A stretch of DNA of 64,000 bases. Origin: Phaeospirillum sp. Lineage in GTDB: Bacteria; Pseudomonadota; Alphaproteobacteria; Rhodospirillales; Magnetospirillaceae. Location of the stretch: contig JAUSFB010000068.1 of assembly GCA_030651575.1 (NCBI GenBank), positions 124,001-188,000 of the forward strand, given 5' to 3'. Shown one piece after another: positions 1-64,000 of the stretch. The notes beneath the pieces are model-generated. The model was not told the DNA's origin. It saw only the letters and a program-made list of their open reading frames with translations, and searched no databases. Position 1 is the stretch's first letter, and every line of letters begins with the position of its first letter. The position numbers were made by a program, and so were the translations under genes.

Positions 1-348
1 GGAAAGCGCCGGCAGGGTTTGTTCTATGCCCGCTCCGACGATGGCGGCGTCACCTTTTCCGAGCCCCAGGGCTTTGGCCACCCCGCCCGGCCGCCGTCAC
101 GCCCCCAGGTCATGGCCTCGGGCGAGCAGGTCTGGCGGCTGTGGAAGGAGTTCGACGGCGTGACCACCACCGTCATGGCGCAGTCCTCCGCCGATCACGG
201 GCAGAGTTGGGACGCCCCCCGCCCGGTCGCCGCCACTGCCGACGCCTCCGACCATCCGCTGCTGGTCAATGACGGGGCCGTTCCGTTGCTGTCCTGGCTG
301 ACCAGGGCGGAGGGCTATCGGCTGCTGCCGCTTGCCCCGAGTCATTGA
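1..348 (+). CDS. Sialidase-like BNR-repeat protein, C-terminal fragment
   Basis: The reading frame is open at the left edge, so only the last 115 residues are present. Two Asp-box-like motifs are visible, S-D-D-G-G-V-T-F and S-A-D-H-G-Q-S-W. These mark the beta-propeller blades of exo-sialidase-like (BNR repeat) proteins. The fragment ends with no further domain. The next gene, a thioredoxin-like protein, begins immediately after the stop, so the two are probably co-transcribed. Substrate and true sialidase activity cannot be judged from the fragment, because the catalytic arginine triad would lie upstream of the window. Confidence 0.7.
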   Translation, partial: GKRRQGLFYARSDDGGVTFSEPQGFGHPARPPSRPQVMASGEQVWRLWKEFDGVTTTVMAQSSADHGQSWDAPRPVAATADASDHPLLVNDGAVPLLSWLTRAEGYRLLPLAPSH

Positions 349-349
349 C

Positions 350-853
350 GTGACTCGCTTCGTTGTCCCTCGGTCGCTGATCCTGCTGGCCGTTCTGGCC
401 GTGATGCTGACGGCTCCCGCCTGGGCGGGGGAGTTGAGGCCCTTCGTCCGGGGCTCGCACGCCGCATTGGTGAAGGAGTATGCCGGGCGGCCGCTGGTCA
501 TCCATTTCTGGTCGCTGACCTGCGCGCCTTGTCTGGTGGAATTGCCGCAATGGCGCGATGTCCAGCGCCGTCATCCCGAGATGGATCTGGTCCTGGTCGC
601 CACCGATTCCCCCGACGAATCCGCCAAGTTGGAGCGGACCCTGGCGCGGGCCGGTCTGTCCGGGGTGGAGAGTTGGGTCTTTGCCGACAGTTTTGCCGAA
701 CGTCTGCGCTTCGAGGTCGACAAAAGCTGGCGCGGCGAGCTTCCCATGACCCAACTGGTCGGCCGCGACGGCAAGATCGAGGCGGTGACGGGAAGCGTGA
801 CCGCCGAGACATTGAAGACCTGGCTGGGAGGTCGGGGCGGCGTGAAGCCCTGA
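350..853 (+). CDS. TlpA/ResA-like periplasmic thioredoxin
   Basis: A 167-aa thioredoxin-fold protein. The N-terminus is a basic, then hydrophobic, stretch ending in A-P-A-W-A-G, read as a Sec signal peptide (about residues 1-26). The active site is F-W-S-L-T-C-A-P-C, a CxxC motif placed as in TlpA/ResA proteins, followed by a V-A-T-D strand and a P-M-T-Q-L-V segment around the cis-proline region. A role in periplasmic disulfide reduction is inferred. I chose the GTG one base after the upstream stop because it gives a clean signal peptide. A TTG at 332 would add six residues and overlap the upstream gene. Neither start has a strong ribosome-binding site. Confidence 0.8.
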   Translation: MTRFVVPRSLILLAVLAVMLTAPAWAGELRPFVRGSHAALVKEYAGRPLVIHFWSLTCAPCLVELPQWRDVQRRHPEMDLVLVATDSPDESAKLERTLARAGLSGVESWVFADSFAERLRFEVDKSWRGELPMTQLVGRDGKIEAVTGSVTAETLKTWLGGRGGVKP

Positions 854-873
854 ACCTCCCAGGTTCTTATGAT

Positions 874-2187
874 TCAGGCTCTTCCAAAGACGCGCTTGAA
901 GATGGTGTCCACATGTTTGGTGTGGTAGCCGAGGTCGAACAGCTCCTCCAGCGCCTTGGCCGGAATATGGGCGGAAACCTCGGAATCGGTCTTCAGCAGG
1001 TCGAGGAAGTTGGCGCCCTCCTGCCAGACCTTCATGGCGTTGCGCTGGACCGCCTTATAGCTGTCCTCGCGGCTCATGCCGGCTTGGGTCAGGCCCAGCA
1101 GGACACGCTGCGAGAACACCAGCCCCCCCAACTGGTTCAGGTTGCGCTCGACCGCGTCGGGATAGATCACCAGCTTTTCGATCACCCCGGCCAGACGGTT
1201 GAGGGCGAAGTCGAGGGTGACGGTGGCGTCGGGGCCGATCATGCGCTCGACCGAGGAGTGGGAAATATCGCGCTCGTGCCATAGCGCCACGTTCTCCAGG
1301 GCCGGCACCACCATGCCGCGCACCAGACGGGCCAGACCGGTGAGATTTTCGGTCAGCACCGGGTTGCGCTTGTGCGGCATGGCCGAGCTGCCCTTCTGGC
1401 CGGGCGAGAAGTATTCCTCGGCCTCGCGCACTTCGGTGCGTTGCAGGTGGCGGATTTCGATGGCCACATGCTCGATGGAGCTGGCGATGACGCCCAGCGT
1501 CGCGAAGAACTGGGCGTGGCGGTCGCGCGGGATCACCTGGGTGGACACCGGCTCGGGCTTCAGGCCCAGCTTGGCGGCCACATGCTCCTCGACGCGGGGA
1601 TCGATATTGGCGAAGGTGCCGACCGCGCCGGAAATGGCGCAGGTGGCCACATCCTCGCGGGCCGACTTCAGCCGGCGGCGGTTGCGCTGGAACTCGGCGT
1701 GGAAGGTGGCGAACTTCAGGCCCATGGTCACCGGCTCGGCATGGATGCCGTGCGAGCGGCCCATGCAGACCAGATCCTTGTATTCGAAGGCGCGGGTCTC
1801 CAGCGCGGCCAGCAGCCGGTCGATATCGGCCAGCAGCAGGTCGGCGGCCTGGGTCATCTGCACCGCCAGACAGGTGTCGAGTACGTCGGACGAAGTCATG
1901 CCCTGATGGACAAAGCGGGAGTCGGGGCCGATATGCTCGGCCAACTCGGTCAGGAAGGCGATGACGTCATGCTTGGTGACGGCTTCGATCTCGTCGATGC
2001 GGGCCGACCGCGCCGGGGTATAGGGGATATTGCCCTTGTCCCAGATGGTCTTGGCCGCTTCCTTGGGAATCACCCCGATCTCGGCCAGCGCGTCGCAGGC
2101 ATGGGCCTCGATCTCGAACCAGATGCGGAAGCGGTTCTCGGGCTCCCAGATCGCGGTCATTTCCGGGCGGGAATAGCGGGGGATCAT
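874..2187 (-). CDS. purB: Adenylosuccinate lyase
   Basis: A 437-aa member of the fumarase/aspartase superfamily. The signature G-S-S-A-M-P-H-K-R-N-P carries the flexible catalytic serine loop. Other matches are T-S-S-D-V-L-D-T near residue 98 and G-R-S-H-G-I-H-A-E-P, which contains a catalytic histidine. The enzyme cleaves adenylosuccinate to AMP and SAICAR to AICAR in purine synthesis, in the cytoplasm. Length matches the short PurB class. It is convergent with the upstream thioredoxin gene and lies just beyond the nif cluster, with no evident link to nitrogen fixation. Confidence 0.97.
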   Translation of the reverse strand: MIPRYSRPEMTAIWEPENRFRIWFEIEAHACDALAEIGVIPKEAAKTIWDKGNIPYTPARSARIDEIEAVTKHDVIAFLTELAEHIGPDSRFVHQGMTSSDVLDTCLAVQMTQAADLLLADIDRLLAALETRAFEYKDLVCMGRSHGIHAEPVTMGLKFATFHAEFQRNRRRLKSAREDVATCAISGAVGTFANIDPRVEEHVAAKLGLKPEPVSTQVIPRDRHAQFFATLGVIASSIEHVAIEIRHLQRTEVREAEEYFSPGQKGSSAMPHKRNPVLTENLTGLARLVRGMVVPALENVALWHERDISHSSVERMIGPDATVTLDFALNRLAGVIEKLVIYPDAVERNLNQLGGLVFSQRVLLGLTQAGMSREDSYKAVQRNAMKVWQEGANFLDLLKTDSEVSAHIPAKALEELFDLGYHTKHVDTIFKRVFGRA

Positions 2188-2313
2188 CGCGGCCTCGTAT
2201 GGAAAGTATGTGGCGAAACATCAACCATCAGGTGTTGCTGATATTTCGCTCCGGGACGAGGTTCATGTACGGGAGTCCCGGCGGGGAAGCAAGCCCGCTG
2301 TGCGGCTTCCGTC

Positions 2314-2595
2314 TTACCGGCGCAGTGCCTCCAGGGGGACGAAACCCGGCATGGCGTCCGTGAACACCTTGAAGGTCTTGGTCCCACGGCCCTCGGCGAA
2401 CTCGTCATAGGCGGCGGCCAGGGCGGCGCGGCAGTCCTCCTTGGCCGGGTCCGGGCCAAGCCCGCCCATCAAGGCGCGGAAGCGTTTGAGGATGTGCAGC
2501 CGGCTGACATTGACCACCCGTGGATCGAAGGCCACCCCCAGCGTCTCGAAAAATTGTTCGGCCGAGGACAATTCGGCCAGTATTTCCTGGGTCAT
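2314..2595 (-). CDS. nifW: Nitrogenase-stabilizing/protective protein NifW
   Basis: A 93-aa protein with the NifW pattern: S-A-E-Q-F-F-E-T-L-G-V followed by D-P-R-V-V-N-V-S-R-L-H-I-L-K-R-F. NifW family proteins associate with the MoFe protein and protect it, notably against oxygen. The gene starts 10 bp after the nifV stop and is the last gene of the iscA-nifV-nifW unit. It is preceded by a purine-rich AGGAGAA-type site. Length is at the short end of the family, which is usually about 100-115 aa. Confidence 0.92.
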   Translation of the reverse strand: MTQEILAELSSAEQFFETLGVAFDPRVVNVSRLHILKRFRALMGGLGPDPAKEDCRAALAAAYDEFAEGRGTKTFKVFTDAMPGFVPLEALRR

Positions 2596-2605
2596 GGCGT
2601 TTCTC

Positions 2606-3748
2606 CTAGATCAGTCCGATTCCCCGCTCGGCGGCTTCCCGGTGAAAGCGGCGCAGATCGTCGCCGGTGGGCATGGTCTTGGTGGCCGAGGCATGGCGGC
2701 GCACTTGGGCGAGCAGGACGCGGGCCTGGGGCGTCGATACCGGCAGCCCGATCTCGCGGCAGGCGTGCAACACCGAGGTCAGGCCGGAATGTTTGCCCAG
2801 CACCACCCGATGGTCGCGGCCCAGTTCGGCCGGGTCGAACGCTTCATAGGTGCGGCGGTCGCGCAGCAAGCCGCTGACATGGATGCCGGATTCGTGGGTG
2901 AAGATGTTGGCGCCGACGATGCTTTTGTCCACCGGCACCGGCCGCCCCGAGGCATCGGCCACCAGCTGGGACACCGTTCCCAGGGCCAGTTTATCGACGC
3001 CGGTGGCAAGGCCGTAGAGATGGTCGAGGGCGACCACCACTTCTTCCAGCGGCGCGTTTCCGGCCCGTTCGCCCAGGCCGTTGACGGTGGTGCTCACATG
3101 GCTGGCGCCTCCCTTGACCGCCGCCAGCGAGTTGGCGGTGGCCAGTCCCAGATCGTCATGGGCGTGGACCTCCAATTCCATGGAGGTGGCCGAGCGCAGC
3201 CGGACGAAGCGGTCATGAATGCCGAACGGGTCCATGATGCCCATGGTGTCGGCGAAGCGGAACCGCCGCGCGCCCGCCGTTTCGCAGGCCTCCACCACCC
3301 GGCACAGGAAGTCGGGATCGGCGCGGGACGAATCCTCGCCGCCGATCAAGACCTCGAAGCCGCGATCGCGGGCCTTTTTCACCATGATGGCGATGTGGCG
3401 CAAGGCCCAGGCGCGGTCGTGCCCCAGCTTGGCCCCCAGTTGCAGATCCGAGACCGGGATGGACAGGTTGACGATGGCCAGACCGCAGGCCGCCGCCGCC
3501 GTCAGATCGTCGTCATGCATGCGGCACCAGCCGATCAGGCGGGAGCCGAGGCCCTGCGCGACCACGGCGCGGATGGCGGTTTGCTCGTCCTCTCCCATGG
3601 CGGGGGTGCCGACCTCGATCTCCGGCACGCCCGCTTGCGTCAACGCCTGGGCGATGGCCAACTTCTCGTCCAGGCGGAACGCCACCCCGGCGGTCTGCTC
3701 GCCGTCGCGAAGCGTGGTGTCGTTGACGGTGATCGGGGCGGCGGTCAT
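2606..3748 (-). CDS. nifV: Homocitrate synthase NifV
   Basis: A 380-aa DRE-TIM metallolyase. The N-terminal motif [15 protein letters not shown] carries the metal and substrate ligands, and H-A-H-D-D-L-G and the later [10 protein letters not shown] segment complete the isopropylmalate/homocitrate synthase pattern. It condenses acetyl-CoA with 2-oxoglutarate to make homocitrate, the organic ligand of FeMo-co. I use the ATG at 3748, with AAGGAA upstream. The longer frame would add 38 proline-rich residues read out of phase from iscA. Its place between iscA and nifW identifies it as NifV rather than LeuA. Confidence 0.95.
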
Positions 3749-3758
3749 GGCCGTTTCC

Positions 3759-4085
3759 TTAGCCGCAGCTTTTGGCGGAGCAGGAGCACCCGGCGGCGGC
3801 GGGCGGCGGCGTGTTGGGGTTGTCGAACACAAAGCCGCTGCCCATGGAGGAATTGTCCACATAGTCCATGGTCGCCCCGGCCAGCCACAGGGCCGAGGCC
3901 GGATCGACGAACACCTTGATGTCGGAGAATTCCAGAACCGCGTCGCCTTCGGCGCTGTCGCCCTCCAATCCCATGTTGTAGGAAAAGCCGGAACAGCCCT
4001 TTTGCACCATGATGCGAAGGCCTTGATACTCGCCCTTGCAAACGTCGCGGATGACGTTGATGGCCTTGTCGGTCAGGTTCAACAT
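3759..4085 (-). CDS. iscA: nif-specific iron-sulfur assembly protein (IscA/HesB type)
   Basis: A 108-aa A-type Fe-S carrier. It has the three conserved cysteines of the family: one in V-Q-K-G-C-S-G-F near residue 42 and a C-terminal C-S-C before S-A-K-S-C-G. The core includes D-P-A-S-A-L-W-L-A-G-A-T-M-D-Y-V-D. Such proteins carry Fe-S clusters to apoproteins, here presumably nitrogenase parts. The ATG at 4085 has a near-perfect AAGGAGGA 8 bases upstream, so in-frame upstream codons were rejected. It is the first gene after a sigma-54 promoter and leads nifV and nifW. Often named nifIscA or hesB. Confidence 0.92.
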   Translation of the reverse strand: MLNLTDKAINVIRDVCKGEYQGLRIMVQKGCSGFSYNMGLEGDSAEGDAVLEFSDIKVFVDPASALWLAGATMDYVDNSSMGSGFVFDNPNTPPPAAAGCSCSAKSCG

Positions 4086-4134
4086 GACGATGGTCCTCCT
4101 TGCCTTGCGAAACATCTCTCGGGTTAAGGACATA

Positions 4135-4149
4135 GCAAAGGGGGTGCCA
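4135..4149 (-). promoter_or_regulatory. Sigma-54 -24/-12 promoter of iscA-nifV-nifW
   Basis: On the minus strand the site reads TGGCAC-CCCCT-TTGC, an exact match to the RpoN consensus with 5-bp spacing. It lies 50 bp upstream of the iscA start codon. A NifA-type site lies about 50 bp further upstream. This gives the iscA-nifV-nifW block its own nif-regulated promoter, separate from nifENX. Confidence 0.88.
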
Positions 4150-4168
4150 GATTCTATCTCGTTGGAAT

Positions 4169-4792
4169 TTATGATATTTTTGCCGATGAACCCGAACATT
4201 GTCGGGTTTGCGACAGGGCGGTGTCGGTCAGGAGCGACGGGCCGTCCTCGGCGCCGAAACAAAGCGCGGCATCGGTGCAGACCTCGCAGTTGGGCGACTT
4301 GCAGATCACGACGCCCTCGCGTTGGCAGAGTTCGCGGTAGAAGAACTTCTTCCACTTCATATCGCGATGATTCAACTCGGCCAGCCCCAGGAAATGGCGG
4401 CGCATCAGCCGCGACAGGTCATCGCGCCCGGTCAGTCCCAGATCCTGCCAGAGATGGTTGGACCCCAGCGAGCGGCGGGCGATGATATGAGCCAGCCAGA
4501 CCTCCTCCAGCAGGCCATGGGTGCGGAAGTCCAGCAGCAGCGCCCGCAGATCGGGCTCTTCGGGGGCCAGCGGGTCGTCCCGGCGCGACAGTCCCGACAG
4601 CAGGCCGGGCGAATGGGGGAAATAGCGACCGATCAAGGCGGCCAGATCCTCCGGCGACAATCCCAGCCCACGGGTCAGGGGCTCGCCCGAGCCGTCGAAT
4701 GCCACGGCGATGGCGCAGGCGAACAGGTGGCGGTCGAACGGGTCGCCGCCACCGGGGGCGGCCAGCAGGCCGCCATGGAGGTCGGAAGGCAT
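4169..4792 (-). CDS. nifQ: Molybdenum-donor protein NifQ
   Basis: A 207-aa protein ending in the NifQ cysteine signature C-x4-C-x2-C-x5-C (C-K-S-P-N-C-E-V-C-T-D-A-A-L-C). In characterised NifQ this region holds a Mo-Fe-S cluster that supplies molybdenum to the NifEN scaffold. The upstream R-x-M-R-R-H-F-L-G-L-x-E-L-N-H segment and the W-K-K-F-F-Y-R-E-L-C run are also family features. The ATG at 4792 follows AGGAGGA with 7-base spacing. It directly follows the ferredoxin gene. Its final codons contain the activator site for the next block. Confidence 0.94.
   Translation of the reverse strand: MPSDLHGGLLAAPGGGDPFDRHLFACAIAVAFDGSGEPLTRGLGLSPEDLAALIGRYFPHSPGLLSGLSRRDDPLAPEEPDLRALLLDFRTHGLLEEVWLAHIIARRSLGSNHLWQDLGLTGRDDLSRLMRRHFLGLAELNHRDMKWKKFFYRELCQREGVVICKSPNCEVCTDAALCFGAEDGPSLLTDTALSQTRQCSGSSAKIS
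4200..4215 (-). promoter_or_regulatory. NifA upstream activator site (TGT-N10-ACA)
   Basis: TGT, ten bases, ACA. It is centred about 66 bp from the sigma-54 element serving iscA-nifV-nifW and lies inside the last codons of nifQ, so coding and regulatory sequence overlap. It matches the NifA enhancer consensus. Spacing is on the short side for an enhancer but compatible. Confidence 0.7.
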
Positions 4793-4809
4793 GGCGCGGT
4801 CCTCCTGCT

Positions 4810-5109
4810 TCACACCGGCAGTTTCTCGTGAGTCTGGGCCTTGGTGCCGCAGACCGCGTTGCACGAGCCGCAGCCGATGCAGTTGCCGGCATTGTCCAGG
4901 GTCATGACCTTGCGCTCGATTTCGCCGTCGTCGTCGTCGAACGGGTCGCAGAACTCTCCGTCCCCGTTGATGCCCATCAGCTTCATGACCGCCTGGGTGC
5001 AGACCTTGAAGCAGCGGCCACAGCCGATGCACAGATCGGCGCTGATGGCGGTCAGGTATTCGGGAAACCAGGGGCTGCCGTCACGGGTGGTGAATTGGAC
5101 ATGGGACAT
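4810..5109 (-). CDS. fdxB: nif-associated 2[4Fe-4S] ferredoxin (ferredoxin III, FdxB)
   Basis: A 99-aa ferredoxin with two cluster motifs: C-I-G-C-G-R-C-F-K-V-C near residue 27 and C-I-G-C-G-S-C-N-A-V-C near residue 77. An acidic insertion (D-D-D-D-G-E) lies between them. This is the layout of ferredoxin III found downstream of nifX in diazotrophic proteobacteria. A role in electron supply to nitrogenase or to cofactor assembly is inferred from context. The gene sits tightly between the NifX-associated gene and nifQ. Confidence 0.93.
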   Translation of the reverse strand: MSHVQFTTRDGSPWFPEYLTAISADLCIGCGRCFKVCTQAVMKLMGINGDGEFCDPFDDDDGEIERKVMTLDNAGNCIGCGSCNAVCGTKAQTHEKLPV

Positions 5110-5124
5110 GGAGCGTTTCCTTTC

Positions 5125-5565
5125 TCAAGCGGCGGCGACGTCGGGGAACTTCCCGATGGTGGCGGCGGCCTCGTCGATGATCTTGGCGGCCTTGGAGGTC
5201 AGGGCTTCCGCCGACTCGAAGCCGAACCGGTGCAGATCGCGCAGATAGGAATTGACGACCACCAGCCGGCCGGAAGTCAGCAGCATGCGGCCCCAGCCCT
5301 CGTGGTTGATCTTCATGATCGGAGCGCAGGCGCAGCCGGTGGCCTTCTCGATGGCGAAGGCGATGGCGTTGTAGAACAACTCGACCCGCCACAAGATGTC
5401 GGGGTCGGGATCGCCCATCAGCGGGATCTCGCGGCGCTGTTCCCGGGTGACGATGAAGGGGGCCAGAAGCTCCTCGTCGGACATGGTTTCCCAGGCTCCG
5501 CTACCGTCCTGGGCGCGGATCAGCATCAACAGCGTCTTGAGGAACGGATCTTGATTGGCGGGCAT
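5125..5565 (-). CDS. NifX-associated nitrogen fixation protein (DUF269 family)
   Basis: A 146-aa protein of the family always found beside nifX in diazotrophs. Typical segments are L-L-A-P-F-I-V-T-R-E-Q-R-R-E-I-P and D-P-D-P-D-I-L-W-R-V-E-L-F-Y-N-A-I-A. The molecular function is not established. Context places it in FeMo-co synthesis or regulation with NifX. The ATG at 5565 follows AAAGGA, and the upstream 19 codons of the open frame were left out. It lies 16 bp after nifX and 15 bp before fdxB. Confidence 0.92.
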   Translation of the reverse strand: MPANQDPFLKTLLMLIRAQDGSGAWETMSDEELLAPFIVTREQRREIPLMGDPDPDILWRVELFYNAIAFAIEKATGCACAPIMKINHEGWGRMLLTSGRLVVVNSYLRDLHRFGFESAEALTSKAAKIIDEAAATIGKFPDVAAA

Positions 5566-5581
5566 GGCGGTGATCCTTTCT

Positions 5582-6001
5582 TTATGATTCATCGTCGATG
5601 AAACGCTCGTCGCCGGCCTCACCGTCGCGGAGCGCCTTGCGGAGCCAGGGCGGCGGGTTGCCTTTCAGCATGGCGCGGACCCGTTCGATCACCTGGGTGA
5701 TCGGCTCGTCCGCCGGCAGTTTGATGGGGTGGACCCGAGCGCGGACGACGCGGGCCGCCGCCGGGCCGCCGATGGCGCGGCAAAACAGCAGCGAGGCCCC
5801 TTCCAGGGCGGAAATCTTGGCCGACAGCCGGTCCTCGCCGTCCTCCTTGTGATTGCCGCTTTCATCGCTGAGGCAATCGAACTGGACGGCTTCGAGGAAG
5901 GTGTGACCCTCCGGGCCGACATCGTAGAACATGAAGGTCCTGGCGCTGGCGAAGTGGGCGTCGACGCGCTGACGATCCTGGGTGGCGACGGCGATTCTCA
6001 T
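5582..6001 (-). CDS. nifX: FeMo-co precursor carrier NifX
   Basis: A 139-aa protein with the NifX/NafY-type dinitrogenase cofactor-binding fold: an N-terminal M-R-I-A-V-A-T-Q-D strand, H-F-A-S-A-R-T-F-M-F-Y-D-V, and a glycine-rich A-I-G-G-P-A-A-A-R-V core. NifX binds NifB-co and the VK-cluster, passing intermediates to or from NifEN. The start is fixed by AAAGGAGGT five bases before the ATG. It follows nifN directly in the nifENX block. Confidence 0.94.
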   Translation of the reverse strand: MRIAVATQDRQRVDAHFASARTFMFYDVGPEGHTFLEAVQFDCLSDESGNHKEDGEDRLSAKISALEGASLLFCRAIGGPAAARVVRARVHPIKLPADEPITQVIERVRAMLKGNPPPWLRKALRDGEAGDERFIDDES

Positions 6002-6050
6002 GTGACCTCCTTTAATGCGCGGCGGGCGGCCGCTGTCATGTCCGGCCGGA

Positions 6051-7403
6051 TCAACCAGCCGCAGCCGCCGAGTGGTCATGGGGATGCTCCAAATGGGCGT
6101 GGCCCGGCCGTTCCATCAAGATGTTGCCGAGCTGGGTGATCAGGTTGCGGGTGCCGCCATAGCCGACGCCGACCAGATGAGCGGCGCCCAGGCGGTCGAA
6201 CACCGGAAAACCGGCGCGGAACAGCGGGATGCCGTGGCGGCTCGCCACCTGACGGGCGTTGGAGTTGGCGATGATCAGGTCGCAGCCGCCGGCCTCCAGG
6301 ATCTGGTCCTCCAGATCCTCGAAATCACCGACGATCACCCGCTCGGCCGGCAGCTCGCCGAGGGCGGGCAGGGCCTGGGTGGTGACGGCGGCGGCGATGG
6401 TGGCGCCCATGTCGGCGGCCAGCTTGCCCATGGTCCAGACCAGGGCCGGCTCGCCGGCGATGGCCAGGGACCGGCCGCCGAAATAAAAGTGGCCGTCCAG
6501 CATGGCGTCCACCAGCTGCGAGCGGGCGCGGCGCTGCCGGGCCGGCACCGGCACTCCGGCGACGGTGGACAGCGACACCATCAGGCGGTCCACCGCCTCC
6601 AGCCCGGTCGCCCGGTCCAGCAGCAGGAACGGCACTCCGGTGATGTCCTTCAGGGTTTTGGCTGCGATGCGCATGTGCTCGCCGATGGCGATGGTGAGTT
6701 TGGCCCGGCCCATCTCGCGAATATCAGCCAGGCTGGTTCCGCCCAGCGTGGTGGGGGTGTAGGCGTCGGGAACATGGCCGTCGAGCGAGTCGGACAGGTC
6801 GGGCAGCACCACCGCCTCCAGCCCGAAGCCGGCGATAATGTCCTTCAGCGCCTCCACATCGCCGGGGGTGAGGTGGCAGCCGGGCAGCAGGTTGACCCGG
6901 TTAAGGGGGGCGCGGCCCTGGGCCGGAACCGCCAACTGGCGGATGATGGCGGTCACCGCCTTGCCCCAGCCGGTTTCCAGCGAGCCGGAAAAGTCGGGGG
7001 CGCTGACATCGACCACCGCGATGTCGTCCAGTTCCTTGTTGCGGGCGCGGATGGCTCTGACATCGCCGGCCATATCCTCGCCGCGCGTCTCGGTTAGGGC
7101 GGTGGAAATCAGGCCGATGATCTCGGGCTTGGCGCGGCGGGCGATGTTGAGCAGGCCTTGCTCTACCTGATCCATGCCGCCCAGGATGGTGCTGATTTCG
7201 TTCATGGCGGTGGTTTGCAGCGGGATGGCCTCGCGGAAGTGCCGCACCATCATCACCAGGGCGAAGGCGGTGCAGCCCTGGCTGCCGTGGAACATGGGCA
7301 GGCAGCCCTTCATCCCCATGAAGGCCAGGGAGGCCCCCAGCGGCGCGCTGATCTTCAGCGGGCTGGTGGACAGCGCCTTGTTGTGATCGACGATGAGGGC
7401 CAT
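6051..7403 (-). CDS. nifN: FeMo-co scaffold subunit NifN
   Basis: A 450-aa NifK paralogue. The N-terminal F-H-G-S-Q-G-C-T-A-F supplies a P-cluster-like ligand position, and M-M-V-R-H-F-R-E-A-I-P-L-Q-T-T-A-M-N-E is typical NifN. NifN pairs with NifE as the scaffold on which NifB-co matures to FeMo-co. The start (ATG at 7403) lies 4 bp beyond the nifE stop, consistent with coupling. The protein ends in a histidine-rich tail (H-A-H-L-E-H-P-H-D-H), which may bind metal; that last point is inference. Confidence 0.95.
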   Translation of the reverse strand: MALIVDHNKALSTSPLKISAPLGASLAFMGMKGCLPMFHGSQGCTAFALVMMVRHFREAIPLQTTAMNEISTILGGMDQVEQGLLNIARRAKPEIIGLISTALTETRGEDMAGDVRAIRARNKELDDIAVVDVSAPDFSGSLETGWGKAVTAIIRQLAVPAQGRAPLNRVNLLPGCHLTPGDVEALKDIIAGFGLEAVVLPDLSDSLDGHVPDAYTPTTLGGTSLADIREMGRAKLTIAIGEHMRIAAKTLKDITGVPFLLLDRATGLEAVDRLMVSLSTVAGVPVPARQRRARSQLVDAMLDGHFYFGGRSLAIAGEPALVWTMGKLAADMGATIAAAVTTQALPALGELPAERVIVGDFEDLEDQILEAGGCDLIIANSNARQVASRHGIPLFRAGFPVFDRLGAAHLVGVGYGGTRNLITQLGNILMERPGHAHLEHPHDHSAAAAG

Positions 7404-7407
7404 GGCC

Positions 7408-8790
7408 TTACTCCTCGTCCCAGGGGGCGGGGGCGCGTACCCGAGCCCAGATGGGACTGTTGATGGACTGATCGATCTCGCGCACCAGCGCCACCATGCC
7501 GTCATAGGCGGCAAAGCCGTGATGGCGTTCCTGATTGATGTCGATCCAGGGCGTGCGGGCCTTCAGCGCCACGAATTGCGAGCGTCCGCCCGACAGCATC
7601 ATGTCGGCGCGGCCTTCCTTGAACATGGCGTACATATCGCGAGGCGTGATGGCGTCGGCCAGCTTGCCCTCGTCGCCGCCCAGGCGTTCGAGGGCCTTTT
7701 CCCTGTCCGTTTCAGTGGCCTTGCGCACCGAGGAGCCCACCACTTCCATGCCCACTTCCTGAAGGGCCTGGATCACCGACCAGCTTTTGACGCCGCCGGT
7801 ATAGAGCAGCACCTTCTTGCCGGCCAGCCGCGCCTTGTAGGGCTCCAGCCGCGCCCAGGCCTTGGCTTCCTCCTCGGCGATCAGGGCCTCGGCGCGCCCG
7901 GTCAGGGCCGGGTCGGCGCCGCGCTCCACCAGCAGGCGGGCGATGTTGCGCAGCGCCTCGGAGGTGTCGGAAATGCCATAGAACGAGCCCTCGTAATAGG
8001 GGATGCCCCAGGTCTCCTTCATCTTGCGGGCCAGGGTGATCAGCGCCTGGCTGCACAGCACCATGTTGACCCGGGCGGTGTGGGCGGCGGCGACATCGCG
8101 GTAACGGGCGTCGCCGGTGATGGAGGCGCGCAGGCGGATGCCGAGCCGGGCCAGCAGTGGGCGGAACTGATCCAGCTCGCCCGCCACGTTGTACTCGCCC
8201 AGGATGTTGATGTCGGTCGGGCCGGAATCGCCGGGCTCTTCCGTGCCCATGACATGCTCGAACAGGGCGTCGCCGGCCAGCCGGTTGCCGAGATTCTTCG
8301 AGCCGACGAAGCCCGGCGCGTTGATGGGGATCACCGGAACGCCCAGGCGCTGGGTGGCGGCGCGGCAGACCGCGTCCACATCGTCGCCGATCAAGGCGCC
8401 GACGCAGGTCTGATAGACGAACACGGCCGGCGGCTGGTGGCGGGCGATAGCCCGCTTGATGGCGCGGTACAGTTTCTTCTCGCCGCCATTGACGATATCG
8501 AGATTGCCAAGGTCGGTGGTGAAGCCGCGCCGGTAGAGGTCGGACCCGGTGCTCCACGAATTACGCCCATCCCAGGAGTTCCCCTCGCAGGCGATGGGAC
8601 CGTGGACCAGATGGACCACGTCGGTGATGGGCTGAAGCGCGATCTTGGCCCCGTCAAAGGCGCAACCGCCGGCGGCGGCTCCCGGAACCAGCGACTTGCC
8701 GCAGCCCTTTTTGCGATCCTTGTCGGACTTGGACTGGTTGATCGAGCATCCCGGCTCGTTCATCAGCTCCTGGACCTTGTGCTTCAGCAT
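7408..8790 (-). CDS. nifE: FeMo-co scaffold subunit NifE
   Basis: A 460-aa NifD paralogue. Cysteines at C-A-F-D-G-A and H-G-P-I-A-C-E-G-N-S-W-D-G-R, and Y-Q-T-C-V-G-A-L-I-G-D-D, occupy the P-cluster-ligand positions used for the NifEN bridging cluster. It forms the NifEN heterotetramer with NifN. The ATG at 8790 follows GGGAGG. It is the first gene of the nifENX block, behind a consensus sigma-54 promoter. In most relatives it would follow nifK directly; here a foreign-looking gene on the opposite strand intervenes. Confidence 0.96.
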   Translation of the reverse strand: MLKHKVQELMNEPGCSINQSKSDKDRKKGCGKSLVPGAAAGGCAFDGAKIALQPITDVVHLVHGPIACEGNSWDGRNSWSTGSDLYRRGFTTDLGNLDIVNGGEKKLYRAIKRAIARHQPPAVFVYQTCVGALIGDDVDAVCRAATQRLGVPVIPINAPGFVGSKNLGNRLAGDALFEHVMGTEEPGDSGPTDINILGEYNVAGELDQFRPLLARLGIRLRASITGDARYRDVAAAHTARVNMVLCSQALITLARKMKETWGIPYYEGSFYGISDTSEALRNIARLLVERGADPALTGRAEALIAEEEAKAWARLEPYKARLAGKKVLLYTGGVKSWSVIQALQEVGMEVVGSSVRKATETDREKALERLGGDEGKLADAITPRDMYAMFKEGRADMMLSGGRSQFVALKARTPWIDINQERHHGFAAYDGMVALVREIDQSINSPIWARVRAPAPWDEE

Positions 8791-8825
8791 GGCGGGGCCT
8801 CCCGGTGCGGTTCACCAGGAACATC

Positions 8826-8840
8826 GCAAGGCCCGTGCCA
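8826..8840 (-). promoter_or_regulatory. Sigma-54 -24/-12 promoter of the nifENX block
   Basis: On the minus strand the site reads TGGCAC-GGGCC-TTGC, an exact RpoN consensus. It is 36 bp upstream of the nifE start codon. A NifA site lies about 60 bp further upstream. The rest of the 350-bp gap between nifE and the FemAB-like gene holds only an inverted repeat near that gene. Confidence 0.9.
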
Positions 8841-8891
8841 GGAAAGGAAATGGCGGAGATGCTGGAGTTTCGTGCGGCTGTCGGCGGCGAT

Positions 8892-8907
8892 TGTCGGGGA
8901 TGCGACA
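8892..8907 (-). promoter_or_regulatory. NifA upstream activator site (TGT-N10-ACA)
   Basis: TGT, ten bases (CGGGGATGCG), ACA. It is centred about 66 bp upstream of the nifE sigma-54 element, the same spacing as in front of iscA. It matches the NifA enhancer consensus. Confidence 0.75.
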
Positions 8908-9046
8908 AAGGTGGTTGGTTTAACACCGCGCCAGCGGCTTCGTTCAATCTCCGCATGGGGCTCGGTCGATGGGCCCTGGCGTTATCTCCCACGGCTCTGC
9001 TTGCTATCGTCGCCCGGTTCTGGCATCAAAATCAGATAGGATTTGA

Positions 9047-9075
9047 CTAATGACCAAATTTTCTCGGGTCATTAG
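9047..9075. repeat. Inverted repeat in the leader of the FemAB-like gene
   Basis: CTAATGACC and GGTCATTAG form 9-bp perfect arms around an 11-base AT-rich loop, about 70 bp before the preferred start codon. It may be an operator or an RNA hairpin. It lies close to where base composition shifts from GC-rich nif DNA to AT-rich DNA, so it could also mark an old insertion edge. Confidence 0.5.
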
Positions 9076-9142
9076 CCACCAGACGATAGCGTTTTCCGAT
9101 GAATTTCTATGCGGTGTGGAACATCCCCCACAGGAGGATTCG

Positions 9143-10543
9143 ATGATTTGCAATTTAAAAGAAGAGGTGAAGCCAGTTAGTATATTGGACAGCGTTCTTT
9201 CTAGCCTTATTATTTCTGGAGATTCAAGTGGGTTATCTAAAATTGATGGCGGGATTCCTCCGCATATAGCAGAGTTATTTAGCCTAGCAATTTCAAATAC
9301 GGCTTCGATAAATCAATATTATGATCTGATTAATATCATGGCACGAGATGGACTGGTGTCAACCATCCTTGCCATGGCCGATTTGGCAATTTCAAGGTGC
9401 CCTCCGGTAGCATCGATTACTGCCGTGTTCTTTAAGATAAGAGAATCCGTCGAAGAGCAAGCTGGGATGAGGTGGGCTGCCGCCGTAGATCGACGGATCA
9501 GTCAGCGCCTCACCGATCAGATAAACCGAGATGAAGAACTCCCCGTTCCCGAGGATAGCCGCCTGCAAATTGTGGATGCGTGGAATCAGCCCGATGAATT
9601 TGCCCATCTTTCTCGCCATTATACGTCTGATATACTATTAAGCGACCCTCTTCGCGATCCCATAATTACTAAACGCAACCATTTTTTGGGTGAGTTAAAG
9701 CCAGTGCAGGGCGTGCATGTTGATTTTTCATTCTTTGTCCTTGATAGCGATGACAGCCCTATTCTTCAGGTTGAGTGTGACACTTCACATTGCAATGCCC
9801 CTCTTCGATGCCGCGAGTCTCCAATCCTGATCGTTGCATTTACCGATGATCAGCAACTTATTGATATTGCAGTAAAGCTTGCCGTGGATCAAATGCTTTG
9901 GATAAATTCATGGGCAGGGACGCGCGGAATACATATTGATTATGATGTAAGTACGGATGTAGGCAGGGCTTTGCAAAAAATAGCCCACCCGATTGCTTCT
10001 GGGCTGATCCATATGAAGCGAGGATCGGTAAGTCTACTGAGAGATATTAATGATATTTTTAATTCATACCGTCAGAACCACAAGAGATCGATTAGAAAGT
10101 GTATGAAGTATGTTTCTATAGACTATGTAGATAATTCAGATAATGCCGCTGTTATTCTTTATTCTGAATTACACAGAAAAATAAACAGGACGCCTGCGCT
10201 GAGTTGTGCTCGTCTTGCCGAGATATTGAGCTATAATGGCTGTCGTTTATATGGAGCCTATTATGATAAAGACCCTGTTGGTTTCGCACTGATAACGGGG
10301 CATGGACGTGTTGCGTATTATGCAGCAGGAATCATGTCGGGGCCGGACAATATACCAATAGGGCATGCATTGATCCATCAGGCAATTCATGGAGCAAAGA
10401 ATGATGGATTTATTAAATTTGATTTTGGTCTCCTTGATGTTATGAGCGAATGTGATCAAAAATTATTGAATATAACGAATTTTAAGCTTGGATTCTGTAA
10501 TGAAGTTTCTGACAGAATAACTCTTAATTCGAATGTCATGTAA
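9143..10543 (+). CDS. FemAB/GNAT-like acyltransferase-fold protein, AT-rich insert in the nif cluster
   Basis: A 466-aa protein. The C-terminal half has the look of the FemAB/BioF2-like GNAT fold: a basic Y-R-Q-N-H-K-R-S-I-R-K helix, L-Y-G-A-Y-Y-D-K-D-P-V-G-F-A-L, a glycine-poor acyl-CoA loop, and D-F-G-L-L followed by N-F-K-L-G-F. Such proteins transfer aminoacyl or acyl groups; the substrate here is unknown. The N-terminal half is unrecognised. I chose the ATG at 9143 because AGGAGG sits five bases upstream; a frame from 9050 lacks this. The gene is plainly AT-rich, uses rare codons such as ATA and AGA, and runs against its nif neighbours, so acquisition by transfer is likely. Confidence 0.6.
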   Translation: MICNLKEEVKPVSILDSVLSSLIISGDSSGLSKIDGGIPPHIAELFSLAISNTASINQYYDLINIMARDGLVSTILAMADLAISRCPPVASITAVFFKIRESVEEQAGMRWAAAVDRRISQRLTDQINRDEELPVPEDSRLQIVDAWNQPDEFAHLSRHYTSDILLSDPLRDPIITKRNHFLGELKPVQGVHVDFSFFVLDSDDSPILQVECDTSHCNAPLRCRESPILIVAFTDDQQLIDIAVKLAVDQMLWINSWAGTRGIHIDYDVSTDVGRALQKIAHPIASGLIHMKRGSVSLLRDINDIFNSYRQNHKRSIRKCMKYVSIDYVDNSDNAAVILYSELHRKINRTPALSCARLAEILSYNGCRLYGAYYDKDPVGFALITGHGRVAYYAAGIMSGPDNIPIGHALIHQAIHGAKNDGFIKFDFGLLDVMSECDQKLLNITNFKLGFCNEVSDRITLNSNVM

Positions 10544-10608
10544 TATCGGGATGTGGTTGGCCGCCTGAGGGACCTGGAGATCGGTTCCGGTCACCGGAAT
10601 TGTCCCAA

Positions 10609-10638
10609 AAGCCCCGGAGCGTTGCCGCTCCGGGGCTT
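10609..10638 (-). terminator. Intrinsic terminator after nifHDK
   Basis: A 13-bp perfect stem (AAGCCCCGGAGCG with its complement) and 4-base loop start 28 bp beyond the nifK stop. On the minus strand the stem runs into TTTT. It would end nifHDK transcription before it runs antisense into the AT-rich gene, and may also serve that gene from the other side. Confidence 0.85.
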
Positions 10639-10665
10639 GGGTCTCACCCGCCGGGAGGTTGGGAA

Positions 10666-12201
10666 TCAGCGGGTGAGGTCGAACGAGATGTCGCTGGCGG
10701 CATCGGTCATTTCGAAGATCCGGTCGAGGATCTCCACCAGGACACGGAGAGCACCCTGATAGCCCAGGGTGGGGAAGCGGTGGTGGTGGTGGCGGTCGAA
10801 GATCGGGAAGGTGAGACGGATCAGCGGAATGCCGGTGTCTTTTTCCAGATATTTGCCGTAGGAGCTGCCGATCAGCAGGTCGGTCGGCTCGGTGAACAGC
10901 AGCGAGCGCATGTGCCACAGATCCTTGCCGGCCCAGGCCTTGCAGTTGGCGCCGAACTGCGAGGTGGCGAACAGGGCTTCCATTTTGGTAGCCCAGTCCT
11001 TGCCGCCGTTGGTGGACAGGCAGTGGGTCGGTTCGCAGCCCATCTCCAGCAGGAAGGCGGCCATGCCGTGGACGAAGTCGGGGTCTCCGAACACGGCGAC
11101 CTTCTTGCCGTGCAGATAGGCCTGACTGTCGGCCATGGCGTCCACCAGCCGGCCGCGCTCCTTCTCGATGCTGTCGGGGATCGGTTTGCCCGACAGTTCC
11201 GAGATTTTCATCAGCAGGGCGTCGGTGCCGCCGACCCCCATGGGATAGTGGAACGCGGTGGTCGGCTGGCCTTTGGCGCCGATGTATTCCAGGCTCTTGT
11301 CCGAGCAGTATTGTTGCAGGGCGATGGTGGCCTTGGCGTTGATGGCGTCGCGGGCGTCGTCCAGCTTGGTGCCGCCGTCATACATGCGGTAGGTGCCGTC
11401 TGAGGGTGTGTCGTAGACGTCGGACACGTCGCTGAGAAAGGTGTAGTCCACCCCCATCGTGTCCAGATAGCGTTTGATCTCGCGGTTGTTGGCTACGGCA
11501 TAGCCGTCGAAGCCGGGGATGATGTTGATCTTGCCGTTGATTTTGCCGGCCTTGAGCTCGCCCTTCTCGCGATCCCAGAAGTAATTGAGGATGCCCTTGA
11601 TCATGTTGTCGTAGCCGGTGGTGTGACTGCCGACGAAGGAGGGCGTGTGGGCGAAGGGAACCGGGAAGTCGGCCGGGACCGATTCCTTTTCCTTGGCGGT
11701 GCCGATGAAGGCGCTGAGATCGTCGCCGATGACCTCGGCCATGCAGGTGGTCGAGACCGCGATCATCTTGGGCTTGTAGAGCGCGTGGGTGTTCTGGAGT
11801 CCCTCGACCAGATTGGCCTGACCGCCGAACACCGCCGCGTCCTCGGTCATGGAGTCCGAGACGCAGGCGGCCGCTTCCTTGAAGTGGCGGGCCAGATGCG
11901 AGCGGAAATAGGCGACGCAGCCCTGGGAACCGTGCACATAGGGCATGGTCTCCTCGAACCCGGCGGCGGCGAACACCGCGCCCAGCGGCTGGCAGGCCTT
12001 GGCCGGGTTGATCACCGCCTTGGTGCGGGCGAAGTTCTTTTCGCGATAGTCCCAGGTCTTGGTGTATTCGGCCTGGGCCGCGACCGCTTCATCGGTGGGG
12101 CGGCACTCGAACTGGGCCTTCTTGGCCGCGAACATCTCCGTGTATTCGGGTTCCTTGAACAGGGAGACGTGGTCCTTGGTCTTTTCTGCGCTCTGGGGCA
12201 T
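10666..12201 (-). CDS. nifK: Nitrogenase MoFe protein beta subunit NifK
   Basis: A 511-aa beta subunit. P-cluster cysteines are seen in K-A-C-Q-P-L-G-A, H-G-S-Q-G-C-V-A-Y-F and S-T-T-C-M-A-E-V-I-G-D-D. It pairs with NifD in the alpha2-beta2 dinitrogenase that reduces N2 to NH3. It is the last gene of nifHDK, 79 bp after nifD, and is followed by a strong intrinsic terminator. Length is normal for the alphaproteobacterial form, and no damage is visible. Confidence 0.98.
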   Translation of the reverse strand: MPQSAEKTKDHVSLFKEPEYTEMFAAKKAQFECRPTDEAVAAQAEYTKTWDYREKNFARTKAVINPAKACQPLGAVFAAAGFEETMPYVHGSQGCVAYFRSHLARHFKEAAACVSDSMTEDAAVFGGQANLVEGLQNTHALYKPKMIAVSTTCMAEVIGDDLSAFIGTAKEKESVPADFPVPFAHTPSFVGSHTTGYDNMIKGILNYFWDREKGELKAGKINGKINIIPGFDGYAVANNREIKRYLDTMGVDYTFLSDVSDVYDTPSDGTYRMYDGGTKLDDARDAINAKATIALQQYCSDKSLEYIGAKGQPTTAFHYPMGVGGTDALLMKISELSGKPIPDSIEKERGRLVDAMADSQAYLHGKKVAVFGDPDFVHGMAAFLLEMGCEPTHCLSTNGGKDWATKMEALFATSQFGANCKAWAGKDLWHMRSLLFTEPTDLLIGSSYGKYLEKDTGIPLIRLTFPIFDRHHHHRFPTLGYQGALRVLVEILDRIFEMTDAASDISFDLTR

Positions 12202-12280
12202 GGCAACTCTCCTTATCGCCTCCCCGCGCCCCCGATTGATGGGCGACGCGCGGGGAGGAATGATTCTTCAAGGGCAAGCG

Positions 12281-13738
12281 TCAGGCGGCCTTCCAGGGAG
12301 CCTTGAACTTGTCCCAGACCGGGCTGTTGATGGCCATGTCCATGTCACGGGCGAAGATGGCGAAGCCGTCATAGCCGTGATACGGACCCGAGTAGTCCCA
12401 CGAATGCATCTGGCGGAAGGGCACGCCCATCTTTTGGGTGGCGTACTTTTCCTTGATGCCCGAGCCGACCAGATCGGGCCGGATCCTCTCGATGAACTTT
12501 TCCAACTCGTAGCCGGTGGCGTCGTCGTAGATCAGCGTGCCTTCCTTCACGTAATGGCCGGTCCGCTGGTAGTCGTCGTTGTGGCCGAACTCGTAGCCGG
12601 TGCCGACGATCCTCATGCCCAGGTCCTCGTAGGCATTGGTGACGTGACGGGGGCGCAGGCCGCCCACATAGAGCATCACCGTCTTGCCATCGAGGCGGGC
12701 CTTGTACTTGGCGACCACCGCGTCGACGAGGCCCTGGTGCTTGGCGATGACCTTTTCTGCGTTGGCCTGGATGGTCTCGTCGAACTGGGCCGCGATCTTG
12801 CGCAAGGATGCGGCGATCTGGGTCGGGCCGAAGAAGTTGTATTCGACCCAGGAGATTCCGTACTTCTCTTCCATATGGCGGCAGATGTAGTTCATCGACC
12901 GGTAGCAGTGGATGAGGTTGAGCTTGGCCTTGGGGGCACGGGCCATTTCCGCCAGGGTGGCGTCGCCGGACCACATGCCGATGACCCGCAGGCCCATCTC
13001 TTCCAGCAATTTGCGCGACGGCCAGGCATCGCCGCCGATATTGTAGTCGGCGATCAGGTTGACATCGTAGGGAGTGGATTCGAATTCGGGCGTGCCCTTG
13101 TCGAACACCCAATCCCGGATGGCGTCGTTGGCGATGTGGTGGCCCAGCGACTGGGAGACGCCGCGAAAGCCCTCGCACCGCACCGGAACGATGGTCTTTC
13201 CGGTTTCCTTGTGCTTTTTCTTGGCGACGGCTTCGATATCGTCGCCGATCAGGCCGATCGGGCATTCGGACTGGATGGAGATACCCTTGTTGAGCGGGAA
13301 CAGGCCGTCCAACTCGTCGATCATGATGTCCAGGTTCTTGTCGCCGCCAAAGACGATGTCGCGTTCCTGGAAGTCCGAGGTCACCTGCATGGTGACGAAG
13401 CTGTCGATGCCCACGGTGCCGTTAAAGTAGTTGCGGCGCTGGGACCAGCTGTATTGACCGCAGCCGACCGGGCCGTGGCTGATATGCAGCATATCCTTCA
13501 CCGGTCCCCACACCACGCCCTTGGACCCGGCATAGGCGCAGCCGCGGATGGTCATGACGCCGGGGATGGATTTGATGTTGGACTTGACGCCGCAACTGGT
13601 GGCGCCCTCTTCCTCGGTGGGCTTGGCCACGCCGAGGTGACGGGCGCGCCGCTTGCCGGACTTTTCCGGGTACTGATCGAGAACCTCCTTGATCAGCGCC
13701 TCGGCGGCGGCGGTATCGTTGGTGTAATCGAGGCTCAT
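12281..13738 (-). CDS. nifD: Nitrogenase MoFe protein alpha subunit NifD
   Basis: A 485-aa alpha subunit. P-cluster cysteines lie in [19 protein letters not shown] and [12 protein letters not shown]. The FeMo-co ligands are the cysteine in [11 protein letters not shown] and the histidine in [13 protein letters not shown]. It holds the active-site cofactor of molybdenum nitrogenase. It follows nifH by 65 bp and precedes nifK. All expected ligands are present. Confidence 0.98.
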
Positions 13739-13803
13739 GGCCCTGCTCCTTGCTTTGGGGCGGACCTTCCGGGGAAGGCCCGCCGATTGCCCTTGGCTGC
13801 GGT

Positions 13804-15830
<2,027 letters not shown>

Positions 15831-15843
15831 AGAAAGGGCCGCC

Positions 15844-16734
15844 ATGACCGCTCCCACCCTGCTCGATCGCGCTCTTGGGGCCTATCTTGGCTTTGCCGTA
15901 GGCGACGCCCTGGGCGCGACCGTCGAATTTCTGACCAAGGGCGAGATTGCGGAGAAGCACGGCGTTCATCGCAAGATGATCGGCGGCGGCTGGCTGCACC
16001 TCGCTCCCGGACAGGTGACCGACGATACCGAGATGGCGCTGTGCCTGGGGCGCTCGCTGATCCGCCGCAACGACTTCGACGCCAAGGATGTCTGCGACGA
16101 GTTCGCTGCCTGGTTGAAGACCGGGCCGGTGGATGTGGGCAACACCTGTCGGCGCGGCATCCGCCGCTACATCACCAATGGAACGGTAGAGGGCGCCTAT
16201 TGCGAGGGTGATGGCGGCAACGGCGCCGCCATGCGCAATCTGCCGGTGGCGCTGGCTTCGTTGGGCAAGCCCGACGCGATGGAGGCCTGGACCCTGGCCC
16301 AGTGCCACATCACCCATCACCATCCACTTTCCGACGACGCTTCACTGGCGCTGGGGCGGATGGTCCGGGCGCTGGTGCTGGGCAACGGTATGAAGGCGGC
16401 CCGCGACGAGGCCCGTCATCTGGTCGACAAGCATAAATGCTTTCGGTTCGAGGCCGCCCGGTTTCAGTCCACCGCCTATATCGTCGATACCATGCAGACG
16501 GTGCTGCACTTCTATTTCCTTACCGATTCGTTCCGCAACTGCATGATCGAGGTGGTGAATCAGGGCGGCGACGCAGATACCACCGGCGCCATCGTCGGGA
16601 TGCTGGCCGGCGCGACATACGGAGTCCAAGACATTCCATCGGCCTGGCTGGGAAAACTGGACAAGAAGGTGGCGGCGGAAATCCGCGCCCAGGTTCCGGC
16701 TTTGCTGAAGCTGGGGGGAGTGTCAGGCGCTTAA
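15844..16734 (+). CDS. draG: Dinitrogenase-reductase-activating glycohydrolase DraG
   Basis: A 296-aa ADP-ribosylglycohydrolase. Metal ligands are visible in Q-V-T-D-D-T-E-M-A near residue 60 and in N-Q-G-G-D-A-D-T-T-G-A-I-V-G near residue 243, the paired motifs that hold the binuclear Mn centre. It removes ADP-ribose from NifH and restores activity. It is coupled to draT. Its last 12 bases overlap the end of the convergent small gene on the other strand. Confidence 0.97.
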   Translation: MTAPTLLDRALGAYLGFAVGDALGATVEFLTKGEIAEKHGVHRKMIGGGWLHLAPGQVTDDTEMALCLGRSLIRRNDFDAKDVCDEFAAWLKTGPVDVGNTCRRGIRRYITNGTVEGAYCEGDGGNGAAMRNLPVALASLGKPDAMEAWTLAQCHITHHHPLSDDASLALGRMVRALVLGNGMKAARDEARHLVDKHKCFRFEAARFQSTAYIVDTMQTVLHFYFLTDSFRNCMIEVVNQGGDADTTGAIVGMLAGATYGVQDIPSAWLGKLDKKVAAEIRAQVPALLKLGGVSGA

Positions 16735-17220
16735 TCGCAGCGGCGGTTCGCTCAGGCAGGTCAGCTTTTGCAACACGCTTTCGGCGGTCTTGACCTGATC
16801 CGGGTAGGGATTGTACCGCTTCTCGAAATCGACCCGCTGTTCCCATTGGCCCAGCATGTCCTTGGGCTGGTCGGGATTGGCCTTTTCGCCGATCAGGGCG
16901 CCGATGGTCTCGTCGAAGCGGGGGTCCAACTCGCTGGGGAAGCCCACCATCTTGAACTCCTCCCACGACAGGGTTCCATCCATGTAAAGTTCGTGGGTGG
17001 CGTCGGCGAAGTCGCGGGGCGAGATGGCGCGCATGTCATAGGGCGCTTCGGGCTGTCCGGCGGGGGCGGGCAGGGCCGGCAAGGGCGCCGACTGACCGGC
17101 CGTGGTCACGTCCTGGCCGGGTGCGACGGTGGACAGGCGCGGCTCCTGGCGCGATCTTTCGCTGATGGAACGCTCCCACGGATCGGAAAACAGGCGGGTG
17201 AGGGTGGATGTGATGCTCAT
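16723..17220 (-). CDS. Small protein of unknown function beside draTG
   Basis: A 165-aa protein I do not recognise. It has a disordered, proline/alanine-rich N-terminal third and an acidic C-terminal half containing F-A-D-A-T-H-E-L-Y-M-D-G-T-L-S-W-E-E-F. A similar pattern (E-L-F-T-E-G-T-L-S-P-E-Q-L) occurs in the 86-aa product of the gene just upstream, so the two appear to be paralogues. No signal peptide or membrane segment is seen. The start ATG lacks a strong ribosome-binding site. The gene is convergent with draG, overlapping it by 12 bp. Function is unknown. Confidence 0.7.
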   Translation of the reverse strand: MSITSTLTRLFSDPWERSISERSRQEPRLSTVAPGQDVTTAGQSAPLPALPAPAGQPEAPYDMRAISPRDFADATHELYMDGTLSWEEFKMVGFPSELDPRFDETIGALIGEKANPDQPKDMLGQWEQRVDFEKRYNPYPDQVKTAESVLQKLTCLSEPPLRLSA

Positions 17221-17234
17221 GGCGACGGCCCGGC

Positions 17235-17495
17235 TTATCTGGTTCGTGGCGCCGGCATGGCGGCCAGCGCGCTGCGGAGGTGCGGTTGCAGTTCGGGCAG
17301 CCCGGCCAGCGAGCACAGCTGTTCCGGCGACAAGGTGCCCTCGGTGAACAACTCACTGACCAGCGCCGCCACTTCGGCGTGATTCGGATAGGACGGCAAG
17401 CTGCCGGTCTGCGGCAGTCCGACCTGACTGATCGGGGAGAACGGCGTGTCTTGGAGCAGCGACGTCATCCAGTCGGGAGCGAAGTCGAAGGTCAT
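17235..17495 (-). CDS. Small protein of unknown function, paralogue of its neighbour
   Basis: An 86-aa protein, unrecognised. It begins M-T-F-D-F-A-P-D-W-M and contains V-S-E-L-F-T-E-G-T-L-S-P-E-Q-L-C-S-L-A-G-L-P, which aligns with the C-terminal half of the adjacent 165-aa protein. The start is supported by AAGGAG eight bases upstream. The two genes are 14 bp apart and surely co-transcribed. Nothing indicates an enzyme; a small helical domain is likely. Confidence 0.7.
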   Translation of the reverse strand: MTFDFAPDWMTSLLQDTPFSPISQVGLPQTGSLPSYPNHAEVAALVSELFTEGTLSPEQLCSLAGLPELQPHLRSALAAMPAPRTR

Positions 17496-17695
17496 ACTCT
17501 CACTCCTTGAATACGAAGAAACCAGTCAATGCCGGATAACTCCACGCAACCCTTATGCCAAAAGTCAGTGCGTTGATTTTGCTGGAAACAGCGGGTCCAG
17601 GGATGCGGAGAATCCGGCATGGCCTTCCCACATCCCGGCAAATTTTGCCGGTGGATGGGCAATAACGCCCGTTTCGGGATTAGCCATTGTCCGAT

Positions 17696-17724
17696 CTGGC
17701 CCTGAGCGTGCGGCAGTGTATAAT
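17696..17724 (+). promoter_or_regulatory. Possible sigma-70 promoter of eipB
   Basis: A perfect -10 box TATAAT lies 28 bp before the eipB start codon. At 17-bp spacing upstream is CTGGCC, a poor -35. The rest of this 256-bp gap shows no other feature. Confidence 0.35.
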
Positions 17725-17751
17725 GCAGGTTGATTTCCACCGGAGGAACGT

Positions 17752-18558
17752 ATGAAGCGGTGTCGTGGACTGGTCCTGGCGGGAGCTATCGCCGGACTGA
17801 CGTCGGTCACCTCGATGGCGGTCGCCATGCCGGCCGATCTGGCGTCGCATCGCGCGACCTACCGCATGAGCTTGTCCGCGTCCAAGTCGGGCAGCGGCAT
17901 GGCCAATGCGAACGGCTCGTGGACTTATCAGTTCATCGACGCCTGCGACGGCTGGGTCACCGAGTTCCGCCTGATGATCACGTATTCCTATTCCGAGGGC
18001 GGACAGGTGGAGACCGCCACCGATTTCCTGGGATGGGAATCCAAGGATGGCCTGTCTTATCGCTTTCGGGTGCGCCAGGCCCGCGACGGTCAGGTGACCG
18101 AGGAGGTCGAGGGCACGGCCAAGCTGAACGGCGTCGGCAAGGGCGGACTCGCCCGCTATACCCGGCCCGAGGTCCATAGCGTCAAATTGCCGAAGGGAAC
18201 CCTGTTCCCCACCGCCCATACCATCCGGTTGATCGATACTGCCAGCCGGGGCGGAAAAATCCTGTCGCGACCGCTGTTCGACGGCCAGGGCGACGAAGGC
18301 CCGTTCGACACCAGCGCCCAGATCGGCCGGTCGACGGCGCAACCTGCGGCCCTGGCCAGCCCACTGCTGGAATCGCCGGTCTGGCCCATGCGGATGGCGT
18401 TCTTTCCCACCGGCAGCAGCGATCCCTTGCCGGAATTCGAGATGTCGCTGACCTATCATCCCAATGGGGTGGCCGAGGATATCGAGCAGATTTTCAAAAC
18501 CTTCAGCCTGCGCGGCAAGCTCGAATCCATCGAGATGCTGCCCCATGGGAAATGCTGA
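17752..18558 (+). CDS. eipB: Cell-envelope integrity protein EipB (DUF1849)
   Basis: A 268-aa secreted protein. Residues 1-26 form a signal peptide ending A-V-A-M-P. The body starts L-A-S-H-R-A-T-Y-R-M-S-L and contains D-A-C-D-G-W, typical of EipB, whose conserved cysteine pairs with one near the C-terminus (here the final residue, H-G-K-C). Brucella EipB forms a periplasmic beta-spiral needed for envelope integrity. The ATG follows GGAGGA. The TPR-protein gene begins 33 bp later, a plausible partner since EipB is linked to TPR proteins elsewhere. Confidence 0.88.
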   Translation: MKRCRGLVLAGAIAGLTSVTSMAVAMPADLASHRATYRMSLSASKSGSGMANANGSWTYQFIDACDGWVTEFRLMITYSYSEGGQVETATDFLGWESKDGLSYRFRVRQARDGQVTEEVEGTAKLNGVGKGGLARYTRPEVHSVKLPKGTLFPTAHTIRLIDTASRGGKILSRPLFDGQGDEGPFDTSAQIGRSTAQPAALASPLLESPVWPMRMAFFPTGSSDPLPEFEMSLTYHPNGVAEDIEQIFKTFSLRGKLESIEMLPHGKC

Positions 18559-18591
18559 GGCCGTCTCACCCAGTTAAAAGGAATCCTGCCG

Positions 18592-19653
18592 TTGACGTCC
18601 TTCCTGCCCGCCGATAACTCTGCCGAGATCGAGCGGCTTTCGGCCGTCGTGGCGGCCTTTCGCGCCCGTATCGACGCCCAGCCCGACGCCCTGTTCCCTG
18701 CCCATGCCGATTCGCTGCTGCAACTGGGCAGTCTGCTGGCCGAGCGCCGCGACATCGCGGCGGCGTTGGAGGCGGTGAGCGAGGCGGTGGCGCTGTATCG
18801 CGCCATGGTCGAGGTCGAGCCCGCCAGCTTTCGGGTCCATCTCGCCTCGGCCCTGAACAATCTGTCCAATCGCCTCGATGATGCCGGCAAGCCGGAGGCG
18901 GCGGCGGCGGCGGGGATCGAGGCCGTGGCCGAGGCGCGTCTGGCACTCGACAGCCGTCCGGATCAGGCCCGCTTTGTTCTGGTCTCGGGGCTGATCAATC
19001 AGGCCGGCAAACGCATGCGGGACGGCGATATTCAAGGCAGCTTCGGCGAGCTGGCCGAGGCGGTGGAGACGTTCAAGGCCGGCGGAGAAAGCGGACAGCC
19101 TTATCTCGGCCCGATGATCGAGGCGTTGCACCGCTCCGCCATGACCTTTTCCGAAATCGGCATGTGGGGCGAGGCGGTCGATACAAGGCGGCTGATGGTC
19201 GGACTGTTCGCCGATGGCCCTCCTTCCGCCATGGTGCATCTGCTGGCCTTGACCCTGCAACAGGCATCGCTGGCCATGGCTGGGGAAGACCGTCTGGACA
19301 TCGCCCTGACCTGCGCCGACGAGTCGGTGGATCTGGGGCGGCTGCTGTTCGACAAGGACCCCGCCGACTACAAGCTGTTTCTGGCGCAGGCGCTGGGCAA
19401 TCAGGCGGGACGGCGCCACCAGTCCGGGGATAACGCCGGCGGGCTGGATGCCGCCCTGGAGGCGGTCAATCTCTTTCACGAGGCGGTGGACGGCGATCCG
19501 GCGGCGGCGGTGCCATCGCTGATTCTGACGCTGGGCAGCCTTGCCGCCATCCTGTCCAGCCTGGGCCTGCCCGATCAGGTCGCCGTGGTCGAGGAACAGC
19601 GGACCCAGTTGCAGCAGACCCTGGAACTGTTGCTGAAGGGCCGGGCCGGTTAG
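18592..19653 (+). CDS. TPR-repeat protein
   Basis: A 353-aa, alanine- and leucine-rich helical protein made of degenerate tetratricopeptide repeats, such as L-L-Q-L-G-S-L-L-A-E-R-R-D-I-A-A-A-L-E-A. No signal peptide is evident, so it is probably cytoplasmic and acts by protein binding. The start is TTG with AAAGGA nine bases upstream. It follows eipB closely and ends in a 4-bp convergent overlap with the next gene. Specific role unknown. Confidence 0.8.
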   Translation: MTSFLPADNSAEIERLSAVVAAFRARIDAQPDALFPAHADSLLQLGSLLAERRDIAAALEAVSEAVALYRAMVEVEPASFRVHLASALNNLSNRLDDAGKPEAAAAAGIEAVAEARLALDSRPDQARFVLVSGLINQAGKRMRDGDIQGSFGELAEAVETFKAGGESGQPYLGPMIEALHRSAMTFSEIGMWGEAVDTRRLMVGLFADGPPSAMVHLLALTLQQASLAMAGEDRLDIALTCADESVDLGRLLFDKDPADYKLFLAQALGNQAGRRHQSGDNAGGLDAALEAVNLFHEAVDGDPAAAVPSLILTLGSLAAILSSLGLPDQVAVVEEQRTQLQQTLELLLKGRAG

Positions 19654-22151
19654 GTCAGTTCGGGTATGTCCCGGCAGGCCAGGGCCGGCGGGCATTGGCC
19701 GGCGCGTAGGAACTGGGTCATCTCGGCGGCCGGCATGGGGTGGGCGAACAGGAAGCCCTGGACCATGTCGCAATCGAATTTGGCCAAAGCGGCCATCTGC
19801 TCCTCGGTTTCGATGCCGGGGGCGATCACGGCCATGTGCAGGCCGCGCGCCACCGCGATGATGGCGGTGATGATCTCGGCATCTTCGGGCTCGGCGACCA
19901 CGTTGCGCACGAAGCCTTGATCGATCTTCAAGGCATTGGTCGGCAGCCGGCGCAGGAAGGCGAAGGACGAATAGCCCGAGCCGAAATCATCGATGGCGAT
20001 GTTGACGCCCAGGGCCTTGAAGCGGGCCAGCATACCGCTGGCGTCCTGAGTCTTGTCGGTGACGCAGTTTTCCGGCACATCGAGTTCAAGGATGCCCGGA
20101 GGCAGGCTCGCCCGCTCCAGCGCCGCCGCGACATTTTCCATGAGGTCGGGGGCGCGGAACTGGCGGCTCGACAGATTGACGCCGACCCGAAGTTGGGAAA
20201 AGCCCTGGTCGAGCCACTCCTTGGCCTGAAGGCAGGCGGCGTCCAGCACCATCTGACCGATGGGCAGAATCAGGCCGGTTTCTTCCGCCAAGGGCAGGAA
20301 CTGGTTGGGCATCACCAGCCCGATCTCGGGATGCAGCCACCGCAGCAAGGTCTCCACCGCCACCACCGCGCCGGTCCGGCCATCAAAGATCGGCTGATAG
20401 TGCAGCACGAATTCCTGGCGATCCAGCGCATGGCGCAACGCGCCTTCCAGGGCGAGGCGTTCGAACGCCTGGGCGTTGATGGTCTCGGAATGGAAGCGGC
20501 AGGCGTTGCGGCCCTGATGCTTGGCTCGATACATGGCGGCATCGGCCAGCTTGACCAGGGATTGCGGATCCCCGGCATCTCCGGGATAGAGCGCCACGCC
20601 GATGGAGGAACTGATGCAGGCCTCGCGGCCTTGCAGGTCGAACGGCGTCGACATGGCGGTCAGGATCTTGTGGGCGACGACGGCCCCGTCATGGGCCTCG
20701 ACGATGTCTTCCAAGATGACCGTGAATTCGTCGCCGGACAGACGCGCCACCGTATCGCCCTGGCGGACGCAGGCGGTCAGGCGCTCGGCCACCTGTTGCA
20801 GCAGGAAGTCGCCGGCCAGATGCCCCAGGGTGTCGTTGACCTGCTTGAAGTGGTCGAGGTCGATGAACAGCAGCGCCACGTTGGATTGGGCGCGGTTGGC
20901 GCGGGTCAGCGCCCGTGACAGACGTTCCTGGAACAAGGTCCGGTTGGGCAGTCGGGTCAGCGGGTCGTGGTTGGCCTGATAGCTGAGGCGCTCCTCGTCT
21001 TGCTTGCGCGACGTGATGTCGGAGAACACCGCCACATAATTGGTGATCTGGTCCTGCTCGTTGCGGACGGCGGCGATGTTCAGCCACTCGGCGAACATCT
21101 CGCCGGTCTTGCGGCGGTTCCAGATCTCGCCCTGCCATTTGCCGGTTTTGTTCAGGATATCAGTCATGTGGTCATAGAAATCCGGCGTGTGGCGGCCGGA
21201 GGACAACATACGCGGCGTCTTGCCCAGGACGTCTTCAAGCTGGAAGCCGGTCAGGTCGGTGAAGGCCGGGTTGATGTGGATGATGCGGTGCTTGTCGTCG
21301 GTGATGAACAGGCCTTCGCCGGTATTTTCGAACACGGTGGCGGCCAGACGCATATGGTCTTCCAGGCGTTTGCGTTCGGTGACATTTTCGACTACGGCGA
21401 CGGTGTAGCGGGTCTCTCCGTTGGAAGAGTCCCGCACCGCGGTGACCGTAAGGCGCGCCCAGACGGTTCGGCCGTCACGGACGATATAGCGCTTGGTCAC
21501 ATCGTAATTGTCGATCTTGCCGGCCATCATGGCGTCGCGCAGATCGGTGTGGCGACCGATATCGTCGGGATGGGTGATGTCGCGGTAGTTGAGGGCCTGC
21601 AACTCGGCGTCGCTATAGCCGACCATGGCGCAAAAGGCCGGATTGCAATGGACGTATTCGCCGGAGGGCGTGGACAGGACGACGCCGGTGCCGGCATTGT
21701 CGAACAGCGCCCGGAAACGAGCCTCGCTGCCGCGAAGCTCGGCATCGGCCTGGGAGCGGCCGATGGCGTAGCGGATGGAGCGGCGGACCAGTTCGCCGTC
21801 GCCCTGGCCCTTGACCAGATAATCCTGGGCGCCCTGACGCAGGGCTTCCAGCGCCAGTGCCTCGTCGGCGGTGCCGGTCAATACGACCACCGGAACCGAA
21901 GATGCCGCCCGCAGCCGCGCCAGCGTCTCCATGCCGAAGGAGTCGGGCAGCGACAGATCCAGGAGCACGACGTCGATGGGCTGGGTCTGCAAGGTTTCCA
22001 GCCCATCGGACAGGCGGCTGGCCTTGGCCACCTTGAACGGGCGGGACGGGTCTTCCCGAAGATAAAGTTCGACCAGGCGCGCATCACCCGGATTGTCCTC
22101 GATGACGAGGACGGAAAGGGGGGTGGGTGGGCCGGCGGACGGGTTGCTCAT
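19650..22151 (-). CDS. Response regulator with PAS, PAS, GGDEF and EAL domains
   Basis: An 833-aa c-di-GMP signalling protein. Order: REC domain (about 10-130, phosphoacceptor Asp near 65), two PAS domains (about 148-255 and 270-380), GGDEF (about 395-555, motif S-G-D-E-F) and EAL (about 570-820). The EAL domain has E-T-L for E-A-L, N in V-N-L-S-S-R-Q, D-D-F-G-S-G and K-I-D-Q. However, the usual A-E-G-V-E motif reads A-P-G-I-E, which may cripple phosphodiesterase activity. The start at 22151 avoids overlap with the upstream response regulator, which lies 11 bp away and is probably co-expressed. Confidence 0.93.
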   Translation of the reverse strand: MSNPSAGPPTPLSVLVIEDNPGDARLVELYLREDPSRPFKVAKASRLSDGLETLQTQPIDVVLLDLSLPDSFGMETLARLRAASSVPVVVLTGTADEALALEALRQGAQDYLVKGQGDGELVRRSIRYAIGRSQADAELRGSEARFRALFDNAGTGVVLSTPSGEYVHCNPAFCAMVGYSDAELQALNYRDITHPDDIGRHTDLRDAMMAGKIDNYDVTKRYIVRDGRTVWARLTVTAVRDSSNGETRYTVAVVENVTERKRLEDHMRLAATVFENTGEGLFITDDKHRIIHINPAFTDLTGFQLEDVLGKTPRMLSSGRHTPDFYDHMTDILNKTGKWQGEIWNRRKTGEMFAEWLNIAAVRNEQDQITNYVAVFSDITSRKQDEERLSYQANHDPLTRLPNRTLFQERLSRALTRANRAQSNVALLFIDLDHFKQVNDTLGHLAGDFLLQQVAERLTACVRQGDTVARLSGDEFTVILEDIVEAHDGAVVAHKILTAMSTPFDLQGREACISSSIGVALYPGDAGDPQSLVKLADAAMYRAKHQGRNACRFHSETINAQAFERLALEGALRHALDRQEFVLHYQPIFDGRTGAVVAVETLLRWLHPEIGLVMPNQFLPLAEETGLILPIGQMVLDAACLQAKEWLDQGFSQLRVGVNLSSRQFRAPDLMENVAAALERASLPPGILELDVPENCVTDKTQDASGMLARFKALGVNIAIDDFGSGYSSFAFLRRLPTNALKIDQGFVRNVVAEPEDAEIITAIIAVARGLHMAVIAPGIETEEQMAALAKFDCDMVQGFLFAHPMPAAEMTQFLRAGQCPPALACRDIPELT

Positions 22152-22162
22152 GACAGCGCCGA

Positions 22163-22615
22163 TCAGCGGGGCGGCAGGGTTACCACCGAGCACCAGTATT
22201 CTTCGATGGAGCGTACCACCGAAATGAACCGATCAAGATCGACCGGCTTGGTGATGTAGCAATTCGCGTGCAGATCGTAGCTGCGCAAGATGTCCTGCTC
22301 GGCCTGCGATGTCGTCAGAACAACGACGGGAATGCGGCGCAGATCCTCGTCGGCCTTCAGTTCCGCCAGGACCTGACGGCCATCCTTGCGGGGGAGGTTG
22401 AGGTCGAGCAGCACCAGATTGGGGCGGGGGGCACCGGCGTATTGTCCCTCGCGACGGAGATAGGCCATGGCTTCGACGCCATCGACCACCACCTTGAGGC
22501 GGCTGGTCATCCGACCTTCCTTCAGGGCTTCCTGGGCCAGACGCGCATCGCCGGGGTTATCCTCGACCAGCAGGATCTCAAAAACTTCTGGTGTTGTGCG
22601 TAGGCTCAAGTCCAA
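22163..22615 (-). CDS. Single-domain response regulator (Rcp1-like)
   Basis: A 150-aa receiver domain with no output domain. It has L-V-E-D-N-P-G-D at the acidic pocket, [10 protein letters not shown] with the phosphoacceptor Asp, V-V-L-T-T-S and Y-I-T-K-P. This Rcp1/CheY-like form usually relays phosphate from a phytochrome-type or hybrid kinase. The start is a TTG with GGGAG just upstream. It sits directly before the GGDEF-EAL regulator and probably works with it. Confidence 0.92.
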
Positions 22616-22787
22616 CTCCCTTCCCCGACTGACGGGTGGTCCGTGGAACTATAAAGGGGGAATGGCCGGTTGAAAACCAGCTTGCTGCCTCAAGGCGATA
22701 AATCTGTGTGGTTTGATCGCCATGTTGAAAAATCCCGGCCGAGTCATCACTTGAATGACACCCAGAGCATTCGCGACAGGAGGGGTT

Positions 22788-23312
22788 ATGACCAGACTTG
22801 CACTTTGCGTCGTCGCCGGTTTGGCGATGTTCGGCGGTCAGTCGCTGGCCGCCGAGGTTGTCATTCCCATCAACGCCATCGATACCACCGGAATCGGGGC
22901 GGTGATCGGAACGTTGACGGCCAGAGATACCAAGGCGGGAATGTTGGTAACCCCCGGATTGTCGGGCCTGACCGCTGGACCGCATGGTTTCCATGTCCAC
23001 GAGAATCCCAGTTGCGCCCCCAGGGAGCAAGCCGGCAAGCTGGTTCCCGGCCTGGCGGCGGGAGGCCATTTCGATCCGGATAAATCCGGCAGGCACGAAG
23101 GCCCCTGGGCGCATGGTCATGTGGGAGACATGCCGGCCCTGGCCGTCAATGGGGATGGCACGGCCCGTGATAGTGTCGTGGTGCCGCGCTTGAAGGTCGC
23201 AGACCTCAAGGGCCGCTCCATCGTCATTCATGCCGGAGCCGATAATTACGCTGACCAGCCGAAACCGCTGGGCGGTGGCGGTTCTCGGGTCGCCTGCGGT
23301 GTGGCGCCTTAA
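22788..23312 (+). CDS. sodC: Periplasmic Cu,Zn superoxide dismutase
   Basis: A 174-aa protein with a signal peptide (about 1-22, ending L-A-A-E). Copper and zinc ligands are in H-G-F-H-V-H-E-N, G-G-H-F-D-P, A-H-G-H-V-G-D-M-P and V-I-H-A-G-A-D-N-Y. The structural disulfide cysteines are in P-S-C-A-P and R-V-A-C-G. It dismutates superoxide in the periplasm. The start at 22788 follows AGGAGGGG. Transcription likely ends at the hairpin about 75 bp after the stop. Confidence 0.95.
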   Translation: MTRLALCVVAGLAMFGGQSLAAEVVIPINAIDTTGIGAVIGTLTARDTKAGMLVTPGLSGLTAGPHGFHVHENPSCAPREQAGKLVPGLAAGGHFDPDKSGRHEGPWAHGHVGDMPALAVNGDGTARDSVVVPRLKVADLKGRSIVIHAGADNYADQPKPLGGGGSRVACGVAP

Positions 23313-23386
23313 TACCGCGACTGCGGCCGTGCCGCTTGTGCGGCGAGCGCCAAGGGATTCGAAGAATCCCGCCCGGCGACGGAGGG

Positions 23387-23414
23387 TCCCACTGATCGGT
23401 TCCGATCAGTGGGA
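23387..23414 (+). terminator. Hairpin terminator after sodC
   Basis: A 13-bp perfect stem (TCCCACTGATCGG with its complement, 2-base loop) is followed by TTT. A smaller hairpin, GGGATTC-GAA-GAATCCC, lies just before it at 23,354-23,370. The T-run is short, so efficiency is uncertain. Confidence 0.6.
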
Positions 23415-23435
23415 TTTGGCGTCGGGCATGAAGGC

Positions 23436-24230
23436 TCAGATGACCTCTTCGCCTTCGTGGCAATAGGCCCGGAGGCCGGGGATGTCGGCGATGGCCACGG
23501 CGTGGCCATCAACCACCACGCCGCGTTCCTTCAAATGGGCGAAGGCGCGTGACAGGGTTTCCGGCCGCACCCCGACGCGGGCGGCGATGATGCTTTTGCT
23601 GTGGGGCAGCCGCACGATGGTCGAGCCCTCGCGCTTGACGGTCAGGCCCAGCAGGTAAAGCGCGAGACGCTGCGCCGCTGATTTGAGTTTGAGGTCTTTC
23701 ACCTCGCGGACCAGCATGCGGAAGTGCTTGGCCATGGAGGTCAGCATCAGGAAGGCCAGATCCGGGCGTTCGCGCACGTCGCGGCGAAAGCGTTCTCCGG
23801 GCAAGGTCAGGATGCGGGAAGGCTGAAGCGCGACCGCGCTCATCAGGAATGGCTTCTCGGTCAGAACCGCGGCGGCGATGAACATTTCGCCGGCCTTTAG
23901 AATCTCGACCAGGGTCTCGCCGCCATCGGTCACCGTACCCATCAGCCCAACCTGACCGTCCAGCACCACCCGCAGCGCGCTGGCCACGTCGCCTTGGTGG
24001 AAGATGACTTCGTTGCGGGCGTATTTGACGACATTGGCGTCGATGGTTATTTCCGACAAGACCATCGGGGGGAGATCGCAGAACAGCGCCAGACGGCTGA
24101 TTGCCGCCAGATCCTCGGGCTTCAGGCCATGAGGGGGCAGGGGCGTCGCGGGGGCGGATCGCTGATACTCGCCGGTTTCCATTGAAACTATATCACCAGA
24201 TATCGAAGGGGCCGGAAGTCGAGACGGCAT
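23436..24230 (-). CDS. Crp/Fnr-family transcriptional regulator
   Basis: A 264-aa regulator. The cyclic-nucleotide-type beta-roll spans about 40-165 (V-I-F-H-Q-G-D-V-A-S-A-L-R-V-V-L-D-G-Q-V-G) and the winged helix about 190-255 (S-K-S-I-I-A-A-R-V-G-V-R-P-E-T-L-S-R-A-F). The four N-terminal cysteines of true FNR are absent, so an Fe-S oxygen sensor is unlikely. It resembles the divergent Dnr/NnrR-like group, but I cannot assign a ligand. The start is uncertain: this ATG or one 16 codons later. Confidence 0.85.
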   Translation of the reverse strand: MPSRLPAPSISGDIVSMETGEYQRSAPATPLPPHGLKPEDLAAISRLALFCDLPPMVLSEITIDANVVKYARNEVIFHQGDVASALRVVLDGQVGLMGTVTDGGETLVEILKAGEMFIAAAVLTEKPFLMSAVALQPSRILTLPGERFRRDVRERPDLAFLMLTSMAKHFRMLVREVKDLKLKSAAQRLALYLLGLTVKREGSTIVRLPHSKSIIAARVGVRPETLSRAFAHLKERGVVVDGHAVAIADIPGLRAYCHEGEEVI

Positions 24231-24372
24231 TCTCCCAAGATTGCAGATAACAGGCCGTCGGAAAATTGATGCTGGTCAAATGGCGGCTAAATTTCTCAAT
24301 ACTCCTGGTGGGATGTGGGGCCGAATTCATTGGAATTGGAGGAATTCGTCTTTTCCTGTTCTGTGGCTAATG

Positions 24373-25263
24373 TCACCAGAGCCATGCCGCGCCGCGAACT
24401 CCAGACGAGTCGCCATGCATCGGCGGGCGTAACCGGGTCGCCACATGGTCGGAAAACACCCAGTTCGCCCAGAGCCGGGGAACCACATCGTAGAGCCGGT
24501 TGATCTTGGACAATCCCCCGCCCAGGACGATGACATGGGGGTCGATCACGTTGATGACCGATGCCAGGGCGCGGGCCAGCCGGTGATAGTGCCGTTCGAG
24601 CGCCGCGCATTCGGTCGGCCCGGTCGAGGCGGCGATGGCTTCGGCGGTCAGTCCCCCGCCATGGTCGCGGGCCAGACCGGGGCCGGACAAAAAGGTCTCG
24701 ATGCAGCCCCGGCGGCCGCAATAGCAGGCCGGGCCAGGACGTTCGTCATCGGTGGGCCAGGGCAGGGGATTGTGGCCCCATTCTCCGGCGATGGCGTTGG
24801 GACCGGCCAGCAAGCGGCCATGGGCCACGATTCCGCCGCCGACCCCTGTTCCCAGGATCACCCCGAAGACCGTGGCGAAGCCGGCCCCGGCCCCATCGGT
24901 CGCCTCCGACAGGGCAAAGCAATCGGCATCGTTGGCCAGTCGCACCGGCCGGCCCAGCGCCGTCTCCAGGTCGCGATCGAGCGGCTGGCCGATCAGCCAT
25001 GTGGAGTTGGCGTTCTTCACCAGCCCGGTCCTTGGGCTGATGGTACCGGGAATCCCGATTCCGATGCTGCCCGTTCCCCCCGCTTCGGCTTCCAGCCCCT
25101 CCACCAGGTCCTTGATGGTGCGGATGGTGCCGGCATAGCTGCCCTGTTCGGTCGCAACCCGCCGCCGCGCCAGCTCGCGGCCGTCGCGATCAAGGGCGAT
25201 CCCCTCGGTCTTGGTTCCGCCGAGATCGATGCCGAAGCGCAGGGTGGGGGGTGAATCGATCAT
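24373..25263 (-). CDS. ROK-family sugar kinase (fructokinase/Mak-like)
   Basis: A 296-aa kinase. The N-terminal F-G-I-D-L-G-G-T-K-T-E-G phosphate loop, L-A-N-D-A-D-C-F-A-L-S-E, G-V-I-L-G-T-G-V-G-G-G and the zinc motif G-H-N-P then C-Y-C-G-R-R-G-C-I-E-T define the ROK family; the pattern is closest to bacterial fructokinase. I start at 25263. In-frame codons upstream belong to the transposon that inserted 30 bp away (target duplication at 25,288-25,292), so the gene has lost its native upstream promoter region. Confidence 0.88.
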   Translation of the reverse strand: MIDSPPTLRFGIDLGGTKTEGIALDRDGRELARRRVATEQGSYAGTIRTIKDLVEGLEAEAGGTGSIGIGIPGTISPRTGLVKNANSTWLIGQPLDRDLETALGRPVRLANDADCFALSEATDGAGAGFATVFGVILGTGVGGGIVAHGRLLAGPNAIAGEWGHNPLPWPTDDERPGPACYCGRRGCIETFLSGPGLARDHGGGLTAEAIAASTGPTECAALERHYHRLARALASVINVIDPHVIVLGGGLSKINRLYDVVPRLWANWVFSDHVATRLRPPMHGDSSGVRGAAWLW

Positions 25264-25287
25264 GGCGCCGAGTATGCCATGGTCGGT

Positions 25288-25292
25288 GTCCG
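25288..25292. repeat. Target-site duplication, left copy
   Basis: GTCCG immediately before the transposon's left end. It is identical to the five bases after its right end. Confidence 0.9.
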
Positions 25293-25318
25293 TGTCGGTC
25301 CGCACCGTAGATGGCGGT
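25293..25318 (+). repeat. Left terminal inverted repeat
   Basis: 26 bp. The first seven (TGTCGGT) and last eight (ATGGCGGT) bases match the right end exactly, with the same 11-bp spacing between them. Three further TGGCGG-containing repeats follow within 100 bp. Confidence 0.88.
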
Positions 25319-25494
25319 GGGGAGGGGGTGCCTGGGCCGGTACTGGCATTTTAGGTGGCGGTGTGACGGTGCTTTAAGTGGCGGCGGCAGGCGAATAAGG
25401 TGCTGTAGATGGCGGAACTCCCTGGGGTAGGATCTGGTATTTGCCGATAGCGGCTGCCTTAGGGTGTCGTCTGTCAATGTAGAAATTAAGCGGC

Positions 25495-25509
25495 ACACAT
25501 AAAATGTGT
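25495..25509. promoter_or_regulatory. Palindromic operator 1 (ACACA-N5-TGTGT)
   Basis: ACACA-TAAAA-TGTGT, 36 bp before the start codon of the XRE-Mrr-STAND gene. It has the same arms and spacer length as operator 2, 31 bp away centre to centre, so both lie on one face of the helix. Probable target of the gene's own XRE domain. Confidence 0.72.
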
Positions 25510-25525
25510 TGCACGAAACTGCGTC

Positions 25526-25540
25526 ACACATCTAGTGTGT
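25526..25540. promoter_or_regulatory. Palindromic operator 2 (ACACA-N5-TGTGT)
   Basis: ACACA-TCTAG-TGTGT, ending four bases before the ATG. A protein bound here would block transcription or initiation. With operator 1 it suggests cooperative autorepression. Confidence 0.72.
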
Positions 25541-25544
25541 GCGA

Positions 25545-28500
25545 ATGGAAAAGCTCGACCGCACACCTCCCCCCTATGCTGCCCTTGCCGAGAAGATCGT
25601 TAGGGGGAGAGCTGCTTGCGGTTTGACGCAGGCGGAACTCGCTGCCGCGTTGGGCTTCAGGCAGCAGACGGTTAGCCGATGGGAGGCCGGGACGCATCGC
25701 CCCAAGTCCGATGAACTTGGCGCTCTTGCCAAGCTGATCGGCGAGGACTTGGCGACGTTGATGGGACTAGCTGGCCATGGGGCCGTCACGCGTGGGGCTC
25801 TGCCCATGTTCCCCGTCGATGCGCTTGATCCAGCTGCCTTCGAGCATTTTGTTGCCGACGTGGTTGAGGCATTGGAGCCTGGGGCGGAGGCCAGGGTGCA
25901 GGGTGGTCGCGGACATAATCAGGCTGGAACAGATATCATCGCAACGCTTCCAGACGGCAAGCGATGGAGCCTCCAGTGCAAGCGAGTCGAGCAGTTTGGG
26001 CCGGCCGAAGCAAAGAAAGCAATTGCCAAGCACGAGGTGATGGCGGATCGAAAATTCCTGGTACTTAGTAAGGTTGCGTCACCAGCCTTGGCGAAGGAGG
26101 TTGAGGCCCGTGAAGGCTGGACCCTGTGGGATCAGCAGGACCTGACGCGAGTAATCCGTTCCCTTGCCATGGTGAAGCAGGAACGTTTGGTCGATATCTA
26201 TTTTCCAGGCCAGCGCATGGCTTTGCTCGGTCGGCATGAGCCGGGGCCGTGGCGCACGGACGAAGAGTATTTTAGGCCTTTTGAAGGCAGGCAGGGCGCC
26301 ATCAGTCATGACTGGGCCTTGGTTGGCCGCCAGGAAGAGATCGCGACCCTGGGCGCGGCGCTGTCGGACGATGCCTCGCGGATTTCCCTGCTGGTAGGGG
26401 CGGCTGGCATGGGCAAGACCCGCCTGCTCAAGGAGGTTGTCCGCCAATATCGAGCCGAGTATCCCGAGGTGGATATCCATTTCCTCGCTTCATCGCAGGA
26501 CCCCACCGCTTCCAGCCTTGCCGATCTGGGGCAGGCTCCAAAGCTTTTGGTGGTGGATGATGCCCATGATCGTGATGGACTGCCGCTGGTCATCGAATAT
26601 GTTCTGAGGGATGGAAACGCCCGCCTACTGATCGCGACACGCCGCTATGCCGAGCAGCGCATCCTCAATGAACTCTCTTGTTACAACATCGTTGAACCGC
26701 ACCGCGTGGCCCTGGATCGCTTGACCAAACCGGTGCTGCGCGAATTGGTGATCGAGGTCTTAGAGGAGTTCGGCGGCTATCCGCAGTGGGCAGATGCAGT
26801 CCTATCGGTGGCGTCTGACAATCCGCTGGTCGCCGCCATGGCTGCCCGCGTTGTCGCCCGGGATGGAAAGATTCCGGACCTGGCCGTTCGAGAAGGTGAG
26901 TTGCAGCGAATCATTCTGTCGCGATTCGCGGAAGACATTATTGGGCATATCGGCATGCAGCGTGACGCAGACATGCTCGGCAATGTCCTCAACGTGTTGG
27001 CTCTGATCCAGCCCTTTCACATCGATGACCGGCGAGTTGCGGAGTTGGTTGCCGTAGCCTATCCCGGTATTGCCGCGACAGACGTGACCCGCGCACTCAG
27101 GCAGTTTGTTGATGGTGGGGTGATCTATAAGCGTGGGCAGCTATATCGTCTGATGCCCGATCTGTTGGGCGATTTTCTCATCGACCGGAGTTGTATTGGG
27201 GCTGACACACGATTGACCCCATTCGCCATGCAGATCGCCGATGCGGTCGAAGGTGACCGTCTAACCCAGGTTTTAGTTAATCTTGGCAGAATGGATTGGC
27301 GGCGAGTCGGAGGCGATCCGTCAAATAGTGACCTGCTTGACCCTATTTGGCGGAAACTGCACATCAGCGAAGATCGGTATGATCGGCGGATCGCGGCTGT
27401 CCGGGCCGTCGCTTATTATCAGCCACGCCAGGCTTTGGATTTCATCCAGGCCCGGATTGAGCACGGCACCATCCCGCGCGAGGTAGGCGATATTCTGAAG
27501 CGGGTTGCCTATACACCCGAATATCGCGCTGACGCGCTACGGCTGCTTTGGGATCTGGGGCGGGATGACAAACGCGCCCTGAATTCCAATACAGATCACC
27601 CCATACGGGTGTTGGCTGAACTGGTCAGCTATGAACGGAATAAGCCGCTTTCCGTCAATCAGGAGGTGGCCGATTTCGGTCTTTCCTTGCTAGACCAGCC
27701 GGATGCCTGGACAGGCCACTATACCCCGTTTGATGTCCTGGAAGCTCTGCTGAAGGGCGAAGGGATGGAGGCTGAATCAAGGGGGCGATCTGTCGCCTTT
27801 GGTTCCTTTCTGGTCGATTATGATCGGGTGGCGCATCTGCGTGCTCAGGTAATTGATCGGACCTTTGGTCTGCTCATTGATGAAAGGCCTCAGGTGGCTT
27901 ACCTAGCCGCTACATTTTTGAGCCATGCCTTACGTGGACCTATGGGGTTGATGGGAAATTCTCCCGATGAGGAAACCCTGAAGCGCTATGATGTGGAATT
28001 CGGCCGCACGATTACCCGTATCGAGGAATTTATCGCGGAAGGGCGGTTGGCGCCAACCACAGTGATCGGCTTGGTTCGTTCTCTGGACTGGTACGCAAGC
28101 TATCATAAGGGGGACCTCGGCGATCAGGTCCGCACGATCTTTAATACCCTTCCGTCCGACCTCGAATTTCGCATTCGCGCCGCTCTGGTGGACGAGGCCG
28201 GATGGGACTTCGTTGGACAGGTCCGCTATTCCGAGTGGGACGAGGAGCGAGGCCATGATCTCCACTGGTTGGGCGGGCTGGTTAACGAAATCCTGATCGC
28301 CTACCCAGACCGTCGATCTCTCTGCGACCATTTCCTCGAAATGTGTGGGGAAATTCAATCGGCCGGGATGTCGGCGAACTCTGCTCGTCGCCTGATGGAT
28401 GCTTTGATAACGGCAGATCCTGAAATTAGCCATATCATCATCGAACGTTCCCTGGCCGAGGCCAATACCCAGATACGAGATTATCTTGGGCTGGCGGTCG

Positions 28501-29579
28501 GGGCGCTATTGGAGTCATCAGCGGAAGAGGCGAGACTGCTGATATCGCAGATGATTACGTCCCCAGAACCTCAAATCCGTACCGGTGGGGCTGGGGCGCT
28601 GTTCGCATTGCGGCGTACCAAGACTCCGGCCGACATTGACCTGTTACGCCAAGTGCTGAACTCGGAAGACCCGCAGGTGGTATCCATCGGTATTGCTGTG
28701 TTGAAATGCCGGGACGGTGTGGACGAAAGAACACTGGTGCGGCTAGCTCTGGCTATTCCGTTGGACCGCATGCCAAGGCTTTTGGAGGACGTCTGCTCGC
28801 TGTTTTGCCACTCGAATCAGGAGAGTCTGGACCGCCTATCCGTGACTGAGGTTCAGGGCCTGTTGGGGCAAATGATCAGGGTGCCCCGCATCGACGACTA
28901 TTGGGCCAAGAAGATGCTAAAGGGGCTTTCTCAACGGCATGGCCTTCTGGTGGCAGAATTCCTCCTTGCCCGTGTCGATGTGCTTTTGGGGGGGGGAGCC
29001 CCGGAAGACTTCCGGGCTGTGGACTTTGCGTGGTCTGAGCACTGTCTGGGCCTCGAGGAATCACCGGCATCCGGGGCGATCTTGGCGTTTGTCTGGCAAT
29101 GGTTGAGTGCCCATGACGATGATGATGGGGCAGCGCCCTATTGGATCGGGCAGTCCCTCGCCGCCATGTTCAGGCTTGATAGTCCCCCGGTTGTGGCGTT
29201 TCTATTATCCCGGCTGGATCATGCTGCCAGCAAGGAGTTGCGTTGGATCGGCCAGATCCTACGTCATTCCAACCACCGCTTCGTATTCGAGCAAAATACG
29301 TTTGTCGTTCGCTATCTGGAGCGCTGTAAGGCCATCGATGCGGAGTTACTCCGCTTTGCCCGAAGCGAACTGTATTGCGCATCGGTTTCCGGCATGTGGT
29401 CCAGTGCGCCAGGCGAGCCAGCTTCGCGCGATGTTGAGGCACGGGATGGTGCCGAAGCCATGCTCTCCTGCCTTTCCCGCCTATCCCCTGCCTATAAGCT
29501 CTATCAGGATCTGCTCGATCACGCGAACCAGAGAATCAAGGAGGCACTCGCCGAAGCCGAGGCGTGGGAGGAGGAATGA
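25545..29579 (+). CDS. XRE-HTH / Mrr nuclease / STAND NTPase defence-like protein
   Basis: A 1,344-aa four-part protein. About 15-65: XRE helix-turn-helix (L-T-Q-A-E-L-A-A-A-L-G-F-R-Q-Q-T-V-S-R-W-E-A-G). About 97-205: Mrr-type PD-(D/E)xK nuclease with E100, D130 and Q144-C-K146. About 258-450: P-loop NTPase with Walker A G-A-A-G-M-G-K-T (285-292) and Walker B L-L-V-V-D-D-A-H (334-341). From about 500 to the end: helical repeats suited to ligand sensing. The nuclease-STAND-repeat plan is that of Avs anti-phage sensors, which recognise a phage protein and then cut DNA; this role is inference. The fused HTH is unusual. The ATG at 25545 is preferred. The next gene overlaps the stop as ATGA. Confidence 0.85.
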   Translation: MEKLDRTPPPYAALAEKIVRGRAACGLTQAELAAALGFRQQTVSRWEAGTHRPKSDELGALAKLIGEDLATLMGLAGHGAVTRGALPMFPVDALDPAAFEHFVADVVEALEPGAEARVQGGRGHNQAGTDIIATLPDGKRWSLQCKRVEQFGPAEAKKAIAKHEVMADRKFLVLSKVASPALAKEVEAREGWTLWDQQDLTRVIRSLAMVKQERLVDIYFPGQRMALLGRHEPGPWRTDEEYFRPFEGRQGAISHDWALVGRQEEIATLGAALSDDASRISLLVGAAGMGKTRLLKEVVRQYRAEYPEVDIHFLASSQDPTASSLADLGQAPKLLVVDDAHDRDGLPLVIEYVLRDGNARLLIATRRYAEQRILNELSCYNIVEPHRVALDRLTKPVLRELVIEVLEEFGGYPQWADAVLSVASDNPLVAAMAARVVARDGKIPDLAVREGELQRIILSRFAEDIIGHIGMQRDADMLGNVLNVLALIQPFHIDDRRVAELVAVAYPGIAATDVTRALRQFVDGGVIYKRGQLYRLMPDLLGDFLIDRSCIGADTRLTPFAMQIADAVEGDRLTQVLVNLGRMDWRRVGGDPSNSDLLDPIWRKLHISEDRYDRRIAAVRAVAYYQPRQALDFIQARIEHGTIPREVGDILKRVAYTPEYRADALRLLWDLGRDDKRALNSNTDHPIRVLAELVSYERNKPLSVNQEVADFGLSLLDQPDAWTGHYTPFDVLEALLKGEGMEAESRGRSVAFGSFLVDYDRVAHLRAQVIDRTFGLLIDERPQVAYLAATFLSHALRGPMGLMGNSPDEETLKRYDVEFGRTITRIEEFIAEGRLAPTTVIGLVRSLDWYASYHKGDLGDQVRTIFNTLPSDLEFRIRAALVDEAGWDFVGQVRYSEWDEERGHDLHWLGGLVNEILIAYPDRRSLCDHFLEMCGEIQSAGMSANSARRLMDALITADPEISHIIIERSLAEANTQIRDYLGLAVGALLESSAEEARLLISQMITSPEPQIRTGGAGALFALRRTKTPADIDLLRQVLNSEDPQVVSIGIAVLKCRDGVDERTLVRLALAIPLDRMPRLLEDVCSLFCHSNQESLDRLSVTEVQGLLGQMIRVPRIDDYWAKKMLKGLSQRHGLLVAEFLLARVDVLLGGGAPEDFRAVDFAWSEHCLGLEESPASGAILAFVWQWLSAHDDDDGAAPYWIGQSLAAMFRLDSPPVVAFLLSRLDHAASKELRWIGQILRHSNHRFVFEQNTFVVRYLERCKAIDAELLRFARSELYCASVSGMWSSAPGEPASRDVEARDGAEAMLSCLSRLSPAYKLYQDLLDHANQRIKEALAEAEAWEEE

Positions 29580-30013
29580 CCTCTACGCGTGCCCGTGAGC
29601 GGCTTCGGCAAGAGCAGGAGGTTTTTGAACTGACGAAGTTGCATGCTGCTCGTTGGTTCACCCTTCGCCTGACGATGGGGTATGCAGTTATCGGCTTGCT
29701 TGTCTTGATTTCCCTGGTGGCTGGCTACGTATTATTACACCCAGAGGGGTATTCGTCTTCAACAATCATGGCTGCTGCAACTGCTTTGCTGGCCGATATG
29801 CTTGGTCTCTGTATCAGCATTTTCAACGGCCTCTCCCTGAAAGCGCCTGGAGCGCCTAATCCGGGCAACACTCAAACCGGTGTTCCAAGCGGCGACAGGG
29901 AGTTTGTCCGGATATCTTCTGCTCGCACCCATTCCTGGTCAATGGCGCGGCTGCGGCAGCGATCAAGGAGCGGGGCGATGATCGGGTCAGAAGAGGTGAA
30001 ACCTCTGTCCTGA
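29576..30013 (+). CDS. Two-helix membrane protein coupled to the STAND gene
   Basis: A 145-aa protein whose ATG overlaps the STAND stop (ATGA), with GGAGGAGG upstream, so translation is coupled. A charged N-terminal helix (R-A-R-E-R-L-R-Q-E-Q-E-V-F-E-L-T-K) precedes two membrane segments (about 35-54 and 63-86). Residues after about 100 are basic and low in complexity, and are read antisense to the end of the DUF2220-like frame; they may be added sequence from a deletion junction. It may anchor, restrain or execute the STAND response. Function is inferred from coupling only. Confidence 0.65.
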   Translation: MTSTRARERLRQEQEVFELTKLHAARWFTLRLTMGYAVIGLLVLISLVAGYVLLHPEGYSSSTIMAAATALLADMLGLCISIFNGLSLKAPGAPNPGNTQTGVPSGDREFVRISSARTHSWSMARLRQRSRSGAMIGSEEVKPLS

Positions 30014-31590
30014 CCCGCCTTGCCGGTGAGGCTAACGTAAGGGTGTCCCCCGCCAGCCTTCAGATGGGCCAGCATTGGAAAATAGATGGCAGACAAGCGT
30101 AGCGCCGGCAGGCGCGCCCGCGCGCGCATGAATATTTGGAACCCTGCAATGTCCAGATCGCCCCACAGAAATAGATTTGGATGATTGAGTAGGGCCGTAA
30201 GGGGCGGCGGGTTGCCGGCACGTACGGCCGATATGGTTGTCGGGCTCTCCAGTCCGTCAATCAGCCTTTCACCGACGTCCAGGGCGGATGCGCCAAACCC
30301 ATACGCGGACACCTTCACCGGTCGCCAAGTGATGGCGATGCCGTATTGCTGGCAGGCTTTGTCCAGGGTCTTACTGTGGAACTCCTTACCGTTGTCGGCA
30401 TGAATGCGGCGGGGCAGGCCCCAGACAGGCCAGCGGCCCTTGATGCCCAGGCGGTCGAGATGGGCATCCTTGTCCAAGGCCGAGCGGGCGATGCACATGC
30501 CCACCGAGAATGCGTTGGGCGGATCAAGGGAGAGATAGAAGCCGGTCACCATGCGGCTGTAGACGTCGATGGCCAGGGTCAGGTTCGGGCGACCGATGGG
30601 CTGACGTGTGTCGTCATCGACCAAATCGATGTCCAGTCTGGTGTGATCGATCTGCACGACGGCCAGGGGGAAGTCGGCGCCGGGAAAGGCCCCTTTTACC
30701 TCGGCGAAGCGGTCGCGCGCCGCCTTTCGGCCTTTGCGGCGCCGGAGCTTCAGTTCTTCTGGGACGGCATCCAGGCGGCGACGGAAAGTTTCCTCGTGCG
30801 GCGGCTTCCGGCGGATGCCGGCACACAGGCGTTTCAGCGTCTCGTAAGCTTTGCGCGGGCTGAGGTTCTGCTTGGTCAGGTAAAAGTCCTCGATGACCTT
30901 GGCGACCAGGGCCTCCACCTCGGGATGCAGCCGTGTCGGCATGGGGCGCTTGCGCCGCTGCGGCGCCAGGTCGGAGAGCAGTTCCCTGGCCTCGTAATTG
31001 TGCAGCCAGCGCTCGATGGTCCGCCGTCCGAGGCCATATTCGGTGGCGATAGCATCGATGGCCTTGGTTCGTCCCCGGCCGATGGAGAGCAATGGCTTGA
31101 TGACCTCAAGGCGCCGCTTGGCCTCGGCCAGATCGTCCTCGTCCAGGCTGTCGATGGCCGGGGGCGGGGCTTCGGCCGGATCGGAGTCCGCCTTCAGGTC
31201 GGCAATGTCGAACACTTCCTTGCGGTGGGTGTCCTTGTCGGTGGCCACCTGGAACTGCCAGCCGCGATCACGGCCGTAGGCCTCTGCCGCCGCGAATTTG
31301 GGGCGCAGGATGTCCGCCTGGGTGGCAAGGTCGGCCTGATACTTCACCTCGACCAGATCGGGCGGCCTGGGCTCGCGCCAGGTGACCAGGAAGTCGGGGG
31401 TGTAACGGCGTCCGCCGGGGACCGGAATCATCACCGGCTGTTCCTCGATGCCGGCAAAATCCGGCTCGAAACGGCAAAGCAGGACGAAGTCCCGCTCCAG
31501 CGAGGATTCAACCGCGACGCTCCTCTGTCCGTCCACGGGCTGCCGCCCGGTGACGCTGCGGTGGCTTCTGGGGATCGACCGAACCGGCAT
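29872..31590 (-). CDS. Chimeric TnsA-TnsB transposase fused to a DUF2220/JetD-like C-terminus
   Basis: A 572-aa frame of three parts. About 25-150: TnsA-like endonuclease (S-L-E-R-D-F, Y-T-P-D-F-L-V, L-V-E-V-K-Y). About 155-426: TnsB with helix-turn-helix and the first two DDE acids (V-V-Q-I-D-H-T and H-A-D-N-G-K-E-F). At residue 427 (base 30,312), just after I-T-W-R-P-V-K, transposase similarity stops and a TOPRIM-like DUF2220 tail begins (L-W-G-D-L-D-I-A-G-F). The catalytic glutamate of TnsB and its C-terminal domains are missing, so the protein should be unable to transpose. An in-frame internal deletion is the simplest cause. The start ATG has GGGAGG upstream. I keep it as CDS because the frame is open. 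Confidence 0.75.
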   Translation of the reverse strand: MPVRSIPRSHRSVTGRQPVDGQRSVAVESSLERDFVLLCRFEPDFAGIEEQPVMIPVPGGRRYTPDFLVTWREPRPPDLVEVKYQADLATQADILRPKFAAAEAYGRDRGWQFQVATDKDTHRKEVFDIADLKADSDPAEAPPPAIDSLDEDDLAEAKRRLEVIKPLLSIGRGRTKAIDAIATEYGLGRRTIERWLHNYEARELLSDLAPQRRKRPMPTRLHPEVEALVAKVIEDFYLTKQNLSPRKAYETLKRLCAGIRRKPPHEETFRRRLDAVPEELKLRRRKGRKAARDRFAEVKGAFPGADFPLAVVQIDHTRLDIDLVDDDTRQPIGRPNLTLAIDVYSRMVTGFYLSLDPPNAFSVGMCIARSALDKDAHLDRLGIKGRWPVWGLPRRIHADNGKEFHSKTLDKACQQYGIAITWRPVKVSAYGFGASALDVGERLIDGLESPTTISAVRAGNPPPLTALLNHPNLFLWGDLDIAGFQIFMRARARLPALRLSAIYFPMLAHLKAGGGHPYVSLTGKAGQDRGFTSSDPIIAPLLDRCRSRAIDQEWVRAEDIRTNSLSPLGTPV

Positions 31591-31629
31591 CTTGCCTCCC
31601 AAAATAATCTGGAATCCAAGCCTTGATCG

Positions 31630-32637
31630 TCAATTAGGCGAAATCATGGCAATGTTTGGTTGATGTTTGCCTTCGTGACGATCTTTCTTGAGAAGCATCA
31701 TCGGGCTGCGGCTGGTGCGTTCCAACTGCCAGCGCGACACGTCTGCTGCCTTGCAGGTCGCATGGAAGCGGAGGGGCCAGTCGTCGAGCATCCGGGCCGC
31801 CAGGGCGATCAGCAGGTGCCGGTGCCGTGGTTCGAACTGGTAGGGATCGGCCCGGATGGGAATATCCGCGAGCTGCGACAATTCATCTGGACCCTCGGCC
31901 AGTTCGGTTCTCAAGGACCGGGCGAACGAGCCCCCGGCTACCAGCCGCAGCAGCCTCAGGACCAATTCGAAGAACAAGGGCTGGCGGATCGGGCCATGGC
32001 CGGGAATGTTCACCTCACCCTGGGCGGTGGCGGTGAGCAGTCCGGCTTGGGTTGAGAGATCGGTGACGGGGACGGTTTGCACGCCCATCAGGCTGGTGCC
32101 GCATTTATGGCATTCCAGATCGGTCCTGGTGCGGATCGTCTTCAGCGGCTGGATCGGTTCACCGCAGCCGGGGCAACGGTCGCAGAGATACACCCGGTGA
32201 CGGCGGCAGGCGGTGACGAAGTACAGACGCCAGCCGAGGCGGAAGTAGGGGGCTGTATCCTCCGCCAGACACTGGGGGCAGAGCTGCTGACCGAAGCTGG
32301 GCCGGGTCCGTTCGGTTCCCACCGAGGGCAGCCAGGGCAGGCGGATGTGCCGCTCCTCGGCATCGTAGAGGTGCCCTGCCCAACGGGTGACCATGGCATC
32401 AGCCAGAATGTCGGCAGAGATGCCGGTGGCCGCCGACAGCCGGATCAGCAGGCTGCGCTCGGCCAGACGGTCGAGATCGCGGCTGTGAATCTGGGCGCCG
32501 CTGGTCGCCACGCCGTACAGTTCTGCCGGCGTCAGGCCATTGCTCCAGGCGGTCCTGGAGAACCACGACGAGAAGGTTTCTCCCGGCAACGGCCGAGGCC
32601 GCCCCGGCCACAATGGGATGGGCCGTCCGGCGTTCAT
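31630..32637 (-). CDS. tniQ: Transposition target-selection protein TniQ/TnsD
   Basis: A 335-aa TniQ-family protein. The N-terminus P-L-P-G-E-T-F-S-S-W-F-S-R-T-A and the zinc-binding region (C-P-Q-C, then H-R-V-Y-L-C-D-R-C-P-G-C-G, and C-H-K-C-G) are characteristic. TniQ links target choice to the TnsC ATPase, whose gene is not found here. The start ATG follows GAGGAA. It precedes the tnsAB chimera by 39 bp on the same strand. Its first 103 coding bases and the region upstream are duplicated at 34.1-34.3 kb. Confidence 0.9.
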   Translation of the reverse strand: MNAGRPIPLWPGRPRPLPGETFSSWFSRTAWSNGLTPAELYGVATSGAQIHSRDLDRLAERSLLIRLSAATGISADILADAMVTRWAGHLYDAEERHIRLPWLPSVGTERTRPSFGQQLCPQCLAEDTAPYFRLGWRLYFVTACRRHRVYLCDRCPGCGEPIQPLKTIRTRTDLECHKCGTSLMGVQTVPVTDLSTQAGLLTATAQGEVNIPGHGPIRQPLFFELVLRLLRLVAGGSFARSLRTELAEGPDELSQLADIPIRADPYQFEPRHRHLLIALAARMLDDWPLRFHATCKAADVSRWQLERTSRSPMMLLKKDRHEGKHQPNIAMISPN

Positions 32638-32704
32638 GGAAAATTCCTCGGATGTCTGATCGAGGAGTCACATAGGTACGCCGAAACTGACTTCAATGCG
32701 CCCA
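32525..32704. repeat. 180-bp direct repeat, copy 1 (tniQ 5' end)
   Basis: Covers the start of tniQ and about 67 bp upstream. Copy 2 at 34,111-34,290 has the same length and about nine mismatches by eye (about 95% identical). The two copies bracket the DUF3800 gene. Confidence 0.88.
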
Positions 32705-32913
32705 GACGGAGGCAGCTTAAACCTCCATTCCGAGATGGTGTGGCCATTCAGGTGGATCATGAATCACACGGGGCGCCGGTTGCCGAGTGGGACTGGAATG
32801 GGGGGGAGCTAATGCTCCCGTAGGTGCCATTAACTGGCAATTCGGAGCTGCCAAGGCTCGGCTTCACTCTGCTTCCCAAGCGTTATATCATCTTTTGGTT
32901 GATGGAGGGCGAA

Positions 32914-34062
32914 ATGGAAGTCACTCACGTTTTTTGCGACGAGGCGGGTTTTACCGGAAACCGAATGCTCGACGCTCTGCAGCCGTATTTCACTTACAGC
33001 GCTGTTGCCGTAGATCCGGCGGAAGGAGCGGAATTTGTCGCCGCGTTGATCCGAGATTTCGGGATTCAAGGAGGGGAGTTGAAAGCCGAGAGGCTGGTAA
33101 AGTTTAGCAAGGGGCGGCGGGCCTTAACCAAGGCCATTGATTGGCTTGATGGTAGGTATTCTGCTGTCTTCTATCATAAGAAGTACAATCTGGCCTGCAA
33201 GTTTTTCGAGTATATCTATGAGCCTGTTCTTCAGGCCAATAACGCTCTTTTCTATAGAAAGAACTTTCACCGCCACGTTGCCAACTGTCTTTACATGCAT
33301 TTCGAATCAAGGATGGCGGTAGCTGAAGACATCATGGCTGAATTTGAGACCTACATGCGGAAACGGGATTTGCAAGGTCTCGGGACGCTGTTTTCGACAT
33401 CCTCGTCAAATTTGGACGTAGCCGATGCCATGCAGGCGATGCTGGATTTCGCCATTGGATACCGTGACGTCATCGTGGATGAGATCGGGGGGCTGGAGGG
33501 GCCCAATGGCGTGGGGAAGTGGGTGCTCGACGTGACAACCTCTTCGGTTTTTAGCCTTCTCGCCCATCTTGGGCAGAAGCATGAAATTCTTGAGGTCTAC
33601 TGCGATCACTCGAAGCCGCTTGCGGCCGACGCTTCGTTTTTCGACGTGATGGTGAACCGGCCTGAGCGGAGGTACACCCACGCCTGGGGAAAGCGTCGCG
33701 CTCTCACATGGAATATGACGAGGCCGCTCCAACTGGTGGATTCCAAGGTTCAACCTGCCGTTCAACTGGCGGACTCTATCGCGGGGGCCTTGTGTTTCGC
33801 CCTGAAGAACCAAAGCGACCCGTCTGGCCGCGAATGGTTGGAACGGGTGATGCCGAATCTTCATGAGGACTGCGTCTATCCAGATCTTTCCGTGGTGGAT
33901 TTATCCAATGGCGAAGCTTTCACGAATGCGATTGTGCTGGTCGAGTTGGCGTCGCGGGCTCGTGAAGGAAGGGATCCGCTTGCCGACATGGAGGCTTTTT
34001 ATCGTACGGTCGAGTTCAGGCTTGCAGTTGATCCGCCAGATTTCGTCAAGTCACGGCGCTAA
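32914..34062 (+). CDS. DUF3800 domain protein
   Basis: A 382-aa protein. The N-terminal V-F-C-D-E-A-G-F-T-G-N and the internal Y-C-D-H-S-K and Q-L-A-D-S-I-A-G segments fit DUF3800, a family with a predicted RNase H-like fold common on phages and mobile elements. Activity is unproven. The ATG at 32914 follows GGAGGG; upstream in-frame codons have no comparable site. It lies between two copies of the 180-bp tniQ-end repeat, opposite in direction to tniQ, and so is probably a separately acquired cargo gene. Confidence 0.78.
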   Translation: MEVTHVFCDEAGFTGNRMLDALQPYFTYSAVAVDPAEGAEFVAALIRDFGIQGGELKAERLVKFSKGRRALTKAIDWLDGRYSAVFYHKKYNLACKFFEYIYEPVLQANNALFYRKNFHRHVANCLYMHFESRMAVAEDIMAEFETYMRKRDLQGLGTLFSTSSSNLDVADAMQAMLDFAIGYRDVIVDEIGGLEGPNGVGKWVLDVTTSSVFSLLAHLGQKHEILEVYCDHSKPLAADASFFDVMVNRPERRYTHAWGKRRALTWNMTRPLQLVDSKVQPAVQLADSIAGALCFALKNQSDPSGREWLERVMPNLHEDCVYPDLSVVDLSNGEAFTNAIVLVELASRAREGRDPLADMEAFYRTVEFRLAVDPPDFVKSRR

Positions 34063-34100
34063 TTCCTTTGGGCTGGAGTCTGAGTTTAGCGCTCTGCCCA

Positions 34101-34223
34101 TCAGATTTCGGCCGGCGTCAGGCTATTGCTCCAGGCTGTCCTGGAGAACCGCGACGAGAAGGTTTCTCCCGGCAACGGCCGAGGCCGCGCCGGCCACAAT
34201 GGGATGGGCCGTCCGGCGTTCAT
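34101..34223 (-). pseudogene. tniQ 5' fragment
   Basis: Encodes about 40 residues matching the start of TniQ (M-N-A-G-R-P-I-P-L-W-P), then stops after L-T-P-A-E where full tniQ continues L-Y-G. A tryptophan near residue 25 has become arginine. It lies next to the right transposon end, where tniQ would be expected, so this may be the original position and the full gene a second copy. Confidence 0.82.
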
Positions 34224-34290
34224 GGAAAATTCCTCGGAAGTCGGATCGAGGAGTCACATGGGCACGCCGAAACCGACTTCAATGCGCCCA
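34111..34290. repeat. 180-bp direct repeat, copy 2 (tniQ 5' end)
   Basis: Partner of 32,525-32,704, same orientation. Between its end and the right terminus (34,291-34,406) there are only end repeats, at 34,340, 34,361 and 34,381. Confidence 0.88.
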
Positions 34291-34380
34291 AAACCGGTAT
34301 CGTCGGGATTCGTTCTGAATCAACGGCCTGGAAAATTCCACCGCCATCGGGAGTGCGGCTGCCGCCATCTATGATCCGTT

Positions 34381-34406
34381 ACCGCCATTTTAAGCCGGAA
34401 CCGACA
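34381..34406 (-). repeat. Right terminal inverted repeat
   Basis: 26 bp. Read on the minus strand it is TGTCGGT, 11 bp, ATGGCGGT, matching the left end in both blocks and in spacing (18 of 26 positions overall). Confidence 0.88.
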
Positions 34407-34411
34407 GTCCG
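34407..34411. repeat. Target-site duplication, right copy
   Basis: GTCCG immediately after the right end. Identical to the left copy at 25,288-25,292. Confidence 0.9.
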
Positions 34412-34473
34412 GTTGAAACTTGTCCCATCCCACCAAATATGCAAAGACTTACCGAATTAGTGGAGACCCGCCC

Positions 34474-35505
34474 GTGAGCCGTTCCAATCTCGATCATCCT
34501 TTCGCCGCCCCTCCCGACGCCGGTCATGTCATGGTGGTGGCGCCCGGTATCCGTTGGATTCGGATGCCGCTGCCCTTCGCCCTCGACCACATCAATCTGT
34601 GGGCGCTCGACGATGGTGAAGAGGGTTTGACCCTGGTGGATTCCGGTCTGGGCAATGACGAGACCAAGGCGCTGTGGGAGATTCTGCTGGCCGGGCCGCT
34701 GGCCGGGCGTCGGCCGTCGCGGCTGATCGCCACGCATTTTCATCCCGATCACATGGGGCTGTCGGGCTGGCTGTGTCAACGCCTCGGCGTCGAGCTGACG
34801 GCCTCGCTGCGGGAATGGCTGTTCGGCCGCATGCTGTGGCTGGAAGACAGCGAGGAATTCACCGCCAATCAGGTCGGCTATTACCGCCGTCTCGGCTTTG
34901 ACGCCGAGCAGTTGGAAGGCGTCCGGAGCAGGGGCAACACCTACCGCTCGCGCATCGACGTCATCCCGGTGCGGATGGTGGGAATCCGTCACGGCGACAC
35001 CCTGGACATCGGGGGGCTCCAGTGGCGGATGATCGAGGGCGGCGGCCACTCGCCCGAGCACGCCTGCCTGTATTGCGCCGAGTCCGGCATCCTGATCTCC
35101 GGGGATCAGGTGCTGCCGCGCATCAGCCCCATCGTGGGCGTATGGCCGCAGCAGCCCGACGCCGAGCCTCTGTCCTTGTTCCTCGACGCGCTGACCCGCT
35201 TGCGGGACTTGCCGGCCGATACCCTGGTGCTGCCGTCGCACGGCCTGCCATTCCGGGGATTGCACCCCCGGATCGACGAGTTGCTGGCCCACCATGCCGA
35301 GCGGTTGGAGCGCACCCTGTCGGCTTGTGTCGAGCCGGCCACCCCGCTTCAGGTGCTGCGGGTTCTCTTTACCCGGGTGCTGGACGCCCACCAGCTCGGC
35401 TTCGCCACCGGCGAAACCCTGGCTCATCTGCATCATCTGATGAAAAAGGGAGCGGTTATCCGCGACCTGGGAAGCGACGGCGTCTGGCGCTATCGGCGAA
35501 GCTAG
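34474..35505 (+). CDS. MBL-fold metallo-hydrolase
   Basis: A 343-aa metallo-beta-lactamase-fold protein. Metal ligands appear in A-T-H-F-H-P-D-H-M-G, G-G-G-H-S-P-E-H-A and I-S-G-D-Q-V-L, with a distal histidine in L-P-S-H-G. A C-terminal winged-helix-like extension (from about 280) is typical of the LACTB2/hydroxyacylglutathione hydrolase-like group. Substrate unknown. I use the GTG at 34474 with GGAG upstream. The promoter region was disrupted or replaced by the transposon 68 bp away. It is convergent with the ArsR-type gene, overlapping by 4 bp. Confidence 0.85.
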   Translation: MSRSNLDHPFAAPPDAGHVMVVAPGIRWIRMPLPFALDHINLWALDDGEEGLTLVDSGLGNDETKALWEILLAGPLAGRRPSRLIATHFHPDHMGLSGWLCQRLGVELTASLREWLFGRMLWLEDSEEFTANQVGYYRRLGFDAEQLEGVRSRGNTYRSRIDVIPVRMVGIRHGDTLDIGGLQWRMIEGGGHSPEHACLYCAESGILISGDQVLPRISPIVGVWPQQPDAEPLSLFLDALTRLRDLPADTLVLPSHGLPFRGLHPRIDELLAHHAERLERTLSACVEPATPLQVLRVLFTRVLDAHQLGFATGETLAHLHHLMKKGAVIRDLGSDGVWRYRRS

Positions 35506-35816
35506 GCCGCGCAGGCGCCTTCGGGCTCGCAATACAGGCCGTACAGGGTGTTGATCACCGCGCTGGCCTCGGCTCCGGCCAGGGAATAGAAAATGGTCTG
35601 GGCCTGACGGCGGGTCTGGACCAAGCTGTCCCGGCGCAGACGCGCCAGATGCTGCGACAGGGCAGACTGGCTGAGGCCGATGATCCGCTCCAGCTCTCCC
35701 ACCGATTTCTCGCCGTGGAGAAGCTGGCACAGGATCATCAGGCGGTGTTCATTGCTCATGGCCTTGAGCAGGGCGCTGGCCCGGCGTGCGCTGTCTTGCA
35801 GCTTCTCAAGTTCCAT
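35502..35816 (-). CDS. ArsR-family regulator, BigR/SqrR-like
   Basis: A 104-aa winged-helix repressor. The core reads A-M-S-N-E-H-R-L-M-I-L-C-Q-L-L, then G-L-S-Q-S-A-L-S-Q-H-L-A-R-L-R recognition helix. It has one cysteine in helix 2 (M-I-L-C) and one near the end (L-Y-C-E-P), the positions used by the persulfide sensors BigR and SqrR; a thiol-based switch is therefore likely but unproven. A third cysteine lies in the last three residues. The start is the ATG eight bases after AGAGG. It is preceded by a promoter overlapped by a large inverted repeat. Confidence 0.85.
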   Translation of the reverse strand: MELEKLQDSARRASALLKAMSNEHRLMILCQLLHGEKSVGELERIIGLSQSALSQHLARLRRDSLVQTRRQAQTIFYSLAGAEASAVINTLYGLYCEPEGACAA

Positions 35817-35849
35817 GGTCATCACCTCTCTATCCTGCGTGTCACATAT

Positions 35850-35877
35850 ATCATAACAGTTATTCAATATATTTCAA
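35850..35877 (-). promoter_or_regulatory. Sigma-70 promoter of the ArsR-type gene
   Basis: On the minus strand TTGAAA, 16 bp, TATGAT, 34 bp upstream of the start codon. The -35 box falls inside the left arm of the inverted repeat at 35,871-35,911. Confidence 0.55.
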
Positions 35878-35911
35878 TCTTTGCACAGCGGGGCCATGCA
35901 AAGATTGAAAT
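35871..35911. repeat. Inverted repeat with 15-bp perfect arms
   Basis: ATTTCAATCTTTGCA and its exact complement flank an 11-base GC-rich loop. It covers the -35 region of the ArsR-type gene and lies beyond the dxs stop, so it may be an operator or a transcription-ending hairpin. A 14-bp palindrome (GTTTGCGCGCAAAC) follows at 35,943. Confidence 0.7.
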
Positions 35912-35964
35912 GAAGCCGCAGATAAACACTTCTCGCCGTGTTGTTTGCGCGCAAACCCATCGCG

Positions 35965-35986
35965 AAATCAGGATCTCTCCTGATTT
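35965..35986 (-). terminator. Hairpin at the end of dxs
   Basis: AAATCAGGA-TCTC-TCCTGATTT, a 9-bp perfect stem touching the dxs stop codon. The T-run is only that contained in the stem, so this is a weak terminator call. Confidence 0.45.
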
Positions 35987-37917
35987 TAGGCGAGGGCGGC
36001 GGTCCGGGCGTCTCCCAGGGCGGCCAGGGCCGTGGCGACGATGCCAGAGGCGTTGAGGCCGATCGTCTCGTACTGGACGGTGGGGGAATCGTGCTCGACG
36101 AAGTAGTCGGGCAGCGAGAGCGGCCGCACCTTGAGCCCCTGGTCGAGGGCTCCGTGCGACGCCAGCAGTTGCAGCACATGACCGCCAAAACCGCCAACCG
36201 CGCCTTCCTCGATGGTGATCAGGACTTCATGCTCGCGGGCGAGGCGCAAGATCAGCTCCTCGTCCAGCGGCTTCATGAAGCGAGCGTCCACCACGGTGGG
36301 GGCGAGGCCGCGCAGGGCCAGCTCGTCGGCGGCCTTGAGCGATTCGGCCAGACGGGTTCCCAGCGACAGGATGGCGATACGGCTGCCCTCGCGCAAGACG
36401 CGGCCCTTGCCGATGGGCATGACGCTGCCGCGCTCGGGAAGCTCGACCCCGACGCCTTCGCCGCGCGGATAGCGGAAGGCGGAGGGGCGGTCATTGATGC
36501 TGACGGCGGTCGCCACGGCGTGCATCAGTTCGGCTTCGTCCGCCGGGCACATGATGACGATGTCGGGCAGACAGCCGAGGAAGGCCATGTCGTAGGCGCC
36601 GGCATGGGTGGCGCCATCGGCGCCCACCAACCCGGCGCGGTCGATGGCGAAGCGAACCGGCAGGCGTTGCAGGACCACGTCATGCTGCACCTGATCGTAG
36701 GCGCGTTGCAGGAACGAGGAGTAGATGGCGCAAAACGGCTTGAAGCCTTCACAGGCCAGCCCGGCCGAGAAGGTCACCGCATGCTGTTCGGCGATGCCCA
36801 CGTCAAAGCAGCGGGCCGGGAAGCGGTCGCCGAACTTGTCCAGTCCGGTGCCGGCCGGCATGGCGGCGGTGACGGCGACGATACGGTCGTCATGCTCGGC
36901 CTCGGCCAGCAGGGCCTTGGCGAACACGGCGGTATAGGAGGGGGCGTTGGCCTTGGGCTTGTCCAGCGCGCCGGTGATCACGTCAAAGCGTCCGACGCCG
37001 TGATACTTGTCGGCGGCGGCCTCGGCCGGCGGATAGCCGCGACCCTTCTTGGTCACCACATGGATCAGGACGGGCTTGGTGTTGTCCTCGGAATCGCGGA
37101 CATTCCTCAAGACCGGCAGCAGATGCTCGAAATTATGGCCGTCGATGGGGCCGACGTAATAAAAGCCCATTTCCTCGAACAAGGTGCCGCCACCCGACAC
37201 CATGCCGCGGGCGTATTCCTCGGCGCGGCCGACGGCGCGTTCCAGCGGCGGCGGCAGCAGATGCGCCAGATCCTTGGCCAGATGGCGAATGGAGTGGTAG
37301 GACGGCGACGACAGCAGGCGCGACAGATAGGCGCTCATGGCGCCCACCGGCGGTGCGATGGACATGTCGTTGTCGTTGAGGATGACGATCAGGCGAGATC
37401 CCAGCGAGCCGGCGTTGTTCATGGCCTCGTAGGCCTGGCCGGCGCTCATGGCGCCGTCGCCGATCACCGCGATGACGTTGAAGTCGTCACCCTTGAGATC
37501 ACGGCCTACCGCCATTCCCAGCGAAGCCGAGATGGAGGTCGAGCTGTGGCCGGCGCCGAACGGGTCGTATTCGCTTTCCGACCGGCGGGTAAAGCCCGAC
37601 AGGCCGCCGCCCTGGCGCATGGTCCGCATGCGGTCGCGCCGGCCGGTCAGAATCTTGTGGGGATAGGCCTGATGGCCCACGTCCCAGATCAGCTTGTCGC
37701 GCGGCGTCTCGAAGACGTGGTGCAGGGCGACCGTCAACTCGGCGACGCCGAGCCCGGCGCCGAGATGGCCTCCGGTGAACGAAACCGACTGGATCATCTC
37801 CTGCCGGACTTCGTAGGTCAGTTGCTCCAACTCCTCGATGGAGAAGTCGCGGAAATCGGCCGGGCTGGAAATCTTGTCCAGCAGGGGCGCCTTGGGCTTG
37901 GAAGGGGAACGGGTCAT
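35986..37917 (-). CDS. dxs: 1-deoxy-D-xylulose-5-phosphate synthase
   Basis: A 643-aa thiamine-diphosphate enzyme. It shows [10 protein letters not shown] near the start, the ThDP motif [18 protein letters not shown] and the transketolase pyrimidine domain with [11 protein letters not shown]. It joins pyruvate and glyceraldehyde 3-phosphate in the first step of the MEP isoprenoid pathway. It is transcribed after xseB and ispA, the usual proteobacterial order. Full length. Confidence 0.97.
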
Positions 37918-37931
37918 GGATCTGTGATGCC

Positions 37932-38861
37932 TTACGAACGGCGCTGAACGACATAGCGGGCGACATCCCGCATCAGGTCGGCCTTGTCACCAAAGGGATC
38001 GAGGTGGCGGCAGGCCTGATCGGCCAACATGTCCGCCTGGGAACGGGCACGGTCAATGCCCAGAAGAGACACGAAGGTCGCCTTGCCGGCGTCGGCATCC
38101 TTGCGAACCGCCTTGCCGACTTCGGCCGCGTCACCCTCGATGTCGAGGATGTCGTCGGCGATCTGAAAGGCGAGGCCGAGATCGTGGGCGTAATTGCGCA
38201 ACGCCAGTCGCAGCTCGCCATGGGCCTTGCCCATGACGGCGCCGGCCTCGCACGAGAACGAGAACAGGCGGCCGGTCTTCATCTGTTGCAACCGGGTGAT
38301 CCCGGCGACGTCCAGGTCAAGGGTGTGGGCCTGAAGGTCGATCATCTGGCCGCCGACCATGCCCTGGCCGCCCGAGGCGTGGGCCAGATCGGCCACCAGT
38401 TCGCAGCGCACGACCGGGTCCACGTGGGTCGCCGGATTGACCAGGATCTCGAACGCCTTGGTCAGCAGCGCGTCGCCGGCCAGCAGGGCGGTCGATTCGT
38501 CGAACTTCTTGTGGCAGGTCGGCCGGCCCCGGCGGAGATCGTCATTATCCATGCAGGGCAGGTCGTCATGGACCAGCGAATAGCAGTGGATCATCTCGAT
38601 GGCGCAGGCGACGCGCAGGGCCGCGCTTTCCGCCACGTTGAACAGGCTGGCCGACTGCATCACCAGGAACGGGCGCAGTCGCTTGCCGCCATCCAGGCTG
38701 GCATAGCGCATGGCCTCGTGCACACGGGCGTCAGGACCGTCGGATACCGGTAGCAGCCGGTCCAGTTCGGCGTTCACGGCCTGGCTGGTCAAGGTCAGGG
38801 CATCGGCGAGACGGGGAGAAAGCGGGGAGTTGCTCAAGGGTGTCTCTCGGTTATGGATCAA
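37932..38861 (-). CDS. ispA: Farnesyl/geranyl diphosphate synthase
   Basis: A 309-aa prenyltransferase. It has the first Asp-rich motif [14 protein letters not shown] and the second D-D-I-L-D. The two residues inserted between the aspartates of the first motif are typical of bacterial FPP synthases. It extends IPP and DMAPP to C10/C15 diphosphates. The TTG used here overlaps the xseB stop as TTGA; a second TTG eight codons on has GAGAG upstream and could be the true start. Confidence 0.95.
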
Positions 38862-39103
38862 GTAATATCGGCGGGTGCGATGGTTACGCTTCCGTCCGGG
38901 CCTAGTACGATTCGGTCAACCTTGGCTCTGGCCTCTTCAAGCTTGGCGGCGCAGTGCTGTTTCAACTGAGCGCCACGCTCGTAGGCGACGATGGCGTCGT
39001 CAAGCTTGCCCCGGCCTTCCTCCAACTGGCGCACGATGCGGTCCAATTCGGCAAGGGCGTCCTCGAAGCTCAGCGCGGCGATGTCGGGCGGCAGGTCTGC
39101 CAT
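38858..39103 (-). CDS. xseB: Exodeoxyribonuclease VII small subunit
   Basis: An 81-aa helical protein with the XseB pattern L-S-F-E-D-A-L-A-E-L-D-R-I-V-R-Q-L-E-E-G then Y-E-R-G-A-Q-L-K-Q-H-C-A-A-K-L-E-E-A. It binds XseA to form the single-strand DNA exonuclease. The catalytic subunit is not in this window. It is translationally coupled to ispA. A TTG five codons upstream is possible, but M-A-D-L-P is the more usual start. Confidence 0.93.
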   Translation of the reverse strand: MADLPPDIAALSFEDALAELDRIVRQLEEGRGKLDDAIVAYERGAQLKQHCAAKLEEARAKVDRIVLGPDGSVTIAPADIT

Positions 39104-39210
39104 GATTCCATTCGTCAAGGTGTTCGGTCGCGGTCGTCGCTTCGCCGGTATCCGACGAAGCGCGGAAGTTTACGGGTGCGGTGCGAGGATAGCAAGCGCG
39201 GAGGAGCGGG

Positions 39211-40143
39211 TCACATCCCCATCAGGGCGCGAACATGTTCGCGGACGCTCGCCGCCAACGCTCTGAGGTCGTAGCCGCCCTCCAGAACGGATACGACGCG
39301 GTTGTCGGCATAGTCCTCGGCAACCTGCAAAATCTGTCGCGTGGCCCAGCCGAAATCGGCGGTGGTCAGCCGCAGATGGGCCAGTGGGTCGGCGGCGTGG
39401 GCGTCGAATCCGGCGGAGATGATCAGAAAATCCGGCTGAAACTCGCGCAGTCGGGGAATCAGAATGTCGGCGAAGGCCATCCGGAAGTCGGCGGAGTTGG
39501 TACCGGCCGGCAGCGGGACATTGACCATGACGCCCTTGCCGCCGGTTTCCTCGGCAAAGCCGGTATTGGGGTAGGCGTGTTCCTGATGGGTCGAGCCGTA
39601 GAAGGTGCCTTCCTCATCCCACAGGATATGCTGGGTGCCGTTGCCGTGGTGGACATCGAAATCCACCACCGCCACCCGCTTGAACCCGTGGGCGTCGCGG
39701 GCGTGCAACGCGCCGATGGCGGCATTGTTGAAAAAGCAGAAACCCATGGCGTTCTCGCGCTCGGCATGGTGCCCCGGCGGGCGCACGGCGCAAAAGCAGT
39801 TGCGAACCCGCTTGGCCGCGACCTCGTTCACCGCGGCGACCACGGAGCCGGCGGCGCGCAACGCGGCCTCGCCGGAATAGCGCGACAAGATCGTGTCGGG
39901 ATCGAGGTGATGGTGGCTGTCGCTGGTGGGAACCGAGTCCAGCACATAGTCGATATGGCTGAGCGGGTGGGCGCGCATCAGCTGTTCCATGGTGGCGTGC
40001 GGCGCTTCGTCGCGCAGCAGCATCATGAATTCTTCGCTCTCCAACGCGGCAAGGACCGCCTTGAGGCGGTCGCCACACTCGGGATGGTAGTCGCCCGTAT
40101 CGTGCTCGATGCACACGGGGTGCGTAAACAAGAGGGTGGTCAT
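39211..40143 (-). CDS. Histone-deacetylase-family amidohydrolase (AcuC/AphA-like)
   Basis: A 310-aa zinc deacetylase-fold protein. It shows R-P-P-G-H-H-A-E with the catalytic His pair, V-D-F-D-V-H-H-G-N-G-T with zinc ligands, and S-A-G-F-D-A-H-A-A-D-P-L-A with the third ligand. Bacterial members act on acetylpolyamines or other acetyl-amides; the substrate here is unknown. I start at M-T-T-L-L-F-T-H-P, where family similarity begins. It is divergent from tlyA. Confidence 0.92.
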   Translation of the reverse strand: MTTLLFTHPVCIEHDTGDYHPECGDRLKAVLAALESEEFMMLLRDEAPHATMEQLMRAHPLSHIDYVLDSVPTSDSHHHLDPDTILSRYSGEAALRAAGSVVAAVNEVAAKRVRNCFCAVRPPGHHAERENAMGFCFFNNAAIGALHARDAHGFKRVAVVDFDVHHGNGTQHILWDEEGTFYGSTHQEHAYPNTGFAEETGGKGVMVNVPLPAGTNSADFRMAFADILIPRLREFQPDFLIISAGFDAHAADPLAHLRLTTADFGWATRQILQVAEDYADNRVVSVLEGGYDLRALAASVREHVRALMGM

Positions 40144-40235
40144 TCTGTCTTGGACATCCCGATTTATATAATTTTGTGTATTCTCGGGGAAGGGAGGCGC
40201 AATTTCCATCCCTGATTTCGCATGGGGCTAGATTG

Positions 40236-41009
40236 ATGAGCGCGAAGTTACGCGTGGATCAGCTTTTGGTGGACCGGGGGCTGGTTGAGAGCCGCTCCCG
40301 CGCTCAGGCGCTGGTGATGGCGGGGGTGGTGTATTCGGGCGATCGCCGCATCGACAAGCCGGGAACGGCGGTCGCGGAGGACTGTCGGCTGGAGCTGAAG
40401 GGCCAGGACCACCCCTGGGTGTCGCGCGGCGGGCTTAAGCTGGCCAAGGCGCTGGATGTCTTCGCCATCGACTCGGCCGGACGGGTCGCCATTGATGTCG
40501 GCTCCTCCACCGGCGGCTTCACCGACGTCTTGCTGACCAAGGGCGCGGCGCGGGTCTACGCCGTCGATGTCGGGCACGGCCAGTTGGCCTGGAAGCTGCG
40601 CACCGATCCGCGCGTGGTGGTGCTGGAACGCACCAATGCCCGCCACCTGACGCCAGAGCAGATCCCCGAGGCGGTGGATATAGTGGTCTGCGACGCCAGC
40701 TTTATCGGGTTGGAAACGGTGTTGCCGGCCGCCATGGCCCTGGCGAAGCCCGGCGCGGTGCTGGCGGCCTTGATCAAGCCGCAATTCGAGGTGGGCAAGG
40801 GCCGTGTCGGCAAGGGCGGCGTGGTGCGTGATCCCGAGCTGCACGCCGAAGTCTGCGACCGCATCCGCGACTGGCTGGCCGCCATGCCCGGCTGGAGCGT
40901 GCTGGGCCTGACCGAAAGTCCCATCACCGGGCCGGAGGGCAACAAGGAGTTCCTCATCGTCGGCCGCCTTGCGTCCTTGGATAGCGTCAAGACCGAGGAG
41001 CCGTCGTGA
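40236..41009 (+). CDS. tlyA: TlyA-family rRNA 2'-O-methyltransferase
   Basis: A 257-aa protein. An N-terminal S4 RNA-binding domain (L-R-V-D-Q-L-L-V-D-R-G-L-V-E-S-R-S-R-A-Q-A) is followed by an FtsJ-like SAM methyltransferase domain (A-I-D-V-G-S-S-T-G-G-F-T-D-V-L-L). The catalytic lysines include the one in A-L-I-K-P-Q-F-E. TlyA methylates ribosomal RNA 2'-hydroxyls; older annotations call it hemolysin A. It commonly clusters with dxs, ispA and xseB, as here. Followed by a likely terminator. Confidence 0.93.
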   Translation: MSAKLRVDQLLVDRGLVESRSRAQALVMAGVVYSGDRRIDKPGTAVAEDCRLELKGQDHPWVSRGGLKLAKALDVFAIDSAGRVAIDVGSSTGGFTDVLLTKGAARVYAVDVGHGQLAWKLRTDPRVVVLERTNARHLTPEQIPEAVDIVVCDASFIGLETVLPAAMALAKPGAVLAALIKPQFEVGKGRVGKGGVVRDPELHAEVCDRIRDWLAAMPGWSVLGLTESPITGPEGNKEFLIVGRLASLDSVKTEEPS

Positions 41010-41013
41010 AATT

Positions 41014-41051
41014 CCGCCCGGGCGGGAACACTGCTCAAGGGCGGGTTTTTT
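41014..41051 (+). terminator. Intrinsic terminator after tlyA
   Basis: CCGCCC pairs with GGGCGG across an intervening small hairpin, followed by TTTTTT. It begins five bases after the tlyA stop. Confidence 0.6.
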
Positions 41052-41129
41052 GCGCAGCCTGCTAGACCTTGCCGATGGCGGGCTGTTGGGCGCATGATGA
41101 GAGGGTCGGTCTTCAAGACGGGTGTGGTC

Positions 41130-41432
41130 ATGATTTCATCGGTTTCACTGACAACCCTGGCCAGCGGTCTCGATGTTCAGGCCCGTGTCGCGCAGACGGC
41201 TGCGAACAACGTCGTTAATGCCGTCACCGAGGGCTATCGGAGCGAGCGGGGGCAGGTGGTTTCCAAGCCGTTGCAGGGGGCAGGTTATGTGCCGCTGCCT
41301 CCCGAGGGTGAGGTCGATCTGGGGCGGGAGATGGTCAACCTGACCCTGGCCAAGCAGACCTACGCCGCGACCGCCCGTGCCCTGTCCAGCATCGCCAAGA
41401 CCGAAAAGCAGGGGCTCGACGCCCTGGCCTGA
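41130..41432 (+). CDS. Small flagellar basal-body rod-like protein
   Basis: A 100-aa protein resembling the conserved ends of FlgB/FlgC/FlgG-type axial proteins. The N-terminal S-G-L-D-V-Q-A-R-V-A-Q-T-A-A-N-N-V-V-N-A-V-T-E-G-Y and the C-terminal V-D-L-G-R-E-M-V-N-L-T-L-A-K-Q-T-Y-A-A-T-A form the coiled coil of rod proteins, with the middle domain nearly absent. It stands alone, away from flagellar genes. Whether it is a working rod component or a reduced paralogue is unclear. An upstream ATG at 41094 or 41097 is possible. Confidence 0.72.
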   Translation: MISSVSLTTLASGLDVQARVAQTAANNVVNAVTEGYRSERGQVVSKPLQGAGYVPLPPEGEVDLGREMVNLTLAKQTYAATARALSSIAKTEKQGLDALA

Positions 41433-41513
41433 TACGCGGCATCGCCCCCGGCCTTTTCTTTGGACCGGCTAAGTGCTATGGCGTGCCCCGTCGTTCCCTG
41501 CGCGGATTCCGCC

Positions 41514-42551
41514 ATGTCCCGCCCCATCACCTTGCGCCGTGTCGGTGATCTTGTCGCGGCCGGCCTGATCGATCCCGCCGAGGCCCCCGTGATCGAACGG
41601 GTGGGGGCGCGTTACGCCGTGGCGGTGACGCCGGCGGTGGCGGGTTTGATCGACCCTGCCGATCCCCATGACCCCATCGCCCGGCAATACGTGCCGTCGG
41701 CGGCGGAGCTGATCACCGCGCCGGAGGAGTTGAGCGACCCCATCGGCGATATCTCCCACTCTCCGGTGCGAGGCGTCGTCCATCGCTATCCCGACCGGGC
41801 GCTGCTGACTCCGTTGCTGGTTTGCCCGGTCTATTGCCGGTTCTGCTTTCGCCGGGCTCGGGTGGGCGACGCCGCTGCGACCCTGAGCGATGCCGAGACC
41901 GAGGCGGCGCTGGCCTATGTGGCCGGCCGGCCGGAACTGCGCGAGGTCATCGTGACCGGCGGGGATCCCCTGATGCTGACGCCGCAGCGGATCGAAAGCC
42001 TGCTCCGGCGACTGGCCGCCATCTCCCATCTGGAGCTGGTGCGGTTTCACAGTCGGGTGCCGGTGGCCGACCCTGAACGGGTGACCCCCGCGCTGGTCGC
42101 CGCGTTGCGGCCGCCGGGGGGGGCGGACCTGGCGGTCTGGGTGGCGGTTCACGTCAATCATCCGCGCGAGCTGTCGGCTTTGGCCAAGACCGCGTTGGCC
42201 CGTCTGTCCGATGCCGGCATTCCGTTGCTGTCGCAGACGGTTCTGCTGAGGGGGGTCAATGATCGGGCCGAGACCCTGGAGGCGCTGATGCGGGCGCTGG
42301 TGCGCAATCGGGTGCGGCCTTATTACCTGCATCATCTTGATCTGGCGCCGGGAACCGGCCATTTCCGCACATCCATCGCCGAGGGGCAGGCGCTGATGCG
42401 GGCCTTGCGCGGCCGCCTGTCCGGGATCGCCCAGCCGACCTATGTGCTTGATATTCCGGGCGGCGCCGGCAAGGTGCCGGTGGGGCCGGGGTACTGGGAC
42501 GAGGCCGACTCCCACGTCACCGATCCGGATGGCGAGCGGCATGCCTATTGA
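41514..42551 (+). CDS. epmB: EF-P beta-lysylation protein EpmB (lysine 2,3-aminomutase-like)
   Basis: A 345-aa radical-SAM enzyme. The cluster motif is C-P-V-Y-C-R-F-C, followed by V-T-G-G-D-P-L-M-L. The N-terminal D-P-I-A-R-Q-Y-V-P-S-A-A-E-L and the PLP-lysine segment near the end match EpmB/KamA. EpmB converts (S)-alpha-lysine to (R)-beta-lysine for modification of EF-P. efp lies 100 bp downstream on the same strand, supporting this role. Start uncertain: M-S-R-P-I is chosen, with an ATG 12 codons upstream as an alternative. Confidence 0.9.
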   Translation: MSRPITLRRVGDLVAAGLIDPAEAPVIERVGARYAVAVTPAVAGLIDPADPHDPIARQYVPSAAELITAPEELSDPIGDISHSPVRGVVHRYPDRALLTPLLVCPVYCRFCFRRARVGDAAATLSDAETEAALAYVAGRPELREVIVTGGDPLMLTPQRIESLLRRLAAISHLELVRFHSRVPVADPERVTPALVAALRPPGGADLAVWVAVHVNHPRELSALAKTALARLSDAGIPLLSQTVLLRGVNDRAETLEALMRALVRNRVRPYYLHHLDLAPGTGHFRTSIAEGQALMRALRGRLSGIAQPTYVLDIPGGAGKVPVGPGYWDEADSHVTDPDGERHAY

Positions 42552-42653
42552 CGTCGGCCTTCCTTGGCTTTCACGCTCCATGGCTGGCTTGCCTTCCTGG
42601 TGGCGACCTGTTAGGTTCCGCGCCTGAATTTCCGACAGCCCCCGGATCGCGCT

Positions 42654-43220
42654 ATGAAAATCAACGCTAATTTGATTCGTCCCGGCAATATTCTTGAGCA
42701 TAACGGCCGCCAATACGCCGTGCTCAAGATCCAGATCGTGCAGCCCGGCAAGGGTGGCGCGTTCATCACGGTCGAGATGCGCGATATTCGCACCGGCAAC
42801 AAGACCAATGAGCGTTGGCGTACTGCCGACACCATTGAAAAGTGCAACGTGGAAGCCAAGGAATGCACGTTCCTGTTCCGCGATGACGACCACATGACCT
42901 TCATGGATAGCGAGAGCTTCGAGCAGTTCACCATGCCCAACGATACGTTGGGCGACACCATCGCCTTCCTTCAGGACGGCATGGTGGTCGAGGTGGATTT
43001 CGTCGAGGGTTCGCCGGTGTCTATCGCCCTGCCGGAAAAGGTGGTGATGAAGGTGGTCGAGGCCGACCCGGTGGTCAAGGGCCAGACCGCGTCTTCGTCC
43101 TACAAGCCGGCCAAGCTTGAAAACGGCCTCAAGATCCTGGTGCCGCCCTTCCTGGAAGTGGGCGAAGTCATCTGGGTGTCGACCTCCGAGTGCACTTATC
43201 TTGAGCGTTACAAGGGCTAA
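42654..43220 (+). CDS. efp: Elongation factor P
   Basis: A 188-aa translation factor with KOW-like and two OB domains. The modification loop is Q-P-G-K-G-G-A-F with K33 as the probable beta-lysylated residue, consistent with epmB next door. EF-P relieves ribosome stalling at polyproline stretches; a very proline-rich protein is encoded 1 kb downstream. C-terminal signature C-T-Y-L-E-R-Y-K-G is present. No epmA is seen in the window. Confidence 0.97.
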   Translation: MKINANLIRPGNILEHNGRQYAVLKIQIVQPGKGGAFITVEMRDIRTGNKTNERWRTADTIEKCNVEAKECTFLFRDDDHMTFMDSESFEQFTMPNDTLGDTIAFLQDGMVVEVDFVEGSPVSIALPEKVVMKVVEADPVVKGQTASSSYKPAKLENGLKILVPPFLEVGEVIWVSTSECTYLERYKG

Positions 43221-43334
43221 ACCCCTATTCCTGAACCCGACGGGCCAAAGGGGCCGGATGGCCTCGTCCGGCGGTTGAGGGACAACGAGACGAGCGACGC
43301 CAGTGGTTCGTCGGTATTCAAGGATGACCTGTTC

Positions 43335-44132
43335 GTGATCGTTCGTTCCGCCCTGCTTAACGTGATGATGGGGGCCGCTCGCAAGGCGGCTCGGTCCCTG
43401 GTGCGTGACTATGGCGAGGTCGAGCAGCTTCAGGTCTCCATGAAGGGGCCGGCGGACTATGTCTCGTCGGCGGATATTCGGGCGGAAAAGACCCTGCGGG
43501 CCGAGTTGAAGAAGGCTCGTCCCGGCTATGGTTTCCTGCTGGAAGAAGGCGGCGAGATCGCCGGCGACGATAAAAGCCATCGCTGGATCATCGACCCCAT
43601 CGACGGCACCACCAATTTCCTGCACGGCATTCCCAATTTCTGCATCTCCATCGGCCTGGAGCGGGATGGTGAAATGTTCGCCGGCGTGGTCTATCAGCCG
43701 CTGGGCGACGAGATGTTCCACGCCGAGAAGGGCGCGGGCTCCTTCTTGAACGAACGCCGCCTGCGGGTTTCGGCGCGGCGCAAGCTGGAGGAAACCGTCC
43801 TGACCACCGGCATCCCATTCCTGGGGCGTCCCGGTCATGGGGTTTTCCTGAAGGAGCTGTCGGCGGTCATGGGCCAAGTGGCCGGGGTCCGCCGGTTCGG
43901 TTCAGCGGCGCTTGACTTGGCCTATGTGGCGGCCGGGCGCTGCGACGGATACTGGGAAGCGGGCATCAAGCCGTGGGATATCGCGGCTGGTATCGTTCTG
44001 GTGCGCGAGGCCGGCGGCTATGTCACCGATTATGAAGGTGGCGGCAAGATGATGGAGACCGGGGAACTGGTCGCCGCCAATGATCATCTGCACACGCCGT
44101 TGTTGCGTCTGCTCAAGACCGCGCGCGGCTGA
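43335..44132 (+). CDS. suhB: Inositol monophosphatase family protein (SuhB-like)
   Basis: A 265-aa Mg-dependent phosphatase. Metal site motifs are L-L-E-E-G-G-E, then W-I-I-D-P-I-D-G-T-T-N-F and W-E-A-G-I-K-P-W-D-I-A-A-G. It removes phosphate from inositol phosphates or related substrates; in E. coli SuhB also aids rRNA antitermination. I start at the GTG giving M-I-V-R-S-A-L-L-N-V-M, the common alphaproteobacterial start, with AAGGA upstream. It follows efp. Confidence 0.92.
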   Translation: MIVRSALLNVMMGAARKAARSLVRDYGEVEQLQVSMKGPADYVSSADIRAEKTLRAELKKARPGYGFLLEEGGEIAGDDKSHRWIIDPIDGTTNFLHGIPNFCISIGLERDGEMFAGVVYQPLGDEMFHAEKGAGSFLNERRLRVSARRKLEETVLTTGIPFLGRPGHGVFLKELSAVMGQVAGVRRFGSAALDLAYVAAGRCDGYWEAGIKPWDIAAGIVLVREAGGYVTDYEGGGKMMETGELVAANDHLHTPLLRLLKTARG

Positions 44133-44239
44133 TCTTTTCCTTATTCCAACCGGGTAAAGCGCCTGTTGTCGTCGGAGTCCGCTTCGGCTAGACTCCCGCC
44201 ATAATTTGTCTTTAGGGACCGAGCCGGGAGTATGGCGGG

Positions 44240-45325
44240 ATGACGAGGGGGAGCAGAGTCATAATGCTGGCGTTGGGGGTCTTGGCCTCCGTCGCGGCGT
44301 CCCCTGTGGGCGCGCAGATGGTGATCGGCGGCAGCCGCCCCAGCGTCGACGTCAATTGGGACGTGCTGGACAAGCTGGGGCCGGAACCGACCCTCCCCGG
44401 TCTGGTGACCCGCAAGCCGCAACCGGTCAAGCCGGCCGCCTCGACTCATCAGGGTGTCGTGTTCAAGCCCTATGGCGGCGGCCCGGCCGTGTCCGCTTCT
44501 GCCGCCGCCGTCGCCCCCAGGGTCGTAAAGCCGGCCAAGGAGAAGGTGGCCAAGGTCGTCGCTCCGGAGGCCGTCGCATCCAAGGTCGCGAAGCCGGTCG
44601 TCGAAGAGCCCAAGATCGCCGAGATTGCCAGCGTGCCGCCGATGGAGAAAACGACGGCCCCGGCGCAACCGCCCAAGCCGCCCAAGGTCGAACTGGCCGC
44701 TGAAGTTCCACCGCCGCCCAAGGCGGCCGCCAAGTCCGCGCCCGAAAGCAAGGTCGCGGTTCCGCCGGCTCCGGTCCCAGTGGCTCCGCCGCCGCCGGCT
44801 CCCGCCAAGGTCGAGCCCGTTCCCAGCGCCATTCAGTTCGCCAAGGCGCCGGAGGCTCCCCCTGCCATCGTCGCACCTGCGCCGCTTCCTCTTCCCGTGG
44901 TTGTCGCGCCGCCGCCGGCCCCCGTTGCTCCTCCGGCTCCGGTGGTGCAGCCCTCCGCTCTGCCGCAGCAGCTGGCTGCCGTCGCGCCGGCGGTTTCCAG
45001 CCCGGTTCGCAAGGGGGATAATCTGTCGGTTCTGTTCGCGGTCGAAAGCGAGCATCTGCCCGATTCCGCCCGGAGCGACCTGGAAAAGCTCGCTCAGAAG
45101 ATGGAGCGGGACGATGGGTTGACCCTGCAACTGCTGGCCTATGCCGCCGGAGACGAGGCCAATGCCAGCAAGGCGCGTCGGTTGTCGCTGACCCGCGCCC
45201 TGAAGGTCCGCACCTATCTGATGGAGTTGGGCGTTCGCTCGACCAGGATCGAGGTCCGCGCCCTTGGCAACAAGATCGAGGGCGGCGCCGCCGACCGTGT
45301 CGATCTGGTGCTGGGCAACCGCTGA
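44240..45325 (+). CDS. Proline/alanine-rich OmpA-like envelope protein
   Basis: A 361-aa protein. Signal peptide about 1-25 (ends P-V-G-A-Q). Residues about 60-265 are a low-complexity linker of Pro, Ala, Lys and Val. The C-terminal 100 residues are an OmpA-like peptidoglycan-binding domain (N-L-S-V-L-F-A-V-E-S-E-H-L-P, then R-R-L-S-L-T-R-A-L-K-V-R). It probably spans the periplasm. The polyproline runs would make it EF-P dependent. A strong terminator follows 13 bp after the stop. Confidence 0.82.
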   Translation: MTRGSRVIMLALGVLASVAASPVGAQMVIGGSRPSVDVNWDVLDKLGPEPTLPGLVTRKPQPVKPAASTHQGVVFKPYGGGPAVSASAAAVAPRVVKPAKEKVAKVVAPEAVASKVAKPVVEEPKIAEIASVPPMEKTTAPAQPPKPPKVELAAEVPPPPKAAAKSAPESKVAVPPAPVPVAPPPPAPAKVEPVPSAIQFAKAPEAPPAIVAPAPLPLPVVVAPPPAPVAPPAPVVQPSALPQQLAAVAPAVSSPVRKGDNLSVLFAVESEHLPDSARSDLEKLAQKMERDDGLTLQLLAYAAGDEANASKARRLSLTRALKVRTYLMELGVRSTRIEVRALGNKIEGGAADRVDLVLGNR

Positions 45326-45338
45326 TTTCACGATGCCC

Positions 45339-45371
45339 AAAGGCCCGACCGGCAACGCCGGTCGGGCCTTT
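45339..45371 (+). terminator. Intrinsic terminator after the OmpA-like gene
   Basis: A perfect 15-bp stem (AAAGGCCCGACCGGC with its complement) with AAC loop, followed by GTCATTTTA. Confidence 0.85.
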
Positions 45372-45465
45372 GTCATTTTAGGGCTGTCGCTATCGCCTTT
45401 GAACGGCCACAATCACCGGCCAGGATCCCCGGCCGGCTTTCTCTGACCTTCCGAGCGCACCCGTC

Positions 45466-46605
45466 ATGACCCGTCCCAACCGCTTCATCTTTCGAATGGT
45501 CGCGTTCCTGGTCGCCGTCGCGGCGGTGGCCGGGGTGCTGTACGAGGGTCTGACCCTGGCCTTTGCCCATAATCCGGCGCTCAACGGACTGATCCTCGGC
45601 GTGTTCCTGTCGGGCATCGTCTTGAACTTTCATCAGGTTCTGCTGCTGCGGCCCGAGGTCGAGTGGCTGGAAAGCTGGCGGCGCGGCCAGCCGGCCCTGT
45701 CGGGGCAATTGCGGTTGCTGGCGCCCATGGCCAGCATGTTGGGCGAGCGGCAGGGGCGGATGAACCTGTCGGCCATGGCGTTGCGCTCGGTGCTGGATTC
45801 CATCGCGGCGCGGTTGGAGGAGCAGCGCGACCTGTCGCGCTATGTGGTCGGGTTGATGATCTTTCTCGGCCTGCTGGGCACCTTCTGGGGCCTGACCAAG
45901 ACCGTGAGTTCGGTGGGCGAGGTGATCGGTTCGCTGGCGGTTAGCGGCGCCGACCCCGCCGCCGCTTTCGAGGGGCTCAAGCTTGGGCTGGCCAAGCCGC
46001 TCAACGGCATGGGCACCGCGTTCTCGACCTCGCTGTTCGGTCTGGCGGGCTCGCTGGCGCTGGGTTTTCTCGATCTTCAGTCGGGTCAGGCCCAGAACGC
46101 CTTTTATAACGAGCTGGAAGAATGGCTGGCCGGCCAGACCCGCATCGGCGGCAGTGGCGGCCCGGTGGCCATGGGCGATGATCAGCAGCAGTCGGTGCCG
46201 GCCTATATCCAGGCGTTGCTGGAGCAGACCGCCGACAGCCTCGATAACCTGCAACGGGTCATCAGCCGGGGGGAGGACAATCGCGGCAGCGTCAACGCCT
46301 CGCTGAATCAACTGACGGAAAAGCTGTCGACCCTTACCGACCACATGCGGGCCGAGCAGTCGTTGCTGTTGAAGCTGGGCGAGGGCCAGATCGAGACCCG
46401 TGGCCTGATGGCGCGTCTGGCGGACGGAGCCGGCGGTATCGATGAAACCACCCGTGGCCATATCCGGGGGATGGATGGTTCGCTGAAGCGGCTGGTGGAC
46501 GAGACGGTGGCCAGCCGCGAGGAGTTCGTGGCGGAACTGCGCTCGGAAATCCGGCTGCTGGCCCGCACCATCGCGGCCATCGCCGACGAGCCCATGGAGC
46601 GCTGA
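45466..46605 (+). CDS. MotA/TolQ/ExbB-like proton-channel protein
   Basis: A 379-aa membrane protein. Hydrophobic segments lie near residues 10-30, 40-60, 125-145 and 195-215. The third contains V-V-G-L-M-I-F-L-G-L-L-G-T-F-W-G-L and the fourth A-F-S-T-S-L-F-G-L-A-G-S-L-A-L-G-F, the hallmark pair of MotA/TolQ/ExbB channels. A long cytoplasmic helical tail follows. It pairs with the next gene, six bases away, as a stator- or Tol-like complex. Which process it powers is unknown. Confidence 0.85.
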   Translation: MTRPNRFIFRMVAFLVAVAAVAGVLYEGLTLAFAHNPALNGLILGVFLSGIVLNFHQVLLLRPEVEWLESWRRGQPALSGQLRLLAPMASMLGERQGRMNLSAMALRSVLDSIAARLEEQRDLSRYVVGLMIFLGLLGTFWGLTKTVSSVGEVIGSLAVSGADPAAAFEGLKLGLAKPLNGMGTAFSTSLFGLAGSLALGFLDLQSGQAQNAFYNELEEWLAGQTRIGGSGGPVAMGDDQQQSVPAYIQALLEQTADSLDNLQRVISRGEDNRGSVNASLNQLTEKLSTLTDHMRAEQSLLLKLGEGQIETRGLMARLADGAGGIDETTRGHIRGMDGSLKRLVDETVASREEFVAELRSEIRLLARTIAAIADEPMER

Positions 46606-46611
46606 TCCTTC

Positions 46612-47655
46612 ATGCCGCTGCCTCGCCGCGCCCGCCGCAGTATCGATATCTGGCCCGGATTCGTCGACGCCCTGGCGACGCTGATCATGGTCATCGTCTT
46701 TGTGCTGATGGTGTTCGTGCTGGCCCAGTATTTTCTGGGCCAGGCCCTATCGAACCGTCAGAAGGCGTTGGATGATCTGGGGCGCGATATGGCGTCCCTG
46801 GCCGAAACCCTGAACATGCAAAAGGCGGCTAACGCGGCGTTGCAGTCTGAACTGGTGGCCAGCAAGGCCGAGGCCAGCCGGATCGAGGCCTGGGCCGCCG
46901 GCCTCGGCCAGGATGTCGCCGCCCTGATGGCGCTGAAGGACGAGTTGGAAGCCAAGATCGCCCAGATGGACAAAAGCCTGGGCGAGAAGGAGGGCGCGTT
47001 GACCTCCGAGCGCAAGGTCTCCGACGAGGCCCGCGCCCAGGTGGCCTTGCTCAATCGCCAGATCGACGCCATGAAGCAGGAACTCGCCCGCATCGCTGCC
47101 GCCCTGGATGTCTCGGAGGCCCGCGACAAGGAGCAGAAGACCCAGATCGCCGATCTGGGCAAGCGGCTCAACGTCGCCCTGGCCGGCAAGGTCGAGGAGT
47201 TGCAGAAGTACCGCTCGGAATTCTTTGGGCGGCTGCGCAAGGTGCTGGGCGACCGGCCCGGCATCCGCATCGAGGGCGATCGCTTTGTATTCCAGTCGGA
47301 ACTGCTGTTCGACTCCGCCTCCGCCGAACTGGGCGTGCAGGGTATCGAGCAGGTGCGCAACCTCGCCGTCACCCTGAAGGATATCGCCAAGACCATGCCC
47401 AAGGGGGTCAATTGGGTGCTGCGGATCGACGGCCACACCGACAAGCGTCCCATCGTCTCGGGCCGCTATCCGTCCAATTGGGAGCTGTCGACCGCTCGGG
47501 CCATCACCGTCTTGCGGACCCTGGCCGCCAATGGCGTGCCCAAGGACCGTCTGGCGGCGGCCGGGTTTGGCGAGTTTCAGCCGTTGGACAATGCCGATAA
47601 CGAGGCGGCCTACGCCAAAAACCGGCGGATCGAGATTCGGTTCGATCAGCGGTAG
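46612..47655 (+). CDS. MotB/OmpA-like peptidoglycan-binding partner
   Basis: A 347-aa protein. One N-terminal membrane helix contains I-W-P-G-F-V-D-A-L-A-T-L-I-M-V, whose aspartate is placed like the proton-carrying Asp of MotB. A long coiled coil (about 45-200) leads to an OmpA/MotB domain (L-L-F-D-S-A-S-A-E-L, D-G-H-T-D-K-R-P-I, R-R-I-E-I-R-F). It forms the stator-like partner of the preceding gene. Confidence 0.86.
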   Translation: MPLPRRARRSIDIWPGFVDALATLIMVIVFVLMVFVLAQYFLGQALSNRQKALDDLGRDMASLAETLNMQKAANAALQSELVASKAEASRIEAWAAGLGQDVAALMALKDELEAKIAQMDKSLGEKEGALTSERKVSDEARAQVALLNRQIDAMKQELARIAAALDVSEARDKEQKTQIADLGKRLNVALAGKVEELQKYRSEFFGRLRKVLGDRPGIRIEGDRFVFQSELLFDSASAELGVQGIEQVRNLAVTLKDIAKTMPKGVNWVLRIDGHTDKRPIVSGRYPSNWELSTARAITVLRTLAANGVPKDRLAAAGFGEFQPLDNADNEAAYAKNRRIEIRFDQR

Positions 47656-47689
47656 CCCGCCACCGTCTTCGCCTCCCGTGCGGAGGAGT

Positions 47690-47770
47690 CTAGGACAGAG
47701 TCGCGTCGGGGGCGGATTTGGCGCTCAGATACGCGACGAGGGTGGAGAACAACTCGATCAGAAGATACAT
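47690..47770 (-). CDS. Possible 26-residue hydrophobic small protein
   Basis: A 26-codon frame, M-Y-L-L-I-E-L-F-S-T-L-V-A-Y-L-S then a polar tail. Its ATG has AGGAGGG five bases upstream, an almost ideal ribosome-binding site. It lies 116 bp beyond hypX on the same strand, at the end of the hydrogenase operon. The first 16 residues could be a short membrane helix. No homologue is known to me, so coding is inferred from the ribosome-binding site alone. Confidence 0.4.
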   Translation of the reverse strand: MYLLIELFSTLVAYLSAKSAPDATLS

Positions 47771-47886
47771 GGAACCCTCCTGGGGGCTGATGCTGCGATG
47801 CAACATATTGAGCCCGGAATGGTTCTCACCGTCCATGCTATTCCGGAGTCCCGCCCATGCCGGGTGGGGTTGCCCCACCCTTTGGA

Positions 47887-49533
47887 TCAGGCGCGCGATT
47901 TGCTGCGGTGACGCGCCAGATATAGGGGTGTGCGGCTTTTCGGCAGTTTGTGGATGAAGTTGAACCGGGCCACATGGTAGCTGGGATCGAAACCGTAGAA
48001 GTTCAGCTTCATATGCTCCAACTCCTCGGCGCGGTACTGTTCCAGCGGCTTGGCGGCTTCGTCGGCGGCGCGGGTCAGGCGTTTGGCGATCAGGCGTTCG
48101 TCCAGGGCGGGGTCGGCGGCCAGGGCTTCGGCCATTTCCTCCACCAGACGACGGAACTCGGGCACATCGCGGCCAAAGCGGGAATCGATCAGTCCCAGGC
48201 GCTCGGCCTCCTCGGCACCCACGGGCAGGCGGGCTTTCACCACCTCCTGGGCCTTGGCCTCGCCGCAGCGGCGCGGCAGCAGATAGGTCCAGTACTCCGA
48301 GCCGAACAGGTTGCCCATACCCTTGTAATGGGGGTTCAGCACCACGCCGTCGCGGGCCAGCACCAGATCGGCGGCCAGGGCCATGAATACCCCGCCGGCC
48401 CCCGCGTTGCCATGCATGGCGGCGAGGGTGAGGTGGCTGCCGCAGGTGATGATCGCGCGGCACAGATCGTTCATGGCGTTGATGTTGCGCCAGGACTCCT
48501 CGGCCGGGCTGGCGGCGGCCTCGATGGTGCACAGATGAATGCCGTTGGACCAGAAATCCGGCCCGCCCATCAGCGCGATTACCTTGGTGGGGCGCTGAGT
48601 GGCGGCGATGAAGGCGTCGGTCAGCCGCCGGCACTGATCGGTGCTCATGGCGCCGTTGACGAAGGGGAAGTGAAGATAGCCGACGCCGTGGCGCTCATCA
48701 TACCACAGGTCGTGATAGCCCGGCGTCTCGGGCAGGGCTTCCAGACCGGTCAGTACGGTCGTGGCCGGGAGCTTGAGGGCATGGTCCTCCTTGGCGCGCA
48801 GATGGCCGATCCATACTGCGCCGTCGGTGGTGGCCCGTGCGATGGCTCCGCCGTGGCGGGCGATCAGGTCGCCGGGCCGACCGGCGAGGCCGTTGGCGGC
48901 ATGGGCGTCGTGCAGGTAGACCGCCCGGTCATGGATACGATCCAGCAGGCCGGGGGTTCCGTCGGCGGAGCGGATCTTTCTTAGAACGGCGGCGGTGTCG
49001 TCGCGGTCCCAGTCGATGGCGCGGTCGGCCTGTTTGATGGCCGGCTTCCAGGTGGAGGCGGCCGGGCGACCGACCGGTCCGTCGGGGAGTCTGTCCAGGG
49101 CTTCCAGCACCGCCGCCACCGCCGCGTCGGCCACCTCGTTGCGGTAGAGGCTGGATTTGGAGGCCTGACGCAGCGGGAAAGTGCGGCTGGCCCAGACCGG
49201 GCCGCCATCCATCTCGGCCTCGGCCTGCAACACGGTGACGCCCCAGGTCTCGCGGCCCTCCAGGATGGCCCAGTCCAGCGCCGCCGGCCCCCGGTCGCCT
49301 TCGGGGCCGGGATGGACCACCAGACAAAGGTGGTTTTTCCAGACTGCTTCCGGGATGGCGCGTTTGAGGAACGGCGCGACGATCAGGTCCGGCTTGGCCA
49401 GCGTCACCGCTTCCAGGGTGACGGCGTCGTTGACGTCGAACTCCAGGGTGACGGCGTGGCCACGGCCGCCCAGCTCGACCCACAGGCGCTGGGTGAGCGA
49501 GTTGAAGGAGTGAGCGAGGAGGAGGATGCGCAT
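47887..49533 (-). CDS. hypX: Hydrogenase maturation factor HypX
   Basis: A 548-aa two-domain protein. The N-terminal half resembles formyl-THF-binding formyltransferases (V-V-H-P-G-P-E-G-D-R-G-P-A-A-L-D-W-A). The C-terminal half is an enoyl-CoA hydratase/crotonase fold (L-T-L-A-A-M-H-G-N-A-G-A-G-G-V-F). HypX makes CO for the NiFe site from formyl-THF during aerobic growth, so its presence suggests hydrogenase assembly in air. It overlaps the hypE stop by one base. Last large gene of the operon. Confidence 0.93.
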   Translation of the reverse strand: MRILLLAHSFNSLTQRLWVELGGRGHAVTLEFDVNDAVTLEAVTLAKPDLIVAPFLKRAIPEAVWKNHLCLVVHPGPEGDRGPAALDWAILEGRETWGVTVLQAEAEMDGGPVWASRTFPLRQASKSSLYRNEVADAAVAAVLEALDRLPDGPVGRPAASTWKPAIKQADRAIDWDRDDTAAVLRKIRSADGTPGLLDRIHDRAVYLHDAHAANGLAGRPGDLIARHGGAIARATTDGAVWIGHLRAKEDHALKLPATTVLTGLEALPETPGYHDLWYDERHGVGYLHFPFVNGAMSTDQCRRLTDAFIAATQRPTKVIALMGGPDFWSNGIHLCTIEAAASPAEESWRNINAMNDLCRAIITCGSHLTLAAMHGNAGAGGVFMALAADLVLARDGVVLNPHYKGMGNLFGSEYWTYLLPRRCGEAKAQEVVKARLPVGAEEAERLGLIDSRFGRDVPEFRRLVEEMAEALAADPALDERLIAKRLTRAADEAAKPLEQYRAEELEHMKLNFYGFDPSYHVARFNFIHKLPKSRTPLYLARHRSKSRA

Positions 49534-50582
49534 CAGCAGATCCTCGGCAGTTGCTCGCCGGCCAGCCAATCCACCACCCGCATGCCGCCCATGCCGGTCC
49601 GCATCTGGACGAAGTGGTGGGAATCGTCGCGGCAGCTTCCGATGCGGGTGGCGTCGGCTCCCAGGGGGTGGGCGCGCATGACCGCCAGCAGGGCCTCGGC
49701 ATCGGCCTCGGCGCAGATGCAGATCAGCTTGCCCTCGTTGGCGACGTAAAGCGGGTCGAGGCCCAGCAGCTCGCAGGCGCCGCGCACCTCGGGCCGCACC
49801 GGCACCAGGGCTTCTTCGATCAGCATACCCACCGCCGATTGCGAGGCGATTTCGTTCAGGGTCGCGGCCAGCCCGCCCCGCGTCGGGTCGCGCAGCACAT
49901 GGATACCCGGCACGGCGGCGACCATCTTGGCCACCATTTCATGCAGCGCCGCCGAGTCCGATAAGATGGTGGTCTCGAAGCCCAGGGATTCGCGCTGGCT
50001 CATCACCGCGACGCCGTGGTCGCCCATGGTGCCGGAAATCAGGATGGCGTCGCCGGGGCGCGCCTTGTCGCCGGAAATTTCGACCCCGGCGGGCACCGTG
50101 CCGATACCGGCGGTGGTGATGAAGATGCCGTCGCCCTTGCCCTTTTCCACCACCTTGGTGTCGCCGGTGACCACCGGCACGCCGGCTTCCTTGCTGGCCT
50201 TGGCCATGGAAGCGACGATGCGGGCAAGGTCGGCCAGCGGGAAGCCTTCCTCGATGATGAAGCCGGCCGATAACGACAGCGGAACCGCCCCCGCCATGGC
50301 GATGTCGTTGACGGTGCCGTGGACGGCAAGGCTGCCGATATCGCCGCCGGGGAAGAACAGCGGACTGATGACATAGCCGTCGGTGGTCATCACCATGCGG
50401 CCGGCGGGAACGTCGAAGGCGGCCTGATCATTGCGTTGGTTCAGCGCCTCGTTGTCGAAGGCGGCGATGAACATTTCCTCGACCAGTTGGGCCATGGCGC
50501 GGCCGCCGCCGCCATGGGTAAGGTCGACCCGGCCATGAGTGAGGTCGAGCGGGCGGGGATGGGCGCGGCGGGGCAGGGTCAT
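49533..50582 (-). CDS. hypE: Hydrogenase maturation factor HypE
   Basis: A 349-aa PurM-like ATPase. It includes M-V-M-T-T-D-G-Y-V-I-S-P-L-F-F-P-G-G-D-I-G and D-P-T-R-G-G-L-A-A-T-L-N-E. It ends P-R-I-C, the terminal cysteine that HypF carbamoylates and HypE dehydrates to thiocyanate, donating CN to iron. It is coupled to hypD (ATGA) and hypX (TGATG). Confidence 0.97.
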   Translation of the reverse strand: MTLPRRAHPRPLDLTHGRVDLTHGGGGRAMAQLVEEMFIAAFDNEALNQRNDQAAFDVPAGRMVMTTDGYVISPLFFPGGDIGSLAVHGTVNDIAMAGAVPLSLSAGFIIEEGFPLADLARIVASMAKASKEAGVPVVTGDTKVVEKGKGDGIFITTAGIGTVPAGVEISGDKARPGDAILISGTMGDHGVAVMSQRESLGFETTILSDSAALHEMVAKMVAAVPGIHVLRDPTRGGLAATLNEIASQSAVGMLIEEALVPVRPEVRGACELLGLDPLYVANEGKLICICAEADAEALLAVMRAHPLGADATRIGSCRDDSHHFVQMRTGMGGMRVVDWLAGEQLPRIC

Positions 50583-51715
50583 TCACTCTTCTCCAGATCC
50601 CGGAACCGTCCATAGGTCCAGTGGGCGGCGCAGGCGCCCTCGGCCGAGACCATGCACGAGCCCATGGGGTTTTCCGGGGTACAGACGGTGCCGAACAGCT
50701 TGCAGTCGATGGGCTTCTTGACGCCGCGCAGAATGGCGCCGCATTCGCAGGCCTTGTTGTCCGGCGGCGAGTCCTGGGGCACGTCCCAGCGACGTTCGGC
50801 GTCCCAGGCGGCGAAGGGTTCCTTGAGGCGCAGCGCCGAATAGGGAACCAGCCCCAGGCCGCGCCACTCGAAGGAGCGCCGAAGCTCGAACATCTCGGCC
50901 ACCAGGGCCTTGGCCTTTTCGTTGCCGTCGCGGGTGACGGCGCGCGAGAACTCGTTCTCGACGTCGAAGCGGCCTTCGTTGATCTGGCGCACCAGCATCC
51001 GGACCGCCTGCATCACGTCCAGCGGCTCGAAGCCGGCGATCACCACCGGGCGCTGATACTCCTCGGCGAAGTACTCGTAGGGGCGCGAGCCGATGATGGT
51101 CGAGACATGGGCCGGGCCGATGAAGGCGTCCAGCTTGACGGTGCCCAGCGTGCGCACCTCTGGGCTGTCGAGGATCTGGGTGATGGCCGACGGCGTCAGC
51201 ACATGGTTGCAAAACACGCTGAAATTCGGAAGGTTCAGCGCCTGGGCCTGCTTGATCGCCACGGCGGTGGGCGGCGTGGTGGTCTCGAAGCCGATGGCGA
51301 AGAACACCACCTGGCGCTCCGGCATGGCCTGGGCCAGCTTCAGCGCGTCCAGGGTGGAGTAGACCATGCGGATGTCGCAGCCCTCGGCCTTGGCCTTCAA
51401 CAGCGATAATCGCTTCGAGCCCGGCACGCGCAGCATGTCGCCATAGGTGCACAGGGTGACGCCGTCCTGGCGAGCCAGCCAGATGGCGGCGTCGATGCGG
51501 CCCACCGGCAGGACGCAGACCGGACAGCCGGGGCCGTGGATCATCCGCACATTGGCGGGCAACAGGTCTTCCAACCCATAGCGCGAGATGGCGTGGGTAT
51601 GACCGCCGCAGAACTCCATGATGTGATAGGACCGCGCCGGGTCGGCTTCGGCGGCGATGGTTCGGGCGATGCCTTGGGCGACCGTTCCGTCGCGGAATTC
51701 GTCGATATACTTCAA
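50579..51715 (-). CDS. hypD: Hydrogenase maturation factor HypD
   Basis: A 378-aa Fe-S protein. It has F-C-G-G-H-T-H-A-I-S-R-Y-G, H-G-P-G-C-P-V-C-V-L-P and the C-terminal cluster cysteines (C-E-C-G-A-I-L, C-K-L-F-G-T-V-C and beyond). With HypC it builds the Fe(CN)2CO unit. The start is a TTG overlapping the hypC stop as TTGA; the open frame continues further but enters hypC in another phase. Confidence 0.96.
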   Translation of the reverse strand: MKYIDEFRDGTVAQGIARTIAAEADPARSYHIMEFCGGHTHAISRYGLEDLLPANVRMIHGPGCPVCVLPVGRIDAAIWLARQDGVTLCTYGDMLRVPGSKRLSLLKAKAEGCDIRMVYSTLDALKLAQAMPERQVVFFAIGFETTTPPTAVAIKQAQALNLPNFSVFCNHVLTPSAITQILDSPEVRTLGTVKLDAFIGPAHVSTIIGSRPYEYFAEEYQRPVVIAGFEPLDVMQAVRMLVRQINEGRFDVENEFSRAVTRDGNEKAKALVAEMFELRRSFEWRGLGLVPYSALRLKEPFAAWDAERRWDVPQDSPPDNKACECGAILRGVKKPIDCKLFGTVCTPENPMGSCMVSAEGACAAHWTYGRFRDLEKSE

Positions 51716-51948
51716 AGCGCCGGCTCCGCCTCGAACTGACTCAGTTCCTCGAACAGCGCCAGGGTCTTGGCGGCTTCCTCGGGATCGATCACCGACAGGG
51801 CATAGCCCACATGAACGATGACGTAGTCGCCCACCGTCACGTCGGATACCAGCGCCAGCGATACCGTCTTGGTGACGCCGCCCAGATTGACCTTGGCGGA
51901 ATCGTCGGGCAGCAATTCGGTCACCAGGGCGGGCAGGGCCAGACACAT
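51712..51948 (-). CDS. hypC: Hydrogenase maturation chaperone HypC
   Basis: A 78-aa HypC/HupF-family chaperone beginning M-C-L-A-L-P, with the essential Cys2. It contains V-G-D-Y-V-I-V-H-V-G-Y-A-L, the family core. It carries the iron-ligand assembly with HypD to the large subunit. A second member of the family (hupF) is encoded 3.4 kb upstream in the operon. Too short for long-frame searches, but the overlap with hypD makes it certain. Confidence 0.95.
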   Translation of the reverse strand: MCLALPALVTELLPDDSAKVNLGGVTKTVSLALVSDVTVGDYVIVHVGYALSVIDPEEAAKTLALFEELSQFEAEPAL

Positions 51949-51950
51949 GG

Positions 51951-53036
51951 TTAATTGTCCTCCAAAGTGGCGGCGATCCACGCCTGACCCAGACTTAATC
52001 CGGCATCGCCGGGCGAGACCTTGGCGGCGGTCAAGGGGTGAAGCCCCGCCTCTTGCAACCGTTTCACCAGCCCGGCGGTCAGCACCCGGTTGAGGAAGCA
52101 GCCTCCGCCCAGGGTTACCGTCTTGACGCCAGCGGTCTCCGCCGCTTGCGCCGCCCACTGGGTCAGCGCCTCGATCAGGGTTCCGTGGAACAGGTTGGCA
52201 CCTTTCACCGCATCGGCGCAAGACGACAGCCGCGCCAGCAACGGCAGCAGGTCCAGCACTCCATCGCCGATGGTCCAGCCGGCCGGGTCGACTTCGGGGC
52301 GGTCGGCCAGGGCCTCCAGCGCCATGGGGGCCTGACCCTCGAAGGCGGAGACCGGATGCAGCCCCAGCAGGCCGCAGGCGGCGTCGAACAGCCGGCCGGC
52401 GCTGGAGGTGACGGGGGAGTTCAATCCCTTGTCCAGCACTTGGCCCAGCCGGGCGGCGGCGGGAATGTCGCAAAAGCGGGTGGCGATCTCGTCGCCGCGC
52501 CCCAGCCGGTGCAAGACGCTGGCGGCCATGCGCCAGGGCTCGCGCGCCGCCATGTCGCCGCCGGGCTGGGCCAGCACGGCGAGGTGGCCGAGACGCTCAT
52601 AGCGGGGACCGTCGGCCAGCAGCAGTTCACCGCCCCAGGATTGGCTGGCGGGACCGAGGCCATAGCCGTCCAGCGACAGGGCGATCACCGGCCCGTCATG
52701 GCCGTGTTCGGCGGCGATGGCGGCGGCATGGGCGTGATGGTGCTGTACCGGGACTTGGGGCAGGTCGAGGCTTTGGGCAAAGCGGGTGGAATGGAAGTCG
52801 GGGTGAAGGTCGTGGGCGACCCGCACCGGGCGCACGCCCAACTCGGCCACCAGCGCCTCGACCGAGGCCTCGAACGCGGTGATGGCGTCGGGCGTGCCGA
52901 GGTCGCCATGGACGGCCGAAACGAAGGCCTCGGCGCCGCGGGTGACGCAGATGGTGTTCTTCAGGAACGGCCCCACCGCCAGCACCGAAGGCACGGCGCG
53001 GGGCAGGGGGACCATGATGGCGATGGCCGAACTCAT
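51951..53036 (-). CDS. hypF: Short HypF (C-terminal carbamoyltransferase half only)
   Basis: A 361-aa protein corresponding to the Kae1-like C-terminal part of HypF ([16 protein letters not shown], then G-G-C-F-L-N-R-V-L). The acylphosphatase, zinc-finger and YrdC-like domains of full HypF (about 750 aa) are missing. Such short forms occur in Ralstonia. The absent domains make carbamoyl-adenylate, so another protein must supply it. The start ATG overlaps the hypB stop and the frame is intact, so this is not a decayed gene. Confidence 0.9.
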
Positions 53037-53863
53037 CCTTGTTTATGAGCGATGGCGCGGCGGCGGCCTTCGGCGACCCAGGCCAGCCACTCGTCGAAGC
53101 CCTCGCCGGTGCGGGCTGACAGCTTCAGGATCACGATGTCGGGGTTGACCCGCCGTGCGAAAGCGATGCAGCGATCCACGTCGAAATCCACATGGGGCAG
53201 CAGATCGATCTTGTTCAGAATCATCATGCCGGCGGCGTGGAACATGTCGGGGTATTTCAGCGGCTTGTCCTCGCCCTCGGTCACCGACAGGATCGCCACC
53301 TTGTAGGCCTCGCCCAGGTCGAAGGCGGCGGGGCAGACCAGATTGCCCACATTTTCGATGAACAGCACCGAGTCCTCGGCCGGGGCAAGGCGGCCGATGG
53401 CGCTTTCCACCATATGGGCGTCCAGGTGGCAGCCCTTGCCGGTGTTGACCTGAAGGGCGGGAATGCCGGTGGCGCGGATGCGGTCGGCGTCGAAGCTGGT
53501 CTGCTGGTCGCCCTCGATCACCGCCAGCGGAAAGCGGGATTTCAGCGCCTCGGCGGTTTTGCACAGCAAGGTGGTCTTGCCCGAACCGGGGCTGGAGACC
53601 AGATTCAGCGCGAAGACTCCCCGGGCCGCCAGCCAGGCCCGGTTGCGGCCGGCGAAGTCGTTGTTGTGGCCCAGGATGTCTTGTTCGATCTGGACGATGC
53701 GCGACTGACTGAGCCCCGGCACATGGACGCCGGCGATTCCCTGGCCGTAATGGATGTGGTCCCCGTGATCATGGTCGTGGGAGTGCCCATGGCCATGGGA
53801 ATGCCCGTGATCATGGGAGTGGCTTTCCACCTTGGCGTCGCCGCAACCGCAAACCGTGCACAT
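53033..53863 (-). CDS. hypB: Hydrogenase nickel-incorporation GTPase HypB
   Basis: A 276-aa GTPase. The start is M-C-T-V-C-G-C-G-D, the high-affinity metal motif, followed by a histidine-rich stretch (about 16-38) that can store nickel. G motifs: [20 protein letters not shown] and N-K-I-D-L-L. It delivers nickel with HypA. It overlaps hypA (TGATG) and hypF (ATGA). Confidence 0.97.
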
Positions 53864-54207
53864 CACTCCACCTCCAATTCCTTGATCCGCATTTCTTCGC
53901 CGGTGGTGACCGCCAGCGCCGCCCCGCCGCATTTTGGGCAAAGATCGATGCGCGACGTGACCGCGACGTTGGCCGAGCAGTCCATGCACCATGCGGTGCC
54001 GGGAATACGGATGATTTCCAGCTTGGTTCCGGCGGTCAGCGGGGTGCCCCTGGCGACGGCGTCGAAGCAGAATTCCATGCTTTCCGGCACCACGGTGGAC
54101 AGCTCGCCGATTTCCAGCCAGACCGTCTTGACCCTGGTGAACCCGTGGGTCTCGGCCTGGGTTTCCAGGATGCGGATTACTCCCTCGGTCAGTGACATTT
54201 CATGCAT
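53863..54207 (-). CDS. hypA: Hydrogenase nickel-incorporation protein HypA
   Basis: A 114-aa protein with the nickel-binding [10 protein letters not shown] start and a zinc site made of C-M-D-C and C-P-K-C. It hands nickel to the large-subunit precursor with HypB. The first eight bases overlap the end of hupK. Confidence 0.97.
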
Positions 54208-55369
54208 GGTGAACCTCGACGGTGCAGGCGACGCAGGGGTCCAGCGCCGCGACCAGCAGGTGGGCGCGCCATTTCAGGTCCGGGGTGGCCTCGGCCCCCA
54301 TCAGCCCGGAAAACAGCGGTCCGGCGGGATGGAAGTTCCATTCGGTCGGAGCCAGGATCTGATAGCGGTTCACCACTCCCTCCTCGATCTCGACGCGATG
54401 AGCCAGCAGACCGCGGGCGGCGTCCTCGACCCCCAGGCCGTTGCCGCTGCCGTGATGCTCGGCGGGGTCGCGGGGAGCGTCGCACAAATCTTGCGCCAAG
54501 TCCTCCATGTCCCGCAACGCCACCGCGATCTCGACCAGCCGGGCGGTCAGGCGGGCGGTAATACCGGTGCCATGCCGGTCGATCAGGGCGGCGATCAGCG
54601 GCTGGGCGCTTTGGCGCGACAGGGCGTTGGTTTCGAATACCGCGCCGCCGCAGTCGGGGTGGGCGACATAGTCGCCGCTGTCGTCGTCGGCGAGGCGTGT
54701 TTCCAGGTCGCGCGGCCCTTCGGCCCGCATCAGATGGGGCGTGGCCCGTCCGAAAGCCGAAAGCCCGTCCCGCTCGACGCGATGGAGCAGGCGGGCGGCG
54801 ATGCCCTCGCCGCGACGTGCCCAAGCCTGGAGAGAGTCGGGGTCTTTGACCCAATCCTCCGGGCTGCCGTCGAACAGATGGGCCGCCAGATTGGCCAGCA
54901 GCCGGCGTTGCTCGATCAGGGCGCCGTGATCGATCGCCAGCCGGCCGCCGCCGGGCCTGGCCCAGTCGCCATCGGGATACAAGGCCCGCTTGGCGGCGGT
55001 CACCATGGGGCGCAATGGTTTGATGGGATCAAGGTCGGGCGGCTCGTTCACGAGGCCGGGCCAGTCGCGCAAGATGCCTTGGGCATGCTCGGTCACGGTT
55101 TCCACCCACAGCAGGAAATGCCGCGCCATGCGATGGGCGGGAGATGGGTTCAGCCGCAACGCGGCCTCCATGGCGCCGCATCCCGCCAGCGCCTGGGCGG
55201 TGCCGCACAGGGCGTAGATAGCGGGCAGGATGGCGGTAACCTGGGCGGGAGTGCGGCTGGCCAGCATGCGTGACGCCTGCACCAGCCGGGTCGAGTGGAT
55301 CCGGACGTCGGTAACGGCGCGGCCGGTGACCTGAAGCTCGACCGCAAGGCCGGAATCGAACGGCTGCAT
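54200..55369 (-). CDS. hupK: HupK/HoxV-like hydrogenase assembly protein
   Basis: A 389-aa relative of the hydrogenase large subunit that keeps the C-terminal D-P-C-V-A-C-T-V-E-V-H motif but lacks the N-terminal cysteine pair, as in HupK/HoxV. HoxV is proposed as a scaffold for Fe(CN)2CO before transfer to the large subunit. The start ATG overlaps the hupF stop (TGATG); the longer frame upstream is hupF read in another phase. Confidence 0.86.
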   Translation of the reverse strand: MQPFDSGLAVELQVTGRAVTDVRIHSTRLVQASRMLASRTPAQVTAILPAIYALCGTAQALAGCGAMEAALRLNPSPAHRMARHFLLWVETVTEHAQGILRDWPGLVNEPPDLDPIKPLRPMVTAAKRALYPDGDWARPGGGRLAIDHGALIEQRRLLANLAAHLFDGSPEDWVKDPDSLQAWARRGEGIAARLLHRVERDGLSAFGRATPHLMRAEGPRDLETRLADDDSGDYVAHPDCGGAVFETNALSRQSAQPLIAALIDRHGTGITARLTARLVEIAVALRDMEDLAQDLCDAPRDPAEHHGSGNGLGVEDAARGLLAHRVEIEEGVVNRYQILAPTEWNFHPAGPLFSGLMGAEATPDLKWRAHLLVAALDPCVACTVEVHHA

Positions 55370-55602
55370 CAAGCCTGGCCGCTGGCGAGGACCTCGGCGA
55401 GGTAGGCCAGCGCCTCGGCGGCGACTTCGGGTTCGACCTTTTCCGCGGCGAAATTGCCGCCGGCCCCCAGGATCACATAGTCGCCCACCGCCACCTCGTC
55501 GCCCAGCAGCATCAGGCTGGTGGTGCGGACGGAGCCGAAGGCTTCGACGGTGGCGACGCCCCGGTCGATGGCGATGATCAAGGACGGCACGGCCATGCAC
55601 AT
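55369..55602 (-). CDS. hupF: HypC-family chaperone HupF
   Basis: A 77-aa HypC paralogue starting M-C-M-A-V-P-S-L-I, with Cys2 and V-G-D-Y-V-I-L. It sits just before hupK, as in rhizobial hup operons where HupF protects the large subunit during assembly in oxygen. The 193 bp upstream, to hupD, contains GC-rich inverted repeats but no gene I can support. Confidence 0.9.
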   Translation of the reverse strand: MCMAVPSLIIAIDRGVATVEAFGSVRTTSLMLLGDEVAVGDYVILGAGGNFAAEKVEPEVAAEALAYLAEVLASGQA

Positions 55603-55795
55603 GGTTTTGTCAGTGTCCCTTATACCGGCGAGGATTCGCCTTATTGTTCCTCAGTCGCCGGGCGGGGCCGTCCGGCCCCTTGGCCCTCGCGGCACGGGCC
55701 GCGCCGGCCCTTGGCAGCAACTCCCTTCGGTCGGTCCCTCAAGCGTCGGGCGGAGCCATCCGGAATTCCGGTTCGATGAGGGAACGTCGTCGGCC

Positions 55796-56278
55796 TCAGG
55801 CGGCCTTGGGGCGTGGGGCTAGCCCCAGCGCCGTCAACTCGGCCACCAGCATGGCCACCACGTCGGGCAGGCGCGCCGCGATGTCGGGCGACAGTTCCAT
55901 GGCGGTGGCGAAGGAGCGGGGCTCGACCCCGATCAGAACGATGTTGCGGGGCATCAGCCCATGGAAGTTCAGCGCCGCCAGCATGTCCGAGATGCCGACT
56001 TGGTGCGGCGAGATCTTGGTCTTGAAGAAGGCGGGAATCTGGTCGCCGGTCAGCCGGGTGATGGTGCCGGGCTCCTGCTTCGAGCGCATGGCGTCGGCGA
56101 TCAGCAGGTGGTCTGCGTCGGAAACCTGATCCAGGCAATCCATGCCCGAGGTGCCGCCGTCGATGACGTCGACCTCTTCGGGCAGGTCATAGCGGGCCAG
56201 CAGTTCGTTGACGGCGTAGACGCCGACGCCCTCGTCGGTGAGCAGGATGTTGCCGACGCCAAGGATCACAACGCGCAT
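55796..56278 (-). CDS. hupD: Hydrogenase maturation endopeptidase
   Basis: A 160-aa HybD/HupD-type protease. Nickel-binding residues lie in L-L-T-D-E-G-V-G-V (Glu), L-I-A-D-A-M (Asp) and S-P-H-Q-V-G-I-S-D (His). It removes the C-terminal tail of the large subunit after nickel insertion; that tail is present on the gene directly upstream. Confidence 0.95.
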   Translation of the reverse strand: MRVVILGVGNILLTDEGVGVYAVNELLARYDLPEEVDVIDGGTSGMDCLDQVSDADHLLIADAMRSKQEPGTITRLTGDQIPAFFKTKISPHQVGISDMLAALNFHGLMPRNIVLIGVEPRSFATAMELSPDIAARLPDVVAMLVAELTALGLAPRPKAA

Positions 56279-56347
56279 TGATTTTTCACTCTCATATCGG
56301 AACTCCCCCCCTCCCGGCGGGAGAGGGGGAGTGAAGCCAGCTTATAC

Positions 56348-58051
56348 CTACAGCGCCTTGACCTGAACGACTTCCTTGTTGTCCTCGACCACATGCACCG
56401 CGCAGGCGAGGCAGGGGTCGAAGGAGTGGATGGTGCGCAGGACTTCCAGCGGCTGTTCGGCGTCAGCGATGGGGTTGTCCAACAGCGAGGCCTCGTAGGG
56501 ACCGATCTTGTCGGTGTCGTCGCGCGGGCCGGCGTTCCAGGTGCTGGGAACCACGCACTGGTAGTTGGCGATCTTGCCGTCCCTGATCACCGTCCAATGG
56601 GACAGCAGGCCGCGCGGCGCTTCGTGGAAGCCGTAGCCCATGATCTCGCCCTTGGGGAAAGTCGGCTTGTTAAAGGTCGCCATGTCGCCCTTGCCGATAT
56701 TTCCCAGCAGAGCCTGCCAGTTCTGCTGCAACACTTCGTGCATCACGCCGGTGCGGACCGCGCGGGCGGCGTGACGGCCGATGGTGGAGTGCAGCGCCGC
56801 CAGCGGGATCTTCGATCCCAGCAGCGAGGATGCGGTGTCCAGCAGCTTGGTGGCGTAGTTGACGGTCGGCTGGTGACCGGCGGCGACGCCGGCCAGCACG
56901 CTGGCCAGCGGTCCCACCTGGGCGCGCTCGCCATAGAAGGTGGGAGCCTTCAACCAGGAATATTTGCCGTCATCCTGGAAGTCGGTGTAGTGCGGCGTGG
57001 TCTCGCCCTTGTAGGGGTGCAATGGGCCGGGCTTGGAGTAGGTGTACCAGGCGTGCTTGACCCCTTCCTCGACGCCATCGCGCAAATAGGCGTCGCCGAA
57101 GGCGGTGATGGGCTTGTACTTGGCCAGATCGCCGCCGGGGATGTAGCCGCCGGGGGTCAGGAACTGGGTGCCCTTGCTGTCCATGGGGAAGTCGGGGCAG
57201 GACAGATAGTTCATGACGCCGGCGCCGTATTTGGTCCAGTCGGCGTAAAAGGCGCCGATGGCGGCGACGTCCACCAGATAGACCTTGCGGATGAACTCGC
57301 CCAGCGCGTCCATGTGCTCCTTCAGCGCCAGCAGACGCTCGATGGTCAGCACGGACTGGCTGTCGGTGGCGATGGGGTTGGATACGCCGCCCACGGCCAC
57401 GTTTTGGATGTGTGGGCTTTTGGAGCCCAGCAGGGTGACGATCTTGTTGGCGTGACGCTGGGCGTCCAGCGCCTGAAGATAGTGCGCCACCGCCATCAGG
57501 TTGACTTCCGGCGACAGCTTCATGGCCGGATGGCCCCAGTAGCCGTTGGTGAACGGGCCAAGCTGGCCGCTGCCGACGAAGGTCTTCAGCTTCTCCAGCG
57601 TCTGGGTCATGACGTGCTTGTTGTTGAGCGGCCAGTCCGACAGGCTTTCCGCCAGCTGGGCGGTCTTGATCGGATCGGCCTTCAACGCGCTGACCACGTC
57701 GACCCAGTCCAGCGCCGACAGATGGTAGAAGTGCACGATATGGTCGTGGATGGCATGGGCCGAGATGACCATGTTCCGGATGAACTGGGCGTTCACCGGA
57801 ATTTCCAGGTTCAGGGCGTTCTCCACGGCACGAACCGAGGTGATGGCGTGCACGGTGGTGCAGACGCCGCAGATGCGCTGGGTGATGGCCCAGGCGTCGC
57901 GCGGGTCGCGCCCCAGCAGGATCAGTTCGACGCCGCGCCACATCTGGCCCGAGGACCAAGCCTTGGTGACCTTGCCTCCGTCAACTTCGACATCGACGCG
58001 CAGATGGCCTTCAATCCGGGTGATGGGATCGATGGTGATTCTCTTGGACAC
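56348..58051 (-). CDS. hybC: [NiFe] hydrogenase large subunit (Hyd-2 type)
   Basis: A 567-aa catalytic subunit. The nickel ligands are R-I-C-G-V-C near the N-terminus and D-P-C-L-A-C-A-V-H near the C-terminus. A 14-residue tail after that histidine is the expected protease cleavage peptide. The conserved R-I-E-G-H is present. It oxidises H2 at the periplasmic face with HybO. Gene order O-A-B-C places it in the HybC-like group 1 class rather than HupSLC. Confidence 0.97.
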   Translation of the reverse strand: MSKRITIDPITRIEGHLRVDVEVDGGKVTKAWSSGQMWRGVELILLGRDPRDAWAITQRICGVCTTVHAITSVRAVENALNLEIPVNAQFIRNMVISAHAIHDHIVHFYHLSALDWVDVVSALKADPIKTAQLAESLSDWPLNNKHVMTQTLEKLKTFVGSGQLGPFTNGYWGHPAMKLSPEVNLMAVAHYLQALDAQRHANKIVTLLGSKSPHIQNVAVGGVSNPIATDSQSVLTIERLLALKEHMDALGEFIRKVYLVDVAAIGAFYADWTKYGAGVMNYLSCPDFPMDSKGTQFLTPGGYIPGGDLAKYKPITAFGDAYLRDGVEEGVKHAWYTYSKPGPLHPYKGETTPHYTDFQDDGKYSWLKAPTFYGERAQVGPLASVLAGVAAGHQPTVNYATKLLDTASSLLGSKIPLAALHSTIGRHAARAVRTGVMHEVLQQNWQALLGNIGKGDMATFNKPTFPKGEIMGYGFHEAPRGLLSHWTVIRDGKIANYQCVVPSTWNAGPRDDTDKIGPYEASLLDNPIADAEQPLEVLRTIHSFDPCLACAVHVVEDNKEVVQVKAL

Positions 58052-58064
58052 TGCTCAGGTCTCC

Positions 58065-59270
58065 TTACTCGGCGGCCGCGGTGGTGGAGTGGCCGGGTAG
58101 AATGGGGAATTTCCGGACGAAAACGATATAGGCGAGCACTTCGATGGCGATCACGCCGATGGTGACCATCATTTCGGGTGCGCTGGGGAAGTAGTGCCAG
58201 CCGGGGCCGGTGTCATAGGCCACCAGGAAGGCGTCGATGCGGTACAGTACCGCACCGGTCAGCATGCTCATGGCCGCCGCCAGCAGCTTGGACAGACGAC
58301 GGCGGTTGGTCGGGCTGGACAGCACCGCGATCGGGTAGGCGAAGGCCGCCATCTCGATCAGGAACATCACGCTTTTGACGCCCGAGGTGAACACCGAGAA
58401 GATGGCTCCCCGCACGATCAGATCACCGATGCGGATCACCAGATAGGCCACCAGGATGCCCGTGATGATCTTGCCGATTTTCGACAGCAGCGGCAGTTCT
58501 TCGTGGATGTCGCGCTTGAAGCCCACGGCGGCCAGGGTGGCCTCCAGGATCACGATGGCGAACCCCATGCACACGGCGGTCAGCAGGAACAGCAGCGGCA
58601 GCAGCGGAGTCTGCCACAGCGGATGGATCTGAGCGCCGAACACCACCAGCAGCGATCCCAGCGAGGATTGATGCATGGTCGGCAGCAGCACGCCCAGGCC
58701 GATGAACACGAACATGAACTTGTTGAGCGTCTTCTTGACGTCCTTCATGCCCAGGTGTTCGAGGAAGGCCGGCGAGAACTCGATCCACAGCACCACCACA
58801 TAGAGGCTGATGCAGACCGCGACCTCGAACATCACCGAACCGGGCTGGGCATAGGTGGGCGACAGGATGTGCCAGAAGTTCCAGTAGCGGCCCAGATCGA
58901 TCAGCACGCTGAGGCCGCCCAGCGAATAGCCGAACAGCGAGGCGGTCAGGGCCGGCCGCACCAGATGGTGATACTCGCCCTTGTTGAGGATGTAGACCAC
59001 CAGGGCCATGGCGTAACCGCCGCAGGCGAAGCCGGTGGCGATGACCACGTCCCAGACCACCCAGATGCCCCAGGGATAGCCGTTGTTGATGTTGGTGACC
59101 GCCCCCAGGCCGTGGATGAAGCGCTGGGCCAGGAAGTACATGGCGACGGCGATCAGCGCGCCCAGGACCAGGGTAAAGGGGCTGAGCAGACGGCCGCCCA
59201 CGGCCGCGTGCCCGGCCTTGGGCTTGCGCAGCCGGCTGGCGACTTCGCTGGGGATGGGGTGATTAACCAT
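58065..59270 (-). CDS. hybB: HybB-like integral membrane subunit
   Basis: A 401-aa NrfD/HybB-family protein with about nine or ten membrane segments, for example F-T-L-V-L-G-A-L-I-A-V-A-M-Y-F and W-V-V-W-D-V-V-I-A-T-G-F-A-C-G-G-Y. It links the hydrogenase to the quinone pool. No haem-binding pattern of cytochrome b HupC is seen. The start ATG overlaps the hybA end by 8 bp. Confidence 0.94.
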   Translation of the reverse strand: MVNHPIPSEVASRLRKPKAGHAAVGGRLLSPFTLVLGALIAVAMYFLAQRFIHGLGAVTNINNGYPWGIWVVWDVVIATGFACGGYAMALVVYILNKGEYHHLVRPALTASLFGYSLGGLSVLIDLGRYWNFWHILSPTYAQPGSVMFEVAVCISLYVVVLWIEFSPAFLEHLGMKDVKKTLNKFMFVFIGLGVLLPTMHQSSLGSLLVVFGAQIHPLWQTPLLPLLFLLTAVCMGFAIVILEATLAAVGFKRDIHEELPLLSKIGKIITGILVAYLVIRIGDLIVRGAIFSVFTSGVKSVMFLIEMAAFAYPIAVLSSPTNRRRLSKLLAAAMSMLTGAVLYRIDAFLVAYDTGPGWHYFPSAPEMMVTIGVIAIEVLAYIVFVRKFPILPGHSTTAAAE

Positions 59271-60267
59271 GACTGTGCCCCCCGTGATTCTCGTCGTCGT
59301 CGTGATGGTCCTTGGACCCACGCCACGCCGCCGCGACCAGACCGGCCAGCGCCACGCCCGGCAGGATCAGTCCGCCGTAAAGGGTGTGCTGCAATGTCTC
59401 GGAATCGGCGGCGTAGGACCGCTCGGGCAGGCCGACCGGCAGGGCCAGCTTGTCGAACGGCACTCCCGACAGATAGCGCACCTGGGTGCCGCCGGCGTCC
59501 TTCTGGCCGTAGACATGATCCACGTATTCGGCGGCGGCCCGTTCGTGGTTGTCGCCGGAATCGGTGGTGCGGCGGGGGAATAGGTTGGGCTCGCCCGCCT
59601 TCATGGCCTTGCGGCGCTCGATTTCCGCCGAAAGCTGCGGATAGGTGCCGAAGATGGTGGCGCCGGTCGGGCATTGCTGGGCGCAGGCCGGGATCTTGCC
59701 CTCGGCCAGCCGATGCTTGCATAACTGGCACTTGGCGATCTGCGGCGTCGGCGTGTCGTACTGGAACTGCGGCACCCCGAACGGGCAGGCGGCGACGCAA
59801 TAGCGGCAGCCGATGCAAGCGTCCTTGTTGTACTCGACGACGCCGGTCTTCTCGTGCTTGGTCATGGCCGAGACCGGGCAGGCCGACACGCAGCTGGGAT
59901 CGACGCAGTGCAGGCATTGGCGCTTGATATGGGCAAAGCCGTTCTCGGCCTTATCCTTATTTTCCATGGTGCCGTGCTGGTAGATCTTGATGACGGTGTA
60001 GGTCTTGCCCGACAGCTCCAGCGGGGTGTCCCACAGCTTCTCGCCGATATTGTCTTCGAGCGGGAGGTCGTTGGCGTCCTTGCAGCCGGACATACAGGCC
60101 TTGCAGCCGATGCACAGCGTCGAGTCGTACAGCAGCCCGATGGCGTTGTCGGGGAGCTTTTTGTTATCGCGCGCTTCGGCGGGGCTGGAGGCCAGGGTGG
60201 CGCAGGCGGCTGCCGCCGCCGTGCCACCCGCCGCCGCGCGCAGGAAGTTGCGTCTGGTGAAGGTCAT
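59263..60267 (-). CDS. hybA: HybA-like periplasmic Fe-S electron-transfer subunit
   Basis: A 334-aa protein. The Tat signal is T-R-R-N-F-L-R-A-A-A. Four 4Fe-4S motifs follow: C-I-G-C-K-A-C-M-S-G-C, C-L-H-C-V-D-P-S-C-V-S-A-C-P, C-I-G-C-R-Y-C-V-A-A-C-P and C-Q-L-C then C-A-Q-Q-C-P. A C-terminal membrane anchor (about 295-315) precedes a His/Asp-rich tail. It relays electrons from HybO to HybB. Confidence 0.95.
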   Translation of the reverse strand: MTFTRRNFLRAAAGGTAAAAACATLASSPAEARDNKKLPDNAIGLLYDSTLCIGCKACMSGCKDANDLPLEDNIGEKLWDTPLELSGKTYTVIKIYQHGTMENKDKAENGFAHIKRQCLHCVDPSCVSACPVSAMTKHEKTGVVEYNKDACIGCRYCVAACPFGVPQFQYDTPTPQIAKCQLCKHRLAEGKIPACAQQCPTGATIFGTYPQLSAEIERRKAMKAGEPNLFPRRTTDSGDNHERAAAEYVDHVYGQKDAGGTQVRYLSGVPFDKLALPVGLPERSYAADSETLQHTLYGGLILPGVALAGLVAAAWRGSKDHHDDDENHGGHSHG

Positions 60268-60273
60268 GACGAC

Positions 60274-61404
60274 TTACCCCTGCTTGCCGGAATCCTGGTC
60301 GCTCTCGCTTTTGCCGAGGTTGCCGACCAGTTTGGCGCCGGCCCCGATCGCAAGTCCGCCGACGGCGGCCACGGTGGCGATGGCGCCGAGGGTGGCGCCC
60401 GTTCCCTGTTCCTCGACCACTCGCGGATAGCCCGCCGGCGGTCGCTGGTTCTGGAGATCGGCCAGGGCGTGGATGGGCTTGTGGAAGCCGATGCCCTTTT
60501 CGGTACAGCCGATACAAGGATGGCCGGTGCCCACCGGCCACGACCCGGAGCCGACATCGTTGAACAAGATGGACGGGCAGTTGGCGTAGGTCTCCGGCCC
60601 CTTGCAGCCCAGCTTGTACAGGCAGTAGCCCTTGCGGTGCCCCTCGTCGCCGAAGTCCAGGGCGAAGCGGCCGGCGTCGAAATGGGCGCGGCGCTCGCAG
60701 TTTTCGTGGATCAGGCGGGAATAGGCGAACTTGGGACGGCCCTTGTCGTCCAGCGCCGGCAAGGCGCCGAAGGTCAGGAAGTGGACCACGGTGGACAGGA
60801 AGTTATAGGGGTTGGGCGGGCAGCCGGGGATGGTGACCACCGGCTTGGGCGCCAGGATCTCGGGCACGCCGGTCGAGCCGGTCGGGTTGGGCGGCGTCGA
60901 CGGCATGCCGCCCCACGACGCGCAAGAGCCGATGGCGATCACGGCGGCCGCGCCCTCGGCGACTTCCTTGACCAGTTGCAGGGCGGTCTTGCCGCCGACC
61001 TTGCAGTAGATGCCGCCGTCCTTGATCGGAATGGCGCCCTCGACCACCAGGACGTATTTGCCCCAGTTCTTCTTCATGGCGGCCTCGCGGGCGGCCTCGA
61101 CCTGATGCCCGGCGGCGGCGAACAGGGTCTCGTGATAGTCCAGCGAGATGATCTCCAGGATCAGCTTCTCGATGGTGGGGTGTTCGGCCCGCAGCATGGA
61201 CTCGGTACAGCCGGTGCACTCCTGGAAGTGCAGCCAGATCACACTGGGCCGCTCCTTGGCGGTGATGGCCTGGACGATTTCGGCTTCCGCCCCCTTGGGC
61301 AGGCCCATCGTCGCGGCCATGGCGGCGCAGAATTTCAGGAAGTCGCGGCGCTCGATGTCGAATCGATTCGCGATCTCGCGGGAAATCTCGGTGTCGTCGT
61401 ACAT
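60274..61404 (-). CDS. hybO: [NiFe] hydrogenase small subunit
   Basis: A 376-aa small subunit. Tat motif R-R-D-F-L-K near residue 20. Proximal cluster ligands start at E-C-T-G-C-T-E-S; the medial and distal cluster cysteines follow in C-L-Y-K-L-G-C-K-G-P and C-I-G-C-T-E-K-G-I-G-F. The C-terminal hydrophobic segment (about 345-365) anchors it. First gene of the hydrogenase operon, about 100 bp after a sigma-54 element. Confidence 0.96.
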   Translation of the reverse strand: MYDDTEISREIANRFDIERRDFLKFCAAMAATMGLPKGAEAEIVQAITAKERPSVIWLHFQECTGCTESMLRAEHPTIEKLILEIISLDYHETLFAAAGHQVEAAREAAMKKNWGKYVLVVEGAIPIKDGGIYCKVGGKTALQLVKEVAEGAAAVIAIGSCASWGGMPSTPPNPTGSTGVPEILAPKPVVTIPGCPPNPYNFLSTVVHFLTFGALPALDDKGRPKFAYSRLIHENCERRAHFDAGRFALDFGDEGHRKGYCLYKLGCKGPETYANCPSILFNDVGSGSWPVGTGHPCIGCTEKGIGFHKPIHALADLQNQRPPAGYPRVVEEQGTGATLGAIATVAAVGGLAIGAGAKLVGNLGKSESDQDSGKQG

Positions 61405-61505
61405 TGTCCCCCACCTTGTCTGGCGCGTCGGGCCGGTGAAATCTCGTGAGGCTGAACCAGTCGCCTCCCCGAAAGTCTCGATCTCGGTTGTGCGTTGCAG
61501 ATACC

Positions 61506-61520
61506 GCAAAGGCCGTGCCA
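61506..61520 (-). promoter_or_regulatory. Sigma-54 -24/-12 promoter of the hydrogenase operon
   Basis: On the minus strand TGGCAC-GGCCT-TTGC, an exact RpoN consensus 102 bp before the hybO start. No TGT-N10-ACA site was found in the 220 bp upstream, so a HupR/HoxA-type activator is more likely than NifA. A perfect 40-bp palindrome lies about 125 bp further upstream. Confidence 0.82.
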
Positions 61521-61626
61521 GTTCGGTCGGGTAGGTTTGGGGGAGTGGGGGCATACCACCAATGTCGTGAACGCAGGCCTCTCGGGACGGTCTTATAATG
61601 CGTCCAGCCAGCGGGTGGTCAGGTGG

Positions 61627-61666
61627 GTGGAAGTAATATTTGCAGCACTGCAAATATTACTTCCAC
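61627..61666. repeat. Perfect 40-bp palindrome upstream of the hydrogenase operon
   Basis: Two 19-bp arms (GTGGAAGTAATATTTGCAG and its exact complement) around a 2-base centre. The inner part is AT-rich in a GC-rich setting. Its centre is about 134 bp upstream of the sigma-54 element, an enhancer-like distance. No T-run follows on either strand, so it is not an ordinary terminator. Confidence 0.85.
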
Positions 61667-61686
61667 AAGTAGGGGTGGGCGGCAGC

Positions 61687-61718
61687 AAAAAACCCGACGG
61701 CGATCGCCATCGGGTTTT
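61687..61718 (-). terminator. Intrinsic terminator after the chemoreceptor gene
   Basis: A 15-bp stem with one mismatch (AAAACCCGATGGCGA on the minus strand), ending in TTTTTT, 24 bp after the mcp stop. It insulates the hydrogenase promoter from the upstream gene. Confidence 0.85.
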
Positions 61719-61741
61719 CGTCGCATCGCCCCGGACAGGTC

Positions 61742-63421
61742 CTAGCCGGCGCGGACCTGGACGAGGAACTGGTTGACCTCGTGGCGGAGGAACTCGGCCT
61801 GCCTGGACAGATCGCTGGCGGAATCTTGGATCTGCCCCGCCGCGTGGCCGGTTTCCCGCGCCGCCTGCTCGACCGAGACGATGTTGTTGGTGACCTCCTC
61901 GGTCCCTACCGCCGCCTGTTCCACGTTGCGGGCGATTTCGCTGGTGGCGCCGCTTTGCTGCTCCACCGCCGCCGCGACGGCGGCGCTGATTTCGCCCATT
62001 TCGCCGATCACCGACGAGATGGCGTCGATGGCGTGGACGGCGGTATCAGTGCCTTGCTGAACCGCCTGGATTTGATTGGCGATTTCGCTGGTGGCCCGCG
62101 CGGTCTGGTTGGCGAGGTTCTTGACCTCGTTGGCGACCACGGCAAAGCCCTTGCCGGAATCGCCGGCCCGCGCCGCTTCGATGGTGGCGTTCAAGGCCAG
62201 GAGGTTGGTTTGGGCGGCGATATCGTTGATAAGGTTGACGATTTCACCGATCTTGGCGACGTTCTCGGACAGCGCCCGGACCTGGGTGGTGGTGTTGGCC
62301 ACTTCCTGGCCGGCATGGGTGGACACGGTTTGCGACCGCTCGACCTGATGGGCGATTTCCTTGATGGAGGAGGCCAGTTCCTCGGTGGCCGAGGCGACGG
62401 TCTGGACATTGGCCGAGGCCTGCTGCGCCGACGCCGCCACGGTGGTGGCCTGATGGCTGGTGTCGGTGGCGGTGCCGGCCATCTGGCCCGACGCCGCCTG
62501 AAGCTCGGTTGCGGCGGAGGTCACGGTCTCGATCACCTTGCCGACATTGTTCTCGAAGGTATCGGCCATCTTGCGCATGACGCTCAGGCGGTCGGCTTCG
62601 GCGCGGTGCTTTTGCTCCTCCTGATCGGCTTCCAGCTGCTTGACCCGCAGCATCTGGTCCTTGAAGTGGCCGACCGATTTGGCCATGGCGCCGACCTCGT
62701 CGCCACGGTCGGCGAACGGCACTTCGACCGACAGGTTATTGCCGGTCAACTGATGCATCACCTCGGTCATGGCGTTGATCGGGCGGGTGATGCCGCGGGT
62801 GATTCCCCAGGCGATGAGGGTGCCGAGGACCAGAGCGGAGATGAGAAGGCTGCGTGTGATAAGGTCGATCCGCTGGTTCTCCAACTCGGCGTTCTTCATG
62901 AACGCCTCGGCCTTGGCCATGGAGAAGTCGATAACCTTCTGGATCGCCAGGGAGGTCTCGGCGACCTGGGCGGCGCCGGTGGTCTTGGTGATGGCGACGC
63001 CATCGGCACACCGGCCCTCGCGGCACATACGGATGACTTCGTCGCGGATCGGCTTCCAGGCGGTGAAGGCCCTGGCCGCCAGTTCGACATCGGTTTTGTC
63101 GCCCAGGAAGCGTTCGCGGACCAGGGTGAACTTCTCGAAGACCTTCTTTTCCCGCGCATCCACGTCGGCGACGGCGCGATCAAGCTCTTCCGGAGTCTTC
63201 GCCAGGACGACGTCCTTCATGGAGCGATGCATGCCGATCATGTTGGTGCCAATTTCTTGCATGGTGTTGGTCACCATGAAGGGGTGGCGGTACAGCTTCG
63301 CCGTCAGTTGTGCCAATTGTCCGCTGGTGATGTCGGCGGTCACGCCGATGGCGAAGGTCAGCAGCAGGATCAAGGCGAAACCCGCACCCAGTCGGCTTCC
63401 GATTTTCATATTGGCGAACAT
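61742..63421 (-). CDS. Methyl-accepting chemotaxis protein
   Basis: A 559-aa chemoreceptor. Membrane helices lie near 10-30 and 190-210, with a periplasmic four-helix sensor between them, then HAMP (about 212-265) and a signalling coiled coil whose tip reads [25 protein letters not shown]. The periplasmic domain contains C-R-E-G-R-C, possibly a metal or redox site. The ligand is unknown. GGGGAAG precedes the start. A terminator separates it from the hydrogenase operon. Confidence 0.94.
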
Positions 63422-63606
63422 GGCGAACTTCCCCCTCGATCAGCGCGGTATGAACATCCGGTGCGGGAAGTTTGCGCTGTCGCCTCCCGAATTCGGCAGG
63501 CTTATGCCGAAGGTCGTATTTACTATCCTAACGTATATGTGTGGAGAGGCGACAGGTGAATGATTCTTGATGATGTGCAGCCTTGGGTTGCGCCTTCCGG
63601 GGCTGT

Positions 63607-64000
63607 CTAATTCAGCTTGAAGCCGTACCGGCTGAACACGTTCCTGGCCGCGTCGGACTTCAGGAATTCGAGGAAGGCCCTGGCGGATGGGGTTTCGGTT
63701 CCGGCGATCAGGGCGACCGGATAGGTGATCGCGTCATGCCAGCTGTCTGGAAAGACGCCGACCGCCTTGACCTTGACGGAAAGGGCCGCGTCGGTGGAGT
63801 AGACGATTCCAAGCGGGGTCTCGCCGCGCTCGACCAGGGCCAGCGCGGCCCGCACCGATTCTCCTCGGGCCAGTCGGGGGGCCAGCGCCGCCCATTGTCC
63901 CATATGCTCCAGCGCCTGCCGGGCGTAAATCCCCGCCGGCACATGGTCGGGGTCGCCGATGGACAGGTGGCCGTCGCCCAGCAGTTTGACCAGGTCGGTT
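63607..64000 (-). CDS. modA: Molybdate ABC transporter substrate-binding protein, C-terminal fragment
   Basis: The frame runs off the right edge of the window, so about 130 C-terminal residues are visible. I-G-D-P-D-H-V-P-A-G-I-Y-A-R-Q-A-L-E is the ModA signature near the ligand-closing hinge, and G-I-V-Y-S-T-D-A-A and A-R-A-F-L-E-F-L-K-S-D-A-A follow. It would bind molybdate (or tungstate) in the periplasm; molybdenum supply suits a nitrogen fixer. The rest of the operon is outside the window. Confidence 0.88.
   Translation of the reverse strand, partial: TDLVKLLGDGHLSIGDPDHVPAGIYARQALEHMGQWAALAPRLARGESVRAALALVERGETPLGIVYSTDAALSVKVKAVGVFPDSWHDAITYPVALIAGTETPSARAFLEFLKSDAARNVFSRYGFKLN

Follow-up and report, generated by a model that had tools for sequence, protein, structure and literature searches.

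Domain organization of the HTH-Mrr-STAND-HEAT protein

What does a DNA-binding domain do at the front of a predicted sensor and nuclease? The question is raised by one gene in the window, the 64,000-nucleotide stretch of Phaeospirillum sp. DNA analysed here, for which a sequence-only reading had proposed an XRE helix-turn-helix (HTH), an Mrr nuclease, a STAND NTPase and helical repeats in a single chain of 1,344 residues. The open reading frame and its Pfam matches agree with this organization, which is as follows:

25545 to 29579, + strand: HTH-Mrr-STAND-HEAT protein, 1,344 aa, uninterrupted from ATG to stop, with an alternative in-frame GTG at 25539
25590 to 25772, + strand: XRE helix-turn-helix, residues 16–76, from HTH_3 and modelled helices; recognition helix QQTVSRWE
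25818 to 26153, + strand: Mrr nuclease, residues 92–203, from Mrr_cat; D130 (25932), Q144 and K146 (25980)
26319 to 26864, + strand: STAND NTPase core, residues 259–440; Walker A K291 (26415), Walker B DD338–339 (26556)
26865 to 27344, + strand: helical segment with a winged-helix-like hairpin, residues 441–600, from the model; NLR/Apaf-1 alignments reach about residue 600
27345 to 29576, + strand: HEAT-like superhelix, residues 601–1344, the proposed sensor, from HEAT_2 and matches of the C-terminal model to HEAT proteins

Pfam places the N-terminus and the nuclease not in unrelated families but in HTH_3 (residues 22–70, E 1.3e-11, 44.8 bits against a cut-off of 23) and Mrr_cat (residues 92–203, E 3.9e-6, 27.4 bits against 21), and HEAT_2 is matched at residues 983–1048 (30.6 bits against 27.7). 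Both NTPase models fall under their curated cut-offs, AAA_16 at residues 259–318 with 30.8 against 32.6 bits and nSTAND_NTPase5 (PF25199) at 271–369 with 25.0 bits against a gathering score of 34. The two lysines singled out by the earlier reading are correctly placed: K146 lies within Q144-C-K146, which with D130 forms the D...QxK of an Mrr-type nuclease, and K291 lies in the Walker A motif GAAGMGKT, followed by VVDDAHDR as Walker B. Two PADLOC matches were discarded as assignments, RmrA, which covers the HTH alone, and OloA, which is weak and restricted to the HEAT region.

Two structure models, with pLDDT of 80.9 and 83.9, agree with an HTH, an alpha/beta nuclease, an NTPase, a winged-helix-like element and long all-helical repeats, and the modelled helices of the HTH part (residues 12–76) have a pLDDT of about 85–92. 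The proposed comparison with Avs proteins bore out the likeness, as the best Foldseek match of the N-terminal model is Avs4 (PDB 8dgf) at 12–14% identity, with model residue 86 aligned to Avs4 residue 2 at the N-terminal side; VIA coverage lies mainly in residues 234–597. The C-terminal model best matches the HEAT superhelix proteins SF3b1, Kap121 and CAND1, and a nuclease profile searched against PDB sequences gave no matches at E≤0.1.

Like Avs4 (AVAST type 4), the protein has an N-terminal nuclease, a STAND NTPase and a long C-terminal repeat region as the proposed sensor. In Avs4 the sensor is built of TPR and the trigger is the phage portal protein. Here HEAT repeats take the place of TPR, and no TPR model is among the 25 Pfam matches listed for the 1,344-aa protein. 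Unlike in Avs4, the nuclease is not at the very N-terminus, because it is preceded by an XRE HTH, one that probably has its own operator. No Avs-named model is among the 25 PADLOC matches listed at E≤1, from a library that may or may not contain such models.

The fused protein recurs in distant hosts

The survey of HTH fusions proposed in the earlier reading yielded ten HTH-bearing homologues beyond the window copy, with identities down to 27%, in Alphaproteobacteria, the Pseudoduganella order, one Acidobacteria metagenome-assembled genome and Nocardioides. Duplicates were left out of the counts (L003, a duplicate of L016; L045, the L021 gene again; L050, the L018 gene again), and matches of the HTH only, of the nuclease only, or of fragments were not counted as family members. 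As judged from sequence comparison, HTH-Mrr-STAND-HEAT proteins are a rare but conserved family.

Conservation extends to the predicted catalytic residues, with D130, Q144, K146, K291, D338 and D339 unchanged in all nine aligned homologues, and D130, Q144 and K146 in all 11 rows of alignment A6. At E≤0.01, members of alignment A2 match Mrr_cat (9/9), nSTAND_NTPase5 (9/9, best 3.1e-12) and HTH_3 (8/9, the exception presumably being L015, whose HTH is truncated), and the fusion is therefore not an accident of frame. Compared with the 80% homologue, dN/dS is 0.147 overall and 0.061 in the HTH, at a dS of 2.18 that is saturated. A chance fusion or frame artefact is ruled out by the ten additional HTH-bearing homologues together with this purifying selection. 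Identity to the same homologue (L016) is 86% in the nuclease, 86% in the NTPase, 91% in residues 441–600, 86% in 601–900 and 68% in 901–1344, the last as expected for a changing sensor end.

A phage origin was rejected, with no matches in 50,697 phage records, and no homologue was confirmed in viral contigs (two peptide patterns, 87 candidate stretches). A Kovacikia match (H3) was set aside as an HTH-less Mrr protein of different build.

A putative operator accompanies the HTH

Directly upstream of the gene lies a 15 bp inverted repeat, ACACATnnnATGTGT, in two copies beside a candidate promoter:

25495 to 25509, no strand assigned: putative operator box 1, ACACATAAAATGTGT, a perfect 6-3-6 inverted repeat, 12/12 to the consensus
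25526 to 25540, no strand assigned: putative operator box 2, ACACATCTAGTGTGT, 11/12 to the consensus
25509 to 25538, + strand: possible promoter found by eye, TTGCAC (25509–25514) and TAGTGT (25533–25538) separated by 18 bp

The centres of the boxes are 31 bp apart and box 2 ends four bases before the ATG; the box 1 score was reached by one of 2,000 shuffles. The by-eye promoter would place the transcription start at or beside the ATG, and a promoter scan of the same region called no sigma-70 site. Palindromy alone is a poor test, reached by 142–475 of 500 shuffles and thus not significant for L014, L019, L017, L018 and L020, and a fixed consensus was therefore adopted.

Across 11 homologous loci (223,675 bases) there are 11 matches of at least 10/12, every one at an HTH-bearing homologue and none elsewhere. 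They cover seven of the nine HTH-bearing loci then collected and begin 19–56 bp before the chosen start, distances that hinge on that choice since other in-frame starts lie upstream in five of the seven strong-site loci and in L051. Shuffled upstream regions of the seven reached the score in 0–20 of 2,000 cases. The window and its nearest relatives are not independent tests, as the motif was derived from them; out of sample the tally is one of two, L051, fetched later, having an 11/12 site adjoining the ATG and L054 having only 8/12. Eight later loci (31,184 bases) contain two matches of at least 10/12, one of them a stray within the L054 gene. In all, eight of the 11 HTH-bearing homologues have a strong putative operator, and the site is weak in L020 (9/12), L021 (8/12) and L054. 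Where the HTH is absent (L025, a close homologue) or truncated (L015), the best match is only 7/12, these two being the whole of the HTH-less control.

The strict pattern ACWCATNNNATGWGT occurs at a single place in the 4.23 Mb of the host, the promoter of the HTH-Mrr-STAND gene. With at most one mismatch, eight of ten places are at such promoters (G000, G049, the L019 genome and an R. etli plasmid); one-mismatch places number two in the L017 genome and two in that of L018, all away from the homologue, and G791 has none. In Nocardioides, ACGCAGNNNCTGCGT, derived from the site in that organism, has a single occurrence in 4.8 Mb, adjoining the ATG of the homologue. Uniqueness by itself proves little, because reversed-pattern controls also gave one place each in the G000 and Nocardioides genomes (0–4 places per genome with one mismatch). 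Taken together, the HTH likely binds the inverted repeat at its own promoter. An HTH_3 domain and a putative inverted-repeat operator at its own promoter are features of XRE autorepressors of the Cro/cI type. The suggestion that the fused domain is a regulator gains a putative HTH-linked operator, with the binding itself predicted from the pattern of sites.

Proposed mechanism and alternatives

Our best reading is that repressor, sensor and executioner would reside in one chain, a self-repressing NLR-like suicide nuclease probably directed at phage. We consider it reasonably probable that this one gene constitutes an abortive-infection system of NLR-like type that includes its own autorepressor. 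A resting dimer would sit on one or two ACACATnnnATGTGT palindromes through its XRE HTH and keep its own synthesis low, as we infer from a site that is conserved, HTH-linked and nearly unique in the genome. By analogy with Avs, the HEAT superhelix would respond to a signal of infection, probably some phage protein, and the fold and Walker motifs suggest that binding leads to nucleotide exchange and oligomerization of the STAND NTPase. As with Avs1–4 and bNACHT25/32, the oligomer would bring Mrr domains close to one another, and the resulting DNA cleavage would end the infection through death or arrest of the cell. Conjecturally, oligomerization may also strip the HTH from the operator and so raise synthesis in a feed-forward manner. 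More tentatively, and with the odds somewhat against it, the receptor may be its own transcription factor, the STAND switch both arming the nuclease and freeing the operator, such that one molecule would sense, kill and amplify the response in three different states.

Autoregulation is no proof of defence, and an autoregulated toxin might instead stabilize plasmids or mobile elements or limit competitors, without being mainly antiphage. Two homologues are plasmid-borne, L021 lies near a tyrosine integrase, the window copy adjoins Tn7-like tnsAB and tniQ remnants, and the AbiE toxin-antitoxin locus is autorepressed through inverted repeats (PMC7319586). However, no separate antitoxin gene was recognised, the long, faster-changing HEAT end and the STAND switch fit sensing of foreign proteins, and the neighbours include a complete Gabija (GajA and GajB) near the L014 copy and a complete type II CBASS with AbiH near that of L018. 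We regard the toxin explanation as unlikely.

The palindromes could also serve another regulator, such as a host XRE protein, with the fused HTH used for dimerization or protein contact. QQTVSRWE is a recognition helix of a kind common among XRE proteins, and three of the 11 HTH-bearing homologues are without a strong site; yet the site accompanies the gene across hosts, including on a plasmid, and is absent from the homologues that lack the HTH or have it truncated. Moreover, the residue equivalent to R45 is T in L021 alone among 11 homologues (in L018 it is K), and L021 is also where the half-site is most altered, to ACGCAG, albeit in a single case. This explanation seems improbable.

Least credible is a targeting arm that brings the nuclease of a STAND-gated restriction enzyme to specific sites in invader DNA, for although the XRE domain is immediately N-terminal to the Mrr domain and winged-helix–nuclease fusions reading modified DNA are known (PMC11037411), the apparent HTH site is at the system's own promoter and seldom found in the rest of the host genome, such that targeting would cut its own gene, and L025 keeps nuclease, NTPase and HEAT region without the HTH.

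Relation to regulated immune receptors

Returning to the proposed self-repressing nuclease, limited literature searches found no published description of the HTH-Mrr-STAND-HEAT architecture. The earlier interpretation is partly supported, with defence against phage and binding of DNA as predicted activities. Further close parallels, in the available text of PMC12169576, are bNACHT25 and bNACHT32, clade 6 bacterial NACHT proteins with an N-terminal PD-(D/E)XK DNase that is required for defence, and DNA is degraded upon infection; that text mentions no HTH for them, and their NTPase and C-terminal domains are different. By eye, the weak matches L052 and L053 resemble this kind of protein.

How cells silence lethal NLR-type receptors until they are needed is a general question, and the predicted sensor here resembles animal and plant immune receptors. 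In the portions available of the respective sources, the bacterial cases compared use separate regulator genes: the promoter of LypABC, a lethal NLR-like immune module of Caulobacter, is repressed by the HTH protein CdxB, a separate repressor of 132 aa (PMC13236601), and BrxR (PMC9122589) and CapK/CapS (PMC13373217) are DNA-binding regulators of defence operons encoded by genes of their own. By contrast, the family described here seems to hold the repressor inside the receptor, within the sensor-effector chain, with a defined 15 bp operator. If so, a single protein would combine weapon, sensor and promoter switch, an unusually compact form of self-controlled immunity, and a receptor acting as its own transcription factor would make for a simpler control circuit than separate repressors of immune operons. 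The arrangement would let one gene, one DNA probe and three point mutants test how receptor state and expression are linked.

A small membrane-protein gene overlaps the stop codon

29576 to 30013, + strand: small membrane-protein gene, proposed accessory, with two hydrophobic stretches; overlaps the stop codon of the HTH-Mrr-STAND gene

The product has no Pfam family above cut-off and no plasmid matches. Among 314 genomes of the order it matches three. Two of them are the two genomes carrying the main gene. In G017, the other match, there is only a short fragment, in frame with unrelated sequence, and a search there for the main protein gave no matches. The gene is kept at the equivalent position in L016 (73%) and L019 (53%), and the small membrane protein is likely an accessory in three loci.

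Homologues of the main protein

The 1,344-aa protein encoded by the main gene (25545-29579, +), with an XRE-HTH, an Mrr nuclease, a STAND NTPase and a HEAT superhelix, belongs to a family whose other full or near-full members were found by sequence searches.

Homologues, with identity to the main protein
L016 (also L003): uncultured Rhodospirillaceae, same genus as host, 80%
L019: Acetobacteraceae MAG, 55%
L014: Rhizobium etli plasmid, 52%
L015: Xanthobacter plasmid, 48%
L017: Bradyrhizobium, 34%
L018: Pseudoduganella, 32%
L054: Pseudoduganella, second copy besides L018
L020: Acidobacteria MAG, 28%, cut by contig end
L021: Nocardioides, 27%
L024 and L051: two further genomes

The HTH of L015 is reduced to its end part and its C-terminus is divergent, and a further locus, L025, lacks the HTH and begins at the nuclease, directly downstream of another gene. 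An actinobacterial relative (L046, reverse strand) matches from the NTPase onward only (profile 232-885), and the quite different N-terminus that replaces its HTH and Mrr domains is possibly an effector swap. Relative to the 80% homologue, residues 901-1344 have the lowest identity of the large regions (68%), compared with 80% for the HTH, 86% for each of the nuclease, the NTPase and residues 601-900, and 91% for residues 441-600; the low conservation of residues 901-1344 is as one would expect were the far end to recognise a partner that changes.

The HTH-Mrr-STAND-HEAT family is rare. Across overlapping genome samples, full-length copies are present in two of 55 genomes of the host's family (the same two among 317 of its order), one of 385 of the class (G000, the host genome), two of 398 of the phylum (G000 and G791), one of 256 of the Nocardioides class, and two of 250 of the Pseudoduganella order, one of these with two copies. 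Within the host's family 19 of 55 genomes match at E<=0.001, all but the full-length two essentially through the HTH. The remaining matches are one HTH-only in the class, an HTH-less copy, a C-terminal fragment and an HTH-only match in the phylum, four partial matches in the Nocardioides class, and two nuclease-only matches in the Pseudoduganella order; phage records gave no match to the main protein. As to how often the HTH fusion occurs, a question raised by the sequence-only reading, the count is 11 distinct HTH-bearing homologues, the window copy included.

That reading also knew of no described system with this domain order, and we found no description of it in the literature covered on Mrr, STAND, NACHT, Avs, XRE and HTH combinations (partial coverage), nor in the available portions of PMC7159879, PMC9519451, PMC12839542, PMC13092281 and PMC3710099. 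Whereas the HTH of the main protein lies within the receptor chain, CdxB (PMC13236601), BrxR (PMC9122589) and CapK/CapS (PMC13373217), regulators of such systems, are separate proteins according to the accessible parts of those papers.

A candidate operator upstream of HTH-bearing homologues

Among the 220-base upstream regions of nine homologues an inverted repeat recurs, with arms of 6 bases separated by 3. It is present twice in the window, with a centre-to-centre spacing of 31 bp.

25495-25509: box 1, ACACATAAAATGTGT
25526-25540: box 2, ACACATCTAGTGTGT, ending 4 bases before the ATG

Two boxes are arranged in this way in the 80% homologue too, although the bases between them differ in part. 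Using the consensus ACACATNNNATGTGT and a cut-off of 10/12, a scan of the first 11 loci (223,675 b) gave 11 places, all starting 19-56 bp before the chosen start of an HTH-bearing homologue. The window, L016, L014 and L019 contain two of them each, and L017, L018 and L024 one each. These distances depend on the start used, as five of the seven strong loci have further in-frame starts that overlap the box or sit farther upstream. The best sites in L020 (9/12) and L021 (8/12) were equalled by 44 and 165 of 2,000 shuffles, and the HTH-less L025 and HTH-truncated L015 score at chance level (7/12 each; 651 and 755 of 2,000). Two HTH-bearing homologues were added once the motif was fixed: L051 has ACACATTTAATGAGT (11/12) abutting the ATG taken as its start, with two alternative in-frame starts upstream, and L054 has an imperfect upstream site (8/12) and a stray 10/12 match within the gene. 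As judged from these sites the promoter palindromes are HTH-linked, and the candidate palindrome at its own promoter is the likely target of the HTH.

The strict form ACWCATNNNATGWGT occurs at one place in the host genome (4.23 Mb), the main-gene promoter, and its reversed control pattern also occurs once. With at most one mismatch there are three places in G000, two of them at the main-gene promoter, three in G049, two of them at its homologue's promoter, and two each in the L019 genome and the R. etli plasmid, all at the homologue's promoter; reversed controls give 0-4 places. The genomes of L017 and L018 contain two places each, all away from the homologue, and G791 has none, because the homologues' own copies in these three have two mismatches. 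In Nocardioides a perfect version peculiar to it, ACGCAGTAACTGCGT, abuts the ATG; this and its reversed control each occur once in 4.8 Mb.

By eye, in the window, L016, L014, L019 and L017 the gene-proximal box overlaps a -10-like element (TAATGT or TATGTG, and TAGTGT in the window), preceded at a distance of 17-18 bp by a -35-like element that begins with TTG; L024 has TTTACT. These elements would place the transcription start at the ATG or right beside it. A generic promoter scan made no call on these by-eye elements.

Proposed mechanism

The domains, the conserved catalytic residues and the HTH-linked palindromes are read from sequence. We propose that an HTH dimer represses its own gene, that the HEAT region would sense, the STAND module would oligomerise, and the Mrr domains would then cut DNA; more conjecturally, activation might free the operator and amplify expression. 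The sensing, oligomerisation and cutting steps are modelled on Avs1-4, whose nuclease cuts phage and host DNA upon sensing terminase, portal or Ksap1 (PMC12931631), and on bNACHT25/32, where defence requires the PD-(D/E)XK domain (PMC12169576), as given in the portions available of both papers.

Neighbouring genes

Beyond the main gene lie a membrane-protein gene, Tn7-like transposon remnants and a Wadjet JetD remnant.

29576-30013, +: membrane protein, two hydrophobic stretches; ATG at 29576 overlaps the 3' end/stop of the main gene
29872-31602, -: fused open frame, TnsA-like N-terminus, truncated TnsB (profile 40-312 of 621) and JetD end (profile 295-384 of 387)
31630-32637, -: TniQ

The membrane-protein gene is conserved in the same place in L016 (73% identity) and L019 (53%), while in L017 and L024 its place downstream is taken by another protein, of 54 residues and with a single hydrophobic stretch; neither was seen by eye in L014, L018, L021, L051 or L054. 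The C-terminal tail of the window's membrane protein, near the start of the transposon remnant, is unlike those of L016 and L019. A fragment of this membrane protein, about 37 residues in frame with unrelated sequence (L030, reverse strand), is found in G017, a genome of the host's family that lacks the main gene, and may be what is left of a locus since lost.

Upstream of the R. etli homologue are gajA, gajB and a HEPN/RES gene, and directly downstream (L014:13024-14244) is a 406-aa protein that matches the CAP12/Pycsar TIR domain weakly, at E 0.009 and below cut-off. The Pseudoduganella homologue L018 is preceded by a complete type II CBASS and a DncV-like gene and followed by a short gene and AbiH. 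In the window, the fused frame looks like a deletion scar joining a Tn7-like transposase to the relic of another defence system. A 184-nt direct repeat (32521-32704 and 34107-34290, 95% identical), containing the TniQ 5' end, flanks a DUF3800 gene at 32824-34062. Elsewhere, G+C dips to 47% at 9001-11000, against 56-69% in the window's other 2-kb stretches.
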